In this document: positions 1 through 40,628 of the stretch, in pieces | Layout of the letters: each line of letters starts with the position of its first letter | Numbering within the stretch: position 1 is the first letter of the stretch | IMG/VR virus record: IMGVR_UViG_3300027770_000108 | Coordinates: 1-40,628 of that record | Strand: one strand, 5' to 3' | Source: a virus | DNA: 40,628 nt | Notes under the pieces: generated by a model | What the model was told of the DNA's origin: nothing | What the model saw: the letters and a program-made list of their open reading frames with translations, nothing else | The model's database searches: none | Made by a program: the position numbers and the translations under genes

Positions 1-1
1 T

Positions 2-277
2 AACGCAGAAACTGCTAAGCCTGCACCTGGTGATCTGGCCTTCTTTGATTTCGCAGAGGGTGGAAACCCTATTGACCACGTTGGAATTGTTGTCAGAGAT
101 AATGGTGACGGAACTGTTACTACTATCGAAGGCAATACATCAGGTGATAAAAAGAAATCTACCAGTGAACGTAACGGTGGAGAAGTAGTCCAGAAAGTTA
201 GGGCTTATCGCACTGATAACAAAAAAGGACTGAAGCTATTTATTGCTGGCTTTGGTAGTCCAAAGTTCAAAGACTAG
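2..277 (+). CDS. CHAP-domain endolysin, C-terminal part (partial)
   Basis: The first 91 complete codons, in frame 2, are the end of a cell-wall hydrolase of the CHAP (cysteine/histidine amidohydrolase-peptidase) family. The visible motif KPAPGDLAFFDF followed by DHVGIVV is the classic second half of the CHAP domain, and the histidine of DHVGIV is the expected general base. The catalytic cysteine is missing because the gene starts upstream of the window; the matching N-terminal half with the cysteine lies at 40416-40628. The enzyme would cut host peptidoglycan for lysis. The holin-like gene follows after 8 bases, so this is the lysis cassette. Family assignment is by motif reading. Confidence 0.85.
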   Translation, partial: NAETAKPAPGDLAFFDFAEGGNPIDHVGIVVRDNGDGTVTTIEGNTSGDKKKSTSERNGGEVVQKVRAYRTDNKKGLKLFIAGFGSPKFKD

Positions 278-285
278 GAGAACAA

Positions 286-477
286 ATGAACAAAGAGAAG
301 TTAATCGCTATCGCAGGAACTTACCTACGCGCAGGAATTGCATCAGTAATTGCGCTATGGCTTGCAGGCGTAACAGATCCAAAGGCTTTAGCAACCGCAG
401 GTATCGCAGCTATTGCAGGTCCAGTGCTCAAGGCACTAGATCCAAAGGCTGTAGAATTTGGTCGCAAGGCCAAGTAA
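286..477 (+). CDS. Small holin-like membrane protein (63 aa)
   Basis: It is a 63-residue protein with a hydrophobic stretch at about residues 15-28, a short TDPKALA turn and a second apolar stretch at about 36-48, ending in a basic tail (GRKAK). Size, hairpin-like topology and position directly after the endolysin suit a holin or a holin partner, but no specific family was recognised. AGGAG lies 5 bases before the ATG. A second candidate holin lies just upstream of the endolysin start (40221-40415), so which of the two makes the membrane lesion is open. Its last codon is closely followed by a strong terminator. Confidence 0.6.
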   Translation: MNKEKLIAIAGTYLRAGIASVIALWLAGVTDPKALATAGIAAIAGPVLKALDPKAVEFGRKAK

Positions 478-499
478 GAAGTAACTGCGAGGCGAAGAG

Positions 500-533
500 G
501 CTCACTCCCTACGGGGAGTGGGCTTCTTTTTTT
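500..533. terminator. Bidirectional intrinsic terminator after the lysis cassette
   Basis: The stem GCTCACTCCC pairs with GGGAGTGGGC around the loop TACG (one G-T wobble) and is followed on the + strand by CTTCTTTTTTT. It ends the late/lysis transcript coming from the end of the window. The minus-strand gene at 532-768 stops inside the T-run, so the same hairpin can end that transcript too. Confidence 0.85.
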
Positions 534-768
534 ATGCCATTTTATCGGCAGGACAGGGAATCGTAACTAGATTTCCACAACTAGCGCAGGTTCCATCAAG
601 GAACCACCAGACTATCTCGGAATCCTCAAAGCTTGCCATAACCTGGAAGACCTGTGACCCACAGGTACATACGTGAATGGGTCCTAAACCTCGCAAATCG
701 GCCCCAAAGGGCTTAGGAATGGCACTCCAGAGCTTAAACACGGACAGTCTGGGTAAGCGAAATTGCAT
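532..768 (-). CDS. Small zinc-ribbon protein, unknown function (78 aa)
   Basis: This 78-residue protein has a four-cysteine zinc-ribbon pattern: CTC near residue 34 and CASC near residue 61, about 24 residues apart, around an FEDSEIVWWFLDG core. The core resembles small CxCG...LDGxCxxCG proteins seen in actinophages; no function is known to me. It is the only minus-strand gene in the left arm and reads towards the lysis genes, sharing their terminator. It is divergent from the proteasome-like gene at 835. No Shine-Dalgarno sequence is visible before its ATG; the bases just upstream are AT-rich (TATCATATTAT), so a leaderless transcript is possible. Confidence 0.65.
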   Translation of the reverse strand: MQFRLPRLSVFKLWSAIPKPFGADLRGLGPIHVCTCGSQVFQVMASFEDSEIVWWFLDGTCASCGNLVTIPCPADKMA

Positions 769-834
769 ATAATATGATAACGCTACCCTTGTGTCGTGTG
801 ACTAGCGACACGCCGTTGCTGGTAACCTTGGTTT
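769..834. promoter_or_regulatory. Divergent intergenic region with an inverted repeat
   Basis: This 66-base gap separates the divergent genes at 768 (-) and 835 (+) and must hold the start signals of the left + operon. A perfect 6-bp inverted repeat GTGTCG-N9-CGACAC lies at 791-811 and could be an operator. On the + side TAACCT at 822-827 lies 7 bases before the ATG, as expected for a -10 box of a leaderless message, but no good -35 was found. On the minus side there is an AT-rich TATCATATTAT next to the ATG. The promoter assignments are weak; the inverted repeat is directly visible. Confidence 0.45.
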
Positions 835-1392
835 ATGACAACAATTGTGGGCATTGAAGGTATTGATTACGCATTACTGGTAGCTGACTCACAAATCACA
901 GAAGATAATCTAGTAACTCTTGCTACATCTACTCCAAAGGTAGTTGAGGTGGGCAAGTATCTCATTGGTATATCAGGTGATACCAGACCAGGTGACATCC
1001 TTGCCTACAACTGGAAGCCACCACTATACAAAGGTGAAGAGCCAGCACAATTTATGGGCCGCAAAATTATCCCAAGCATTATCCAAGCATTTACCGACAA
1101 CAACTACGACTACAACAAGGTGGACAAAGATGGTGGCTTCGATTATCTCATTGCTTTTAACGGCAATCTCTTTCGTATTGCTTGTGATCTCTCTTTTTTC
1201 CAAGCAAATCACGGAGCGTATGGCATTGGTAGTGGGGGTCAGCTTGCTCTTGGCTACCTGTATTCAACTATCAAACCTGATATGGACTTAGCCCACGCAA
1301 AGAGACACGCCCATAAAGCCGTTGAAATCGCTTCGGTTCTTGACGCTAATACTGGTAAGCCTTTACAGTTGGTAGTCCAGGAAAGGATGTAG
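835..1392 (+). CDS. HslV/proteasome-like Ntn hydrolase (185 aa)
   Basis: The protein starts MTTIVGI, so removal of Met exposes Thr1, the nucleophile of proteasome beta subunits and HslV. In that numbering Asp17 (VADSQ) is at exactly the canonical place, Lys34 (STPKV) matches Lys33, GIGSGG holds the Ser129-like serine, and Asp169/Thr172 (LDANTG) match the Asp166/Ser169 pair. Length (185) fits HslV or a single proteasome-like subunit without propeptide. It would be a self-compartmentalised threonine peptidase. No partner unfoldase (HslU, ClpX, Mpa) is encoded nearby, so it would act alone or with a host ATPase. It is the first gene of the left + operon. The family call is strong; the substrate is unknown. 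Confidence 0.8.
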   Translation: MTTIVGIEGIDYALLVADSQITEDNLVTLATSTPKVVEVGKYLIGISGDTRPGDILAYNWKPPLYKGEEPAQFMGRKIIPSIIQAFTDNNYDYNKVDKDGGFDYLIAFNGNLFRIACDLSFFQANHGAYGIGSGGQLALGYLYSTIKPDMDLAHAKRHAHKAVEIASVLDANTGKPLQLVVQERM

Positions 1393-1394
1393 CA

Positions 1395-1556
1395 ATGGAT
1401 CTCAATACATTTGATTATGTAGAACCAGAGTTCAAGAACGTTATAGCAACAGGTGAATACGCTGCACACTATTGGTTTGAGCAGGGTTGGAAGGCTTGTA
1501 GACTTGCTTTCTTACTGCACAAACAAGCAGAAGAAGCTGGAGCATTGAGAGTATGA
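1395..1556 (+). CDS. Small hypothetical protein (53 aa)
   Basis: This 53-residue, mostly alpha-helical protein starts MDLNTFDYVEP and includes AHYWFEQGWKACRLAF. It starts 2 bases after the stop of the proteasome-like gene (AGGA of the preceding codons serves as ribosome site) and its end overlaps the next ATG (GTATGA). I do not recognise a family; tight coupling on both sides supports it as real. Its position suggests it might be co-expressed with, and possibly act with, the Ntn hydrolase, but that is only inference. Confidence 0.6.
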   Translation: MDLNTFDYVEPEFKNVIATGEYAAHYWFEQGWKACRLAFLLHKQAEEAGALRV

Positions 1557-1639
1557 CAACATTTCTTATTGGTCTAATGGTTGGAATTATTATCGGCAGA
1601 GTCTTTGATTTATGGGCAGATTGGAAGTACAAGAAGTGA
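1553..1639 (+). CDS. Tiny single-span membrane protein (28 aa)
   Basis: It is a 28-residue peptide with one hydrophobic span (FLIGLMVGIIIG, about residues 4-15) and a basic end (WKYKK), so probably a type of small inner-membrane protein. Start overlaps the previous stop (ATGA) and its own stop overlaps the GTG of the nuclease gene (GTGA). The unbroken chain of start/stop overlaps is the main evidence. Function unknown. Confidence 0.5.
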   Translation: MTTFLIGLMVGIIIGRVFDLWADWKYKK

Positions 1640-2577
1640 CGGACCCAAAGGAACTATTACTTACTGCACTACGTGCAGGTGATGCTAAACGTTCACGTTC
1701 CACACAGGTACAGATTGGTCCATCAGAGTTAGGTGGTTGCCGTCGCAAGGTGTGGTACCGACTTAACGATCAACCTGAAACTAATGACAACGAATTAAAA
1801 CTTGCTGCCATTATGGGTACTGCTATCCACGCAGAAATTGAAAGAGCATTAGCAGATAATCCAGATGTATTAGTTGAAGTTGAAGCTGAATACAATGGAA
1901 TGAAAGCACACATTGACTGCTTTGTACCTGGTACTGGTGATGTCATTGACTGGAAGACAAGTAAGGTAAAGAACCTTTCATACTTCCCATCAACACAACA
2001 GCGTTGGCAGGTTCAGACCTATGGCTACCTACTGGCTAAGAATGGTCACAATGTAAAACGTGTCTCGCTTGTCGCCATTGCACGTGATGGTGATGAGCGA
2101 GATGTTAAAGTTCACACAGAAGACTACAACGAAGCAATGGCATTAGAAGCCTTAGTTTGGTTGGAAGGTGTGAAGGTATCTACCGAGGCACCAGAACCAG
2201 AGCGTGAAGAAAACTACTGCAAATTCTATTGCAAGTTCTATGACGCAAGTGGGCAGTTAGGATGCGTTGGTCTAAAAAAAGAACGTATCGCTAGTGAAGA
2301 GGTGTTAATCCAAGATAAGGATGCCTCAACTAATGCGATGATCTACTTACAATTAGATGAACAAATTAAAAACTTGACAAAGCAAAAGGATTCACTAAAG
2401 TCTTCCCTTGAAGGTATCGCTGGCGTTACCGATACTGGAATACAGGTGAGGTGGTCTAGCATAGCTGGACCAACATCAGTAGACAAAGATGAAGTACTTG
2501 CTAAACTAGGTTATGTACCTACCAAGCAAGGTGCAGATTCATTACGGTTAACAATCAAACAATCTGGAGGAAAGTAA
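1636..2577 (+). CDS. RecB/Cas4-like PD-(D/E)XK exonuclease
   Basis: This 313-residue protein has the motifs of the RecB/Cas4 nuclease family: GTAIHAEIE (about 61-69), the metal-binding aspartate in AHID (94), the core GDVIDWKTSK (101-110, D-x-K form) and the helix motif QVQTYGYLL (125-133). A cysteine near residue 35 (GGC) and three more in YCKFYC...GC suggest the 4Fe-4S cluster of Cas4/AddB-type nucleases. It probably resects DNA ends for recombination or replication. GTG at 1636 is preferred to the ATG at 1612 because it overlaps the preceding stop as GTGA and the family motif spacing needs no longer N-terminus. A zinc-binding DNA-associated gene follows directly. Confidence 0.8.
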   Translation: MTDPKELLLTALRAGDAKRSRSTQVQIGPSELGGCRRKVWYRLNDQPETNDNELKLAAIMGTAIHAEIERALADNPDVLVEVEAEYNGMKAHIDCFVPGTGDVIDWKTSKVKNLSYFPSTQQRWQVQTYGYLLAKNGHNVKRVSLVAIARDGDERDVKVHTEDYNEAMALEALVWLEGVKVSTEAPEPEREENYCKFYCKFYDASGQLGCVGLKKERIASEEVLIQDKDASTNAMIYLQLDEQIKNLTKQKDSLKSSLEGIAGVTDTGIQVRWSSIAGPTSVDKDEVLAKLGYVPTKQGADSLRLTIKQSGGK

Positions 2578-2952
2578 ATGGCTGCAAACGAAAACACAAA
2601 GTTCCAAGTAAACTTTAAGACAAGTAGTGGAACACTTATTAATCTTTATGCAACTGATATCAAAGAACTAGAGACAGGTCTTACGGATCTATCAATGGTA
2701 TCCACTCTTATCAAGTCAACAGATGCAGAACTCAACGGTGGTAAAGCACCAGCACCTACTGCTGAGTCAGTAGCACAGTCATTCAATACAGCTCCTGTTG
2801 CTGCACCTGCTGTTGTTGAAGGACAAGCACCAAGCTGTAAGCACGGTGTGATGAGTTTCCGTACAGGTACTTCTGCTCGTGGCCCTTGGAAGGGCTGGAT
2901 GTGTGCTGCTCCAAAGGGTGCAGTAGATAAGTGCGCAACTATCTGGGCTTAA
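2578..2952 (+). CDS. Zinc-binding protein, possible ssDNA-binding (124 aa)
   Basis: An N-terminal beta-rich region (about 1-55) and an Ala/Pro linker lead to a C-terminal module with CKHGVMSFRTG...WMCAAPKG...KC, a Cys/His set that should bind one zinc. The same C-terminal module is common in actinophage proteins of unknown role. It starts 1 base after the RecB-like nuclease (GGAGGAAAGTAAATG supplies the ribosome site), which suggests work in the same recombination step, for example binding single strands made by the nuclease. That role is inference. Confidence 0.6.
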   Translation: MAANENTKFQVNFKTSSGTLINLYATDIKELETGLTDLSMVSTLIKSTDAELNGGKAPAPTAESVAQSFNTAPVAAPAVVEGQAPSCKHGVMSFRTGTSARGPWKGWMCAAPKGAVDKCATIWA

Positions 2953-2955
2953 TGA

Positions 2956-3225
2956 ATGCGGGAACCACACGAGTTTGAGGTTCCTTTATGTGCTCAGGTA
3001 GGTGGAGATCTTTTCTTTCCTGAAAGGGAGAACGAAGGCAAGCTTGCACGTCTGAGCATTGCATCAGCAAAATCAATCTGTCGTGGTTGTCAACACATCA
3101 CTGAATGTGCTGAGTGGGGTATCCGTAAGGAACGTCACGGTATCTGGGGTGGACTCACTGATAGTGAGCGAAAGAAGATACGCAATCAACGACGAATAAC
3201 ATTGGAAGAGGGGAAGAGTGCTTAA
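2956..3225 (+). CDS. whiB: WhiB-family iron-sulfur transcription regulator
   Basis: The 89-residue protein shows the complete WhiB signature: Cys12, Cys42, Cys45 and Cys51 in the pattern C-X29-C-X2-C-X5-C, then GIWGG at residues 62-66 and a basic C-terminal tail (ERKKIRNQRR) for DNA contact. WhiB proteins are confined to actinobacteria and their phages; they bind a 4Fe-4S cluster and act with the primary sigma factor. The phage copy could redirect or block host promoters. It starts 3 bases after the previous stop and overlaps the next gene by 8 bases, so it is made early with the replication proteins. Confidence 0.93.
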   Translation: MREPHEFEVPLCAQVGGDLFFPERENEGKLARLSIASAKSICRGCQHITECAEWGIRKERHGIWGGLTDSERKKIRNQRRITLEEGKSA

Positions 3226-4063
3226 CCTATCCCGTGCTTGGGGCGGTGTGACTACCAAAGCCACACCACTTCCTGACGTGTGGAAAAATCTAGTTAAGCA
3301 CTCTATCAAGTTCCGTCGCGGTCAAGTCTGTATGGTCGCTGCTGCACCTAATGCTGGTAAGTCAATGTTTGCATTGATATATGCAATCAAAGCGCAGGTT
3401 CCAACGTTATTCTTTTCTGCTGATACAGACACAGCAACAGTAATGATTCGTGCTGCTGCTCATCTTTCGGGTCACACACAAGTGACTGTCGAAGGTAACA
3501 TCAATAAAAGTCAGCGCCACTATGATCCTTACCTGGCTAAAGCTTCTCACATTCAATGGGTCTTTGACTCCAGTCCGTCTCTTGATGATATTGAGATGGA
3601 GATTAAAGCTTATGTTGAACTCTACGGTGTGATGCCAGAGTTGATTATCATAGACAACCTAATGAATGTGGCAGCAGAGACAGATAATGAATGGGCTGGG
3701 CTTCGTGCAATTATGATGGAGTTGCACGATATGGCACGTAAGACTGAGGCTTGTGTGCTTGTACTCCATCACGTAAGCGAACAGAGCGAGTATGGTTCTC
3801 CTATGATGCCACCACCTAGACGTGCTATTCACGGAAAGGTGAGTCAATTACCAGCTCTAATCCTTACGCTTGGGTACGATCCTTCACAGGGTCTACTTCG
3901 GATAGCATCAGTCAAGAATCGCTTTGGTCCACATTACGCAGATGCTTCACAATGGGCATCTTTATTTGTAGACTTTGGTTCTTGTCAAATAGGCGATGAT
4001 GATGCGCAAGGTAGGGCCTACCTGCGTGGCAACAACGAGGAGAGTACATATGGTGCTATCTAA
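3218..4063 (+). CDS. DnaB-like RecA-fold ATPase/helicase
   Basis: At 281 residues it is a single RecA-type motor domain: Walker A APNAGKS (43-49), Walker B LIIIDN (142-147), a histidine-rich LVLHH motif (181-185) and KNRFG (233-237), which resembles the DnaB arginine/beta-hairpin region. The DnaB N-terminal domain is missing, as in many small phage helicases. It would unwind DNA at the fork together with the split primase encoded downstream. Start GTG at 3218 overlaps whiB; GAAGAGGGGAA gives the ribosome site. Confidence 0.82.
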   Translation: MLNLSRAWGGVTTKATPLPDVWKNLVKHSIKFRRGQVCMVAAAPNAGKSMFALIYAIKAQVPTLFFSADTDTATVMIRAAAHLSGHTQVTVEGNINKSQRHYDPYLAKASHIQWVFDSSPSLDDIEMEIKAYVELYGVMPELIIIDNLMNVAAETDNEWAGLRAIMMELHDMARKTEACVLVLHHVSEQSEYGSPMMPPPRRAIHGKVSQLPALILTLGYDPSQGLLRIASVKNRFGPHYADASQWASLFVDFGSCQIGDDDAQGRAYLRGNNEESTYGAI

Positions 4064-4568
4064 CTACGCTCTAACAATAGAAGAGGAAGCCGTTTGTGTT
4101 GAAGTTGGATATCAAAGACAGAAGCCATACTTTGCTGACCCAATGAAGAATGTCAATTACTCAGAGGGTGACCTATGGGAAATGTGGCAACACGTTGTGT
4201 GTGCAGGATCAGAACTTGCATTCGCACGTATGGTTGGTAAGTACGACTTCACTCCACACTACAATAAATGGAAGTCAGAATTAGATATTCCAGGGTTCGG
4301 AGAAATCCGTTACTCGTTTCCACCAGTGAGAGGAATGCGTTACTCATCTAGAGATAACGATAACCTTGTGTATGTGCTGATGTCTGATGGTCTATGCCAT
4401 AAGACACGAAGGGTTGGACCTGATTGGAAAGGCCCTGAGTACAAAGCTATTGGTTGGAAACTTGGCTCCGAATGTAAACGTGATGAGTGGAGATACAATG
4501 ATAGGACTTGGTATGTACCAGTTATATACCTTAACCCTATGGAAAGTTTGATATTTAATGGCGAATAA
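4050..4568 (+). CDS. Conserved phage protein of unknown function (172 aa)
   Basis: The protein starts MVLSNYALT; GAGGAG at 4036-4042 picks the ATG at 4050 rather than upstream in-frame starts. The second half (YSSRDNDNLVYVLMSDG... VGW ... WYVPVIYL) has a beta-rich pattern that I recognise from phage hypothetical proteins next to replication genes, but no activity is known. It overlaps the helicase gene by 14 bases and the resolvase gene by 11 bases, so it is part of the replication operon. Confidence 0.65.
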   Translation: MVLSNYALTIEEEAVCVEVGYQRQKPYFADPMKNVNYSEGDLWEMWQHVVCAGSELAFARMVGKYDFTPHYNKWKSELDIPGFGEIRYSFPPVRGMRYSSRDNDNLVYVLMSDGLCHKTRRVGPDWKGPEYKAIGWKLGSECKRDEWRYNDRTWYVPVIYLNPMESLIFNGE

Positions 4569-4908
4569 GAATGGACGCAAAGGTTCTCAGTTTGAAACAG
4601 ATGTAATGAAATGGTTCCGCAAAGCTGGAGTCATTGCAGAACGTCTGACCAAAGCTGGGGCAAAAGATGAAGGTGATATGGTTGTTATCATATCTGGAGA
4701 AACCTACATCTTAGAACTCAAGAACAGGCAGACCCTTTCCCTGCCCGAGTTCTGGAGAGAAGCACAAGTTGAGGCGCTTAACTATGCACAGGCACGGGGG
4801 CTTGGGGAAGTTCCTATGTCTTACGTCGTAGTTAAGCGTCGCAACGCTTCAATAGATCAGGCTTGGGTAATCCAAGACTTAACTCAATTCCTAAAGGAGA
4901 AACAATAA
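4558..4908 (+). CDS. Hjc-like Holliday junction resolvase / PD-(D/E)XK nuclease
   Basis: This 116-residue protein fits the archaeal-type resolvase fold: RKGSQFETDV with Glu13, GAKDEGDMVV with Asp40, then YILELKNR with Glu53 and Lys55, and a helix EFWREAQVEA. These are the metal ligands of the PD-(D/E)XK core. It would cut branched DNA before packaging or during recombination. It starts inside the last codons of the previous gene and its stop overlaps the next start (TAATG). Confidence 0.75.
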   Translation: MANKNGRKGSQFETDVMKWFRKAGVIAERLTKAGAKDEGDMVVIISGETYILELKNRQTLSLPEFWREAQVEALNYAQARGLGEVPMSYVVVKRRNASIDQAWVIQDLTQFLKEKQ

Positions 4909-5033
4909 TGCCAGTACCAGGTGGAGAAATAACAACAACAGAGATACTAGTACCAGTAGACCCAAATTTAGACCTAAATGAAGCAATAGTAGAAGCCGAT
5001 GCAGAAGAAGCGGTAGAAGAATATGATGTGTGA
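4908..5033 (+). CDS. Tiny acidic protein (41 aa)
   Basis: A 41-residue protein, strongly acidic, with a C-terminal EADAEEAVEEYDV tail. The start overlaps the resolvase stop as TAATG and AAAGGAGAAACA provides a good ribosome site. The end overlaps the next gene. The charge could indicate a DNA mimic or an interaction tail, but there is no direct evidence; function unknown. Confidence 0.55.
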   Translation: MPVPGGEITTTEILVPVDPNLDLNEAIVEADAEEAVEEYDV

Positions 5034-5202
5034 AAACTGCCTTAAAGGTGGAGAAGAGAACGGCCTTGCTCACTACAAGCGTTCAGCTCATTGGCACGAT
5101 AAGTGTGATGATAAGGGGTGTGTATGTCAGCACAAGACTGGTCCAGGATACGTAAAGCGGGACGGTACAAAGGTTCCATTGATGCAACTTCAATCCCCAT
5201 AG
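5023..5202 (+). CDS. Small Cys/His zinc-binding protein (59 aa)
   Basis: MMCENCLKGG followed by HYKRSAHWHDKC and CVCQHK gives the CxxC...H...C...CxC...H pattern of small actinophage zinc proteins. It probably binds one or two zinc ions. The reading frame is open from the ATG at 5023 to the TAG at 5200 and overlaps the preceding acidic gene by 11 bases; its end overlaps the primase N-terminal gene by 79 bases in another frame, an unusually long overlap. Function unknown. Confidence 0.55.
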   Translation: MMCENCLKGGEENGLAHYKRSAHWHDKCDDKGCVCQHKTGPGYVKRDGTKVPLMQLQSP

Positions 5203-5501
5203 GGACTATTGTTTCCTATTACGGTGGAGAAGTAAGAGAAGGTAAGTCAGCAGCAGTTCGTTGCTGTATACATACAGACAGCAGACGTAGTGCTGTGATG
5301 AACACGTATGACAACCTTTACTTCTGCCACACCTGCGGTAAGGGTGGCAGTTCAGTAGATGTTGTTATGCACATAGAGAATTTGGAGTTTAAGGATGCCC
5401 TCAATCGCGCAATCGAAATCATTGACGGAAGCGGCCAAACATTACAGTCGAAACATAAGCGCGGAAGCTCTAAGTTATCTAGAAGAACGTGGAATATCTG
5501 A
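5124..5501 (+). CDS. DnaG-type primase, CHC2 zinc-binding part
   Basis: This protein carries the CHC2 zinc-binding domain of DnaG primases: RCCIHTD, then YFCHTCGKGG about 20 residues later, followed by the helix EFKDALNRAIEII. It lacks the catalytic part, which lies in the overlapping frame at 5395-6045. After GSGQ the reading becomes basic and low in similarity (SKHKRGSSKLSRR) and stops at 5501. ATG at 5124 is preferred; AAGGGG lies 6 bases upstream. Either this is a two-protein primase, or one protein made by frameshifting, or a sequence error has split it. Confidence 0.75.
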   Translation: MSAQDWSRIRKAGRYKGSIDATSIPIGTIVSYYGGEVREGKSAAVRCCIHTDSRRSAVMNTYDNLYFCHTCGKGGSSVDVVMHIENLEFKDALNRAIEIIDGSGQTLQSKHKRGSSKLSRRTWNI

Positions 5502-6045
5502 TGTTATTGCCAGCCAGTACTTGTTGGGTACGGTTACAGATCCTATCAATGGTCACGAGATGCACCAAGGTTGGCTTTCTATTCCTTACATTACTGCTTC
5601 TGGTTCTTGCGTTGGGTATAAGTTCCGCAGACTAGATGATAGCAAACCAAAGTATGGATCTCCAACAGGACAGAAGGCACACCTATATAACGTAGGTGAT
5701 ATAACTATTGACTCCTCTTACATTGCAGTATGCGAGGGTGAATTAGATGCCGTGGTCCTGTCTGGGTTGATAGGTATCCCAGCAGTGGGTGTACCTGGCG
5801 TACAAGCTTGGAAGCCACACTTTCCAAAGCTCTTTACTGGTTACGATACTGTCTTTGTTATTGGTGATAATGATATTAAAGAAGATGGCACTAATCCTGG
5901 TGCTGAGTTTGCTAAGCGTGTCGCGCAAGAGGTTTCTAATAGCACAATAGTAACATTACCCCCATCAATGGACATCAATGACTTCTATCTAGCCAGAGGC
6001 TTAGATGCAACGAAGGCTTTGTTACTAGGTGAGAAGGATGAGTGA
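5395..6045 (+). CDS. DnaG-type primase, Toprim catalytic part
   Basis: The 216 residues hold the core of a DnaG/Toprim primase: ALSYLEERGIS (25-35), GWLSIPYI (59-66), the Toprim motifs AVCEGELDAV (111-120), FVIGDND (154-160) and DINDF (193-197). The acidic residues for metal binding are all present. It would make RNA primers for the DnaB-like helicase. The ATG at 5395 has GGAG 8 bases upstream, so independent translation is plausible, yet conserved primase sequence begins only near residue 22. The N-terminal CHC2 part is in the +1 related frame just before. Confidence 0.78.
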   Translation: MPSIAQSKSLTEAAKHYSRNISAEALSYLEERGISDVIASQYLLGTVTDPINGHEMHQGWLSIPYITASGSCVGYKFRRLDDSKPKYGSPTGQKAHLYNVGDITIDSSYIAVCEGELDAVVLSGLIGIPAVGVPGVQAWKPHFPKLFTGYDTVFVIGDNDIKEDGTNPGAEFAKRVAQEVSNSTIVTLPPSMDINDFYLARGLDATKALLLGEKDE

Positions 6046-6154
6046 TGCTGAATGGACTATAGTGGTACAGACTTTGCAGCATATGGGCTTTCAAGTCCTG
6101 AGCCTAGACAGGTCCAACGAGATACTGGTAGTAAGACCGCAACCAACCCGTTAG
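6038..6154 (+). CDS. Candidate tiny overlapping gene (38 aa)
   Basis: An open frame of 38 codons starts MSDAEWTIVVQTL inside the last codons of the primase gene (GAGAAGG before the ATG) and runs MGFQVLSLDRSNEILVV before its stop. The sequence looks protein-like (amphipathic helix, then a beta pair). It overlaps 6052-6154 of the next gene in another frame, so either both are made or the next gene starts later, at TTG 6187. Uncertain. Confidence 0.35.
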   Translation: MSDAEWTIVVQTLQHMGFQVLSLDRSNEILVVRPQPTR

Positions 6155-6441
6155 TAGATCACGCTGCTGTTACTGGCTATCGTGCATTGGGTGTATCAAC
6201 TGAGGACTTAACATCCTTCATTGAATCATTTGCATCCCTTCGTGCTCAGCGTGTTAAGGGTGTAGGCCACAAGCAGTATTCCCACGCTAAGGGTCAGAAG
6301 TTTGAGTCCTTTACTACATCAGACACCATTAGAGAATTGATTGAAGAGCTGGCAGATGCCAGCAACTACATAGACTTCCTTGCTATCAAGTTACTGAACA
6401 TCCAACACACTATAGATTTGGTGCTACCTGACTGTGAGTGA
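6052..6441 (+). CDS. Hypothetical helical protein, possibly MazG-like
   Basis: The conserved-looking part is the C-terminal half: QRVKGVGHKQYSHAKGQKFE, then TIRELIEELADASNYIDFLAIKLL. The helix with EELADxxNY resembles the second metal-binding helix of all-alpha NTP pyrophosphatases (MazG-like), but the first EExxE helix was not seen, so the activity is uncertain. The N-terminal 45 residues look non-conserved and overlap a candidate small gene, so the true start may be TTG at 6187. It overlaps the next gene by 8 bases. Confidence 0.55.
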   Translation: MDYSGTDFAAYGLSSPEPRQVQRDTGSKTATNPLVDHAAVTGYRALGVSTEDLTSFIESFASLRAQRVKGVGHKQYSHAKGQKFESFTTSDTIRELIEELADASNYIDFLAIKLLNIQHTIDLVLPDCE

Positions 6442-7066
6442 ACTACATAAATCCATCTACGACATAGCACCTAGCGTTGCTAGTGCAATAGCCCGTCGCT
6501 TTCGTGGTTACGTAGAACGAGATGATGTATTACAAGAGTGCCTTGCTTGGGCATTAACACGTGGCAAACAGTTTGATGAGATGCTTAGTGAACCTAATCC
6601 AGTCCAACGTGTTATTAATGAGAAGCGTATAGCTTGGCAAATGAAGCGCACTGCTGAGCGTTATGCTCGTAAAGAGAAGGCTGCTAAGTCTGGCTATCGT
6701 ACAGGTGATGAAGCCTTCTACGATACAGCTATGATTGCACAAGTATTGCCACACGTTATTGCATCTATCGTTGATGATACGGTACTAGAACAGGCTCAGA
6801 ACCTTGTTAATGATGGTTCACCTAAGAAGCCTAGCGTTCCAGCAGAAGGTGGCAACCTGCTCGCTACCTTGATTGATGTCAAGCGTTCATACTTAAAGCT
6901 TGAAGTAGAAGACCAGACCATACTTCGTATGCGATACCACGAGGGACAAACCTTGCAACAAGTAGCAGGTGTCTTGGAGTGTGCAGTATCTACTGCAGAT
7001 CGTAGATGCACCAGCGCATTGCGCAAGGTGCAGAATGGCCTAGGCGGTGACAACCCTTGGCAATGA
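6434..7066 (+). CDS. Sigma-70-like factor (region 2 and region 4)
   Basis: At 210 residues the N-terminus resembles sigma region 2 (about 12-60: RRFRGYVERDDVLQECLAWA, then RIAWQMKRTAERYARK). The C-terminus has a region-4-like helix-turn-helix (about 155-200: EDQTILRMRYHEGQTLQQVA, then STADRRCTSALRKV). The middle carries a variable linker. It likely guides RNA polymerase to phage promoters or acts as a DNA-binding regulator. GTG at 6434 overlaps the previous gene; the stop overlaps the next ATG (ATGA). Confidence 0.72.
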   Translation: MSELHKSIYDIAPSVASAIARRFRGYVERDDVLQECLAWALTRGKQFDEMLSEPNPVQRVINEKRIAWQMKRTAERYARKEKAAKSGYRTGDEAFYDTAMIAQVLPHVIASIVDDTVLEQAQNLVNDGSPKKPSVPAEGGNLLATLIDVKRSYLKLEVEDQTILRMRYHEGQTLQQVAGVLECAVSTADRRCTSALRKVQNGLGGDNPWQ

Positions 7067-7446
7067 AAGAATTAGATTTGTTCTTGTTCCTAATGGATAC
7101 AAAGTACCCAGACTTACAGAAGTCAGAAGGTATCTACGACTCCTTTGACTGCATTAGTCGTGACTCTAGCGCATACATAGAGTTGAAGTGTCGCAATACC
7201 CACTATCCCACGCTACTCATTGAAGAGTTTAAGTATCGAAAGCTCATTACCCAGGCGGCAGAGAGAGATCTCAACCCCTTCTATATCAACTCGACTCCAG
7301 AAGGGGTCTTTTCTTTTGACCTAATGGATGTAGCAGAACCAGAGTGGCTAAACCATTGGATGCCAGCGACTACAGAGTTCTCTCGTTCCAACAAAGTAAG
7401 TAAGTTAGTAGGTTACTTACCGATAGAAGAGGCAGTAAAGCTGTGA
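7063..7446 (+). CDS. PD-(D/E)XK nuclease-like protein (127 aa)
   Basis: The start MKELDLFLFL at 7063 overlaps the preceding stop as ATGA. Residues 26-42 read DSFDC...AYIELKC, an acidic residue followed by E-x-K, as in PD-(D/E)XK nucleases; THYPTLLIEEFKY, then FYINSTPEGVFSFDL follow. I have seen this IELKCRxTHY pattern in phage hypothetical proteins. It may be a small nuclease or an inactive relative. It lies in the tightly packed operon, overlapping the zinc-ribbon gene as GTGA. Confidence 0.6.
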   Translation: MKELDLFLFLMDTKYPDLQKSEGIYDSFDCISRDSSAYIELKCRNTHYPTLLIEEFKYRKLITQAAERDLNPFYINSTPEGVFSFDLMDVAEPEWLNHWMPATTEFSRSNKVSKLVGYLPIEEAVKL

Positions 7447-7616
7447 TCTATGACTACAAGTGTGGTAAGTGCAACGCAACCATATCGGTTGAGCGTTCTA
7501 TCCACCAGGAGGCATCTACTCCTATGTGCTTTGATTGCCACCAGACTATGGACAGAGTATGGGATACACCTGCCATTACCTTCAAGGGTAAAGGCTTCTA
7601 TAGTACTGGTGGATAA
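7443..7616 (+). CDS. FmdB-like zinc-ribbon protein (57 aa)
   Basis: The GTG at 7443 overlaps the previous stop (GTGA). The 57 residues read VIYDYKCGKC...MCFDCHQ...RVWDTPAITFKGKGFY: a CxxC...CxxC ribbon followed by the typical PAITFKGKGFY ending of FmdB-type putative regulatory proteins. It binds one zinc; the role in phages is not known. It is the last gene of the left + operon and is followed at once by a terminator hairpin. Confidence 0.8.
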   Translation: MIYDYKCGKCNATISVERSIHQEASTPMCFDCHQTMDRVWDTPAITFKGKGFYSTGG

Positions 7617-7619
7617 ACA

Positions 7620-7655
7620 AAGAACCCCACTACGGAAGGGTGTAGTGAGGTTCTT
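7620..7655. terminator. Bidirectional terminator between convergent operons
   Basis: AAGAACC and CACTAC pair with GTAGTG and GGTTCTT (one C/A mismatch between them) around an 8-base loop. On the minus strand the stem is followed by TTTGTTTATC, so it works best for the minus cassette. On the + strand it follows the FmdB-like gene by 3 bases but lacks a full T-run. Confidence 0.8.
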
Positions 7656-7683
7656 CGGGCCACAAGAAGTAAGCGCGACTAAA

Positions 7684-7767
7684 CTATAGCATAGATTCTA
7701 AACATTCAAGACACTTACCCTGTCCTTCTGCTACTAGATCGTTGCCGCATTCATCGCAAATCTCCAT
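7684..7767 (-). CDS. Tiny zinc-ribbon protein (27 aa)
   Basis: This 27-residue peptide reads MEICDECGNDLVAEGQGKCLECLESML: CxxC, 12 residues, CxxC, a minimal zinc ribbon. Its ATG overlaps the stop of the transglycosylase gene. It is the last gene of the minus cassette, 29 bases before the terminator. Function unknown. Confidence 0.6.
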   Translation of the reverse strand: MEICDECGNDLVAEGQGKCLECLESML

Positions 7768-8174
7768 CAGTACCATCCGCGTCTGTTGCTATGCCTAAGA
7801 GCGCGACACGCACTCTTTCCGTAGCGATGATCAATGTATCGTAAGCCGTGAAGGATTTGTAGTTCAGGTTCTCTACTATATTCTCCAAGGAGTTGAGCAA
7901 TTCCGTAAGCTGTTGATCGTTTGTTGTCTGCAAGGTGGTCAAACCTGCTCTCACGGGTCCATAAGGCGATAAGGCACGTTGTCTCTGCTTTCGTATAACC
8001 GAGAGCTTTACTAAACTTGTAGGTTGTTCGTTTGTTATCACGCTTCTCCTCCATTGTTGCCTTGGTTTGTGCTGGTTTCGGTAAAGGTAATTCCCCTAGC
8101 CTTTGCACGTGCGACGATACGAGGAGCAATAGTAGTACCGTTAAGATCAATCCACGCTTTGCCTTCTTGTTCAT
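7767..8174 (-). CDS. Signal-anchored lytic transglycosylase (SLT-like)
   Basis: The protein has a basic N-terminus and a hydrophobic signal/anchor (GLILTVLLLLLV, about 9-19). An SLT/lysozyme-like domain follows: CLIALWTRESRFD with catalytic Glu75, then STAYGIAQLL (GIAQ at 91-94) and GLRYIDHRYG, ending RRGWY. It should cleave peptidoglycan glycan strands outside the membrane, either helping lysis or altering the wall. It is not with the endolysin but near the end of the minus cassette. The N-terminal 137 bases overlap the upstream gene in another frame. ATG at 8174 has AAGG 6 bases upstream; a GTG at 8177 is an alternative. Confidence 0.75.
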   Translation of the reverse strand: MNKKAKRGLILTVLLLLLVSSHVQRLGELPLPKPAQTKATMEEKRDNKRTTYKFSKALGYTKAETTCLIALWTRESRFDHLADNKRSTAYGIAQLLGEYSREPELQILHGLRYIDHRYGKSACRALRHSNRRGWY

Positions 8175-8322
8175 CACTCACCTTCTCCTTCTCCAATAAT
8201 TCCTTATAGGTATCTGGATAGGCCTGTGCTAATTTCACCAAGGCACGATCCCTTGCTCTTCGATAGTTGCGATAATAGACGGCCTGTTTTGCCGCACTCG
8301 CCAGTCGCTTCTCACTCTCCAT
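8038..8322 (-). CDS. Hypothetical basic helical protein (94 aa)
   Basis: It starts MESEKRLASAAKQAVYYRNY and continues with an Arg-rich helix (RRARDRALVKLAQAYPDTYKELLEKEK), then a less charged tail. The helix YRNYRRAR...LA..YPDTY.ELLE..K is a pattern I recognise in actinophage hypothetical proteins. GGGAGAA upstream of the ATG at 8322 sets the start. Its last 137 bases overlap the start of the transglycosylase gene in another frame. Function unknown. Confidence 0.65.
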   Translation of the reverse strand: MESEKRLASAAKQAVYYRNYRRARDRALVKLAQAYPDTYKELLEKEKVSDEQEGKAWIDLNGTTIAPRIVARAKARGITFTETSTNQGNNGGEA

Positions 8323-8395
8323 TAATCTTATTCTCCCATACAATTAGGACGTATGCCAGTAGCATTACGCCTAGGATACCCAAGAAATAGCTCAT
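8312..8395 (-). CDS. Tiny membrane protein (27 aa)
   Basis: This 27-residue peptide is nearly all one transmembrane span (YFLGILGVMLLAYVLIVW) with a short NKINGE tail. It overlaps the neighbours by 4 bases (upstream) and 11 bases (downstream), which supports translation. Function unknown. Confidence 0.5.
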   Translation of the reverse strand: MSYFLGILGVMLLAYVLIVWENKINGE

Positions 8396-8697
8396 TGATT
8401 CACCGCCAATACCGCATAGATAAGCTTGGTAATGTCAATAGGTTGGCCTACAAGGTGAGCGTCTTCGTCGTCACTCTCCCAACCCGATACAAGGATCCTG
8501 CAATTGACAGGGCTATTGCGTAGGTAGCGGATAGCTTCGTGCGTATCGTTGCCACCCCAGATCGCCTCACCCTTCTCATCTACCACTTCATATAGATTCA
8601 CAAGCGTGGATACACGTGGGTGGAATGTAACTATCGTGTCATCTGGATCACCCAAAAATGGTTCTCCCTTGCTATCAAAGCGTAAGACTCTACTCAT
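8392..8697 (-). CDS. Hypothetical protein (101 aa)
   Basis: It starts MSRVLRFDSKGEPFLGD, has a mixed alpha/beta pattern (TIVTFHPRVSTLVNLYEVVD, EAIRYLRNSP, CRILVSGWES) and ends ITKLIYAVLAVNQ. The ATG overlaps the end of the previous gene (ATGAGTAG), with GGGGGAG directly upstream. No family recognised. Confidence 0.65.
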   Translation of the reverse strand: MSRVLRFDSKGEPFLGDPDDTIVTFHPRVSTLVNLYEVVDEKGEAIWGGNDTHEAIRYLRNSPVNCRILVSGWESDDEDAHLVGQPIDITKLIYAVLAVNQ

Positions 8698-8857
8698 TCT
8701 CCCCCTGCCCTTCTGAATATACATCTACCATAGACAATGCGTAGGTCATTCTCATTAGATTCATACCCGCCTCCTTCTCCGTCTCCTCTTCTTGTATCTG
8801 GATCAATGCAAGGTCACGGCACAATTCTGCCTTAGCTTGCCAGTATTCTTTATTCAT
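8690..8857 (-). CDS. Hypothetical protein (55 aa)
   Basis: This 55-residue, mostly helical protein starts MNKEYWQAKAELCRDLALIQ, with an acidic turn and a Met-rich stretch (MNLMRMTYALSMV). It overlaps the upstream gene by 8 bases and the downstream gene by 8. GGAAGGGGAGAG precedes the ATG. Its C-terminal EGQGENE encodes the ribosome site of the next gene. Function unknown. Confidence 0.6.
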   Translation of the reverse strand: MNKEYWQAKAELCRDLALIQIQEEETEKEAGMNLMRMTYALSMVDVYSEGQGENE

Positions 8858-8960
8858 TACTCTCCCCTTCCTTCTCTTCTAAGGTATCAAACTCTTCGGT
8901 TATCTCTTCTTCGTCGTCTTCGTAGAAGACGGGATCGTTAAGCTCTGGCTCGTATCCCAT
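8850..8960 (-). CDS. Tiny acidic protein (36 aa)
   Basis: A 36-residue, extremely acidic peptide (YEDDEEEITEEF) starts MGYEPELNDPV. The ATG overlaps the previous stop (TAATG); the C-terminal KEGES codons form the ribosome site of the following gene. The charge density could mimic nucleic acid, but this is speculation. Confidence 0.55.
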   Translation of the reverse strand: MGYEPELNDPVFYEDDEEEITEEFDTLEEKEGESNE

Positions 8961-9202
8961 TACTCACCCGCCTCTTCTTGGATCTCTTTTACCACGTCAC
9001 TCACGCTCTTATCTGGCGTGTCCGAAGATAGCGTTATCTTAGATAACGCCTCACCTAACGCCGTGCGCCAATTGCTACCCTCACCCGAAGCTAAGGGAGT
9101 AGGTTCGCCACCACTAAAATCAAATAGCTCTACCTTATTCCACTTAGATCCCGCTTGGATTACTAGCGTTACCACGTGTGTTACTGATCTCTCTTCACTC
9201 AT
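8960..9202 (-). CDS. Hypothetical protein (80 aa)
   Basis: Starts MSEERSVTHVVTLVIQAG; beta strands in the first half (WNKVELFDFSGG) and a helix in the second (NWRTALGEALSKI), ending in an acidic KEIQEEAGE tail. The start overlaps the previous stop as ATGA, the stop overlaps the next start as TAATG. No family recognised. Confidence 0.65.
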   Translation of the reverse strand: MSEERSVTHVVTLVIQAGSKWNKVELFDFSGGEPTPLASGEGSNWRTALGEALSKITLSSDTPDKSVSDVVKEIQEEAGE

Positions 9203-9432
9203 AGTATTACCTTTCCATTGTGTGTGTTATGCAGATCCAGAATGCCCTGCAATTCTTCGGTTAGTCTCTGCTCATTCTCTTCCCATTGACTATCGCCATT
9301 GTAGGCATATTCCCATTCGTGTATGGCGTGATCATAGATAGTACCTTCGGGGAATGCACTCTCTTCTAGCTCTGCATTAATACTCCACCCGCCCTTCTCA
9401 TTCCAGCTAACTACATAGTGATGCTCTTTCAT
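9199..9432 (-). CDS. Hypothetical acidic protein (77 aa)
   Basis: Starts MKEHHYVVSWNEKGGWSIN and has several Trp residues and an acidic helix (QWEENEQRLTEELQGIL). GAAGGAGGAGAAG gives a strong ribosome site and the start overlaps the previous stop (TAATG). No family recognised. Confidence 0.65.
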   Translation of the reverse strand: MKEHHYVVSWNEKGGWSINAELEESAFPEGTIYDHAIHEWEYAYNGDSQWEENEQRLTEELQGILDLHNTHNGKVIL

Positions 9433-9572
9433 TACTTCTCCTCCTTCGGACAGTCGCTATATGGATTTTCATTACCTTCATTATCTTCACACCAACACCA
9501 ATCAAAATTCTCCACTTGGGTAGCGTGTGTCAATTGTGCTATCTCACTCCAGCTCATTGATTCTTGATTCAT
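9432..9572 (-). CDS. Hypothetical Trp/Cys-containing peptide (46 aa)
   Basis: The 46 residues include SWSEIAQLTH and FDWCWCEDNEG with CWC plus a later Cys (DCPKEEK), possibly a metal site. The final KEEK codons carry the ribosome site AAGGAGGAGAAG for the next gene. Start and stop overlap neighbours as TAATG. Function unknown. Confidence 0.55.
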   Translation of the reverse strand: MNQESMSWSEIAQLTHATQVENFDWCWCEDNEGNENPYSDCPKEEK

Positions 9573-9856
9573 TACTCCCCCTCCCCTTCTATTACCGATA
9601 CGTGTACGGGCGGGAATTCTCCAAACCCGCCTAGCTCTATCTCCTCATCGTCTAGCAATAAGGTAACGGTTATGTCGTTGATAATCGTCTCGTCTATCTT
9701 CCCGATCTCGTCTTCTATGTTATTCATACCGTTGATAGTCGCTTGCTCGTACGCCTCATCACTTAAATTCTGAAAGTGATCGTCACCTTCTAGACATACG
9801 TTGGTAGTGATCGTTAAGTAATCGGTTACGAAGGTAACACGGTAGTCGTAGCTCAT
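9572..9856 (-). CDS. Hypothetical acidic protein (94 aa)
   Basis: Starts MSYDYRVTFVTDYLTIT, with alternating beta strands (ITVTLLLDDEEIEL, PPVHVSVIEG) around an acidic helix. It ends in EGEGE, whose codons form the ribosome site GAGGGGGAG of the next gene. GGGGAGG precedes the ATG; both ends are TAATG overlaps. No family recognised. Confidence 0.65.
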   Translation of the reverse strand: MSYDYRVTFVTDYLTITTNVCLEGDDHFQNLSDEAYEQATINGMNNIEDEIGKIDETIINDITVTLLLDDEEIELGGFGEFPPVHVSVIEGEGE

Positions 9857-9999
9857 TATGCTACCTCCCCATAACCTACGATCACCCAAGCACTATTTAG
9901 AATTGCATTCTGCCATTCTCCACAATGCTCACAAGAATAATCTGCATTGATAGAAGATAGTACTAACCCGCGTAAGCCACAATATCTACACTTGTCCAT
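9856..9999 (-). CDS. Small zinc-ribbon protein (47 aa)
   Basis: MDKCRYCGLRGL and YSCEHCGEW form a CxxC...CxxC zinc ribbon; the second half (ILNSAWVIVGYGEVA) is apolar. The start overlaps the previous stop (TAATG) with the long purine tract GGAGAGGGGGAGGGAGAG before it. Function unknown. Confidence 0.62.
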   Translation of the reverse strand: MDKCRYCGLRGLVLSSINADYSCEHCGEWQNAILNSAWVIVGYGEVA

Positions 10000-10151
10000 T
10001 ACTCTCCCTCCCCTTCTCCTGAATACTTAACAATAGTCTTTAGCGTGGTGTGGATATGACAATCACAATCGCCTCCCATATTGTCATCGAATTCTAAGTG
10101 AGAATAATTATCCTCATATATCTCATTGATAAGCTCATTAATAGTCTCCAT
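9999..10151 (-). CDS. Hypothetical acidic protein with Cys/His motif (50 aa)
   Basis: Starts METINELINEIYEDNY and contains DCDCHIH, a possible metal site, then an EGEGE tail that encodes the next ribosome site. TAATG overlaps at both ends. Function unknown. Confidence 0.58.
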   Translation of the reverse strand: METINELINEIYEDNYSHLEFDDNMGGDCDCHIHTTLKTIVKYSGEGEGE

Positions 10152-10411
10152 TACGCCACCGCCTCTTGCATAGTAAAACTCCAATTACCGCTCATAACGT
10201 CTAGGTCATAATCTAATGAGCGTGTAGCGTTATCATACTTATCTGCCCATTCTGGCCAGTCAATTCCCTTATCATCACTACCATAGAATGCTAATTCATA
10301 ACCGCATTCGCTATCGTAAGTAAGAGTGGCGCGATAGATCTCACCCTCTACTTCTATCTGTAGATCCTTCACGTAGCTCTGGATCTCCTTGCTCTTGCAT
10401 AGTACGTTCAT
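10151..10411 (-). CDS. Hypothetical protein (86 aa)
   Basis: Starts MNVLCKSKEIQSYVKDLQIE and has a beta-rich centre (EIYRATLTYDSECGYELAFY), then WPEWADKYDN. The ATG overlaps the stop of a 12-codon leader frame (TAATG) and has GGAAGGGG 9 bases upstream. A stable hairpin that can hide the leader's ribosome site lies just upstream (10452-10489), so expression may be RNA-controlled. No family recognised. Confidence 0.65.
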   Translation of the reverse strand: MNVLCKSKEIQSYVKDLQIEVEGEIYRATLTYDSECGYELAFYGSDDKGIDWPEWADKYDNATRSLDYDLDVMSGNWSFTMQEAVA

Positions 10412-10449
10412 TACTTACCCCTTCCAAGGTATTTATTAGGGCGATTCAC
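10411..10449 (-). CDS. Candidate 12-aa leader peptide
   Basis: GTG at 10449 begins a 12-codon frame (MNRPNKYLGRGK) whose TAA overlaps the ATG of the next gene. A very strong purine ribosome site (GGAGGGGGAGGGAGG) precedes it, and that site lies in the 3' arm of a 15-bp hairpin. Too short to judge by composition; the coupling and ribosome site are the evidence. Confidence 0.35.
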   Translation of the reverse strand: MNRPNKYLGRGK

Positions 10450-10451
10450 CC

Positions 10452-10489
10452 TCCCTCCCCCTCCACTTCTGCCCGTGGAGGAGGAGAGA
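10452..10489 (-). promoter_or_regulatory. RNA hairpin sequestering a ribosome-binding site
   Basis: In the minus-strand RNA the arm UCUCUCCUCCUCCAC pairs over 15 bp with GUGGAGGGGGAGGGA around the loop GGGCAGAA. Two of the pairs are G-U, which become C/A mismatches on the other strand, so the structure is specific to the minus transcript. The 3' arm contains the ribosome site of the 12-codon leader. It looks like an on/off switch for translation of the genes from 10449 downwards. There is no T-run, so not a terminator. Confidence 0.6.
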
Positions 10490-10517
10490 TAGCTAACCGC
10501 TATTGCCTTACCTTACC

Positions 10518-10643
10518 CTATAAGTACTCGAATAGATCGCCGTCTCCGATTATGTCCTCTATGTCCGATAGATCATAAGGATCATCACCGTAGATTAGAT
10601 CATTCAATTGTGTAACGATCTCCTCCTTCGTATCTCCTATCAC
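10518..10643 (-). CDS. Tiny acidic protein (41 aa)
   Basis: The GTG at 10643 overlaps the previous stop (GTGA) after GAGGAGGGGGGAGA. The 41 residues start VIGDTKEEIVTQLNDLIY, then a run of Asp/Ile (DPYDLSDIEDIIGDGDLFEYL). Highly acidic, possibly helical. After it comes a 68-base gap that holds the regulatory hairpin. Function unknown. Confidence 0.52.
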   Translation of the reverse strand: MIGDTKEEIVTQLNDLIYGDDPYDLSDIEDIIGDGDLFEYL

Positions 10644-10765
10644 TCTCCCCCCTCCTCTCTAGGTTCACAGTCGTGGCCGTAGTACCACTCTCCCGCTTGC
10701 TCTTCGTCTAATAAATCGAAGATCCGTGAGCATTCAATACACTTAGCCTTAGTCTGTATCTTCAC
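10640..10765 (-). CDS. Tiny Cys/His protein (41 aa)
   Basis: KCIECSRIFDLL, then YYGHDCEP, form a CxxC...HxC metal-binding pattern in 41 residues. GTG start overlaps the previous stop (GTGA), preceded by AGAAGGGG. The C-terminal REEGGE codons provide the strong ribosome site of the following gene. Confidence 0.57.
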   Translation of the reverse strand: MKIQTKAKCIECSRIFDLLDEEQAGEWYYGHDCEPREEGGE

Positions 10766-10902
10766 TCTTCTGCCCCTTCTAGTACTTCGATCCTGTCAAT
10801 TATGAGATCCAATAGAATGCAATAATCGGCGGGGTTATCGAAGATAGGGTTAGCCCTCACCCTCCAATACTCCTCGCGTAATACTTCCAATTCTCTACTC
10901 AT
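10762..10902 (-). CDS. Hypothetical helical protein (46 aa)
   Basis: Starts MSRELEVLREEYWRVRANP and ends with an amphipathic helix (YCILLDLIIDRIEVLEGAEE). It overlaps the preceding gene by 8 bases with GGTGAGGAGA before the ATG, and the next GTG by 4. Resembles a short helical hairpin; function unknown. Confidence 0.57.
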   Translation of the reverse strand: MSRELEVLREEYWRVRANPIFDNPADYCILLDLIIDRIEVLEGAEE

Positions 10903-10993
10903 TCTCCTCACCCTTCTCTTCGTAAGATCCGACGGGGATAATCTGCAAGATCCCTGCCTCCTGTAAAGCTTTCAATAGATCCTGGTTACTCAC
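10895..10993 (-). CDS. Tiny hypothetical protein (32 aa)
   Basis: GTG at 10993 overlaps the stop of the upstream gene; AAGGAGG lies 8 bases before it, the best ribosome site of the cassette. Sequence MSNQDLLKALQEAGILQIIP, then an acidic EEKGEENE tail. Function unknown. Confidence 0.52.
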   Translation of the reverse strand: MSNQDLLKALQEAGILQIIPVGSYEEKGEENE

Positions 10994-11079
10994 TCTTGAT
11001 CCTCCTTGCAATTGTGAGGAGGATCCCACGCTCTAGCCGTGTAATTATCTCCACACCAAGGACACATAACACTATTCAC
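10990..11079 (-). CDS. Tiny Cys-rich peptide (29 aa)
   Basis: GTG at 11079 overlaps the previous stop (GTGA). The sequence contains MCPWCGDNYTARAW and HNC, a possible CxxC...HxxC metal site (His-Asn-Cys). A shorter start at the internal ATG is possible. Function unknown. Confidence 0.5.
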   Translation of the reverse strand: MNSVMCPWCGDNYTARAWDPPHNCKEDQE

Positions 11080-11231
11080 GCGCTCACCCGCTCCTTCTGC
11101 CCTAATTGGATCCCCGCTAAGGCGTAGGCCTTCACGATAGCCTTCACCCGTGGCGCGGTTAGATCCGCGCTTACTAACTCTTCTCCCGTTGAAAGATCAA
11201 CGAGGCTCACCCGCTCCTTCTGATACTTCAT
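11076..11231 (-). CDS. Hypothetical protein (51 aa)
   Basis: Starts MKYQKERVSLVDLSTGEELV, then APRVKAIVKAYALAGIQLG and ends QKERVSA. The QKERVS string occurs near both ends, an internal echo. Ribosome site GGAAGGGG lies 9 bases before the ATG, within a 14-base word (ACCTTGGAAGGGGT) also found before the gene at 10411. An upstream GNRA-capped hairpin lies at 11280-11304. Function unknown. Confidence 0.57.
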   Translation of the reverse strand: MKYQKERVSLVDLSTGEELVSADLTAPRVKAIVKAYALAGIQLGQKERVSA

Positions 11232-11279
11232 AAGATAACCCCTTCCAAGGTTTCGATTCTGCCCCTAGTGGCAGACCGC

Positions 11280-11304
11280 CCCGCACGGCTCACGCCGTGC
11301 AGGG
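11280..11304 (-). promoter_or_regulatory. GNRA-tetraloop hairpin in the cassette mRNA
   Basis: On the minus-strand RNA the arms CCC-U-GCACGGC and GCCGUGC-GGG close the loop GUGA, a GNRA tetraloop (only on this strand). It sits between the stop at 11315 and the start at 11231, one of only two real gaps inside the cassette. No T-run follows; it may be a processing or stability element. Confidence 0.5.
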
Positions 11305-11314
11305 TAGTCCGTCT

Positions 11315-11458
11315 CTACAGATTACAGTCTGCCATTGATCCGATACAGATCCCCGTCTCATTGATCCAGACGTTACCCGTGATCCAGAAGGCCACGGCGA
11401 TCAAGAGGCCGACGGTTACGCCTAGCACGAAGGCCCCGCGCTTGGTTAGATTCTCCAC
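11315..11458 (-). CDS. Small membrane protein (47 aa)
   Basis: GTG at 11458 has TGGAGG 8-9 bases upstream. The 47 residues have one transmembrane span (FVLGVTVGLLIAVAFWI, about 10-26) after a basic N-terminus (NLTKRG), and an outer tail with two Cys (GICIGSMADCNL). Function unknown. Confidence 0.6.
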   Translation of the reverse strand: MENLTKRGAFVLGVTVGLLIAVAFWITGNVWINETGICIGSMADCNL

Positions 11459-11460
11459 GA

Positions 11461-11853
11461 TTAGGCCTCCAATCCGTCTAACATCATCGAAGCGTAACGC
11501 CAGACAGGGGAGCCTTCTGGCACTTCACGCCGTGCGCCGTCGTACCAATCTTGGTACACGTAATCAATACGGCGGATCCCGTCGCTATCGTGTTGCACTT
11601 CGATCCAATCGGCAGGGCCTCCCCCGCTCCACGTGAAGCGGGTCACCTTGTAAGTCTCCACGCCATAGGCGAATTCATAGATCTCACTATTGGCTTGATC
11701 CCGTAGATCTTCGTCGCCTTCGTAATCGTCGGCGATAGTGAAGAGATCATTTAAATCATTCTCACGATCTTTCAATTCGCTTTCAATTCGGCCTTCACAA
11801 TTTTTGGCCTTGATCTCTTCTAGTAGTGCGCCTAGTTCATCAATCGTAGTCAT
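11461..11853 (-). CDS. Hypothetical acidic protein (130 aa)
   Basis: Starts MTTIDELGALLEEIKAKN. The N-terminal half is a charged helix region (ESELKDRENDLNDLFTIADD); the C-terminal half has many Tyr/Trp (TRFTWSGGGPADWIEVQHD, YVYQDWYDGARREVP, WRYASMMLDGL). The start overlaps the previous stop as TAATG with GAGGTTATG before it. Net charge is acidic, a feature shared by DNA-mimic inhibitors, but no family was recognised. Confidence 0.68.
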   Translation of the reverse strand: MTTIDELGALLEEIKAKNCEGRIESELKDRENDLNDLFTIADDYEGDEDLRDQANSEIYEFAYGVETYKVTRFTWSGGGPADWIEVQHDSDGIRRIDYVYQDWYDGARREVPEGSPVWRYASMMLDGLEA

Positions 11854-12278
11854 TACATAACCTCCAAGATTTCAATTGGGAATAGTTCATTCTTTATTCT
11901 TACAATTTCAAGATCATCGAATAGATAGCCTTCTAATTCGGGATCTGTTTCGCAATCAATAGCGCAACCTTCGGCGAATAGATCCGCATCATCATCAATA
12001 AACTGTTGTGCCAGATCTACGGAATTAAAGATCTGATTCGTGTAAGTAAATTGCACTTCTTTTGTGTCGTGATACATAACGCCACGTACGCGGTAAATCG
12101 GTAGCGATCCGCCTAATTCTTGGATCGTTGATTCAATCGCGCCGATAGCCCATTCAATAGCATCGGTATCGTTGCCATTGATTAAAAGATCTCGCGCACT
12201 AATTAAGCGGTTGCAGATCTCTTCATCACGTACTAAGACGTTAAGAAGATTCTTAACGTGATTACTATTAGTTTCCAT
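11853..12278 (-). CDS. Hypothetical acidic protein, first gene of the minus cassette (141 aa)
   Basis: Starts METNSNHVKNLLNVLVRDEE at 12278. The first half is helical (ISARDLLINGNDTDAIEWAI), the second has YRVRGVMYHDTKEVQFTYT, then a very acidic stretch (IDDDADLFAEG, CETDPELEGYLFDDLEIV). The frame stays open upstream to 12554, but that extension is encoded by the G+C-rich repeat array and has no protein-like composition, so the ATG at 12278 is preferred although its ribosome site (GAGAGA) is weak. Function unknown. Confidence 0.68.
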   Translation of the reverse strand: METNSNHVKNLLNVLVRDEEICNRLISARDLLINGNDTDAIEWAIGAIESTIQELGGSLPIYRVRGVMYHDTKEVQFTYTNQIFNSVDLAQQFIDDDADLFAEGCAIDCETDPELEGYLFDDLEIVRIKNELFPIEILEVM

Positions 12279-12333
12279 CAGATAGATTCTCTCTTTCGAT
12301 AAAGTGAGGAGGCAGATCCTCTTCACGGGATAA

Positions 12334-12356
12334 CTATACCGTGCCTTACCGTATAG
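12334..12356. promoter_or_regulatory. Palindrome CTATAC...GTATAG near the cassette start
   Basis: CTATAC-CGTGCCTTACC-GTATAG is a 6-bp inverted repeat with near-symmetric TACCGT inside. On the minus strand it contains TATAGT, a possible -10 box about 55 bases before the first cassette ATG, though a good -35 is missing. It may be an operator for the cassette. Confidence 0.4.
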
Positions 12357-12364
12357 GGAAGGGA

Positions 12365-12640
12365 TGCAAGGGGCCAGATTCGGCTCACGTGTCCCAAGCT
12401 CTAAGAGGCTAGGCGGGGCCAGATCCAAGGCCCGAAGGGGTAAAGCGGGGCCAGATTCGAAGGGGCCGAAGGCCCGAAGGATCCAAGGTAAGCAAGGAGG
12501 CCGAAGGGTTGGGGCCGTAATCTCTGGCCCGTAGATCTCTGGCCCGTGGATCAATAGAGCCGTGAAGGGTTAGGCCGTGAGCCGTAAGGCGTGAGGCCTT
12601 GGGGTAATCGCTAGGCCTTGGGGTTATTCGTTAGGCGGGT
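12365..12640. repeat. G+C-rich array of short repeats (GGGGCCAGAT and relatives)
   Basis: GGGGCCAGAT occurs at 12370, 12415 and 12447; its near-complement ATCTCTGGCCCGT occurs twice (12520-12532, 12535-12547); AGGCCTTGGGGT occurs twice, 19 bases apart (12594-12605, 12613-12624); GGCCGAAGG and GCCGTGA recur. Base composition is much richer in G+C than any neighbouring gene. It could be an origin with iterons, or part of a structured leader of the minus transcript. Confidence 0.65.
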
Positions 12641-12841
12641 TTATTAATATGGCTTAGGTAATTGATACAGGGATCCCCGTGCCGATAGGGGAGCCTACCC
12701 CGCGGGAATCCCTAACGGTACGGTACGGGGCAGAATGGAGGCCGTCGGTTACGGTATCGACCACGGTTACGGCGAGCAGACCCCTAGGTGTTAAGTTTAG
12801 TCCGTGTGTATAGTATGTACCCACTACAGATATATTTCCTA

Positions 12842-12859
12842 AAGTGAACCAGATCACTT
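12842..12859. promoter_or_regulatory. CRP/GlxR-like operator site 1
   Basis: AAGTGA-ACCAGA-TCACTT is a perfect 6-bp dyad with the geometry of CRP/GlxR sites (TGTGA-N6-TCACA; here AGTGA-N6-TCACT, 4 of 5 in each half). A second site with the same half-spacing lies 46 bp away. CRP-family regulators of this kind are common in actinobacteria. Confidence 0.5.
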
Positions 12860-12884
12860 ATTAATGTCCTATTTTGTACCGTAT

Positions 12885-12913
12885 TTGTAGTGACGTTAGT
12901 CACATTATATAAA
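12885..12913 (+). promoter_or_regulatory. Late promoter with CRP/GlxR-like site 2 in the spacer
   Basis: TTGTAG, a 17-base spacer and TATAAA (12908-12913) form a plausible sigma-70 promoter reading to the terminase. The spacer holds AGTGA-CGTTAG-TCACA (12889-12904; also GTGAC-GTTA-GTCAC), 9 of 10 positions of the CRP/GlxR consensus. A protein bound there would block the polymerase. On the opposite strand TATAAT at 12904-12909 could be a -10 box reading to the minus cassette, so the site may govern both directions. Confidence 0.5.
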
Positions 12914-12926
12914 TACTTTATACCAT

Positions 12927-13135
12927 AGGCAGGAAATGAGCTTTTTTTCCTGCCTTATATACAGTAGGGGCGGAAAATGTGATAGCCCCGTACAGCCTCG
13001 CTACGTTGGCACTACGCGAGTCCCTAGGACGAGTACCAACTTACCCCTCGCTTCGCTGTGGCTCACTCGGGAGTTTAGCCTACCGTGTCGTGCAAAGCAC
13101 GACTTTTAGTTGGGTGTAGTCTACCTATAACCCAA
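12927..13135 (+). promoter_or_regulatory. Structured leader of the late operon (hairpin chain)
   Basis: Within 210 bases there are: AGGCAGGAAA/TTTCCTGCCT (12927-12955), GGGGC/GCCCC (12967-12989), GTTGGCACT/AGTACCAAC with an inner GTCC/GGAC stem (13005-13040), a terminator-like hairpin (13087-13107), and TTGGGT/ACCCAA (13110-13135). They would all be in the 5' end of the late mRNA if it starts near 12920. This fits an mRNA-level control such as attenuation, or a small RNA. Confidence 0.5.
13087..13107 (+). terminator. Terminator-like hairpin before the terminase gene (attenuator?)
   Basis: GTCGTGC-AAA-GCACGAC followed by TTTT, a perfect 7-bp stem with a T-run on the + strand. Nothing is coded upstream on this strand for more than 5 kb, so it would act on the leader transcript from the promoter at 12885-12913. 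That makes it an attenuator candidate rather than an ordinary end. Confidence 0.55.
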
Positions 13136-13153
13136 TGAGATATCGGAGATCCA

Positions 13154-15013
13154 ATGGCTGAGAACTCAGCAGATATAGCTAAGCGTATTATACTTAGCGC
13201 AGTAGCTGAAGGTATGACCATTGAGCAAGCCTGCCTATCGGCTGGTAAATCCTATAAGACCTATGAGTACTATCGTCGCACAGACAAGATCTTTACCGAC
13301 AAAGTTGATAGAACCCGCCTTGGACTAAAGGACAAATCCTTTGCTACCTCCGATGTCCACGACATCACATTCGCAGAATTTCGCCAACGCTTTCTCAACT
13401 CTAGGACCTTCCCTCATCAGCAGAACCTAGTAGATATGATTGAGGGCATTGAGCCTTCCTGGATGCACCCTTCGATGAAATACGAACAGGGCCTAGCCAA
13501 TAACCGTATCCTTATCAACATCCCGCCAAACCACGCTAAGTCCATCACAATCACGGTGGACTACGTAACCTGGCAGGTAGCTCGTAATCCTAACTTTAGA
13601 GTGCTCATAGTCTCCCAGACTCAGCAACTCGCAGCCGACTTTCTCTACGCCATCAAGCAGCGTTTGACTCACCCTATGTATGAGAACCTTCAAAATGCTT
13701 ATGCTGCTGGCGTAGGGTTTAACTCCAAGTCTGCCTCGTGGCAGGCTACCCGTATTACCTTTGGCGATGAGCTTCGTGAATCTAGCGAAAAAGATCCTAA
13801 CATCGAGGCCGTGGGAATCGGGGGTCAAATCTACGGCAAACGTGCCGATATGATTATCGTAGACGATGCGGTAACTCTCAAGAACGCCAATGAGTTTGAA
13901 CGCCAGATTAAGTGGCTGACACAAGACGTACGTTCTCGTCTTAACCCTACTGGCAAGTTGATTATCATTGGTACCCGCGTTGCTGCAGTTGACCTATATC
14001 GTGAACTGCGTAACCCAGATAGATACCCTGGTGGTCTAGTCCCTTGGAAGTACCTGGCTATGCCAGCCTTACTTGAAACAGATGAAGACCCTGACAAATG
14101 GGTTACCTTATGGCCTGCATCAGATGCCGCCTTTGATGGACAGCTAGAATCAGATTTGAACGAGGACGGACTATACCCACGTTGGAATGGTCGTAACCTC
14201 TATAACGAACGTCAAGCAATGGATGCATCCACTTGGGCATTGGTTTACCAACAACAAGATATCTCAGATGATGCCATCTTTGACCCAGCCTGTGTAAGAG
14301 GTTCTATTGATGGTATGCGCAAGGCAGGTCGCTTGGTTCCTGGTCATCCAGGTCATCCACGTGATGTCAACGGCTTTTCTTTTATTTGTGGTCTTGATCC
14401 CGCTATGGTTGGTGATACAGCCGCCATTTGTTACGCTATTGATAGGGTTACACATAAACGCTGGATTGTTGATGCTATCAAGATTACTAGGCCAACGCCT
14501 GCTGCAATCCGTCAACTAATCTTTGACTGGACTTCCCTCTATAGTCCTAGTGAATGGATTGTGGAGAAGAACGCATTTCAATCTTTCTTAACTCAGGATG
14601 AAGGTATCCGTGCAAACTTGGCCTCTAGAGGAGTGCTACTGCGGGAACACCATACTGGCAATAACAAATGGGACTCAGGATTTGGCGTTGCATCAATGTC
14701 AACTTTGTTCGGCACCAAGCAACACGACGGAAAGCACCACCGCGATAACCTTATTCACTTACCTTCAGATCAAACTGAAAACGTTAAGGCGCTCATCGAG
14801 CAATTGATTACGTGGTCCCCAACGACCAAGGGTAAGACCGATATGGTAATGGCTCTGTGGTTCTGTGAGATTAGAGCACGTGAGATGCTTAACCAAGGTA
14901 TCCACGCAACACATCATATGAAAAACCCTTTCCTGTCTCGTTATGAACAGGGTAAGCGAATGGTCGTCAATATAGATGAACTACTCGCAGAAAAAGATCG
15001 TACATTTATCTAA
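13154..15013 (+). CDS. terL: Terminase large subunit
   Basis: The 619-residue packaging motor has an ATPase domain with Walker A PPNHAKS (124-130), Walker B MIIVDD (233-238) and coupling motif IIGTR (271-275). The RNase H-like nuclease domain has acidic residues GLDP (Asp415), VEKN (Glu471) and KTDM (Asp563). It cuts and pumps DNA into the procapsid through the portal encoded next. The first about 60 residues look like a helix-turn-helix (MTIEQACLSAGKSYKTYEYY), reminiscent of small terminase subunits, and no separate small subunit gene was found. CGGAGA lies 6-7 bases before the ATG. Confidence 0.92.
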   Translation: MAENSADIAKRIILSAVAEGMTIEQACLSAGKSYKTYEYYRRTDKIFTDKVDRTRLGLKDKSFATSDVHDITFAEFRQRFLNSRTFPHQQNLVDMIEGIEPSWMHPSMKYEQGLANNRILINIPPNHAKSITITVDYVTWQVARNPNFRVLIVSQTQQLAADFLYAIKQRLTHPMYENLQNAYAAGVGFNSKSASWQATRITFGDELRESSEKDPNIEAVGIGGQIYGKRADMIIVDDAVTLKNANEFERQIKWLTQDVRSRLNPTGKLIIIGTRVAAVDLYRELRNPDRYPGGLVPWKYLAMPALLETDEDPDKWVTLWPASDAAFDGQLESDLNEDGLYPRWNGRNLYNERQAMDASTWALVYQQQDISDDAIFDPACVRGSIDGMRKAGRLVPGHPGHPRDVNGFSFICGLDPAMVGDTAAICYAIDRVTHKRWIVDAIKITRPTPAAIRQLIFDWTSLYSPSEWIVEKNAFQSFLTQDEGIRANLASRGVLLREHHTGNNKWDSGFGVASMSTLFGTKQHDGKHHRDNLIHLPSDQTENVKALIEQLITWSPTTKGKTDMVMALWFCEIRAREMLNQGIHATHHMKNPFLSRYEQGKRMVVNIDELLAEKDRTFI

Positions 15014-15022
15014 GGAGAAATC

Positions 15023-16780
15023 TTGTTATCAACTAAAGAGGTTGCAGCGAAAGTAGCACGGCTACAAACACGCTACGCAGCACGTGACCAGAGAATGCGT
15101 GACGTGCTCTCTGTGCGTCAAGGTGATATCTCCAAGGTATACCCTGCAATGTTTTCTGAAGAATACCCAAAACCTTTAGTTGCAAACTTCGTAGATGTCG
15201 CAGCACGTGACTTAGCAGAGGTAATGTCTCCTCTACCATCGTTTAACTGCGCTGCTACCAATATGGTTTCAGACTCAGCACGTAAAGCTGCAGATACACG
15301 TACTCGTATCGCTAACTACTTTGTCTCTTCCTCTGACTTACAGATTCAAATGTACACAGGTGCTGACTGGTTTAACACCTACGGTATGCTTCCAGCAATT
15401 GTTGAGATGGACTATGAAACCAATAATCCGAGAATACGTCTGCTTAATCCTTTTGGTACTTATCCTGAAATTGATAGATTTGGCCGTACCCTCTCAATCT
15501 CGCAGATAATTGCAACAGATGCTGAATCACTTGCAATGCAGTACCCAGAGTTCTATGACCAGATTATGCCACGTAACGTCTATGCACCTGGCTCACCTTA
15601 TGTATCTTTAGTTCGCTACCACGACAAAGATCAGGACTTAATCTTTATCCCAGAGCGCAAGAACCTAGTTCTATCTAATACACCTAACCCAGTAGGCAAG
15701 TGCCTAGCAGGTGTAGCTATGCGCTCATCTATTGATGGCGAAGCTCGTGGACAGTTTGATGATGTTCTATCAGTTCAACTTGCCCGTGCTCGCTTTGCAG
15801 TATTGCAAATCCAAGCAGCAGAAAAATCTATCCAAGCACCTATTGCTATTCCACAAGACGTGCAAGAACTTGCATTGGGTCCTGATGCGATTATGCGTTC
15901 TGCTAATCCACAAGGTATTCGTCGTGTTCCACTAGAACTTCCTAATGGTGTATTCACCGAATCAGGTGTTCTAGAACGCGAACTACGTACAGGTGCTCGT
16001 TATCCTGAGACTCGTTCAGGAAACATTGATGCATCTATCGTTACAGGCCGTGGTGTACAGGCACTACAAGCTGGTTTTGATACACAAATTAAAGCAGCAC
16101 AAGCACAATTTGCTCGTTTGTTTATGGATCTTGTATCTATGTGTTTTGAAGTAGATGAAAAAATCTTTGGTAATATGACTAAAGAAATCAAGGGCGTTGA
16201 CGACGGTACTCCATTTAATATGAAGTACATCCCATCACGACAAATTGCAGGTAACTACGGCGTAGATGTCCGTTACGGCATTATGTCTGGTATGGACCCA
16301 AACCGCGCCATCATTGCATTACTACAAATGCGTAGCGACAAGCTCGTATCTCGTGACTATGTACGTCGCGAGATTCCAATGGAGCTCAATGTTACGCAGG
16401 AGGAACAACGTGTTGACATTGAAGAGATGCGCGATTCTTTGCGTGTTGCTGTTGCTCAGTACGCTCAGGCAATACCAGCCCTTGCAGCGCAAGGCCAAGA
16501 CCCTAGCCAAATCATTTCCCGTATTGCAGAAGTTATCCAAGGCCGCCAAAAGGGTCTTCAGTTAGAAACAGTTATTGAAAAAGCATTTGCACCTAAAGAA
16601 CAACCAGCAGCTCCAGATATGGCAATGATGCCAGGAGCACCAGGAACTCCAGCAGCAGGTGCGGCCCCCGTACCTGCCTCGCAGCCAACTCCAGAACAAG
16701 GCGGAGCGGCCCCTGCTGCTGGTCCAGAACAACGTCCAGATATAGCAACCCTGCTAGCTTCTATAAGCGGCGCAGCATAA
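15023..16780 (+). CDS. Portal protein
   Basis: This 585-residue protein follows the terminase by 9 bases, starts at TTG (AAGGAG upstream) and has the composition of podovirus-type portal proteins. There is a helical N-terminus (MLSTKEVAAKVARLQTRY), a long central region with LLNPFGTYPEID and ILVRYHDKD-like strands, and the helix with QALQAGFDTQIKAAQAQFAR. It ends in an Ala/Pro/Gln-rich tail from about residue 530. It forms the dodecameric ring for DNA entry. The call rests on position, size and weak sequence similarity. Confidence 0.8.
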   Translation: MLSTKEVAAKVARLQTRYAARDQRMRDVLSVRQGDISKVYPAMFSEEYPKPLVANFVDVAARDLAEVMSPLPSFNCAATNMVSDSARKAADTRTRIANYFVSSSDLQIQMYTGADWFNTYGMLPAIVEMDYETNNPRIRLLNPFGTYPEIDRFGRTLSISQIIATDAESLAMQYPEFYDQIMPRNVYAPGSPYVSLVRYHDKDQDLIFIPERKNLVLSNTPNPVGKCLAGVAMRSSIDGEARGQFDDVLSVQLARARFAVLQIQAAEKSIQAPIAIPQDVQELALGPDAIMRSANPQGIRRVPLELPNGVFTESGVLERELRTGARYPETRSGNIDASIVTGRGVQALQAGFDTQIKAAQAQFARLFMDLVSMCFEVDEKIFGNMTKEIKGVDDGTPFNMKYIPSRQIAGNYGVDVRYGIMSGMDPNRAIIALLQMRSDKLVSRDYVRREIPMELNVTQEEQRVDIEEMRDSLRVAVAQYAQAIPALAAQGQDPSQIISRIAEVIQGRQKGLQLETVIEKAFAPKEQPAAPDMAMMPGAPGTPAAGAAPVPASQPTPEQGGAAPAAGPEQRPDIATLLASISGAA

Positions 16781-16796
16781 CTGAGGGAGGTGTAAA

Positions 16797-16937
16797 ATGA
16801 ACAAAGGATCACGTGCAGCAGCACCAATGTCAAAGCCAGTTGAAGGCAAGAAAGATACCTCTAAGCCAGCAGGCGGCCAGGTATACTTCGGAACAACTCC
16901 AGCAGGTCGCAAAGGCTCAGCAGTAAAGAAGGGCTAA
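16797..16937 (+). CDS. Small basic protein (46 aa)
   Basis: Starts MNKGSRAAAPMSKPVEGKKD and is rich in Lys, Ala, Gly and Ser; probably disordered. GGGAGG lies 5 bases before the ATG. It sits between the portal and internal protein genes, so a minor virion component is likely but unproven. Confidence 0.6.
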   Translation: MNKGSRAAAPMSKPVEGKKDTSKPAGGQVYFGTTPAGRKGSAVKKG

Positions 16938-16966
16938 GTAAATTTCAATTAACGGAGGTACTGGGC

Positions 16967-17188
16967 GTGGATAATAATAACAAAGTTCCACGCTCAGTAC
17001 ACTTCGCAGATTTTTTAGTTATATTCGCAGGTTTATTGCATAACATTCTTAGCGCAATCCAAGCATTCACAGAAGAGTTAATGGAAGTAGCTGTTTACAA
17101 CGCTAACCGAAACTCAGAAGTAAGCAAAGTGTGGGAACAATTTTCAAACGATTTAGAAAAGATAGAGGAGGATACCGATGGTAGATAG
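16967..17188 (+). CDS. Hypothetical protein (73 aa)
   Basis: The GTG start has GGAGGT about 10 bases upstream. Sequence: FADFLVIFAGLLHNILSAIQ, a long apolar/amphipathic helix, then an acidic helix (WEQFSNDLEKIEED). It overlaps the next gene by 11 bases. Possibly a membrane-interacting or ejected virion protein; no family recognised. Confidence 0.6.
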   Translation: MDNNNKVPRSVHFADFLVIFAGLLHNILSAIQAFTEELMEVAVYNANRNSEVSKVWEQFSNDLEKIEEDTDGR

Positions 17189-17540
17189 CCCATTACAAAT
17201 TGGCGGTCCTGGAAAATTCTCCGTACGTGAAGATTTGCCACCGTCACAGAATTACGGTGACCGTAAGGCAATGGCTGAAGATATCGCAGGTGCTTCCACT
17301 TCTCCTAAGCCATCTGTAAAACCAACACCTGTTGCAGAAGTTGCTGGTGCTGTAAAGCAAGATCCTCTAGTAGGAATGTTTGCACCAACTCAACGAAAAG
17401 ATGAAGATATTATGACCATCGCTGGTCCACCAAAACCAGCAGAAGGTAAGTTGTCAGATACCCTTGCAACCTTACTGCCATATGATACAACTGGAGAAAT
17501 TACTGTTCTCTACCAGATGGCTTTATCTAGAGGTCAGTAG
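17178..17540 (+). CDS. Hypothetical Pro/Ala-rich protein (120 aa)
   Basis: Starts MVDSPLQIGGPGKFSVRED. It has a disordered, Pro/Lys-rich middle (STSPKPSVKPTPVAEV) and a short helix at the end (EITVLYQMALSRGQ). Its stop overlaps the start of the giant internal protein (TAGTG), so the two are probably made together. Function unknown; possibly an internal virion protein. Confidence 0.55.
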   Translation: MVDSPLQIGGPGKFSVREDLPPSQNYGDRKAMAEDIAGASTSPKPSVKPTPVAEVAGAVKQDPLVGMFAPTQRKDEDIMTIAGPPKPAEGKLSDTLATLLPYDTTGEITVLYQMALSRGQ

Positions 17541-20500
17541 TGGGTTCAACTTCCAACAACATTAAAGCTATCGCTTCTCAAGCTGGCTTAACCGCAGCGC
17601 AACAAGAACAGATCAATGGCTACATCAAGGCTGTAGACTCGCACCAGAAGTTAACATCTCTTCCATCTGACGTTGCAAAACTAGAGTATTCAAAGCTAAC
17701 TCCAGAGCAACAGAAGTCTTTGAAGGATAACTTTGGTAACGTTGAGCAAAAGCGTGGATGGCTAGGAACAGCACTTCACTACACAGTAGAGCCAGCATTT
17801 AATATCATTGCCGCTCCTGTTAAATTAGCCTTCAAAGGTGTTCAAGAACTTTCGGATTTAACTACACGTGCCTACCGAACAGCAGCAATTGCTGTTGACC
17901 AAAAGGTTGATATCGGTAAAGCGTGGACAACAGCCAATGATAAGGGCGATAAAGTCTTTAGTCCATCACGTATGGCAGAGGCAACACGTATCTTTGGTTC
18001 ACAGTATATGTCTGTAGCACAAAAGGTTGCAGAAGGTATGACTCTAGACCAAATTGTTGCAACTGGAACTGAAGAAGAAAAACAGATTGCTGCTAAAGCT
18101 GCACAAAAGAAAGATCCACTCTTTCAAGATGCACTAGATGCAGCTAACGCTGCTAAGTATTCTCCAGGTAGATTTATTGCCAACGCCATCCTTCCGCAAA
18201 AGTGGGAAGGATCAGGTGCTGCATACAAGGCTATCTCTGGTCTTGGTGATGCAGCATTTCGTGTATTTCTAGACCCAACATTAGCACTTGGTAAAGCCAA
18301 AAAAGCATATGATGTTGGAAAGTACGCGCTAGATAACATCGTTGGTGATGCTGGAAATGTTCAAAAAGCATTTCAAGTTGGAAGCGTACAAAGATTTGAC
18401 CAAGCTTATGTTGGAGCATTGAAGAATTACTCAATTGCTCGCAAAGCGGTTAAAGAAGGTGGCGTAGACCCAAAGGATTTAGTGCAAGCAGGCATTGAAC
18501 TCAAGCGTATTGCTCCTGAGTTTGGCGATGATGTAATTGAGGCTATGCTTAAAGAAGGCGTAGTTGAAGCTGGCACTATGAAGGGCTTTCTTGCTGGCAG
18601 TGAAGAAGCATTACGTACGCTTAAAGGTCAAGCAGGCCGTCAAGTTCAATTGCTTCCACGTATGGACCTTGCACGTCAGACTCGTATTGCAGCAGTTACT
18701 ACTGGCAATAAACTTTTACGCTTTGACCAAGCAGGCAAGCGTGTTAGTCGTGAAGTCTTTACTGACCAGACAACTATTGGTGGCATTGAAGCACAACTGG
18801 TTAGCAAAGCAAAGTTTATTGATACACGCACAGGCGAAGCAGCAACTGCTAACACTCCAAAAGAGTTCTTAAAGCAAACTGAAAAGAATCTCATTAGCGA
18901 GATTGAACGTAAGACTGCCAAGATTCGTGCAGATGGTGCATTCCGTATGCCATTGGATTACGTCCAAGATCGCATTGACCGCTTTGCATCTAAGTTTACA
19001 AAAGTTCCGTTTTTCCGTGATAATTTCTTTGACCCTAACGCAGTAGATTCTGCTGAGAAGGTCTATCAGTTAGCACGTCTTGCTAATACTCGTTACAACT
19101 CACGTCTATTTGCAGAGGCATTTAAGGCTGGAGATGAAGCACAGAAGCGTCAGATTATGATGGGTGTCTTCAATACAGTAGCTGAGATTCGTGGGTTAAA
19201 CAAAGTCCCTGGTGGCAAAAACATTCTTGACGATTTGGCTAACTCTTCTCGTGAGCAATTGTTTGCTCCACGTATTTTAGTACGTGATGCTAAGGGTAAG
19301 CCAGTACTTAATGATGATGGAACCTACCGTTATTTTGAGCCATCTAATTTTAATGACCAGCAATTTGCTATCTTTGATTTTCAACTAGCGTCAGGTATGA
19401 CCGTTCCTAAGATTACAGATCTTGACGGAGTTGTTGACCGCTATCAAATAGCAAGCAAAATAATGATTGCATCTCATTCTAAATGGGCTGAAAACATTAC
19501 GTCTGCTTGGTCATTCTTAACTCTTGCTGGTCCTCGCTTTGCTGTGCGTAACTCTATTGAAGATTTAATGGTTCACCTTGCGGTGGGCGATGGTGCTTGG
19601 GGTCTTGTCGCAAGCAAGCGTCTATCAACCAAGTTACGTACTGCTCAAGGTGGCGAAACTCTAGGTGTTATCAATAAACTTATTAAGCGTTCAGACCGTA
19701 AACTATATGCAGCTAAACTTGCAGAAGCAAAAACTGTACAAGATGCTCGCAAGGTTATGGCAGATGCTATTATGGCTGATAAGTACCTTGGTAAACTTGA
19801 CCCACAAGCACGTGAGATCATTGCTGAGATGGCAGAGTTTGGAACTATTGACGAACTACTTGCAGGTGTTGCCGAAGGTGGTAAGAAGGGCATCACTGGT
19901 GCTGACCACTGGACAGATGCTCTTCGTACTGTAGATAAGTACGGCACATCTCGTGAATATAAGATTGATGGTGTTACATACGCTAAGGATAGCGGTGGAA
20001 ACTACCGTGAGTATTCTCCAATTACAGCAGAAGGTAAGATCGCTTGGGTAACAAGCATTGCTGCTATTGGAAATGACCCACTTGGCTCTATTGCTCTTCG
20101 CTATATGTCAGATAGTCCAGAGTCTAAAGAGTTTGCTATACGACAGATTATTAAGTTTATTGATTCTCCAGAATATGCAGCACAAAAGGCTCGCTACCAA
20201 TTATATCGTCCAGGTAATAATGCTGACGTAAAGGTACACGCTGAGAATGTCTATGCAGCAACCCGTAACCTATTTGTAAATAGCCAGAATAAGGTAAATC
20301 AGAAGCTATTGAATCAAGTTACAATTCGTACGCCTGAAGGTGGAATTAAGATTAATACCCGCGACTTAGGTATTGATGATTTGCCAAAGCTGGCAGAAGA
20401 TGCACCACAGTTTATCTCTGGTCCAAGCATTATGCCTATCGCAGATGGTAACCCTGCTGGAAAGATTGTAGGAAAGCACTGGGATTGGGTTGGCGAAATG

Positions 20501-22315
20501 AATGCTCGCTGGTCACGTGAGCCAATGGTTCTCTCTGCTGCTGTTGATATGCGTAAGCGTTGGAAATCAGGCGGCTTAGAAGAGCGTTATATGAAGATAC
20601 TTACAGATCCTATTCGCAATAACGCTAAGTTAAACGATGCCGAGAAGGCTATCTTGATTAAAGATGCTGAACTCAAGGGCAAAGCCAAGATTATTGAGAT
20701 AACTCAGGACCTTGCTAAAGAGCGAGTGCTTGCTTATGTGGATAATCCAGAGGTTCGTACACAGTTAGCATTTACAATGCGTAACTTTGCTCGCTACTAT
20801 CGTGCAACAGAAGACTTTTATCGCCGTGCATTGCGTGGTGTTCGTTACAATCCAGAGTCAATTGCACGTTTATCACTGACTTATGAAGGCGTATCACACT
20901 CTGGCTTCATCCAAAAGGATGACCAAGGTGAGGCTTACTTTATCTATCCAGGAATGCAGGCAGTTTATGCAGCAATGTCTAAGCTAGTTCCAGCATTTGG
21001 CATTAAAGGTGCGTTCGTTGTTCCAATGCCAGTGGAGTTTGGCGCAAAACTTAATATGATTACACCGTCTATGAACCCAGACTCTTTGTTTCCAACATTT
21101 TCTGGTCCATTGGCAGCATTGCCAGTCAAGATGATGTATGAGTTGGTTCCTTCGCTCAAAGAGTCAGAGAAGTACCTATTTGGTACCTATGGTGAAGACC
21201 AACCAATCATTAACGCTATCTTGCCAGCCCACATTAACCGTGCATTGGCAGCATTAAACAAGGATGAGCGTGATTCACAGTACGCATCAGCTTTCCGCAA
21301 GGCAGTTACCTATTTAGAAGCTACCGACCACGGATTAAAGATTACAAAGAATGCACAAGGTATTGATGTGCCACCGTCTCCTGGAGATCTAGAGGCATAT
21401 CAAGACAAACTAAAGGCAACAACCCAAACAATCTTGGGTATGCGCTTCTTTACTGCGCTAGTCCTTCCAGCATCACCTTCAGTTCAGCTCAAATCTGAGA
21501 TGGCTGGGTGGGTTCGTGACAACGAACGTACAAGCTTTAAGCAGGTATTCTCTAACCTAGTTACTGAGTACAACGGTGACTATACACGCGCTACTGAGGA
21601 ATGGATTAAGCTCTTTCCTAAGCAAATGCCATACACAGTATCTGAGTCCAAGAAGAACACGGTTGCTGTTATCAAGTATGGCGAAGCAGCAGGTAACTGG
21701 GTAGATAACAACACAGAACTACTCAAGAAGTACCCAGAAGCAGCAGCGTTTTTAATTCCAAATATCGGTAAGTTCAGCTATGACTCTTACAAGACTATGA
21801 TGAACGAAGGCTTCCTTAATAAAAAGCAGGTTGGTGATTTCCTTCGTGAGACACAGATTGCTACAGATAAGCAGTACTACTTCCAGCAACGCAAAGACTA
21901 TCTAGAGTTACTTGCTAGTACTGCATCAGTAGATCAAAAGCGTATGATTAATGATAAGTGGGATAACTGGTCTGGTCAGTTTATGTCTGTTCGACCACAG
22001 TTGCAAACAGAGTTTGCATCAGGTGGAGCATCAGATGTTCGCCGCGAGATAGCAATAAACGATCTTCGCAATATGCTTACTAATGAGAAGAACCTTCCAA
22101 AGACAAATACAGTATCTGTTCTTCGTCAGATGCTCCAAGCATATGACGGTTTCAGCGCACAGTTCTCATCCATTACAGATAGAACTGATGCAGCACAAGA
22201 TCGTAAAAATGCTCTTCAAGCAGGTGCTAAGGCTCAGTTACAAGAACTAGCTAACAGCAATCCAAATACTAAATCAGCTTATGATGTGCTCTTTGCATCA
22301 TTGATCGGAGACTAA
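17540..22315 (+). CDS. Giant internal virion / ejection-like protein (1591 aa)
   Basis: This is the largest gene (1591 residues), starting at GTG on the previous stop. It is largely helical, without a signal sequence. Notable stretches: an apolar region near 85-115 (EPAFNIIAAPVKLAF), a central WSFLTLAGPRFAVRN, and near residue 1090 FARYYRATEDFYRRALRG then YNPESIARLSLTY. The last 400 residues are charged helices with many Gln/Asn. Such proteins in podoviruses are packaged in the head and injected to make a channel across the envelope. The role is inferred from size, position between portal and scaffold, and absence of a tape measure. Confidence 0.65.
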   Translation: MGSTSNNIKAIASQAGLTAAQQEQINGYIKAVDSHQKLTSLPSDVAKLEYSKLTPEQQKSLKDNFGNVEQKRGWLGTALHYTVEPAFNIIAAPVKLAFKGVQELSDLTTRAYRTAAIAVDQKVDIGKAWTTANDKGDKVFSPSRMAEATRIFGSQYMSVAQKVAEGMTLDQIVATGTEEEKQIAAKAAQKKDPLFQDALDAANAAKYSPGRFIANAILPQKWEGSGAAYKAISGLGDAAFRVFLDPTLALGKAKKAYDVGKYALDNIVGDAGNVQKAFQVGSVQRFDQAYVGALKNYSIARKAVKEGGVDPKDLVQAGIELKRIAPEFGDDVIEAMLKEGVVEAGTMKGFLAGSEEALRTLKGQAGRQVQLLPRMDLARQTRIAAVTTGNKLLRFDQAGKRVSREVFTDQTTIGGIEAQLVSKAKFIDTRTGEAATANTPKEFLKQTEKNLISEIERKTAKIRADGAFRMPLDYVQDRIDRFASKFTKVPFFRDNFFDPNAVDSAEKVYQLARLANTRYNSRLFAEAFKAGDEAQKRQIMMGVFNTVAEIRGLNKVPGGKNILDDLANSSREQLFAPRILVRDAKGKPVLNDDGTYRYFEPSNFNDQQFAIFDFQLASGMTVPKITDLDGVVDRYQIASKIMIASHSKWAENITSAWSFLTLAGPRFAVRNSIEDLMVHLAVGDGAWGLVASKRLSTKLRTAQGGETLGVINKLIKRSDRKLYAAKLAEAKTVQDARKVMADAIMADKYLGKLDPQAREIIAEMAEFGTIDELLAGVAEGGKKGITGADHWTDALRTVDKYGTSREYKIDGVTYAKDSGGNYREYSPITAEGKIAWVTSIAAIGNDPLGSIALRYMSDSPESKEFAIRQIIKFIDSPEYAAQKARYQLYRPGNNADVKVHAENVYAATRNLFVNSQNKVNQKLLNQVTIRTPEGGIKINTRDLGIDDLPKLAEDAPQFISGPSIMPIADGNPAGKIVGKHWDWVGEMNARWSREPMVLSAAVDMRKRWKSGGLEERYMKILTDPIRNNAKLNDAEKAILIKDAELKGKAKIIEITQDLAKERVLAYVDNPEVRTQLAFTMRNFARYYRATEDFYRRALRGVRYNPESIARLSLTYEGVSHSGFIQKDDQGEAYFIYPGMQAVYAAMSKLVPAFGIKGAFVVPMPVEFGAKLNMITPSMNPDSLFPTFSGPLAALPVKMMYELVPSLKESEKYLFGTYGEDQPIINAILPAHINRALAALNKDERDSQYASAFRKAVTYLEATDHGLKITKNAQGIDVPPSPGDLEAYQDKLKATTQTILGMRFFTALVLPASPSVQLKSEMAGWVRDNERTSFKQVFSNLVTEYNGDYTRATEEWIKLFPKQMPYTVSESKKNTVAVIKYGEAAGNWVDNNTELLKKYPEAAAFLIPNIGKFSYDSYKTMMNEGFLNKKQVGDFLRETQIATDKQYYFQQRKDYLELLASTASVDQKRMINDKWDNWSGQFMSVRPQLQTEFASGGASDVRREIAINDLRNMLTNEKNLPKTNTVSVLRQMLQAYDGFSAQFSSITDRTDAAQDRKNALQAGAKAQLQELANSNPNTKSAYDVLFASLIGD

Positions 22316-22316
22316 A

Positions 22317-23072
22317 GTGCCAGTAGGTAAAAGCAGTGGAGTGAGTAAGGTTGTTCCACAACAACCTGTTGCTGGAACGGCAGATGCCACTTCATCTGGC
22401 GGTTTTTTGTCTGGCGGTATTGCAGATATCTCATACATCACTTCGAGTATTCCTACTGCAGCTAATCCAAATAACGTTGAAAAGGCTACTCAAAAAGAAC
22501 TTATCCGTAAGTTTTTAGAAAAGAGTCCACAGGAACTTATTGGTATTGGTAATCAACTCAAGGGAGCTGGTTATCCAGTTGGTGCTTTGACTGGTAAGCC
22601 AACCAAGGATCTTCGCAATGCCTATCTCAAGGCTTACGATGATTTGAACCAAGAAATCCTCATTGGCCAGCAATTAGATTTTAATACATTCCTTACACGT
22701 GAACAGGGTGCTGCTGGTGCTGGAGCAGGCCCACGTAAACCTTATACACAAGACCAAGAAATCAATGATATGTCTGCAAAGACTTTGATTGATGGAATCG
22801 TTAAGAGCTTAACTGGTCGCCCAAAGGCAAGCCCAGATGAGGTTGCTAAATATACAGCAATGATTCGTGCTCAGCAGAAGAAAAATCCACTGGTCACTTC
22901 ATACACAACTAGCGGTGGTCAGACTACTGGCTCAAAAACAACTGGCGGATTTGGTGCTCAAGAAGCGCAGCAATTTTTAATTGATAAAATTTCACAAGGT
23001 GATGAAGCTAAGGCAACTCGTGCTTTAGATGCATACTCAACCGTAGTAGATATGTTCGGAGGACTTCGCTAA
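22317..23072 (+). CDS. Internal virion-like protein (251 aa)
   Basis: Starts GTG 1 base after the giant gene. The N-terminal about 55 residues are low-complexity (Ser/Gly/Pro), followed by helical regions (KATQKELIRKFLEKSPQEL, DLRNAYLKAYDDLNQEI). Two Gly/Thr-rich loops follow, then an ending helix. The stop overlaps the next ATG (TAATG). Likely an ejected or core protein with its neighbours; no family recognised. Confidence 0.55.
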   Translation: MPVGKSSGVSKVVPQQPVAGTADATSSGGFLSGGIADISYITSSIPTAANPNNVEKATQKELIRKFLEKSPQELIGIGNQLKGAGYPVGALTGKPTKDLRNAYLKAYDDLNQEILIGQQLDFNTFLTREQGAAGAGAGPRKPYTQDQEINDMSAKTLIDGIVKSLTGRPKASPDEVAKYTAMIRAQQKKNPLVTSYTTSGGQTTGSKTTGGFGAQEAQQFLIDKISQGDEAKATRALDAYSTVVDMFGGLR

Positions 23073-24931
23073 TGGCAGTTAAGTTACCTCCTGATACTTG
23101 GATTAGCCAAGTAATTACATTTAAGGGTACACGTGATAACGTTTACTCAAAGATTGATGGATCTCTTGTAGGTTATATTAAAGATGGAAAGTTCATCCAG
23201 ACAATTGATACACTTCCAAAGCTAGACCCAAAGAAAAAGCCTGTTCAAGATAAGAAGTTTGCTGCAAGTATCAAAAAGATTTCAGCACTTAATGCTATTC
23301 CTTCTATGGAACAAGATGCTGCTTATTACAAAGAACAAGCAGAAAACGTCAATAACACTCCAGAAGAACGTGCTACCGCTAAAGCACAATATGAAGCTCT
23401 TAATCTTCAGGTTGAAGCAAAGCGTAAGGAAGCGGGTCAAGCTGCAGGGGTTGTAGAAGAAGAGCAGGGTAAGACAGACGCAACTTCTGCTAGAGGTCGC
23501 CTTCCAGAGATTCAATCTGAGTTTGCTAGACTTAAAGAACAATATGATATTTTGTTGGACCCATTTGATCCAGATGGCAAAGGTCCAGGAATCAAGAAGA
23601 AATTAGATGTATTGGCACAAGAGTATTCACAGACCTATCCAAAGGCTACTGGAACTCCGCTAATTTCAAAGACTGCTGCATTTGCTCGTCTTGCTGGTAA
23701 TAAAGTATTACAAACCCCTACTGCTCAAACAGCAACTACAACAGCAGGAGGACCTACTGGTACTCCAGTACAAACACCTGTAGTCACTGCTACACCTGCG
23801 CCTGTTCAAACACCTGCTCCTATCAAAGATACTTTAACTAAAACACCTTTACCAAGTTCGGGTGGCAAAACAAAGCCAGCACCTGGATTACCTGCTGAAG
23901 CCCCTACGGTAAGTCCTGGTGGCGGATTCACAGATTCACAGAATGCGGCACGATTAGCAAAAGAAGCAACTGGTGGTTCTGTCGTAAAGGGTTATGACGC
24001 GATTCTTGCTAAGGCTCAAACAGACTATAACCTTCCAGATATTATCTTTAGCAATGTAGATTCTTTAGGCAAGCTTCTTAAAGAATATGTTGATGGCAAG
24101 ATTGATATTGACCTATTCAAGCAAAAGGTTGAAAACGATCCTTGGTATCGCCAGAACTCTAAAGAAATCAAAGCTCGTTACCTACAAAAGTTTAACTATC
24201 AGGACTTAGTTAAATCTGGTAATGCCAAGGGAACTACTGATTATGAGCAGAAGATTGCTCAGATTACTAACGACCTTATTAAGCAAGCACGTACTCTTGG
24301 TTCTGCCCTTGATGAGGGTCAGGCAAAGTTAATTGCTGAAGACTTATATATCCATAATCAAGATGCAGATGAGTCTGTTAAAACTCGTCGTCTTGTCAGT
24401 GGTATTCGTCCTATGGCTGGAATGATTGCTGGAAAGATTACAGAAGACTATAGTGGTCTTGCGCTTCAAAACTATCAAGGACTCCAAAAACTTGCTAAGC
24501 GTAATGGATTTAGGATTGAAGATATACTTCCACGTAATGCAGATGGAACACCATCTACCGCTCAAGATACGCTACAGCGTTTAACATTAGGCGAATTAGA
24601 CCCAACTCGTTTAGGGCAAGATGTTCGCAAGCTTGCAGCTATTGGTCAGCCACAATTTGTACGCGATTTATTGGGTCAAGGTATTGACCTTGATGAAATC
24701 TATTCTCCGTACCGTAAGACTATGGCTAATATCCTAGAACTAGATGAAGGCCAAATTGACCTTAATGACCCAACGCTTCGTATGGGTATCAGTGATAAGG
24801 GTGATGTTAATCTATATGATTATTCAAAGGCGTTGCGTCAAGATTCTCGATGGCAATACACAGGTAATGCTCGTAAGGAAGTATCAGACAGTGCGCTTAC
24901 AGTTCTTCGTAACTTCGGATTCCAGGGGTAA
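23072..24931 (+). CDS. Internal virion-like protein (619 aa)
   Basis: The N-terminus has a beta hairpin (TWISQVITFKGTRDNVYSKI), then a charged coiled region. A Thr/Pro-rich linker at about 215-290 (TGTPVQTPVVTATPAP) separates it from a helical C-terminal half (IDIDLFKQKVENDPWYRQNS...RYLQKFNYQD; DPTRLGQDVRKLAAIGQ). Helix-linker-helix arrangement and gene order suit a podovirus core/ejection protein. The C-terminal half resembles the middle of the next protein (WYRQN/YKKRF helices), suggesting paralogy; not verified. Confidence 0.55.
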   Translation: MAVKLPPDTWISQVITFKGTRDNVYSKIDGSLVGYIKDGKFIQTIDTLPKLDPKKKPVQDKKFAASIKKISALNAIPSMEQDAAYYKEQAENVNNTPEERATAKAQYEALNLQVEAKRKEAGQAAGVVEEEQGKTDATSARGRLPEIQSEFARLKEQYDILLDPFDPDGKGPGIKKKLDVLAQEYSQTYPKATGTPLISKTAAFARLAGNKVLQTPTAQTATTTAGGPTGTPVQTPVVTATPAPVQTPAPIKDTLTKTPLPSSGGKTKPAPGLPAEAPTVSPGGGFTDSQNAARLAKEATGGSVVKGYDAILAKAQTDYNLPDIIFSNVDSLGKLLKEYVDGKIDIDLFKQKVENDPWYRQNSKEIKARYLQKFNYQDLVKSGNAKGTTDYEQKIAQITNDLIKQARTLGSALDEGQAKLIAEDLYIHNQDADESVKTRRLVSGIRPMAGMIAGKITEDYSGLALQNYQGLQKLAKRNGFRIEDILPRNADGTPSTAQDTLQRLTLGELDPTRLGQDVRKLAAIGQPQFVRDLLGQGIDLDEIYSPYRKTMANILELDEGQIDLNDPTLRMGISDKGDVNLYDYSKALRQDSRWQYTGNARKEVSDSALTVLRNFGFQG

Positions 24932-24935
24932 ATAA

Positions 24936-26330
24936 ATGGCTAGAGAAGATATGCTAATTGACGAAGGTGCCACATTTGGTCGTCGCCGTAGAAGCACTCC
25001 AACTACTCCTGCAACTGCAGCAGAAGTGCAAGCTGCTTTAGATGCAGCAGCAACTGAACTTGATGTAAACGCGGCTGACGCTCAATTTCCAACAACAGAA
25101 TTATTCTCTCCTGTTGGTGGAGGCCAACCAGTAGCAGGTGCTAGTATTGCAGATGCTGATATGTTTATGAGGGAAGGTTATACCCCTGGAACATTACCAC
25201 CAGAATACCGAACTCTATTTGGCAATGATCCAGATGTTATCGGTTACAAAGTTACAACCAATCCAGACGGAAGTCAAAGCGTAACCGTTGCCAAAGCACA
25301 AGGTGATGCTGATGGTGGTCTTCAATTTCAAACATACGGTGCAAAAATTAAAACAGATGCATCTGGAAAAGTAACACCATTTACTGCAACTCCAATTGCT
25401 GGAGTAAACGGTATCGCTGGTTCAGGGACTGGTCTAAAGACTGCAGAGCAAATTGCGGCAGATGCAAAAGCGGCACAAGATAAAGCTGGTCGTCAATCTG
25501 CTTACGATTTACTTTATGCAGAGTTTGACCGTTATGGTCTTGGTTCTTTAGTAACTCCATTAAAAGACCTCATCACATCAGGTGTGTCACCTTCAGAATT
25601 TACTATTCGCCTACGTGAGACAGATGCCTATAAGAAGCGTTTTGCTGCTAATGAGGCTCGCATCAAGAATGGCCTTCGTGCTCTATCTGAGTTTGAATAC
25701 ATTACTAAAGAAGATGCTTACCAAGAGGTAATGCGTCGCAGAGGGTTACCTCCAGAGTATTATGCTAAAGGTGATATGGGAATCCAAAAAGGATTTGAGT
25801 CACTTATCAGTGGTGATGTGTCCTCTACAGAGTTAGAAGACCGTATCGTTACAGCGCAAGATCGCGTACTTAATGCCAATCCAGAGATTGCTAAGACGCT
25901 CAAAGAATTTTATCCAGGTATCTCTAATGGGGATATCTTGGCTTATGCACTTGACCCAGTTAATGCTATCAATTCAATCAAGCGCAAGATTACTGCTGCT
26001 GAAATTGGCGTTGCTGCAAAGCAAGAAGGATTAACAAGTGGCCTAAGTCGTGCTGAAGAGTTGGCAACGTTGGGTATTACAGGGGCCACTGCAGCACAGG
26101 GATACCAAGCAATTGGTGGCGGACTGCAGCGTGGTTCACAACTTGCTTCTATATACGGAGAAGATCCATATACACAGACATCAGCAGAACAAGAAATCTT
26201 TAAGTTGCAAGGTGCTCAAGAAGCACGTAAGCAACGACAGAAGATTACTGGACTTGAAAAGGCCACCTTTAGTGGTCAAAGCGGAATATCATCTGGCGCA
26301 TTAGCACGAGATCGTGCTGGCGCTTACTAA
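24936..26330 (+). CDS. Internal virion-like protein (464 aa)
   Basis: Starts MAREDMLIDEGATFGRRRRS after AGGGG. An Ala/Thr-rich N-terminal region is followed by a beta-rich part (DVIGYKVTTNPDGSQSVTV) and a long helical part. The helical part includes FDRYGLGSLVTPLKDLI, then IRLRETDAYKKRFAANEARI and YEEYITKEDAY-like helices. The pattern LITSGVSPSEFTIRLRETDAYK is typical of actinophage podovirus internal or tail-core proteins. Ends with ISSGALARDRAGAY. Followed by a 129-base gap before the scaffold gene. Confidence 0.58.
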   Translation: MAREDMLIDEGATFGRRRRSTPTTPATAAEVQAALDAAATELDVNAADAQFPTTELFSPVGGGQPVAGASIADADMFMREGYTPGTLPPEYRTLFGNDPDVIGYKVTTNPDGSQSVTVAKAQGDADGGLQFQTYGAKIKTDASGKVTPFTATPIAGVNGIAGSGTGLKTAEQIAADAKAAQDKAGRQSAYDLLYAEFDRYGLGSLVTPLKDLITSGVSPSEFTIRLRETDAYKKRFAANEARIKNGLRALSEFEYITKEDAYQEVMRRRGLPPEYYAKGDMGIQKGFESLISGDVSSTELEDRIVTAQDRVLNANPEIAKTLKEFYPGISNGDILAYALDPVNAINSIKRKITAAEIGVAAKQEGLTSGLSRAEELATLGITGATAAQGYQAIGGGLQRGSQLASIYGEDPYTQTSAEQEIFKLQGAQEARKQRQKITGLEKATFSGQSGISSGALARDRAGAY

Positions 26331-26342
26331 ATAAAAAGCCTG

Positions 26343-26366
26343 CCAACGGGACGACTGGTCCGTTGG
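26343..26366. other. Hairpin between internal-protein and scaffold genes
   Basis: CCAACGG-GACGACTGGT-CCGTTGG, a perfect 7-bp stem in the 129-base gap at 26331-26459. No T-run follows, so it is not a clear terminator; it may separate high capsid expression from the genes above, by RNA processing or a nearby promoter. No good promoter boxes were found. Confidence 0.4.
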
Positions 26367-26459
26367 AGCGATAACAAAACCAGTAGTAGGAGCCACACCA
26401 CCCACCCCAAAGTGATTGTGAGGCCTGCGTCAAACTAACAAAGAATGGGAGAAGGACCT

Positions 26460-26927
26460 ATGTCCAATTACGACTACGAGGAAGATGACTTCGATACCGA
26501 AGACACCAGCAATGATCTCGTAAAACAACTGCGCAAGGCTACTAAAGCAAAAGATAAGGAACTGTCCGAACTAAAGGCACAGTTTGAAAATCTTAATAAA
26601 GCGCAAAGAGAACGAGCAATTAAAGATGCCCTCGAAAGTCGTGGGGTAAATAGCAAAATTGCTTCATTTATCCCACAGGACATTGACCCAACTGAGGAGT
26701 CCGTGTCTAAATGGCTTGCAGAATATGCCGATGTTTTCGGTATTGAAGTAAGCCAAAACCAGGCAACACATAATGTAGACCCAGCTCAAGCGGCTGCGTA
26801 CAAGCGTATGACTAATGCTGTCGAGTCAGGATCATCTCCTGCACACAACGACAACATTATGCAGAAACTAATGAATGCAAATAGCCGTGAAGAATTGGAT
26901 GAAGTCATTAAGTTGTCTGGACTCTAA
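26460..26927 (+). CDS. Scaffolding protein (155 aa)
   Basis: It directly precedes the capsid gene and has the typical profile: a very acidic N-terminus (YDYEEDDFDTEDTSND), a coiled coil (LVKQLRKATKAKDKELSELK, then FENLNKAQRER), a hinge and a short helical end (SREELDEVIKLSGL). The ATG at 26460 has GAGAAGGA upstream; an earlier in-frame ATG at 26445 is less likely. It guides procapsid assembly. Confidence 0.8.
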   Translation: MSNYDYEEDDFDTEDTSNDLVKQLRKATKAKDKELSELKAQFENLNKAQRERAIKDALESRGVNSKIASFIPQDIDPTEESVSKWLAEYADVFGIEVSQNQATHNVDPAQAAAYKRMTNAVESGSSPAHNDNIMQKLMNANSREELDEVIKLSGL

Positions 26928-26957
26928 TCCGATCCTAAACAAGAAAGGCTAGACCAA

Positions 26958-28139
26958 ATGGCTATCCCAACAGGTACCCCCACTACCACGTCTAGCATCA
27001 GCAACCTCGTACAAGCAGCATACGATCAGTATGTAAGAATGGCACTACGTTCCATTCCTGTTATGCGTTCACTTGCAGATGTTAAGCCCGTGCAACAGGC
27101 TATGCCAGGATCATCAGTTGTATTCTCAATCTATTCAGATTTGGCTCAGGCTACATCTACATTGACAGAATCTTCAGATGTTTCAAGCATCGCACTAGGT
27201 AACCCTTCACAGGTTACAGTAACACTGAACGAATACGGTTCAGCAGTTACAACAACAAAGAAGTTAAACCTAACTTCATTTAACGATGTTGATTCAGCTC
27301 TTGCTGACATCATCGCTTACAACGCAGCAGATTCTATTGACAACGTAGTAGGTCAGGTCCTGTCCGCAGGTACCAACGCAATCTACTCAAATGGTCCTTC
27401 AGGAACTGCACCAACATCATCAGCAACAGTTCTACCAGTAGACACAATGACAGTTGCGGATATCCGTAACGCTGTTGTATCACTACGCACAAACAAGGCA
27501 TTGCCTCGTATGGGTGAACTCTATGCTGCATACCTACACCCACGTCAGTCAGCCGATCTTCGTGCTGAAACTGGTACAGGTGGATTCCAGGAGCTAACAA
27601 AGTACGTTGAGCGTACACCGTTTGTTGCTGGTGCAGTAGGCGTTATCGAAGGCGCATTCATCGTTGAGACACCTCGTGTTCTTAACGGTCTAAAGTTGGC
27701 TTCAGGTATTGCTACAAGCACTACTATCACTAACAGTGCTTTGACATCAAACGTTGCAACAATTACTACAGCAGTTGCTCACGGTCTTGGCGTAGGCCAG
27801 GTCGTAACAGTTGCTTGCGTAACTGCAACATCACTTAACGGTACATTTACAATCGCATCTGTACCTACAACAACAACATTTACCTACTCTCTGACAACAA
27901 CTAACGTTACTTCAGCAGCAGATACAGGTACTGTTACATTCACCAACAACTACCGCGCAATCGTCGCAGGTCGTGAAGCATTGGCTGAAGCACAGGCTGC
28001 AGACATCTCAACCGTTATCGGTCCAGAGATTGACGCACTACGTCGTTTCCGCACAATCGGTTGGTACTACTTCGGAGGCTTTGCACGCCTTCGTGAAGCA
28101 GCGCTCTATCGCATTGAGTCAGCCGCAACAAACGGATAA
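26958..28139 (+). CDS. Major capsid protein with inserted beta domain
   Basis: This 393-residue protein has an N-terminal helix (LVQAAYDQYVRMALRSIPVM), a beta-rich E-loop-like part (GSSVVFSIYSDLAQATSTL), a long spine region (VDTMTVADIRNAVVSLRTN) and a C-terminal strand. They have the order expected of HK97-fold capsids of the N4-gp56-like type. Residues about 246-330 form an extra Thr/Val-rich domain (ITNSALTSNVATITT, then HGLGVGQVVTVACV and NGTFTIASV) placed between FIVETPRVLNGLKL and YRAIVAGREALAE; it probably projects from the shell. AAAGG lies before the ATG. Confidence 0.85.
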   Translation: MAIPTGTPTTTSSISNLVQAAYDQYVRMALRSIPVMRSLADVKPVQQAMPGSSVVFSIYSDLAQATSTLTESSDVSSIALGNPSQVTVTLNEYGSAVTTTKKLNLTSFNDVDSALADIIAYNAADSIDNVVGQVLSAGTNAIYSNGPSGTAPTSSATVLPVDTMTVADIRNAVVSLRTNKALPRMGELYAAYLHPRQSADLRAETGTGGFQELTKYVERTPFVAGAVGVIEGAFIVETPRVLNGLKLASGIATSTTITNSALTSNVATITTAVAHGLGVGQVVTVACVTATSLNGTFTIASVPTTTTFTYSLTTTNVTSAADTGTVTFTNNYRAIVAGREALAEAQAADISTVIGPEIDALRRFRTIGWYYFGGFARLREAALYRIESAATNG

Positions 28140-28158
28140 TTCCGCTAGTGCAACGGCA

Positions 28159-28180
28159 GGGGTGGGGTCAAACCCACCTC
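28159..28180 (+). terminator. Hairpin after the capsid gene (weak terminator or stability element)
   Basis: GGGGTGGG pairs with CCCACCTC (one G-T pair) around GTCAAA, 19 bases after the capsid stop. There is no T-run, so read-through is expected; it could protect the 3' end of the capsid mRNA. Confidence 0.45.
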
Positions 28181-28202
28181 TGTCACTTATGAAAGGTTGG
28201 AT

Positions 28203-28526
28203 ATGGCATATACACTAATGACACCGTACGTGTGGCAAACCTATGGCGCAGGTGGCAGTGAGTTCACTCCATACTCACGCCTTGCAGGTCGTCGCCTTAA
28301 TGGTGGAACTAGCAGTGGATCTATTGCTCCTAGCCTGACAGATATCCCACGAGGACAGACTTTAATTGTCAATGGAACTACAGTTACTTTAACTTTGACT
28401 CCAAGCCAAGATGATTTAGCAGCAGCTAGTTATTACTTTCTTGGTGGACACGAGTACGAGATTAGCGACTACCAGGCAGGTGTTCTTACTGCTGCAGGAT
28501 ACGGAAGTTGGTTAACTCCAGTATGA
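28203..28526 (+). CDS. Small structural protein, possible head-tail or decoration protein (107 aa)
   Basis: Starts MAYTLMTPYVWQTYG; AAAGG lies 7 bases upstream, so the ATG at 28203 is better than the TTG at 28197. The rest is beta-rich with DIPRGQTLIVNGTTVTLTL and YYFLGGHEYEISDYQAGVL. Position after the capsid suggests a decoration or completion protein. The stop overlaps the next start as ATGA. Confidence 0.55.
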   Translation: MAYTLMTPYVWQTYGAGGSEFTPYSRLAGRRLNGGTSSGSIAPSLTDIPRGQTLIVNGTTVTLTLTPSQDDLAAASYYFLGGHEYEISDYQAGVLTAAGYGSWLTPV

Positions 28527-28795
28527 GTTTACATAGACGCACCACGCATCTTGAGTATGTAGAAGATTGCTTTGGTTGCAAAGTAGGAGAACTAGAGTTG
28601 AGCGTAGGCGTGGCAAACCACAGAGAACTACCTACTGCTAAGCAACACGATAGGGAATTACAGTCTTATTATGATGCAACACGGCAAGGTATAGAACCGC
28701 GTTCAACAAAGAGTAAAGATATAGATGCAGCAGTTAAACTTTCCAACGAGGCTGGTAAGGCTTTTGACGGAATCTCAATGACCTTCAAGGAGTAG
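28523..28795 (+). CDS. Conserved actinophage protein near capsid (90 aa)
   Basis: MSLHRRTTHLEYVEDCFGCK, CFGC motif, then HRELPTAKQHDRELQSYYD and a helix ending. The C-x-x-C followed by G and the AR.QGIEP.ST pattern (DATRQGIEPRST) is one I recognise from actinophage genomes after capsid genes; function unknown. ATGA overlap with the previous gene. Confidence 0.62.
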   Translation: MSLHRRTTHLEYVEDCFGCKVGELELSVGVANHRELPTAKQHDRELQSYYDATRQGIEPRSTKSKDIDAAVKLSNEAGKAFDGISMTFKE

Positions 28796-28797
28796 AA

Positions 28798-28947
28798 ATG
28801 AAAGAAGTTTACAAGAGCAAGGCAGCCAAGATGAAGCACGAGAAGAAAGAAACTCCTGCTAAGAAGAAGGCTGAAGCAAAGACAGGTATGCACAAGATGC
28901 CTAATGGCAAAATGATGAAGAACTCTAAGATGAAGAAAGGTAGTTAA
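28798..28947 (+). CDS. Tiny Lys-rich protein 1 (49 aa)
   Basis: About a third of its residues are Lys (KEVYKSKAAKMKHEKKE, then AKKKAEAKTGMHKM), with MPNGKMMKNSKMKKGS at the end. Strongly basic and probably disordered; suited to bind DNA or an acidic partner. CAAGGAG precedes the ATG. First of seven tiny proteins, most of them Lys-rich, between the capsid and tail genes. Confidence 0.62.
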   Translation: MKEVYKSKAAKMKHEKKETPAKKKAEAKTGMHKMPNGKMMKNSKMKKGS

Positions 28948-28949
28948 TA

Positions 28950-29102
28950 ATGAACACATCAGATAACTCAATGATAAACGATATGGGTATGGAAGAAGCT
29001 ATCCAACCTTATCCATCAGCAGATAAGCAGTATCCAAACAATACTAAGTACTCATCTTATGATTCAATCCAGACAGGCGCTATGGGAAAGGCAGTTAAGT
29101 AA
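28950..29102 (+). CDS. Tiny neutral protein (50 aa)
   Basis: It starts MNTSDNSMINDMGMEEAIQP and is rich in Tyr/Ser/Asn (YPSADKQYPNNTKYSSYDS), ending GAMGKAVK. Unlike its neighbours it is not strongly basic. It ends with a TAATG overlap. Function unknown. Confidence 0.55.
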   Translation: MNTSDNSMINDMGMEEAIQPYPSADKQYPNNTKYSSYDSIQTGAMGKAVK

Positions 29103-29179
29103 TGGCAATGACAAAGAAGAAGCCAATGGCAGCAAAGTGCAAGAAGTGTGGCAAGTCAAAGAAAGCGTGTAAGTGCTAA
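29102..29179 (+). CDS. Tiny Lys/Cys-rich peptide (25 aa)
   Basis: Only 25 residues, with KCKKCGKSKKACKC: two CxxC/CxC pairs in a Lys-rich peptide, probably one zinc knuckle. TAATG overlaps at both ends are the main evidence that it is translated. Confidence 0.5.
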   Translation: MAMTKKKPMAAKCKKCGKSKKACKC

Positions 29180-29370
29180 TGAAGAAGTCAGCAGCGCATC
29201 CAGGATTTAGGGCAGTCCAAAAGAAGATTGCAGCAAAGCAAGGCGTTGGTATGGAACGTGCTGGCGCTATCCTTGCAGCAGGTGCTCGTAAAGCTGGAGC
29301 AAAGGCAGTCAAGGCTAACCCAAATCTCAAGAAGGTTTCTGGTATGAAAAAGATGGGCAAGAAGAAGTAA
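29179..29370 (+). CDS. Small basic protein (63 aa)
   Basis: Starts MKKSAAHPGFRAVQKKIAAK; continues with Ala/Lys helices (GAILAAGARKAGAKAVKANP) and a KKMGKKK end. Histone H1-like composition. Starts on the previous stop and ends on the next start (TAATG). Confidence 0.63.
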   Translation: MKKSAAHPGFRAVQKKIAAKQGVGMERAGAILAAGARKAGAKAVKANPNLKKVSGMKKMGKKK

Positions 29371-29540
29371 TGAAAAAGGCCAAGCCAAAAACTAAAGTTG
29401 AGAAGGTAATGCACGAGTTTAAGACTGGAACTTTGCACTCAGGTAAAAAAGGTCCAGTAGTTAAGAACCGTAAGCAAGCAATTGCTATTGCACTATCAGA
29501 AGCAAAAATGACTAAGAAGAAAATGGGTAAGAAGAAGTAA
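29370..29540 (+). CDS. DUF6496-like small basic protein (56 aa)
   Basis: The run KTGTLHSGKKGPVVKNRKQA followed by IAIALSEAK is characteristic of the small bacterial/phage family I know as DUF6496 (name from memory). It is very basic and has a conserved short helix. Function of the family is unknown; a DNA-condensing role in the virion is possible. Confidence 0.65.
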   Translation: MKKAKPKTKVEKVMHEFKTGTLHSGKKGPVVKNRKQAIAIALSEAKMTKKKMGKKK

Positions 29541-29819
29541 ATGGCAAAGACTCCAGCGTGGCAGAGAGCAGAAGGTAAGAACCCCAAGGGTGGCCTGAAT
29601 GCAAAAGGTCGTGCCTCTGCCAAAGCTGCGGGTATGAATCTCAAGCCTCCAGTTAAAAAGGCTGAGGCTGCTAAGTCTCCAAAGGCAGCAGGACGGCGCA
29701 AGTCTTTCTGTGGTCGTATGTGTGGGATGAAAGCAAAGAACACTTCTAGTAAGACAGCCAGAGATCCGAACTCAAGAATAAACAAGTCACTTCGTGCTTG
29801 GGATTGTAGTTGCAAATGA
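29541..29819 (+). CDS. DUF6321-like small basic protein (92 aa)
   Basis: WQRAEGKNPKGGLNAKGRAS followed by AKAAGMNLKPPV is characteristic of a small protein family present in many phages and bacteria (I recall DUF6321). This copy then has FCGRMCGMKAK with two Cys and ends RAWDCSCK, so it might bind metal, which is not usual for the family. Basic throughout. Confidence 0.65.
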   Translation: MAKTPAWQRAEGKNPKGGLNAKGRASAKAAGMNLKPPVKKAEAAKSPKAAGRRKSFCGRMCGMKAKNTSSKTARDPNSRINKSLRAWDCSCK

Positions 29820-29980
29820 AAAAGAAAGTAGCATTCTGGGATAAAAAGAATCCTAATAAGAAATCAACACCTCTAACGCCAGCGCAGAAAACTGCAGCAA
29901 AGGCAAGAGCAAAAGCAGCAGGACGACCATATCCAAATCTAGTAGATAACGCTGCAGCAAAGAAAACCAAGAAGAAGTAA
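29816..29980 (+). CDS. Small Lys/Ala-rich protein (54 aa)
   Basis: MKKKVAFWDKKNPNKKSTPL, then AAKARAKAAGRPYPNLVDN and AKKTKKK: very basic, helix-forming, with KAAGRPYPNL motif. Overlaps the preceding gene as ATGA. Last of the basic set; AAAGGAG for the next gene follows it. Confidence 0.6.
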   Translation: MKKKVAFWDKKNPNKKSTPLTPAQKTAAKARAKAAGRPYPNLVDNAAAKKTKKK

Positions 29981-29991
29981 AGGAGACATAG

Positions 29992-30276
29992 GTGGCACTA
30001 GGAGTATACGGCACAACGTTATTAGATGAACTTAATCGTTTGGCTAATGGTGGCACCTATCGAGTACCAGGTGCAATGGTTGGTGAGGCGTTAGCTGCTC
30101 GTCAATGGGCAGTACAGCGTTCAGTAAGTACGAATCTAACAGACACAGTGGGGGTTCTCAATGCGATTGCGGGTAGGACTGGTAACAGTCGTCTTGACTA
30201 TAGTGGCGTATGTAATGCTCTCGCTAGTACTACTCAACTACCTGCAGCGCAAGCTCTCAGGGCAATCTCAACGTGA
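29992..30276 (+). CDS. Small structural protein (94 aa)
   Basis: GTG start with AAAGGAG upstream. GVYGTTLLDELNRLANGGTY, then AARQWAVQRSVS and NAIAGRTGNSRLDYSGVCNA: helical, no family recognised. It is coupled (GTGA) to the beta-rich protein downstream, so a head-tail or tail-fibre role is likely. Confidence 0.55.
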   Translation: MALGVYGTTLLDELNRLANGGTYRVPGAMVGEALAARQWAVQRSVSTNLTDTVGVLNAIAGRTGNSRLDYSGVCNALASTTQLPAAQALRAIST

Positions 30277-30610
30277 GTGCTAAATACAATTTGGTCTGTG
30301 ACCAAGCAACTACATTTAATTTTCAGTTCCAGGTTCTCAATGACCAGACTCCTTTGAACCTTACTGGCTATACAGGAACTATGACAGTGCGCCCATTTGT
30401 TGGTGCATCTACTACAACTGTAGTGGCATCTACTGCCAATGGTCTGATGGTTTTTGATTCAGCTAATGGAAGAGTTACTGTAACAATAAGTGCTACCACC
30501 ACTGGTGCAATTGCAGCAGGACGTTATTCATACGACCTAGTACTTACATCTGGTGCAACAGTTACTCGATACCTTGAAGGTAAGTTTATTGTGACAGGAG
30601 CGGTAACACA

Positions 30611-30614
<4 letters not shown>
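30273..30614 (+). CDS. Beta-sandwich tail/neck protein (113 aa)
   Basis: The pattern [59 protein letters not shown]...[10 protein letters not shown] is that of a common phage Ig-like protein often next to fibre genes. It would attach or decorate the tail. GTG start overlaps the preceding stop; its stop overlaps the collagen-like gene's GTG. Confidence 0.65.
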
Positions 30615-31816
<1,202 letters not shown>

Positions 31817-31825
31817 GATTCTCCT

Positions 31826-32887
31826 ATGAGATTCCACGTTATTAGCCTGCCCCATACACAGACAACTAAAGATTACGTCAACTGCGCCTATACCGAAAAG
31901 GTTAGACGCTTTTGTATGATGATGAAAAGCCTTGGTCATACGGTCTATCTCTATGCAAGCGAGGATAACGAAGCACCAGTAGATGAGTTAATCACCTGTA
32001 TTACTAAAGAGCAACAAGTAGATGCTCTAGCAGGTAAACACTTTACAGAGGCTGAGTTTAATAACGAACTACCACACTGGCAAATCTTTAATGGCAAGGC
32101 TATTGAAGAATTAGGCAAGCGCCTAGAGAAGAAAGATTTTATCTGTCTTATCGGTGGAGCATCACAAGAACCTATTGCTAAGGCTTATCCAAATCACATC
32201 AGCGTAGAGTTTGGTGTGGGCTACGGTGGAGTATTTAGTAAGTTCAAAGTCTTTGAATCTTACGCTTGGATGCACAGCATCTATGCAATGTTTAAGAACC
32301 CCACGCTAGTAGATGGTAACTTCTATGATGCGGTAATCCCAGGATACTTAGAACCTGAGATGTTTCCATTGCAAGAAAAGAAAGAAGATTACTACCTATA
32401 CGTTGGACGTATGGTAGATCGTAAAGGTATTGGAATTGCTCAGCACGTCTGTCAAGAGATGGGCTTGAAGCTGATTATGGCAGGACCTGGTAAAGACCCA
32501 AAGATTGAGTATGGCGAATGGGTAGGACCAGTTGGGCCAGAAGAGCGAGCAAAGTTAATGGGTGGGGCAATTGCCCTATTTGCACCAACGCTATACATAG
32601 AACCTTTCGGTAACGTTGTTATCGAAGCACAAGCCTGTGGGACTCCAACGATTACCACAGACTGGGGAGCATTTACAGAAACTAATCCGCAAGGTGTTAC
32701 TGGATATCGTTGCAGAAATGCAATGGAGTTTGCAGTAGCTACAGAGTGGGTAAAGAGTTTAGACCCAGTAGCAATACATAAGAGAGCAGTGTCCTTGTAC
32801 TCCTTGGATGCTATAGCACCACAGTACGAACAGTATTTTGCAAGACTCCTTACGTTGTGGGGAGATGGCTGGTATGAGAGGAAATAA
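31826..32887 (+). CDS. GT4-like glycosyltransferase (353 aa)
   Basis: This 353-residue enzyme resembles GT-B fold, GT4-type transferases: N-terminal Rossmann part with MRFHVISLPHTQT and CLIGGASQEP; C-terminal domain beginning DYYLYVGRMVDRKG (about 190-203), then LKLIMAGPGK, and the motif EPFGNVVIEAQACGTPTITT (E-x7-E). The donor is probably a nucleotide sugar; the acceptor is not known. It sits between the collagen-like fibre gene and the adaptor gene, so glycosylating phage structural protein is plausible. Stop overlaps the next ATG. Confidence 0.85.
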   Translation: MRFHVISLPHTQTTKDYVNCAYTEKVRRFCMMMKSLGHTVYLYASEDNEAPVDELITCITKEQQVDALAGKHFTEAEFNNELPHWQIFNGKAIEELGKRLEKKDFICLIGGASQEPIAKAYPNHISVEFGVGYGGVFSKFKVFESYAWMHSIYAMFKNPTLVDGNFYDAVIPGYLEPEMFPLQEKKEDYYLYVGRMVDRKGIGIAQHVCQEMGLKLIMAGPGKDPKIEYGEWVGPVGPEERAKLMGGAIALFAPTLYIEPFGNVVIEAQACGTPTITTDWGAFTETNPQGVTGYRCRNAMEFAVATEWVKSLDPVAIHKRAVSLYSLDAIAPQYEQYFARLLTLWGDGWYERK

Positions 32888-33789
32888 TGCCAACACTTAA
32901 TGACTTAGTAGATGAGGTCAAGGCTAACCTGCAAGGCTACGCCCTGCGCCAAGATCGCATCACTTACGTTGCCAACGCTGCTGGTCTAACCACTACCAGC
33001 ACAGCAATTACCGTTGGTTCTGGAGGTAACCTTGCTAAAGGCATCATCGAAATTGATGATGAACTTATGTGGATTGACAGCTTTACACCATCAAGTAACG
33101 TTCTCAACGTTATACCAGGCTTTGGCCGTGGCTATCAGGGAACAACTGCAGCACCTCACGCACAGTATGCACAAGTAACTTTGTCTCCAACCTTTCCACG
33201 CAACAACATTAAGAAGGCTATCAACGACACAATCAATAGCTTCTATCCTAAGCTCTGGATTGCACAACCTTACACATTTACCTTTAACGCATCTCAAACT
33301 ACATATCCATTGCCTGATGATGCCGAAGATATCTTGTTTATCTCTTGGCAAACAACAGGTTCTAGCCAGGAATGGTTACCAGTTAATCGCTGGCGTTTAG
33401 ATAGTATGGCAAACTCTGCCACCTTTAACTCACAGAATACAATTAACATCTATGAGAACGTACAACCTGGTCGTACAATTCAAGTTTGGTATACCTCCAC
33501 GCCGAACACTCTTGACGCAAACACAGATGATTTTGCTGACGTATCTGGTCTACCTGATTCTTGTAAAGATGTTGTTGTCCTTGGAGCATCATACAAGTTA
33601 CTCTCTTACATTGACGCTGGACGAATCAATCTCTCTAGTGCTGAGGCCGATCTAAATGATTCTAAGATTCCATCATCTGCTGGAGTTGCCGCATCTCGTT
33701 ATATCTTTGCTTTATACCAACAGCGACTCAATGAAGAAGCGTTAAAGTTGGCAGACAAGTATCCAATCCGTATTCACTACACACAATAA
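32887..33789 (+). CDS. Head-tail adaptor (T7 gp11-like) (300 aa)
   Basis: The N-terminus (MPTLNDLVDEVKANLQGYAL) and the beta core followed by helices (NIKKAINDTINSFYPKLWIA, SCKDVVVLGASYKLLSYID) match the general build of podovirus gatekeeper/adaptor proteins. Between them, residues about 30-95 carry an extra domain (GIIEIDDELMWID, then VIPGFGRGYQGTTAAPHAQYA) of the type also seen at the start of the next gene. It should join the portal to the nozzle. Confidence 0.7.
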   Translation: MPTLNDLVDEVKANLQGYALRQDRITYVANAAGLTTTSTAITVGSGGNLAKGIIEIDDELMWIDSFTPSSNVLNVIPGFGRGYQGTTAAPHAQYAQVTLSPTFPRNNIKKAINDTINSFYPKLWIAQPYTFTFNASQTTYPLPDDAEDILFISWQTTGSSQEWLPVNRWRLDSMANSATFNSQNTINIYENVQPGRTIQVWYTSTPNTLDANTDDFADVSGLPDSCKDVVVLGASYKLLSYIDAGRINLSSAEADLNDSKIPSSAGVAASRYIFALYQQRLNEEALKLADKYPIRIHYTQ

Positions 33790-33798
33790 GGGAAGCCA

Positions 33799-34626
33799 AT
33801 GACCAGTAAATATTCATCTACTAGCGTTGAGACAACACTGCAAAATGCTATAACAAGTTCGGGTGCAACATCTATGGTTGTATCTACTGGTACTGGCACA
33901 TCCTTAATGGGTGGTGTAACACTTGCCTCTGGCAACGTAGATGTCTTTACCGTTGCTATTGATGTTGACACAATCAACGAAGAAATTGTTTTTATTACCA
34001 ACCAGGCATCAGATACAATGACTATTGTTCGTGGTCGCGCTGGTTCATCTGCAGTAACACATAGCGCAGGTGCAACTGTCAAGCACGTACTTTCATCATA
34101 TGATCTAACAAACTTTCAAGGCGCAGTAACACCAATCGCCAGCTTAGGCTTTGGTGGTTCTACCTCTGGTACTACCACAGTGCAGGCAACCGCAGTTGCT
34201 GGAACTAATACCTTGACCTTACCAGCTACAACAAGTGATACTTTGGTAGGTAAGGCAACAACAGATACTTTAACAAATAAAACCTTGACTACCCCTACCA
34301 TTAACAGCGCAAAGATAAATCTTGCCTTTAATGCACAGACTGGCACAACTTATACTTTAGTCGCCTCTGACTCAAGCAAGTTGGTCACAGCATCAAATGC
34401 TGCTGCAATAGTAATAACCATTCCACCAGCAATCTTTACAGCAGGTGAGCAGATAAATGTGCAACAAGTTGGTGCTGGACAAGTTACCTTTGCAGCAGGT
34501 GTTGGTGTGACTGTTACATCAACTGGTGCTACATCGGCTGCTCCATTATTACGAGCACAAAACTCTGCTTGCACAATTATTTGCACAGCAAGTAATACCT
34601 TCACAGTGATTGGGGATCTATCCTAA
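33799..34626 (+). CDS. Tail fibre/spike protein A (275 aa)
   Basis: N-terminal domain (about 1-100) with EEIVFITNQASDTMTIVRGR and AVTHSAGATVKHV, related to a domain in the adaptor gene upstream. A repeat-like linker follows (TTTDTLTNKTLTTPTINSAKI). The C-terminal domain (about 175-275) has QTGTTYTLVASDSSKLVTAS and ends FTVIGDLS. That C-terminal domain is repeated in the gene at 34946. Linker phrases like LTNKTLTTPTI are typical of tail fibres. GGAAG lies before the ATG. Confidence 0.72.
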   Translation: MTSKYSSTSVETTLQNAITSSGATSMVVSTGTGTSLMGGVTLASGNVDVFTVAIDVDTINEEIVFITNQASDTMTIVRGRAGSSAVTHSAGATVKHVLSSYDLTNFQGAVTPIASLGFGGSTSGTTTVQATAVAGTNTLTLPATTSDTLVGKATTDTLTNKTLTTPTINSAKINLAFNAQTGTTYTLVASDSSKLVTASNAAAIVITIPPAIFTAGEQINVQQVGAGQVTFAAGVGVTVTSTGATSAAPLLRAQNSACTIICTASNTFTVIGDLS

Positions 34627-34946
34627 TGGCAACCTATAAAGTCTTAGCGCAATCTGCGCCAACGGCTGCAACTGCTACAACGCTCTATACAGCAGCTAAT
34701 GCTGTCATTGTATCTAGCCTAAACGTGTCTAACACAGGAGGAGCTGCAGATACTATCCGTATCGCAGTACGTCCAGCAGCAGCAACTCTGGCTAACCTGC
34801 ACTACTTGGTCTATGGCGTACAGGTTCCTTCAGGGTCAATCTTTACCTACACAGGTGGAATTACCTTAGCCAATACAGATGTTATTACTATCTATTCAAC
34901 TACAGGAACTTCATCCTTTAGTGCATTCGGAAGCGAGGCAAACTAA
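34626..34946 (+). CDS. Small beta-rich tail protein (106 aa)
   Basis: ATYKVLAQSAPTAATATTLY, VIVSSLNVSNTGGAADTIRI, then HYLVYGVQVPSGSIFTYTGG and TDVITIYSTTG: an all-beta protein. The stops and starts overlap both neighbours (TAATG). It is similar in style to small tail-attached proteins that recur in phages of this type; exact role unknown. Confidence 0.6.
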   Translation: MATYKVLAQSAPTAATATTLYTAANAVIVSSLNVSNTGGAADTIRIAVRPAAATLANLHYLVYGVQVPSGSIFTYTGGITLANTDVITIYSTTGTSSFSAFGSEAN

Positions 34947-35314
34947 TGTCGGTGTCAATTGTAGGTGGAACGGTTCAAGCATCTGCTGCCTTAGCCCTTA
35001 ATGCTCAGACTGGTACTACATATACTTTCGTCTTAACAGATGCTGATAACAAACTAGTCACAGCGTCGAATGCATCTGCTCAGACTTACTCAATCCCAAC
35101 TAATGCAAACGTGGCCTATGCGATAGGATCACAAATTAACATCATAGCAATTGGCGCAGGACAGGTAACAATCAACGCAGTAACAAGCGGTACAACAACT
35201 GTTCTATCCAACGGCGGTACTGCTGCATCACCTAAACTACGAGTGCAGTATTCATCTGCAACGTGTATCAAGGTAGCAACAGATACCTGGTATGTGATTG
35301 GAGACATCTCCTAA
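34946..35314 (+). CDS. Tail protein, paralog of fibre A C-terminal domain (122 aa)
   Basis: NAQTGTTYTFVLTDADNKLV, AGQVTINAVTSG and the ending TDTWYVIGDIS match the C-terminal domain of the gene at 33799 (NAQTGTTYTLVASDSSKLV, AGQVTFAAGVG, NTFTVIGDLS). It is a stand-alone copy, so duplication is clear. Likely a surface protein of the tail. Confidence 0.7.
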   Translation: MSVSIVGGTVQASAALALNAQTGTTYTFVLTDADNKLVTASNASAQTYSIPTNANVAYAIGSQINIIAIGAGQVTINAVTSGTTTVLSNGGTAASPKLRVQYSSATCIKVATDTWYVIGDIS

Positions 35315-35880
35315 TGCCAGTACTTGGAATTATTGCCTCACAAATGTCAGGCCATCTCTTTGCACCTAGCGGTGCCTATGACTCTATTGCTACGGTAAGT
35401 GGCACTGGTTCAAGTAGCACCATTACTTTTAGCAGCATCCCTGCTACCTACACACATTTAGAAATTAGATATATTGCTAGGACGACTGGTACTTATACCT
35501 ATGAAGATAGCAAATTTCGATTTAATTCTCAAACAAGTGGTTATGCTTTTCACGTCCTTAGTGGTGACGGAGCAACGGCTAGTTCAGGAGCATCCACATC
35601 TACTGCTTATATAGGAGTAGGTCTTGTAACAGGTGCAAGCGCGGCGGCATCAATTTATGGCACAGGTGTTGTATCTATTTTAGATTACACAAACACTAAT
35701 AAAAATAAGACTTATCGCATTTTGACTGGAGAAGATAGAAACGGCGCAGGGCATATTCAATTAGGTTCAGGTCTTTATTCTGCCAATACTAATGCAATCT
35801 CATCAATTACTATTGACACCATAAGCGGTAACTGGACTACAGATAGCAAGTTTGCCCTATACGGAATTAAGGGAGCATAA
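35314..35880 (+). CDS. Receptor-binding-like tail protein 1 (188 aa)
   Basis: It starts MPVLGIIASQMSGHLFAPSG (TAATG overlap) and then has the domain TITFSSIPATYTHLEIRYIA ... SSITIDTISGNWTTDSKFALYGIKGA. The same domain is found in the next two genes. Earlier in-frame starts (35263) lie inside the upstream gene and are not supported. The domain probably is a host-recognition or decoration module. Confidence 0.68.
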   Translation: MPVLGIIASQMSGHLFAPSGAYDSIATVSGTGSSSTITFSSIPATYTHLEIRYIARTTGTYTYEDSKFRFNSQTSGYAFHVLSGDGATASSGASTSTAYIGVGLVTGASAAASIYGTGVVSILDYTNTNKNKTYRILTGEDRNGAGHIQLGSGLYSANTNAISSITIDTISGNWTTDSKFALYGIKGA

Positions 35881-35882
35881 CA

Positions 35883-36386
35883 ATGGCCGCAGGAAATACT
35901 TATGTAGCAATTGCAACAAACACTTTAGGTTCTACCGCATCATCTGTTACTTTCTCATCAATCCCTGCTACCTATACTGATTTAGTTGCTGTTGTAAATG
36001 CTTCGGTAACTGCTGGTGGTGTTAATTTATGTCTTAATATAAATGGTGATACAACTGCCACTTATAGTGAAACATATGTTACAGGTAATGGCAGCGCTGC
36101 CGAATCGGCTAGATTAAATGCAACAGAAACAACATTTAAGATTCCATACTATGGTTATATGACTACATCACCAGGTGTTTATACAATCAATATTATGAAT
36201 TATGCTAATACAACAACATATAAAACTATTTTAGCAAGAGCAAATAATGCTGCTAATGGTTTGTCTGCAATGGCTGGTTTATGGAGAGCAACACCTGCTG
36301 CTATAAATCAATTGGTATTTACAACGGCATCATCTACTTTTACTGCTGGCTCAACTTTTACACTCTATGGAATCGCGGCTGCATAA
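35883..36386 (+). CDS. Receptor-binding-like tail protein 2 (167 aa)
   Basis: Nearly the whole protein is one copy of the domain (TASSVTFSSIPATYTDLVAV ... TASSTFTAGSTFTLYGIAAA), so it is the minimal form. A tandem paralog of 35314 and of the N-terminal part of 36416. Confidence 0.68.
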   Translation: MAAGNTYVAIATNTLGSTASSVTFSSIPATYTDLVAVVNASVTAGGVNLCLNINGDTTATYSETYVTGNGSAAESARLNATETTFKIPYYGYMTTSPGVYTINIMNYANTTTYKTILARANNAANGLSAMAGLWRATPAAINQLVFTTASSTFTAGSTFTLYGIAAA

Positions 36387-36415
36387 TGACTATAACAATT
36401 AAGGTAGGTAAATAA

Positions 36416-37795
36416 ATGCCAGCAAATTATGTTCTCTTAGAAAAGATCACAGTTGGCGCAGCAGGCGCATCCAGCGTTACCTTCTCAGGAATCCCACAGA
36501 CTGGGTACACTGATTTGGTACTCAAAACTTCTACAAGAAACACTAACGCGGTTAATCTTGTCAATTACCGCTTGAATTTTAATGGCAGCAGTGCAATTAC
36601 TTTTAGCGAACAATTACTTTATGGAGATGGAAGTAATGCAGGCTGGGCAATGCCAACAGGAACTGGTGGAACTACTTATGGTTTTTCAACTGGTGCTTCA
36701 GCAACTTCCAACACATTTGCTAACAATGAATACTATATTCCAAATTATACTTCAAGCAATAACAAGTCTGTTTCTATTGATATGGCACACGAAAACAATG
36801 CTACTACCGCTTATGTAGGTATAGATGCTGTTTTATGGGCTAGCAGTGCTGCCATCACATCTATTACGTTAACACCAACAACGACAAGCATTGGTGAGTA
36901 CTCAACCTTCTACCTATACGGCGTAGCAGCACTAGGCACTACCCCTGCCATATCTCCATACGCAACAGGTGGCGATACCATTATGACGGACGGTACTTAC
37001 TGGTACCACACCTTCGTTTCATCAGGAACATTTACTCCTGCCAAGGCGCTATCTTGTGACTACCTTGTAGTCGCAGGTGGTGGTGGCGGTGGTTATTATT
37101 ATTATACAGGTGGTGGTGGTGCAGGTGGCCTTCGTTCAACTGTTACAGCAACTGGTGGTGGCGGGTCATTAGAATCTAAATTATCACTTGCAAGCGGTAC
37201 TGGTTATACGGTAACAGTTGGGGCAGGCGGTGCAGGAGCAACTGTTATTGACGCAGCAGGTTCTACTGGTAGTAATTCAGTTTTTAGTTCAATAACATCT
37301 AACGGCGGTGGCGGTGGTGGTTCAGGTAGTACTTCTGCTGGGTTTGGTCTTACTGGTGGCTCAGGCGGTGGTAACTCTGGATATAAAACATCTTCTCCAG
37401 CAAGTGGCACAGCGAATCAAGGTTACGCAGGTGGCTTAGGTGGAAGTTATGGCGCAGGTGGCGGCGGTGGTGCTGGTGCTGTTGGAAATAATGGAGTTAG
37501 TGGTGGTTCTGGTAATTTTGGCGGTTCTGGCGGAGCAGGTGTAGCCGTTTCAATTACAGGTTCATCTGTTACTTACGCAGGCGGTGGTGGTGGTGGTAGC
37601 GGAGATACAGGAACAAGTAACGGTGGTGCAGGTGGCGCAGGCGGCGGCGGAGCAGGTGGTTCACGTTCAGCAACTTACGGAACTGCTGGAACTGCAAATA
37701 CAGGCGGCGGTGGCGGTGGTGGTGCTGAAAAGCAACCTGGTGGCACTGGTGGTAATGGCGGTTCAGGTATCGTGATAGTGAGGTATGCAGTATGA
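36416..37795 (+). CDS. Glycine-rich adhesin-like tail protein (459 aa)
   Basis: The N-terminal about 175 residues are the third copy of the paralogous domain (ASSVTFSGIPQTGYTDLVLK ... YSTFYLYGVAAL). Then comes WYHTFVSSGTFTPAKALSCDYLVVAGGGGGG, with a Gly-rich region to the end (about 220-459) that has GGGG(A/S)GG loops alternating with variable patches. The end is GSGIVIVRYAV. This build is known from phage adhesins and Gly-rich receptor-binding tips. It is the best candidate for the receptor-binding protein. Confidence 0.8.
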   Translation: MPANYVLLEKITVGAAGASSVTFSGIPQTGYTDLVLKTSTRNTNAVNLVNYRLNFNGSSAITFSEQLLYGDGSNAGWAMPTGTGGTTYGFSTGASATSNTFANNEYYIPNYTSSNNKSVSIDMAHENNATTAYVGIDAVLWASSAAITSITLTPTTTSIGEYSTFYLYGVAALGTTPAISPYATGGDTIMTDGTYWYHTFVSSGTFTPAKALSCDYLVVAGGGGGGYYYYTGGGGAGGLRSTVTATGGGGSLESKLSLASGTGYTVTVGAGGAGATVIDAAGSTGSNSVFSSITSNGGGGGGSGSTSAGFGLTGGSGGGNSGYKTSSPASGTANQGYAGGLGGSYGAGGGGGAGAVGNNGVSGGSGNFGGSGGAGVAVSITGSSVTYAGGGGGGSGDTGTSNGGAGGAGGGGAGGSRSATYGTAGTANTGGGGGGGAEKQPGGTGGNGGSGIVIVRYAV

Positions 37796-38076
37796 GTCAT
37801 TGGGCAAAGATAGATAACAACATTGTGGTTGAGGTTCTAGTAGGACCTAATTACGGAGATGAAGGCGAAGCGTTCTTCAACGCACTTGGCGGTACTTGGG
37901 TTAAGACAAGCTACAACCATAATATCCGCAAGAACTACGCTGGTATCGGTTATTCATACTGGCCTGACTTGGATGCTTTTGTTGCACCAAAATGCCACGA
38001 TGAAGCTGTACTAGATGAAGGAGTATGTCAATGGGTCTGTTCAAACGAAGCACATCAAATCAAGGAGATCAACTAA
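37792..38076 (+). CDS. Small conserved tail-associated protein (94 aa)
   Basis: MSHWAKIDNNIVVEVLVGPN, GGTWVKTSYNHNIRKNYAG, IGYSYWPDLDAFVAPKCHDE is a widespread phage sequence of unknown function, usually next to tail fibre genes (candidate fibre assembly or chaperone). Here it starts on the stop of the adhesin gene and overlaps the next. Confidence 0.65.
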   Translation: MSHWAKIDNNIVVEVLVGPNYGDEGEAFFNALGGTWVKTSYNHNIRKNYAGIGYSYWPDLDAFVAPKCHDEAVLDEGVCQWVCSNEAHQIKEIN

Positions 38077-38300
38077 TGTCAGAGACACTAACTAAAATCA
38101 TCGTTAACTGTGAGACTGGCGTAGTAGCCGAGGTCCCACTAACAGGTGAAGAGATTGCACAGCGTGAGGCTGATGCTGCAGCAGCAGCAACTGCCAAGGC
38201 AGAAGAAGATGCTAAGGCTGCAGCAGATGCAGAAGCAAAGGCAGCACTACTAACAAAGTTAGGCATTACTGCAGACGAAGCAAAACTTCTACTAGCGTAA
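38076..38300 (+). CDS. Small Ala/Glu-rich coiled protein (74 aa)
   Basis: MSETLTKIIVNCETGVVAEV, a helical Ala/Asp/Glu/Lys part (DAAAAATAKAEEDAKAAADA) and KLGITADEAKLLLA at the end. TAATG start with AAGGAG upstream. Widely seen as a companion of the MSHWAK protein near fibre genes in phages; probably an assembly or accessory protein. Confidence 0.62.
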   Translation: MSETLTKIIVNCETGVVAEVPLTGEEIAQREADAAAAATAKAEEDAKAAADAEAKAALLTKLGITADEAKLLLA

Positions 38301-38310
38301 GGAAACCCCA

Positions 38311-40221
38311 ATGCCTTATGGCGATGACATAACGGAGGGTATCCCCTACGTACTTTCCAACCCTGCAAACTCAACTACTTATGCAGCTACAGGTGAGGCT
38401 TACGATATAGCCGTTGCAGGCTTACCGTTCTTTTTACTTAACTCTGATGATGCACCTTATCGTCGTGTCACAGCCCAGTATCGCAAGCAACAGATTGACC
38501 AGACACGTGAGGCTGGCGAACAAACTCTAACTGGTTGGTGGCTACGCAGCCAATCATCCTTTCACCTTGGCGCTGGTATTAAGTTCTTTGAGCCACAACA
38601 AGAAGAGTCGCTACGCTTTCAGTACACAGAGTCTAAAGGTTTAGATGTCTGGACCAGAGGACAGGCAAGCCTGCTCTATGATACAGCCAGCTTCTATACA
38701 GGTGTAACAGGACCTGCTCAACTTATAGGTGTCAATGATGGTACCAATGACTGTATTGTTTTTTCAGATGGCACTACAATAAATAAGAAAACATCTGCTG
38801 GTGCATTAACCACTTATACACAGGCTGGCACAGCATCTACTATCTATAGCGTTGCCACTAATGGCAAGCAGTATTTCTTTATCAACGGAACTCACGTTCA
38901 CCGAGGTAACCTAGCTGGTACTACTAGCGATACTGAAATCTATAACGCTTCTAGCACTACTCGTGGAACTATTCGCTATGTAAAGCAACGCCTTATTGCT
39001 GCTATCAATAACAAAATCTATGAACTAGATGCCAATAACGCATCTGGTGCGCTACCTGCTGCTTTATATACACATCCTAATACTTCTTGGGTATGGTCAT
39101 CTATTGCCGAAGGACCACAGGCTATCTATATCTCTGGCTATGATCCCAATGGAACCTCATCTTCGGTTTTTAAGATTACTTTAGATACAGCCATTCCTAA
39201 TACTTTAGGATTTCCAACTCTTAATACACCTACGGTTGTTATTGATATGCCACAAGGTGAGCGCATCAATGACTTTGATGTGTACCTTGGTACATATGCA
39301 GTTCTTGCTACCAGTCTAGGATTTAGAGTAGGCGTCTCTGATGCAAATGGAGATATCCAATATGGACCACTGCTCTTTAGAGATGCAGCTTGCTACTCTA
39401 TTGCTTTTAGAGATAGCTATGCCTACATTGCAACCCTTGTAGATGGTGCAGCAGGGCTAGTTCGTGTAGATCTATCTACTAATGTCCTAGCCAACTCACT
39501 ATATTTTCCTTGGGCTTGGGACCTTATAGCAACTGGTACTACTACCACTGCATCTCAAGTTGCCTTCTTTGGTAACTCAGATAGAGCTGCCTTTACAAAT
39601 GGCAATAACACTTGGGCTGAATCAACTACCAGCCTAGTAGCAACTGGCTACCTGCGTACTGGTTACATACGTTACAACACACTAGAAACAAAAATCTTTA
39701 AGTTACTACAGGCCCGTGTAGATACCACCAATGGTGGCGTCTTGATTCAATCTGTTGATTCACTTGACAACTTCTACACTATCGGTAACTTCTCACAAGA
39801 ATCTGCAGTGCCTCAAATCAACATTAACTATCCACAAACTGCCCAAGAATATCTTGGATTCCAATTTACCTTATCTCGCTCAACAACTGATGTGAGCAAG
39901 GGACCACTCTTTACTGGTTACCAGGTGCGCTCATTGCCTGCAACACCACGCCAAAGACTTATCCAGTATCCACTTTCTTGTTTTGACCACGAGACAGACC
40001 ACTTTGGAGTTGAGGTTGGATACGAAGGAGCTGCATACGCACGTATGTCACAGCTTGAATCTATTGAAAACGTAGGAGATACAATTCAAATTCAAGACTT
40101 TAGAACTGGTGAGTCATACCTTGGCATTATTGAAGAAATGGATTTCAGAAATAACACACCATCAGATAAGCGCTTCTCTGGCTACGGCGGAGTGCTCTTA
40201 GTAACGATTCGGACGGTCTAA
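38311..40221 (+). CDS. Tail nozzle-like protein (636 aa)
   Basis: The protein starts MPYGDDITEGIPYVLSNPAN and is almost wholly beta-rich, with repeated blade-like stretches (LIGVNDGTNDCIVFSDGTTI, TIYSVATNGKQYFFINGT, YAVLATSLGFRVGVSDANGD). The blades fit a propeller-like nozzle as in T7 gp12. It ends with a compact domain (QIQDFRTGESYLGIIEEMDF, ending VLLVTIRTV). It lies last among the tail genes. Together with the adaptor gene it completes a short tail. Similarity by inspection only. Confidence 0.65.
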   Translation: MPYGDDITEGIPYVLSNPANSTTYAATGEAYDIAVAGLPFFLLNSDDAPYRRVTAQYRKQQIDQTREAGEQTLTGWWLRSQSSFHLGAGIKFFEPQQEESLRFQYTESKGLDVWTRGQASLLYDTASFYTGVTGPAQLIGVNDGTNDCIVFSDGTTINKKTSAGALTTYTQAGTASTIYSVATNGKQYFFINGTHVHRGNLAGTTSDTEIYNASSTTRGTIRYVKQRLIAAINNKIYELDANNASGALPAALYTHPNTSWVWSSIAEGPQAIYISGYDPNGTSSSVFKITLDTAIPNTLGFPTLNTPTVVIDMPQGERINDFDVYLGTYAVLATSLGFRVGVSDANGDIQYGPLLFRDAACYSIAFRDSYAYIATLVDGAAGLVRVDLSTNVLANSLYFPWAWDLIATGTTTTASQVAFFGNSDRAAFTNGNNTWAESTTSLVATGYLRTGYIRYNTLETKIFKLLQARVDTTNGGVLIQSVDSLDNFYTIGNFSQESAVPQININYPQTAQEYLGFQFTLSRSTTDVSKGPLFTGYQVRSLPATPRQRLIQYPLSCFDHETDHFGVEVGYEGAAYARMSQLESIENVGDTIQIQDFRTGESYLGIIEEMDFRNNTPSDKRFSGYGGVLLVTIRTV

Positions 40222-40415
40222 TGCAAGCACAAGACTACGCAACCATAGCTGTTGCAGTAATGACAATAGTAGGTGGCTTTGCTGGCGCTGTGCGCTGGAT
40301 GGTCAAGCACTACCTATCAGAGCTTCATAAAAATGGTGGCACATCCTTGCGTGATGCTATTGATAGACTTGAAACTAGAGTTGATGATTTGTACAAGCTA
40401 GTAGCGGAAAAGTAA
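40221..40415 (+). CDS. Holin-like single-span membrane protein (64 aa)
   Basis: Residues about 7-28 (TIAVAVMTIVGGFAGAVRWM) form one transmembrane segment, followed by a charged helix (RDAIDRLETRVDDLYKLVAEK). This build, span plus coiled tail, is common in actinophage holins or holin accessory proteins. Starts on the nozzle stop (TAATG) and precedes the endolysin by 0 bases. Confidence 0.65.
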   Translation: MQAQDYATIAVAVMTIVGGFAGAVRWMVKHYLSELHKNGGTSLRDAIDRLETRVDDLYKLVAEK

Positions 40416-40628
40416 ATGGGTCAGCGCAATCAATTTCTAATGGCTGCTCGTGCTGAGATTGGCACAGTAGAAGGTCCAAAGGATAATGAAACAAAGTATG
40501 GAGCATTTACTAAGGCAAACTTTAAGCCTTGGTGTGGTTCATTTGTTATGTGGTGCGCCAACGAAGTTGGCTTAAAGATTCCTAACGTAGTCTCTACTAC
40601 TGACGGAGCACAGAAGTTTCAAGGAACT
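40416..40628 (+). CDS. CHAP-domain endolysin, N-terminal part (partial)
   Basis: The first 71 codons of a CHAP hydrolase: MGQRNQFLMAARAEIGTVEG and KPWCGSFVMWCANEVGL, with the catalytic Cys40. The gene runs off the window end. The missing second half matches the partial gene at 2-277, which starts at the residues expected a few positions later (NAETAKPAPGDLAFFDF). Direct joining of the ends would create a stop, so 2, 5 or 8 bases (3n+2) appear to be missing at the joint. Confidence 0.85.
   Translation, partial: MGQRNQFLMAARAEIGTVEGPKDNETKYGAFTKANFKPWCGSFVMWCANEVGLKIPNVVSTTDGAQKFQGT

Follow-up and report, generated by a model that had tools for sequence, protein, structure and literature searches.

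Introduction

HslV and the 20S proteasome work together with an AAA+ unfoldase, and the proteasomal ATPase docks on the rings formed by alpha subunits. To our knowledge, the functions of most proteasome homologs that stand alone are unknown. One of these, the bacterial protein BPH, forms a heptameric (tetradecameric) double ring with an elongated inner pore loop. BPH bound epoxomicin yet was inert on standard peptides and on casein, its Thr1 being exposed and intact (PMC5777263; PMC8665760), and no unfoldase was found for it in the genomes that bear it (PMC5777263). Connectase, which belongs to the same proteasome-like family, is a monomeric ligase (PMC8665760). Homologs from phages were named PPH and AAH in 2021 by Fuchs, Alva and Lupas; PPH is ~140 aa long and lacks helix H2, and no actinobacterial phage with AAH was reported in that work (PMC8665760).

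Here we analyse a gene of this kind near the start of a viral DNA of 40,628 nt (IMG/VR record IMGVR_UViG_3300027770_000108, positions 1 to 40,628; hereafter the window). Such genes are already known from phages (PMC8665760), and PHROG 1040 names them. What is new here is the natural history of the gene: its prevalence, its single copy, and its deeply different versions at different places. Within a freshwater actinophage family that is common in IMG/VR, nearly all members carry the hydrolase. Since relatives are also carried by E7 and F5, two phages in culture with their host 'Ca. Planktophila' LanE-43, the role of a proteasome homolog without an unfoldase becomes testable in a small system. 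The gene also bears on the gap left in 2021, at which time AAH-type homologs had no known carrier among actinobacterial phages, although the hydrolase is no more than a possible AAH.

The hydrolase and its active site

The preliminary description of this DNA, made from its letters alone, proposed a proteasome/HslV-like hydrolase. Profile searches bear this out: the protein scores 45.9 bits on PF00227 (cutoff 22.4; E 6.5e-12) and matches PHROG 1040, 'peptidase HslV family', with an E of 3.6e-26, and all 54 aligned members of the family match PHROG 1040 as well. Judged from these matches, homology to the proteasome-like family is far beyond chance. Alignment, AlphaFold2 and Foldseek likewise reveal the features of that family, namely Thr1/Asp17/Lys33 with Gly47 and a beta-sandwich core with helices H1-H4.

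The ORF is complete and the ATG at 835 is its sole start. We examined whether an upstream start codon could bury Thr1, a concern that the preliminary description had raised. An earlier start is ruled out because of the in-frame TAA, which only the codons CCT, TGG and TTT separate from the ATG. As a result, Thr directly follows Met and no propeptide is possible. With Met removed, the catalytic set comprises Thr1, Asp17, Lys34 (corresponding to Lys33 of the proteasome), Gly47, Ser132 within the GSGG motif, Asp169 and Thr172, so that every catalytic position listed beforehand is present. The alignment comprised 246 relatives, drawn from IMG/VR, from cultured phages and from one MAG. Thr1, Asp17, Lys34 and the oxyanion Gly47 do not vary among them, the conservation of Thr1 being partly ascertained, since MTTI began the patterns of one viral scan and of the GTDB scan and also one pattern of another scan. 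Thr1 was equally unvarying in the scan with the window protein, run with patterns other than MTTI. Position 132 is S, T or N and position 172 is T or S throughout, and position 169 is D in 197 of the 246 and N, S or T in the others. A median dN/dS of ~0.095 in the window's clade indicates purifying selection; values within the E7 clade are 0.08-0.13. The window holds no second copy of the gene, as two matched pieces belong to one ORF.

Table 1. Features around the hydrolase gene; positions are counted from the first letter of the window.
Feature	Position	Strand	Basis
Terminator-like hairpin ending the lysis module	494..529	+	
78-aa cysteine-containing gene, divergent from the hydrolase operon	532..768	-	relative in E7/F5
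Inverted repeat GTGTCG..CGACAC followed by GCCG; ACGACACGCCG nearly invariant in the clade	791..815	+	18 upstream regions aligned
In-frame TAA stop just 5' of the hydrolase ATG	823..825	+	sequence
Candidate -10 box TAACCT (TANNNT form), 6 nt before the ATG	823..828	+	clade comparison
Proteasome/HslV/BPH-like Ntn hydrolase, 185 aa, beginning Met-Thr-Thr-Ile, without propeptide	835..1392	+	PF00227, phrog_1040, AF2, Foldseek
53-aa gene directly 3' of the hydrolase, shared by most clade members and absent from some	1395..1556	+	
28-aa peptide with one membrane-like segment	1553..1639	+	
Cas4-like/PDDEXK exonuclease, next large gene of the operon	1612..2577	+	phrog_1674, PF01930/PF12705
WhiB-like regulator, marking an actinobacterial host	2956..3225	+	WhiB-like neighbour cluster

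Relation to described families

HslV (ClpQ) has the fold, the Thr-Thr N-terminus and the GSGG motif in common with the hydrolase, along with weak HMM similarity. However, the hydrolase reaches only 18.3 bits on the HslV model NF003964/TIGR03692, whose cutoff is 137, and the phage has no HslU-like partner (no PF07724 match in the window record). Actinobacterial 20S beta subunits (PrcB) share fold and active-site layout with the hydrolase, whereas the window protein has no match to the PrcB model TIGR03690, no propeptide and no alpha subunit beside it. Since the NCBIfam equivalog models (archaeal beta subunits, HslV) were matched only far below their cutoffs, the hydrolase is a relative rather than an orthologue of archaeal beta subunits and HslV.

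PPH and AAH are likewise proteasome-like Ntn hydrolases of tailed phages, compact and without propeptide or companion AAA+ protein. In contrast to PPH, the window hydrolase has 185 residues and retains H2 (helix 70-88), and hence it is not a PPH. Its model, which ends at strand 178-183, has the compact group I architecture of AAH without S12/H5, and on this architecture the hydrolase is a possible AAH. Unlike the described PPH and AAH, the window-type hydrolase is carried by actinophages.

Predicted structure

According to the preliminary description, a predicted structure without the Ntn fold would have refuted its proposal; the model obtained is confidently of the proteasome-beta/BPH type. 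From the alignment of 54 sequences, AlphaFold2 modelled the window hydrolase with a pLDDT of 91.8 and a pTM of 0.87. Four helices (50-59, 70-88, 135-145 and 152-169) flank the sheets, and the last element is strand 178-183, with no further C-terminal helix. The best solved structure retrieved by Foldseek was BPH (5ovs, E 7.5e-12, TM 0.75), followed by 20S beta subunits and HslV (HslV TM 0.68-0.70). Likewise, the top PDB match by sequence profile was Cupriavidus BPH (5ovu, E 1.3e-14, full length). BPH, the best match by both routes and also a stand-alone protein without a known unfoldase, differs in being a bacterial gene and in having only ~20% identity to the window hydrolase.

The hydrolase of the E7 type was modelled with a pLDDT of 93.1 and has the same core as the window version. 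Its H3 and H4 are 9 and 11 residues long, compared with 11 and 18 in the window model, and because of this shortening the barrel may not be universal. The shorter helices would suit a highly specific Ntn enzyme that is no general protease, for instance a monomeric protein ligase or amidase resembling connectase. Connectase sets a precedent for a monomeric ligase within this family (PMC8665760), and the inertness of BPH on standard substrates points the same way (PMC5777263). Both modelled versions nevertheless retain H1 and H2, which connectase lacks, and neither displays the two-helix insertion of connectase. We consider such an enzyme improbable.

Unfoldase and ATPase partner

Profile searches with AAA_2 (PF07724) and AAA (PF00004) found no match in the window record, in agreement with the earlier statement that no unfoldase is encoded. 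A PF00004 match in E7/F5 was rejected as an unfoldase, since it falls in their DnaB-like helicase gene. The lack of an unfoldase of the phage's own is what would be expected if the hydrolase were a proteolytic core that degrades folded host proteins with a borrowed AAA+ unfoldase of the host (the proteasomal ATPase ARC/Mpa, ClpX or ClpC), as HslV and the 20S proteasome operate with theirs. Yet the phage encodes a beta-like subunit only, and the alpha subunits on which the proteasomal ATPase docks are absent. Furthermore, Table 1 of PMC8665760 does not list HslV for Actinobacteria, and therefore HslU is presumably absent there too; for BPH, no unfoldase was found in its genomes (PMC5777263). 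Borrowing of a host unfoldase is thus very unlikely in our view. The proteasomal ATPase in particular is an unlikely partner, and the suggestion that it might assist the hydrolase is weakened by the same observations.

Carriers and host

Scanning IMG/VR with the window hydrolase yielded 595 relatives, the best 80 of which are 89-100% identical to it. Among 25 long contigs of the actinophage family, picked by similarity of capsid or portal and not by the hydrolase gene, 22 carry exactly one stop-free copy. The siblings G025 and G027, which share the head module, have no hydrolase, and its absence from some siblings shows that it is not a strict requirement. It is a highly prevalent, replaceable, single-copy accessory gene.

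As judged from gene content, the host of the window phage is an actinobacterium, because the window encodes a WhiB-like protein and homologs occur in the 'Ca. Planktophila' phages E7 and F5. The WhiB assignment is supported by PF02467 matches in close relatives behind L006 and L025. PF02467 also matched in 20 of 28 hydrolase carrier records across clades, and in a control set of 14 genomes only Corynebacterium glutamicum matched. The cultured phages LanE43-AprE7 and LanE43-AprF5 (records OX376640 and OX376641) infect 'Ca. Planktophila' (PMC10202952), and their hydrolase homologs are ~31% identical to that of the window. The search for similar genes in actinophages, which the preliminary description had called for, was in this way successful. 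The two records (L169 and L170 in our set) are filed as 'Caudovirales sp. ct2KA10' and unannotated, and are easily missed. In Actinomycetia phage DSL-LC01, a hydrolase homolog annotated as HslV adjoins a WhiB gene.

A single-pattern scan of GTDB retrieved one relative, on the contig JAURLY010000091.1 of a 'gammaproteobacterial' MAG. This contig, binned as Gammaproteobacteria (L251 in our set), carries WhiB-like and actinophage-type genes and is probably a mis-binned phage. A cellular origin of the hydrolase was considered and rejected, as this sole GTDB relative of the single-pattern scan sits on a phage-like contig.

Genome position and history

Backbone genes are colinear between the window and E7, with identities of 46% for terminase, 53% for portal, 43% for capsid, 40% for helicase and 42% for primase. 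In the window and in all of its 80 closest loci, the hydrolase heads the replication operon, which contains exonuclease, WhiB, helicase, primase and sigma factor genes. The two tiny genes described earlier as its companions in an early operon, of 53 and 28 aa, indeed come next; the operon is presumed to be early from its gene content. In contrast to this position, nearly all loci of the E7 type have the hydrolase directly 3' of the portal gene. In a third group (L185-L207) it separates terminase from portal and precedes scaffold and capsid. L239, L242 and L245 possess a related capsid gene, and counted from the start of that gene the hydrolase follows at 1.8 kb. Hydrolase relatives therefore occur both in early regions and in modules of head genes.

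Positions inside head modules give weight to the main rival reading, a possible role in head maturation. The hydrolase would then be a head-morphogenesis or virion protease: it would process the scaffold, the portal or some other head protein, or would be packaged and injected, and the window gene would merely have moved off the head operon. No recognised head protease was found among the window's head-module genes that were searched, which is consistent with this role. Against it speaks that the hydrolase gene of the window and of its 80 closest loci opens the replication operon. In other carriers it lies amid genes of DNA metabolism, with RuvC and exonuclease genes in L224 and with genes for ligase and thymidylate kinase in Tunturi_5, which likewise speaks against a head role. 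Moreover, G025 and G027 have the same head module and no hydrolase, we noticed no capsid propeptide, with the window and E7 capsids aligning from near their starts, and nearness to head genes switched at least 6 times on well-supported branches of the tree. We therefore regard a head protease as unlikely.

Window-type and E7-type hydrolases are not sisters in the tree, in which the branch of the window hydrolase is long and its exact neighbour unsure. Other lineages fill both slots: G013 and G016, with backbones of the window type, have a version 51-54% identical in the early slot, and in G026, with a backbone of the E7 type, the slot after the portal gene holds a hydrolase of another lineage. 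For these reasons translocation of one gene between modules is less likely than independent acquisition or replacement, and from the tree sibling phages have apparently acquired different versions repeatedly. This apparent repeated acquisition, together with the single copy in each genome, speaks for selection on the activity itself and not on its genome position. That versions were swapped among few genome slots points to strong selection on the trait. As the single copy is near-universal, was apparently acquired more than once and occupies several positions, its job probably matters to infection.

Proposed function

We lean towards the reading that the hydrolase is an ATPase-independent oligomeric peptidase that cuts a few flexible proteins of the host or the phage. 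Methionine aminopeptidase of the host would expose Thr1, and the subunits would form a homo-oligomer that is probably a double ring, by analogy with BPH or HslV. In the window's phage the enzyme would be made at the start of infection. Without an unfoldase it would cut only peptides and unfolded or flexible segments; because of this limit it would act on specific proteins of the host (or the phage), a single one or a few. Intact catalytic residues do not prove proteolysis, since BPH is inert despite an exposed and intact Thr1. Relatives amid head genes in three phage groups also count against a peptidase directed at few flexible proteins, fitting a virion role equally well. From the earlier interpretation we retain the fold, the exposed Thr1, the actinophage setting, the lack of a phage unfoldase and the position at the head of the operon, and we hold the help of a host ATPase to be unlikely.

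More tentatively, and with considerable doubt, the hydrolase may belong to a virus-restricted lineage that actinophages have repeatedly acquired as an ATP-independent enzyme for host takeover (or head maturation). If this holds, it would be the first case of a protease with the proteasome fold whose role in the life cycle of a virus is defined.

Upstream elements and neighbouring genes

Across the clade, the element GTGTCG-N(6-9)-CGACACGCCG lies ~20 nt before the start codon of the hydrolase (791-834 in the window). It is followed by a TANNNT box that stands at a nearly constant spot, 12-13 nt before the ATG, throughout the clade, and no Shine-Dalgarno motif is present. The inverted repeat of the upstream element is a possible operator or promoter element. 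A sigma-70 scan did not have TAACCT at 823..828 among its matches. If this box served as a -10 element, the mRNA would be leaderless. The repeat, the box and the lack of a Shine-Dalgarno motif suggest an early promoter that is regulated and possibly leaderless. E7/F5 have a related motif, CGGCGTGTCG, in reverse orientation at the lysis/early junction, which in these phages does not hold the hydrolase gene. It is unlikely that the repeat is part of the hydrolase gene, as the related motif is kept in this intergenic region of E7/F5 without a hydrolase.

A relative of the divergent 78-aa gene lies near the hydrolase in several other carriers. Other small genes can replace the 53-aa gene after the hydrolase in the window's clade. 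Elsewhere, a family of 80-89 aa with the motif LVSEW.D.EG is encoded just 3' of the hydrolase (L169, 8033-8287; L236, 6177-6446). It occurs in part of the E7-type group and in the L236 group, whose genome otherwise differs, and database searches returned no confident match for it. This family is a possible partner, adaptor or inhibitor of the hydrolase. In the L185-L207 group, a metallo-phosphoesterase gene (L186, 4844-5998, and relatives) lies directly 5' of the hydrolase and recurs in other carriers.
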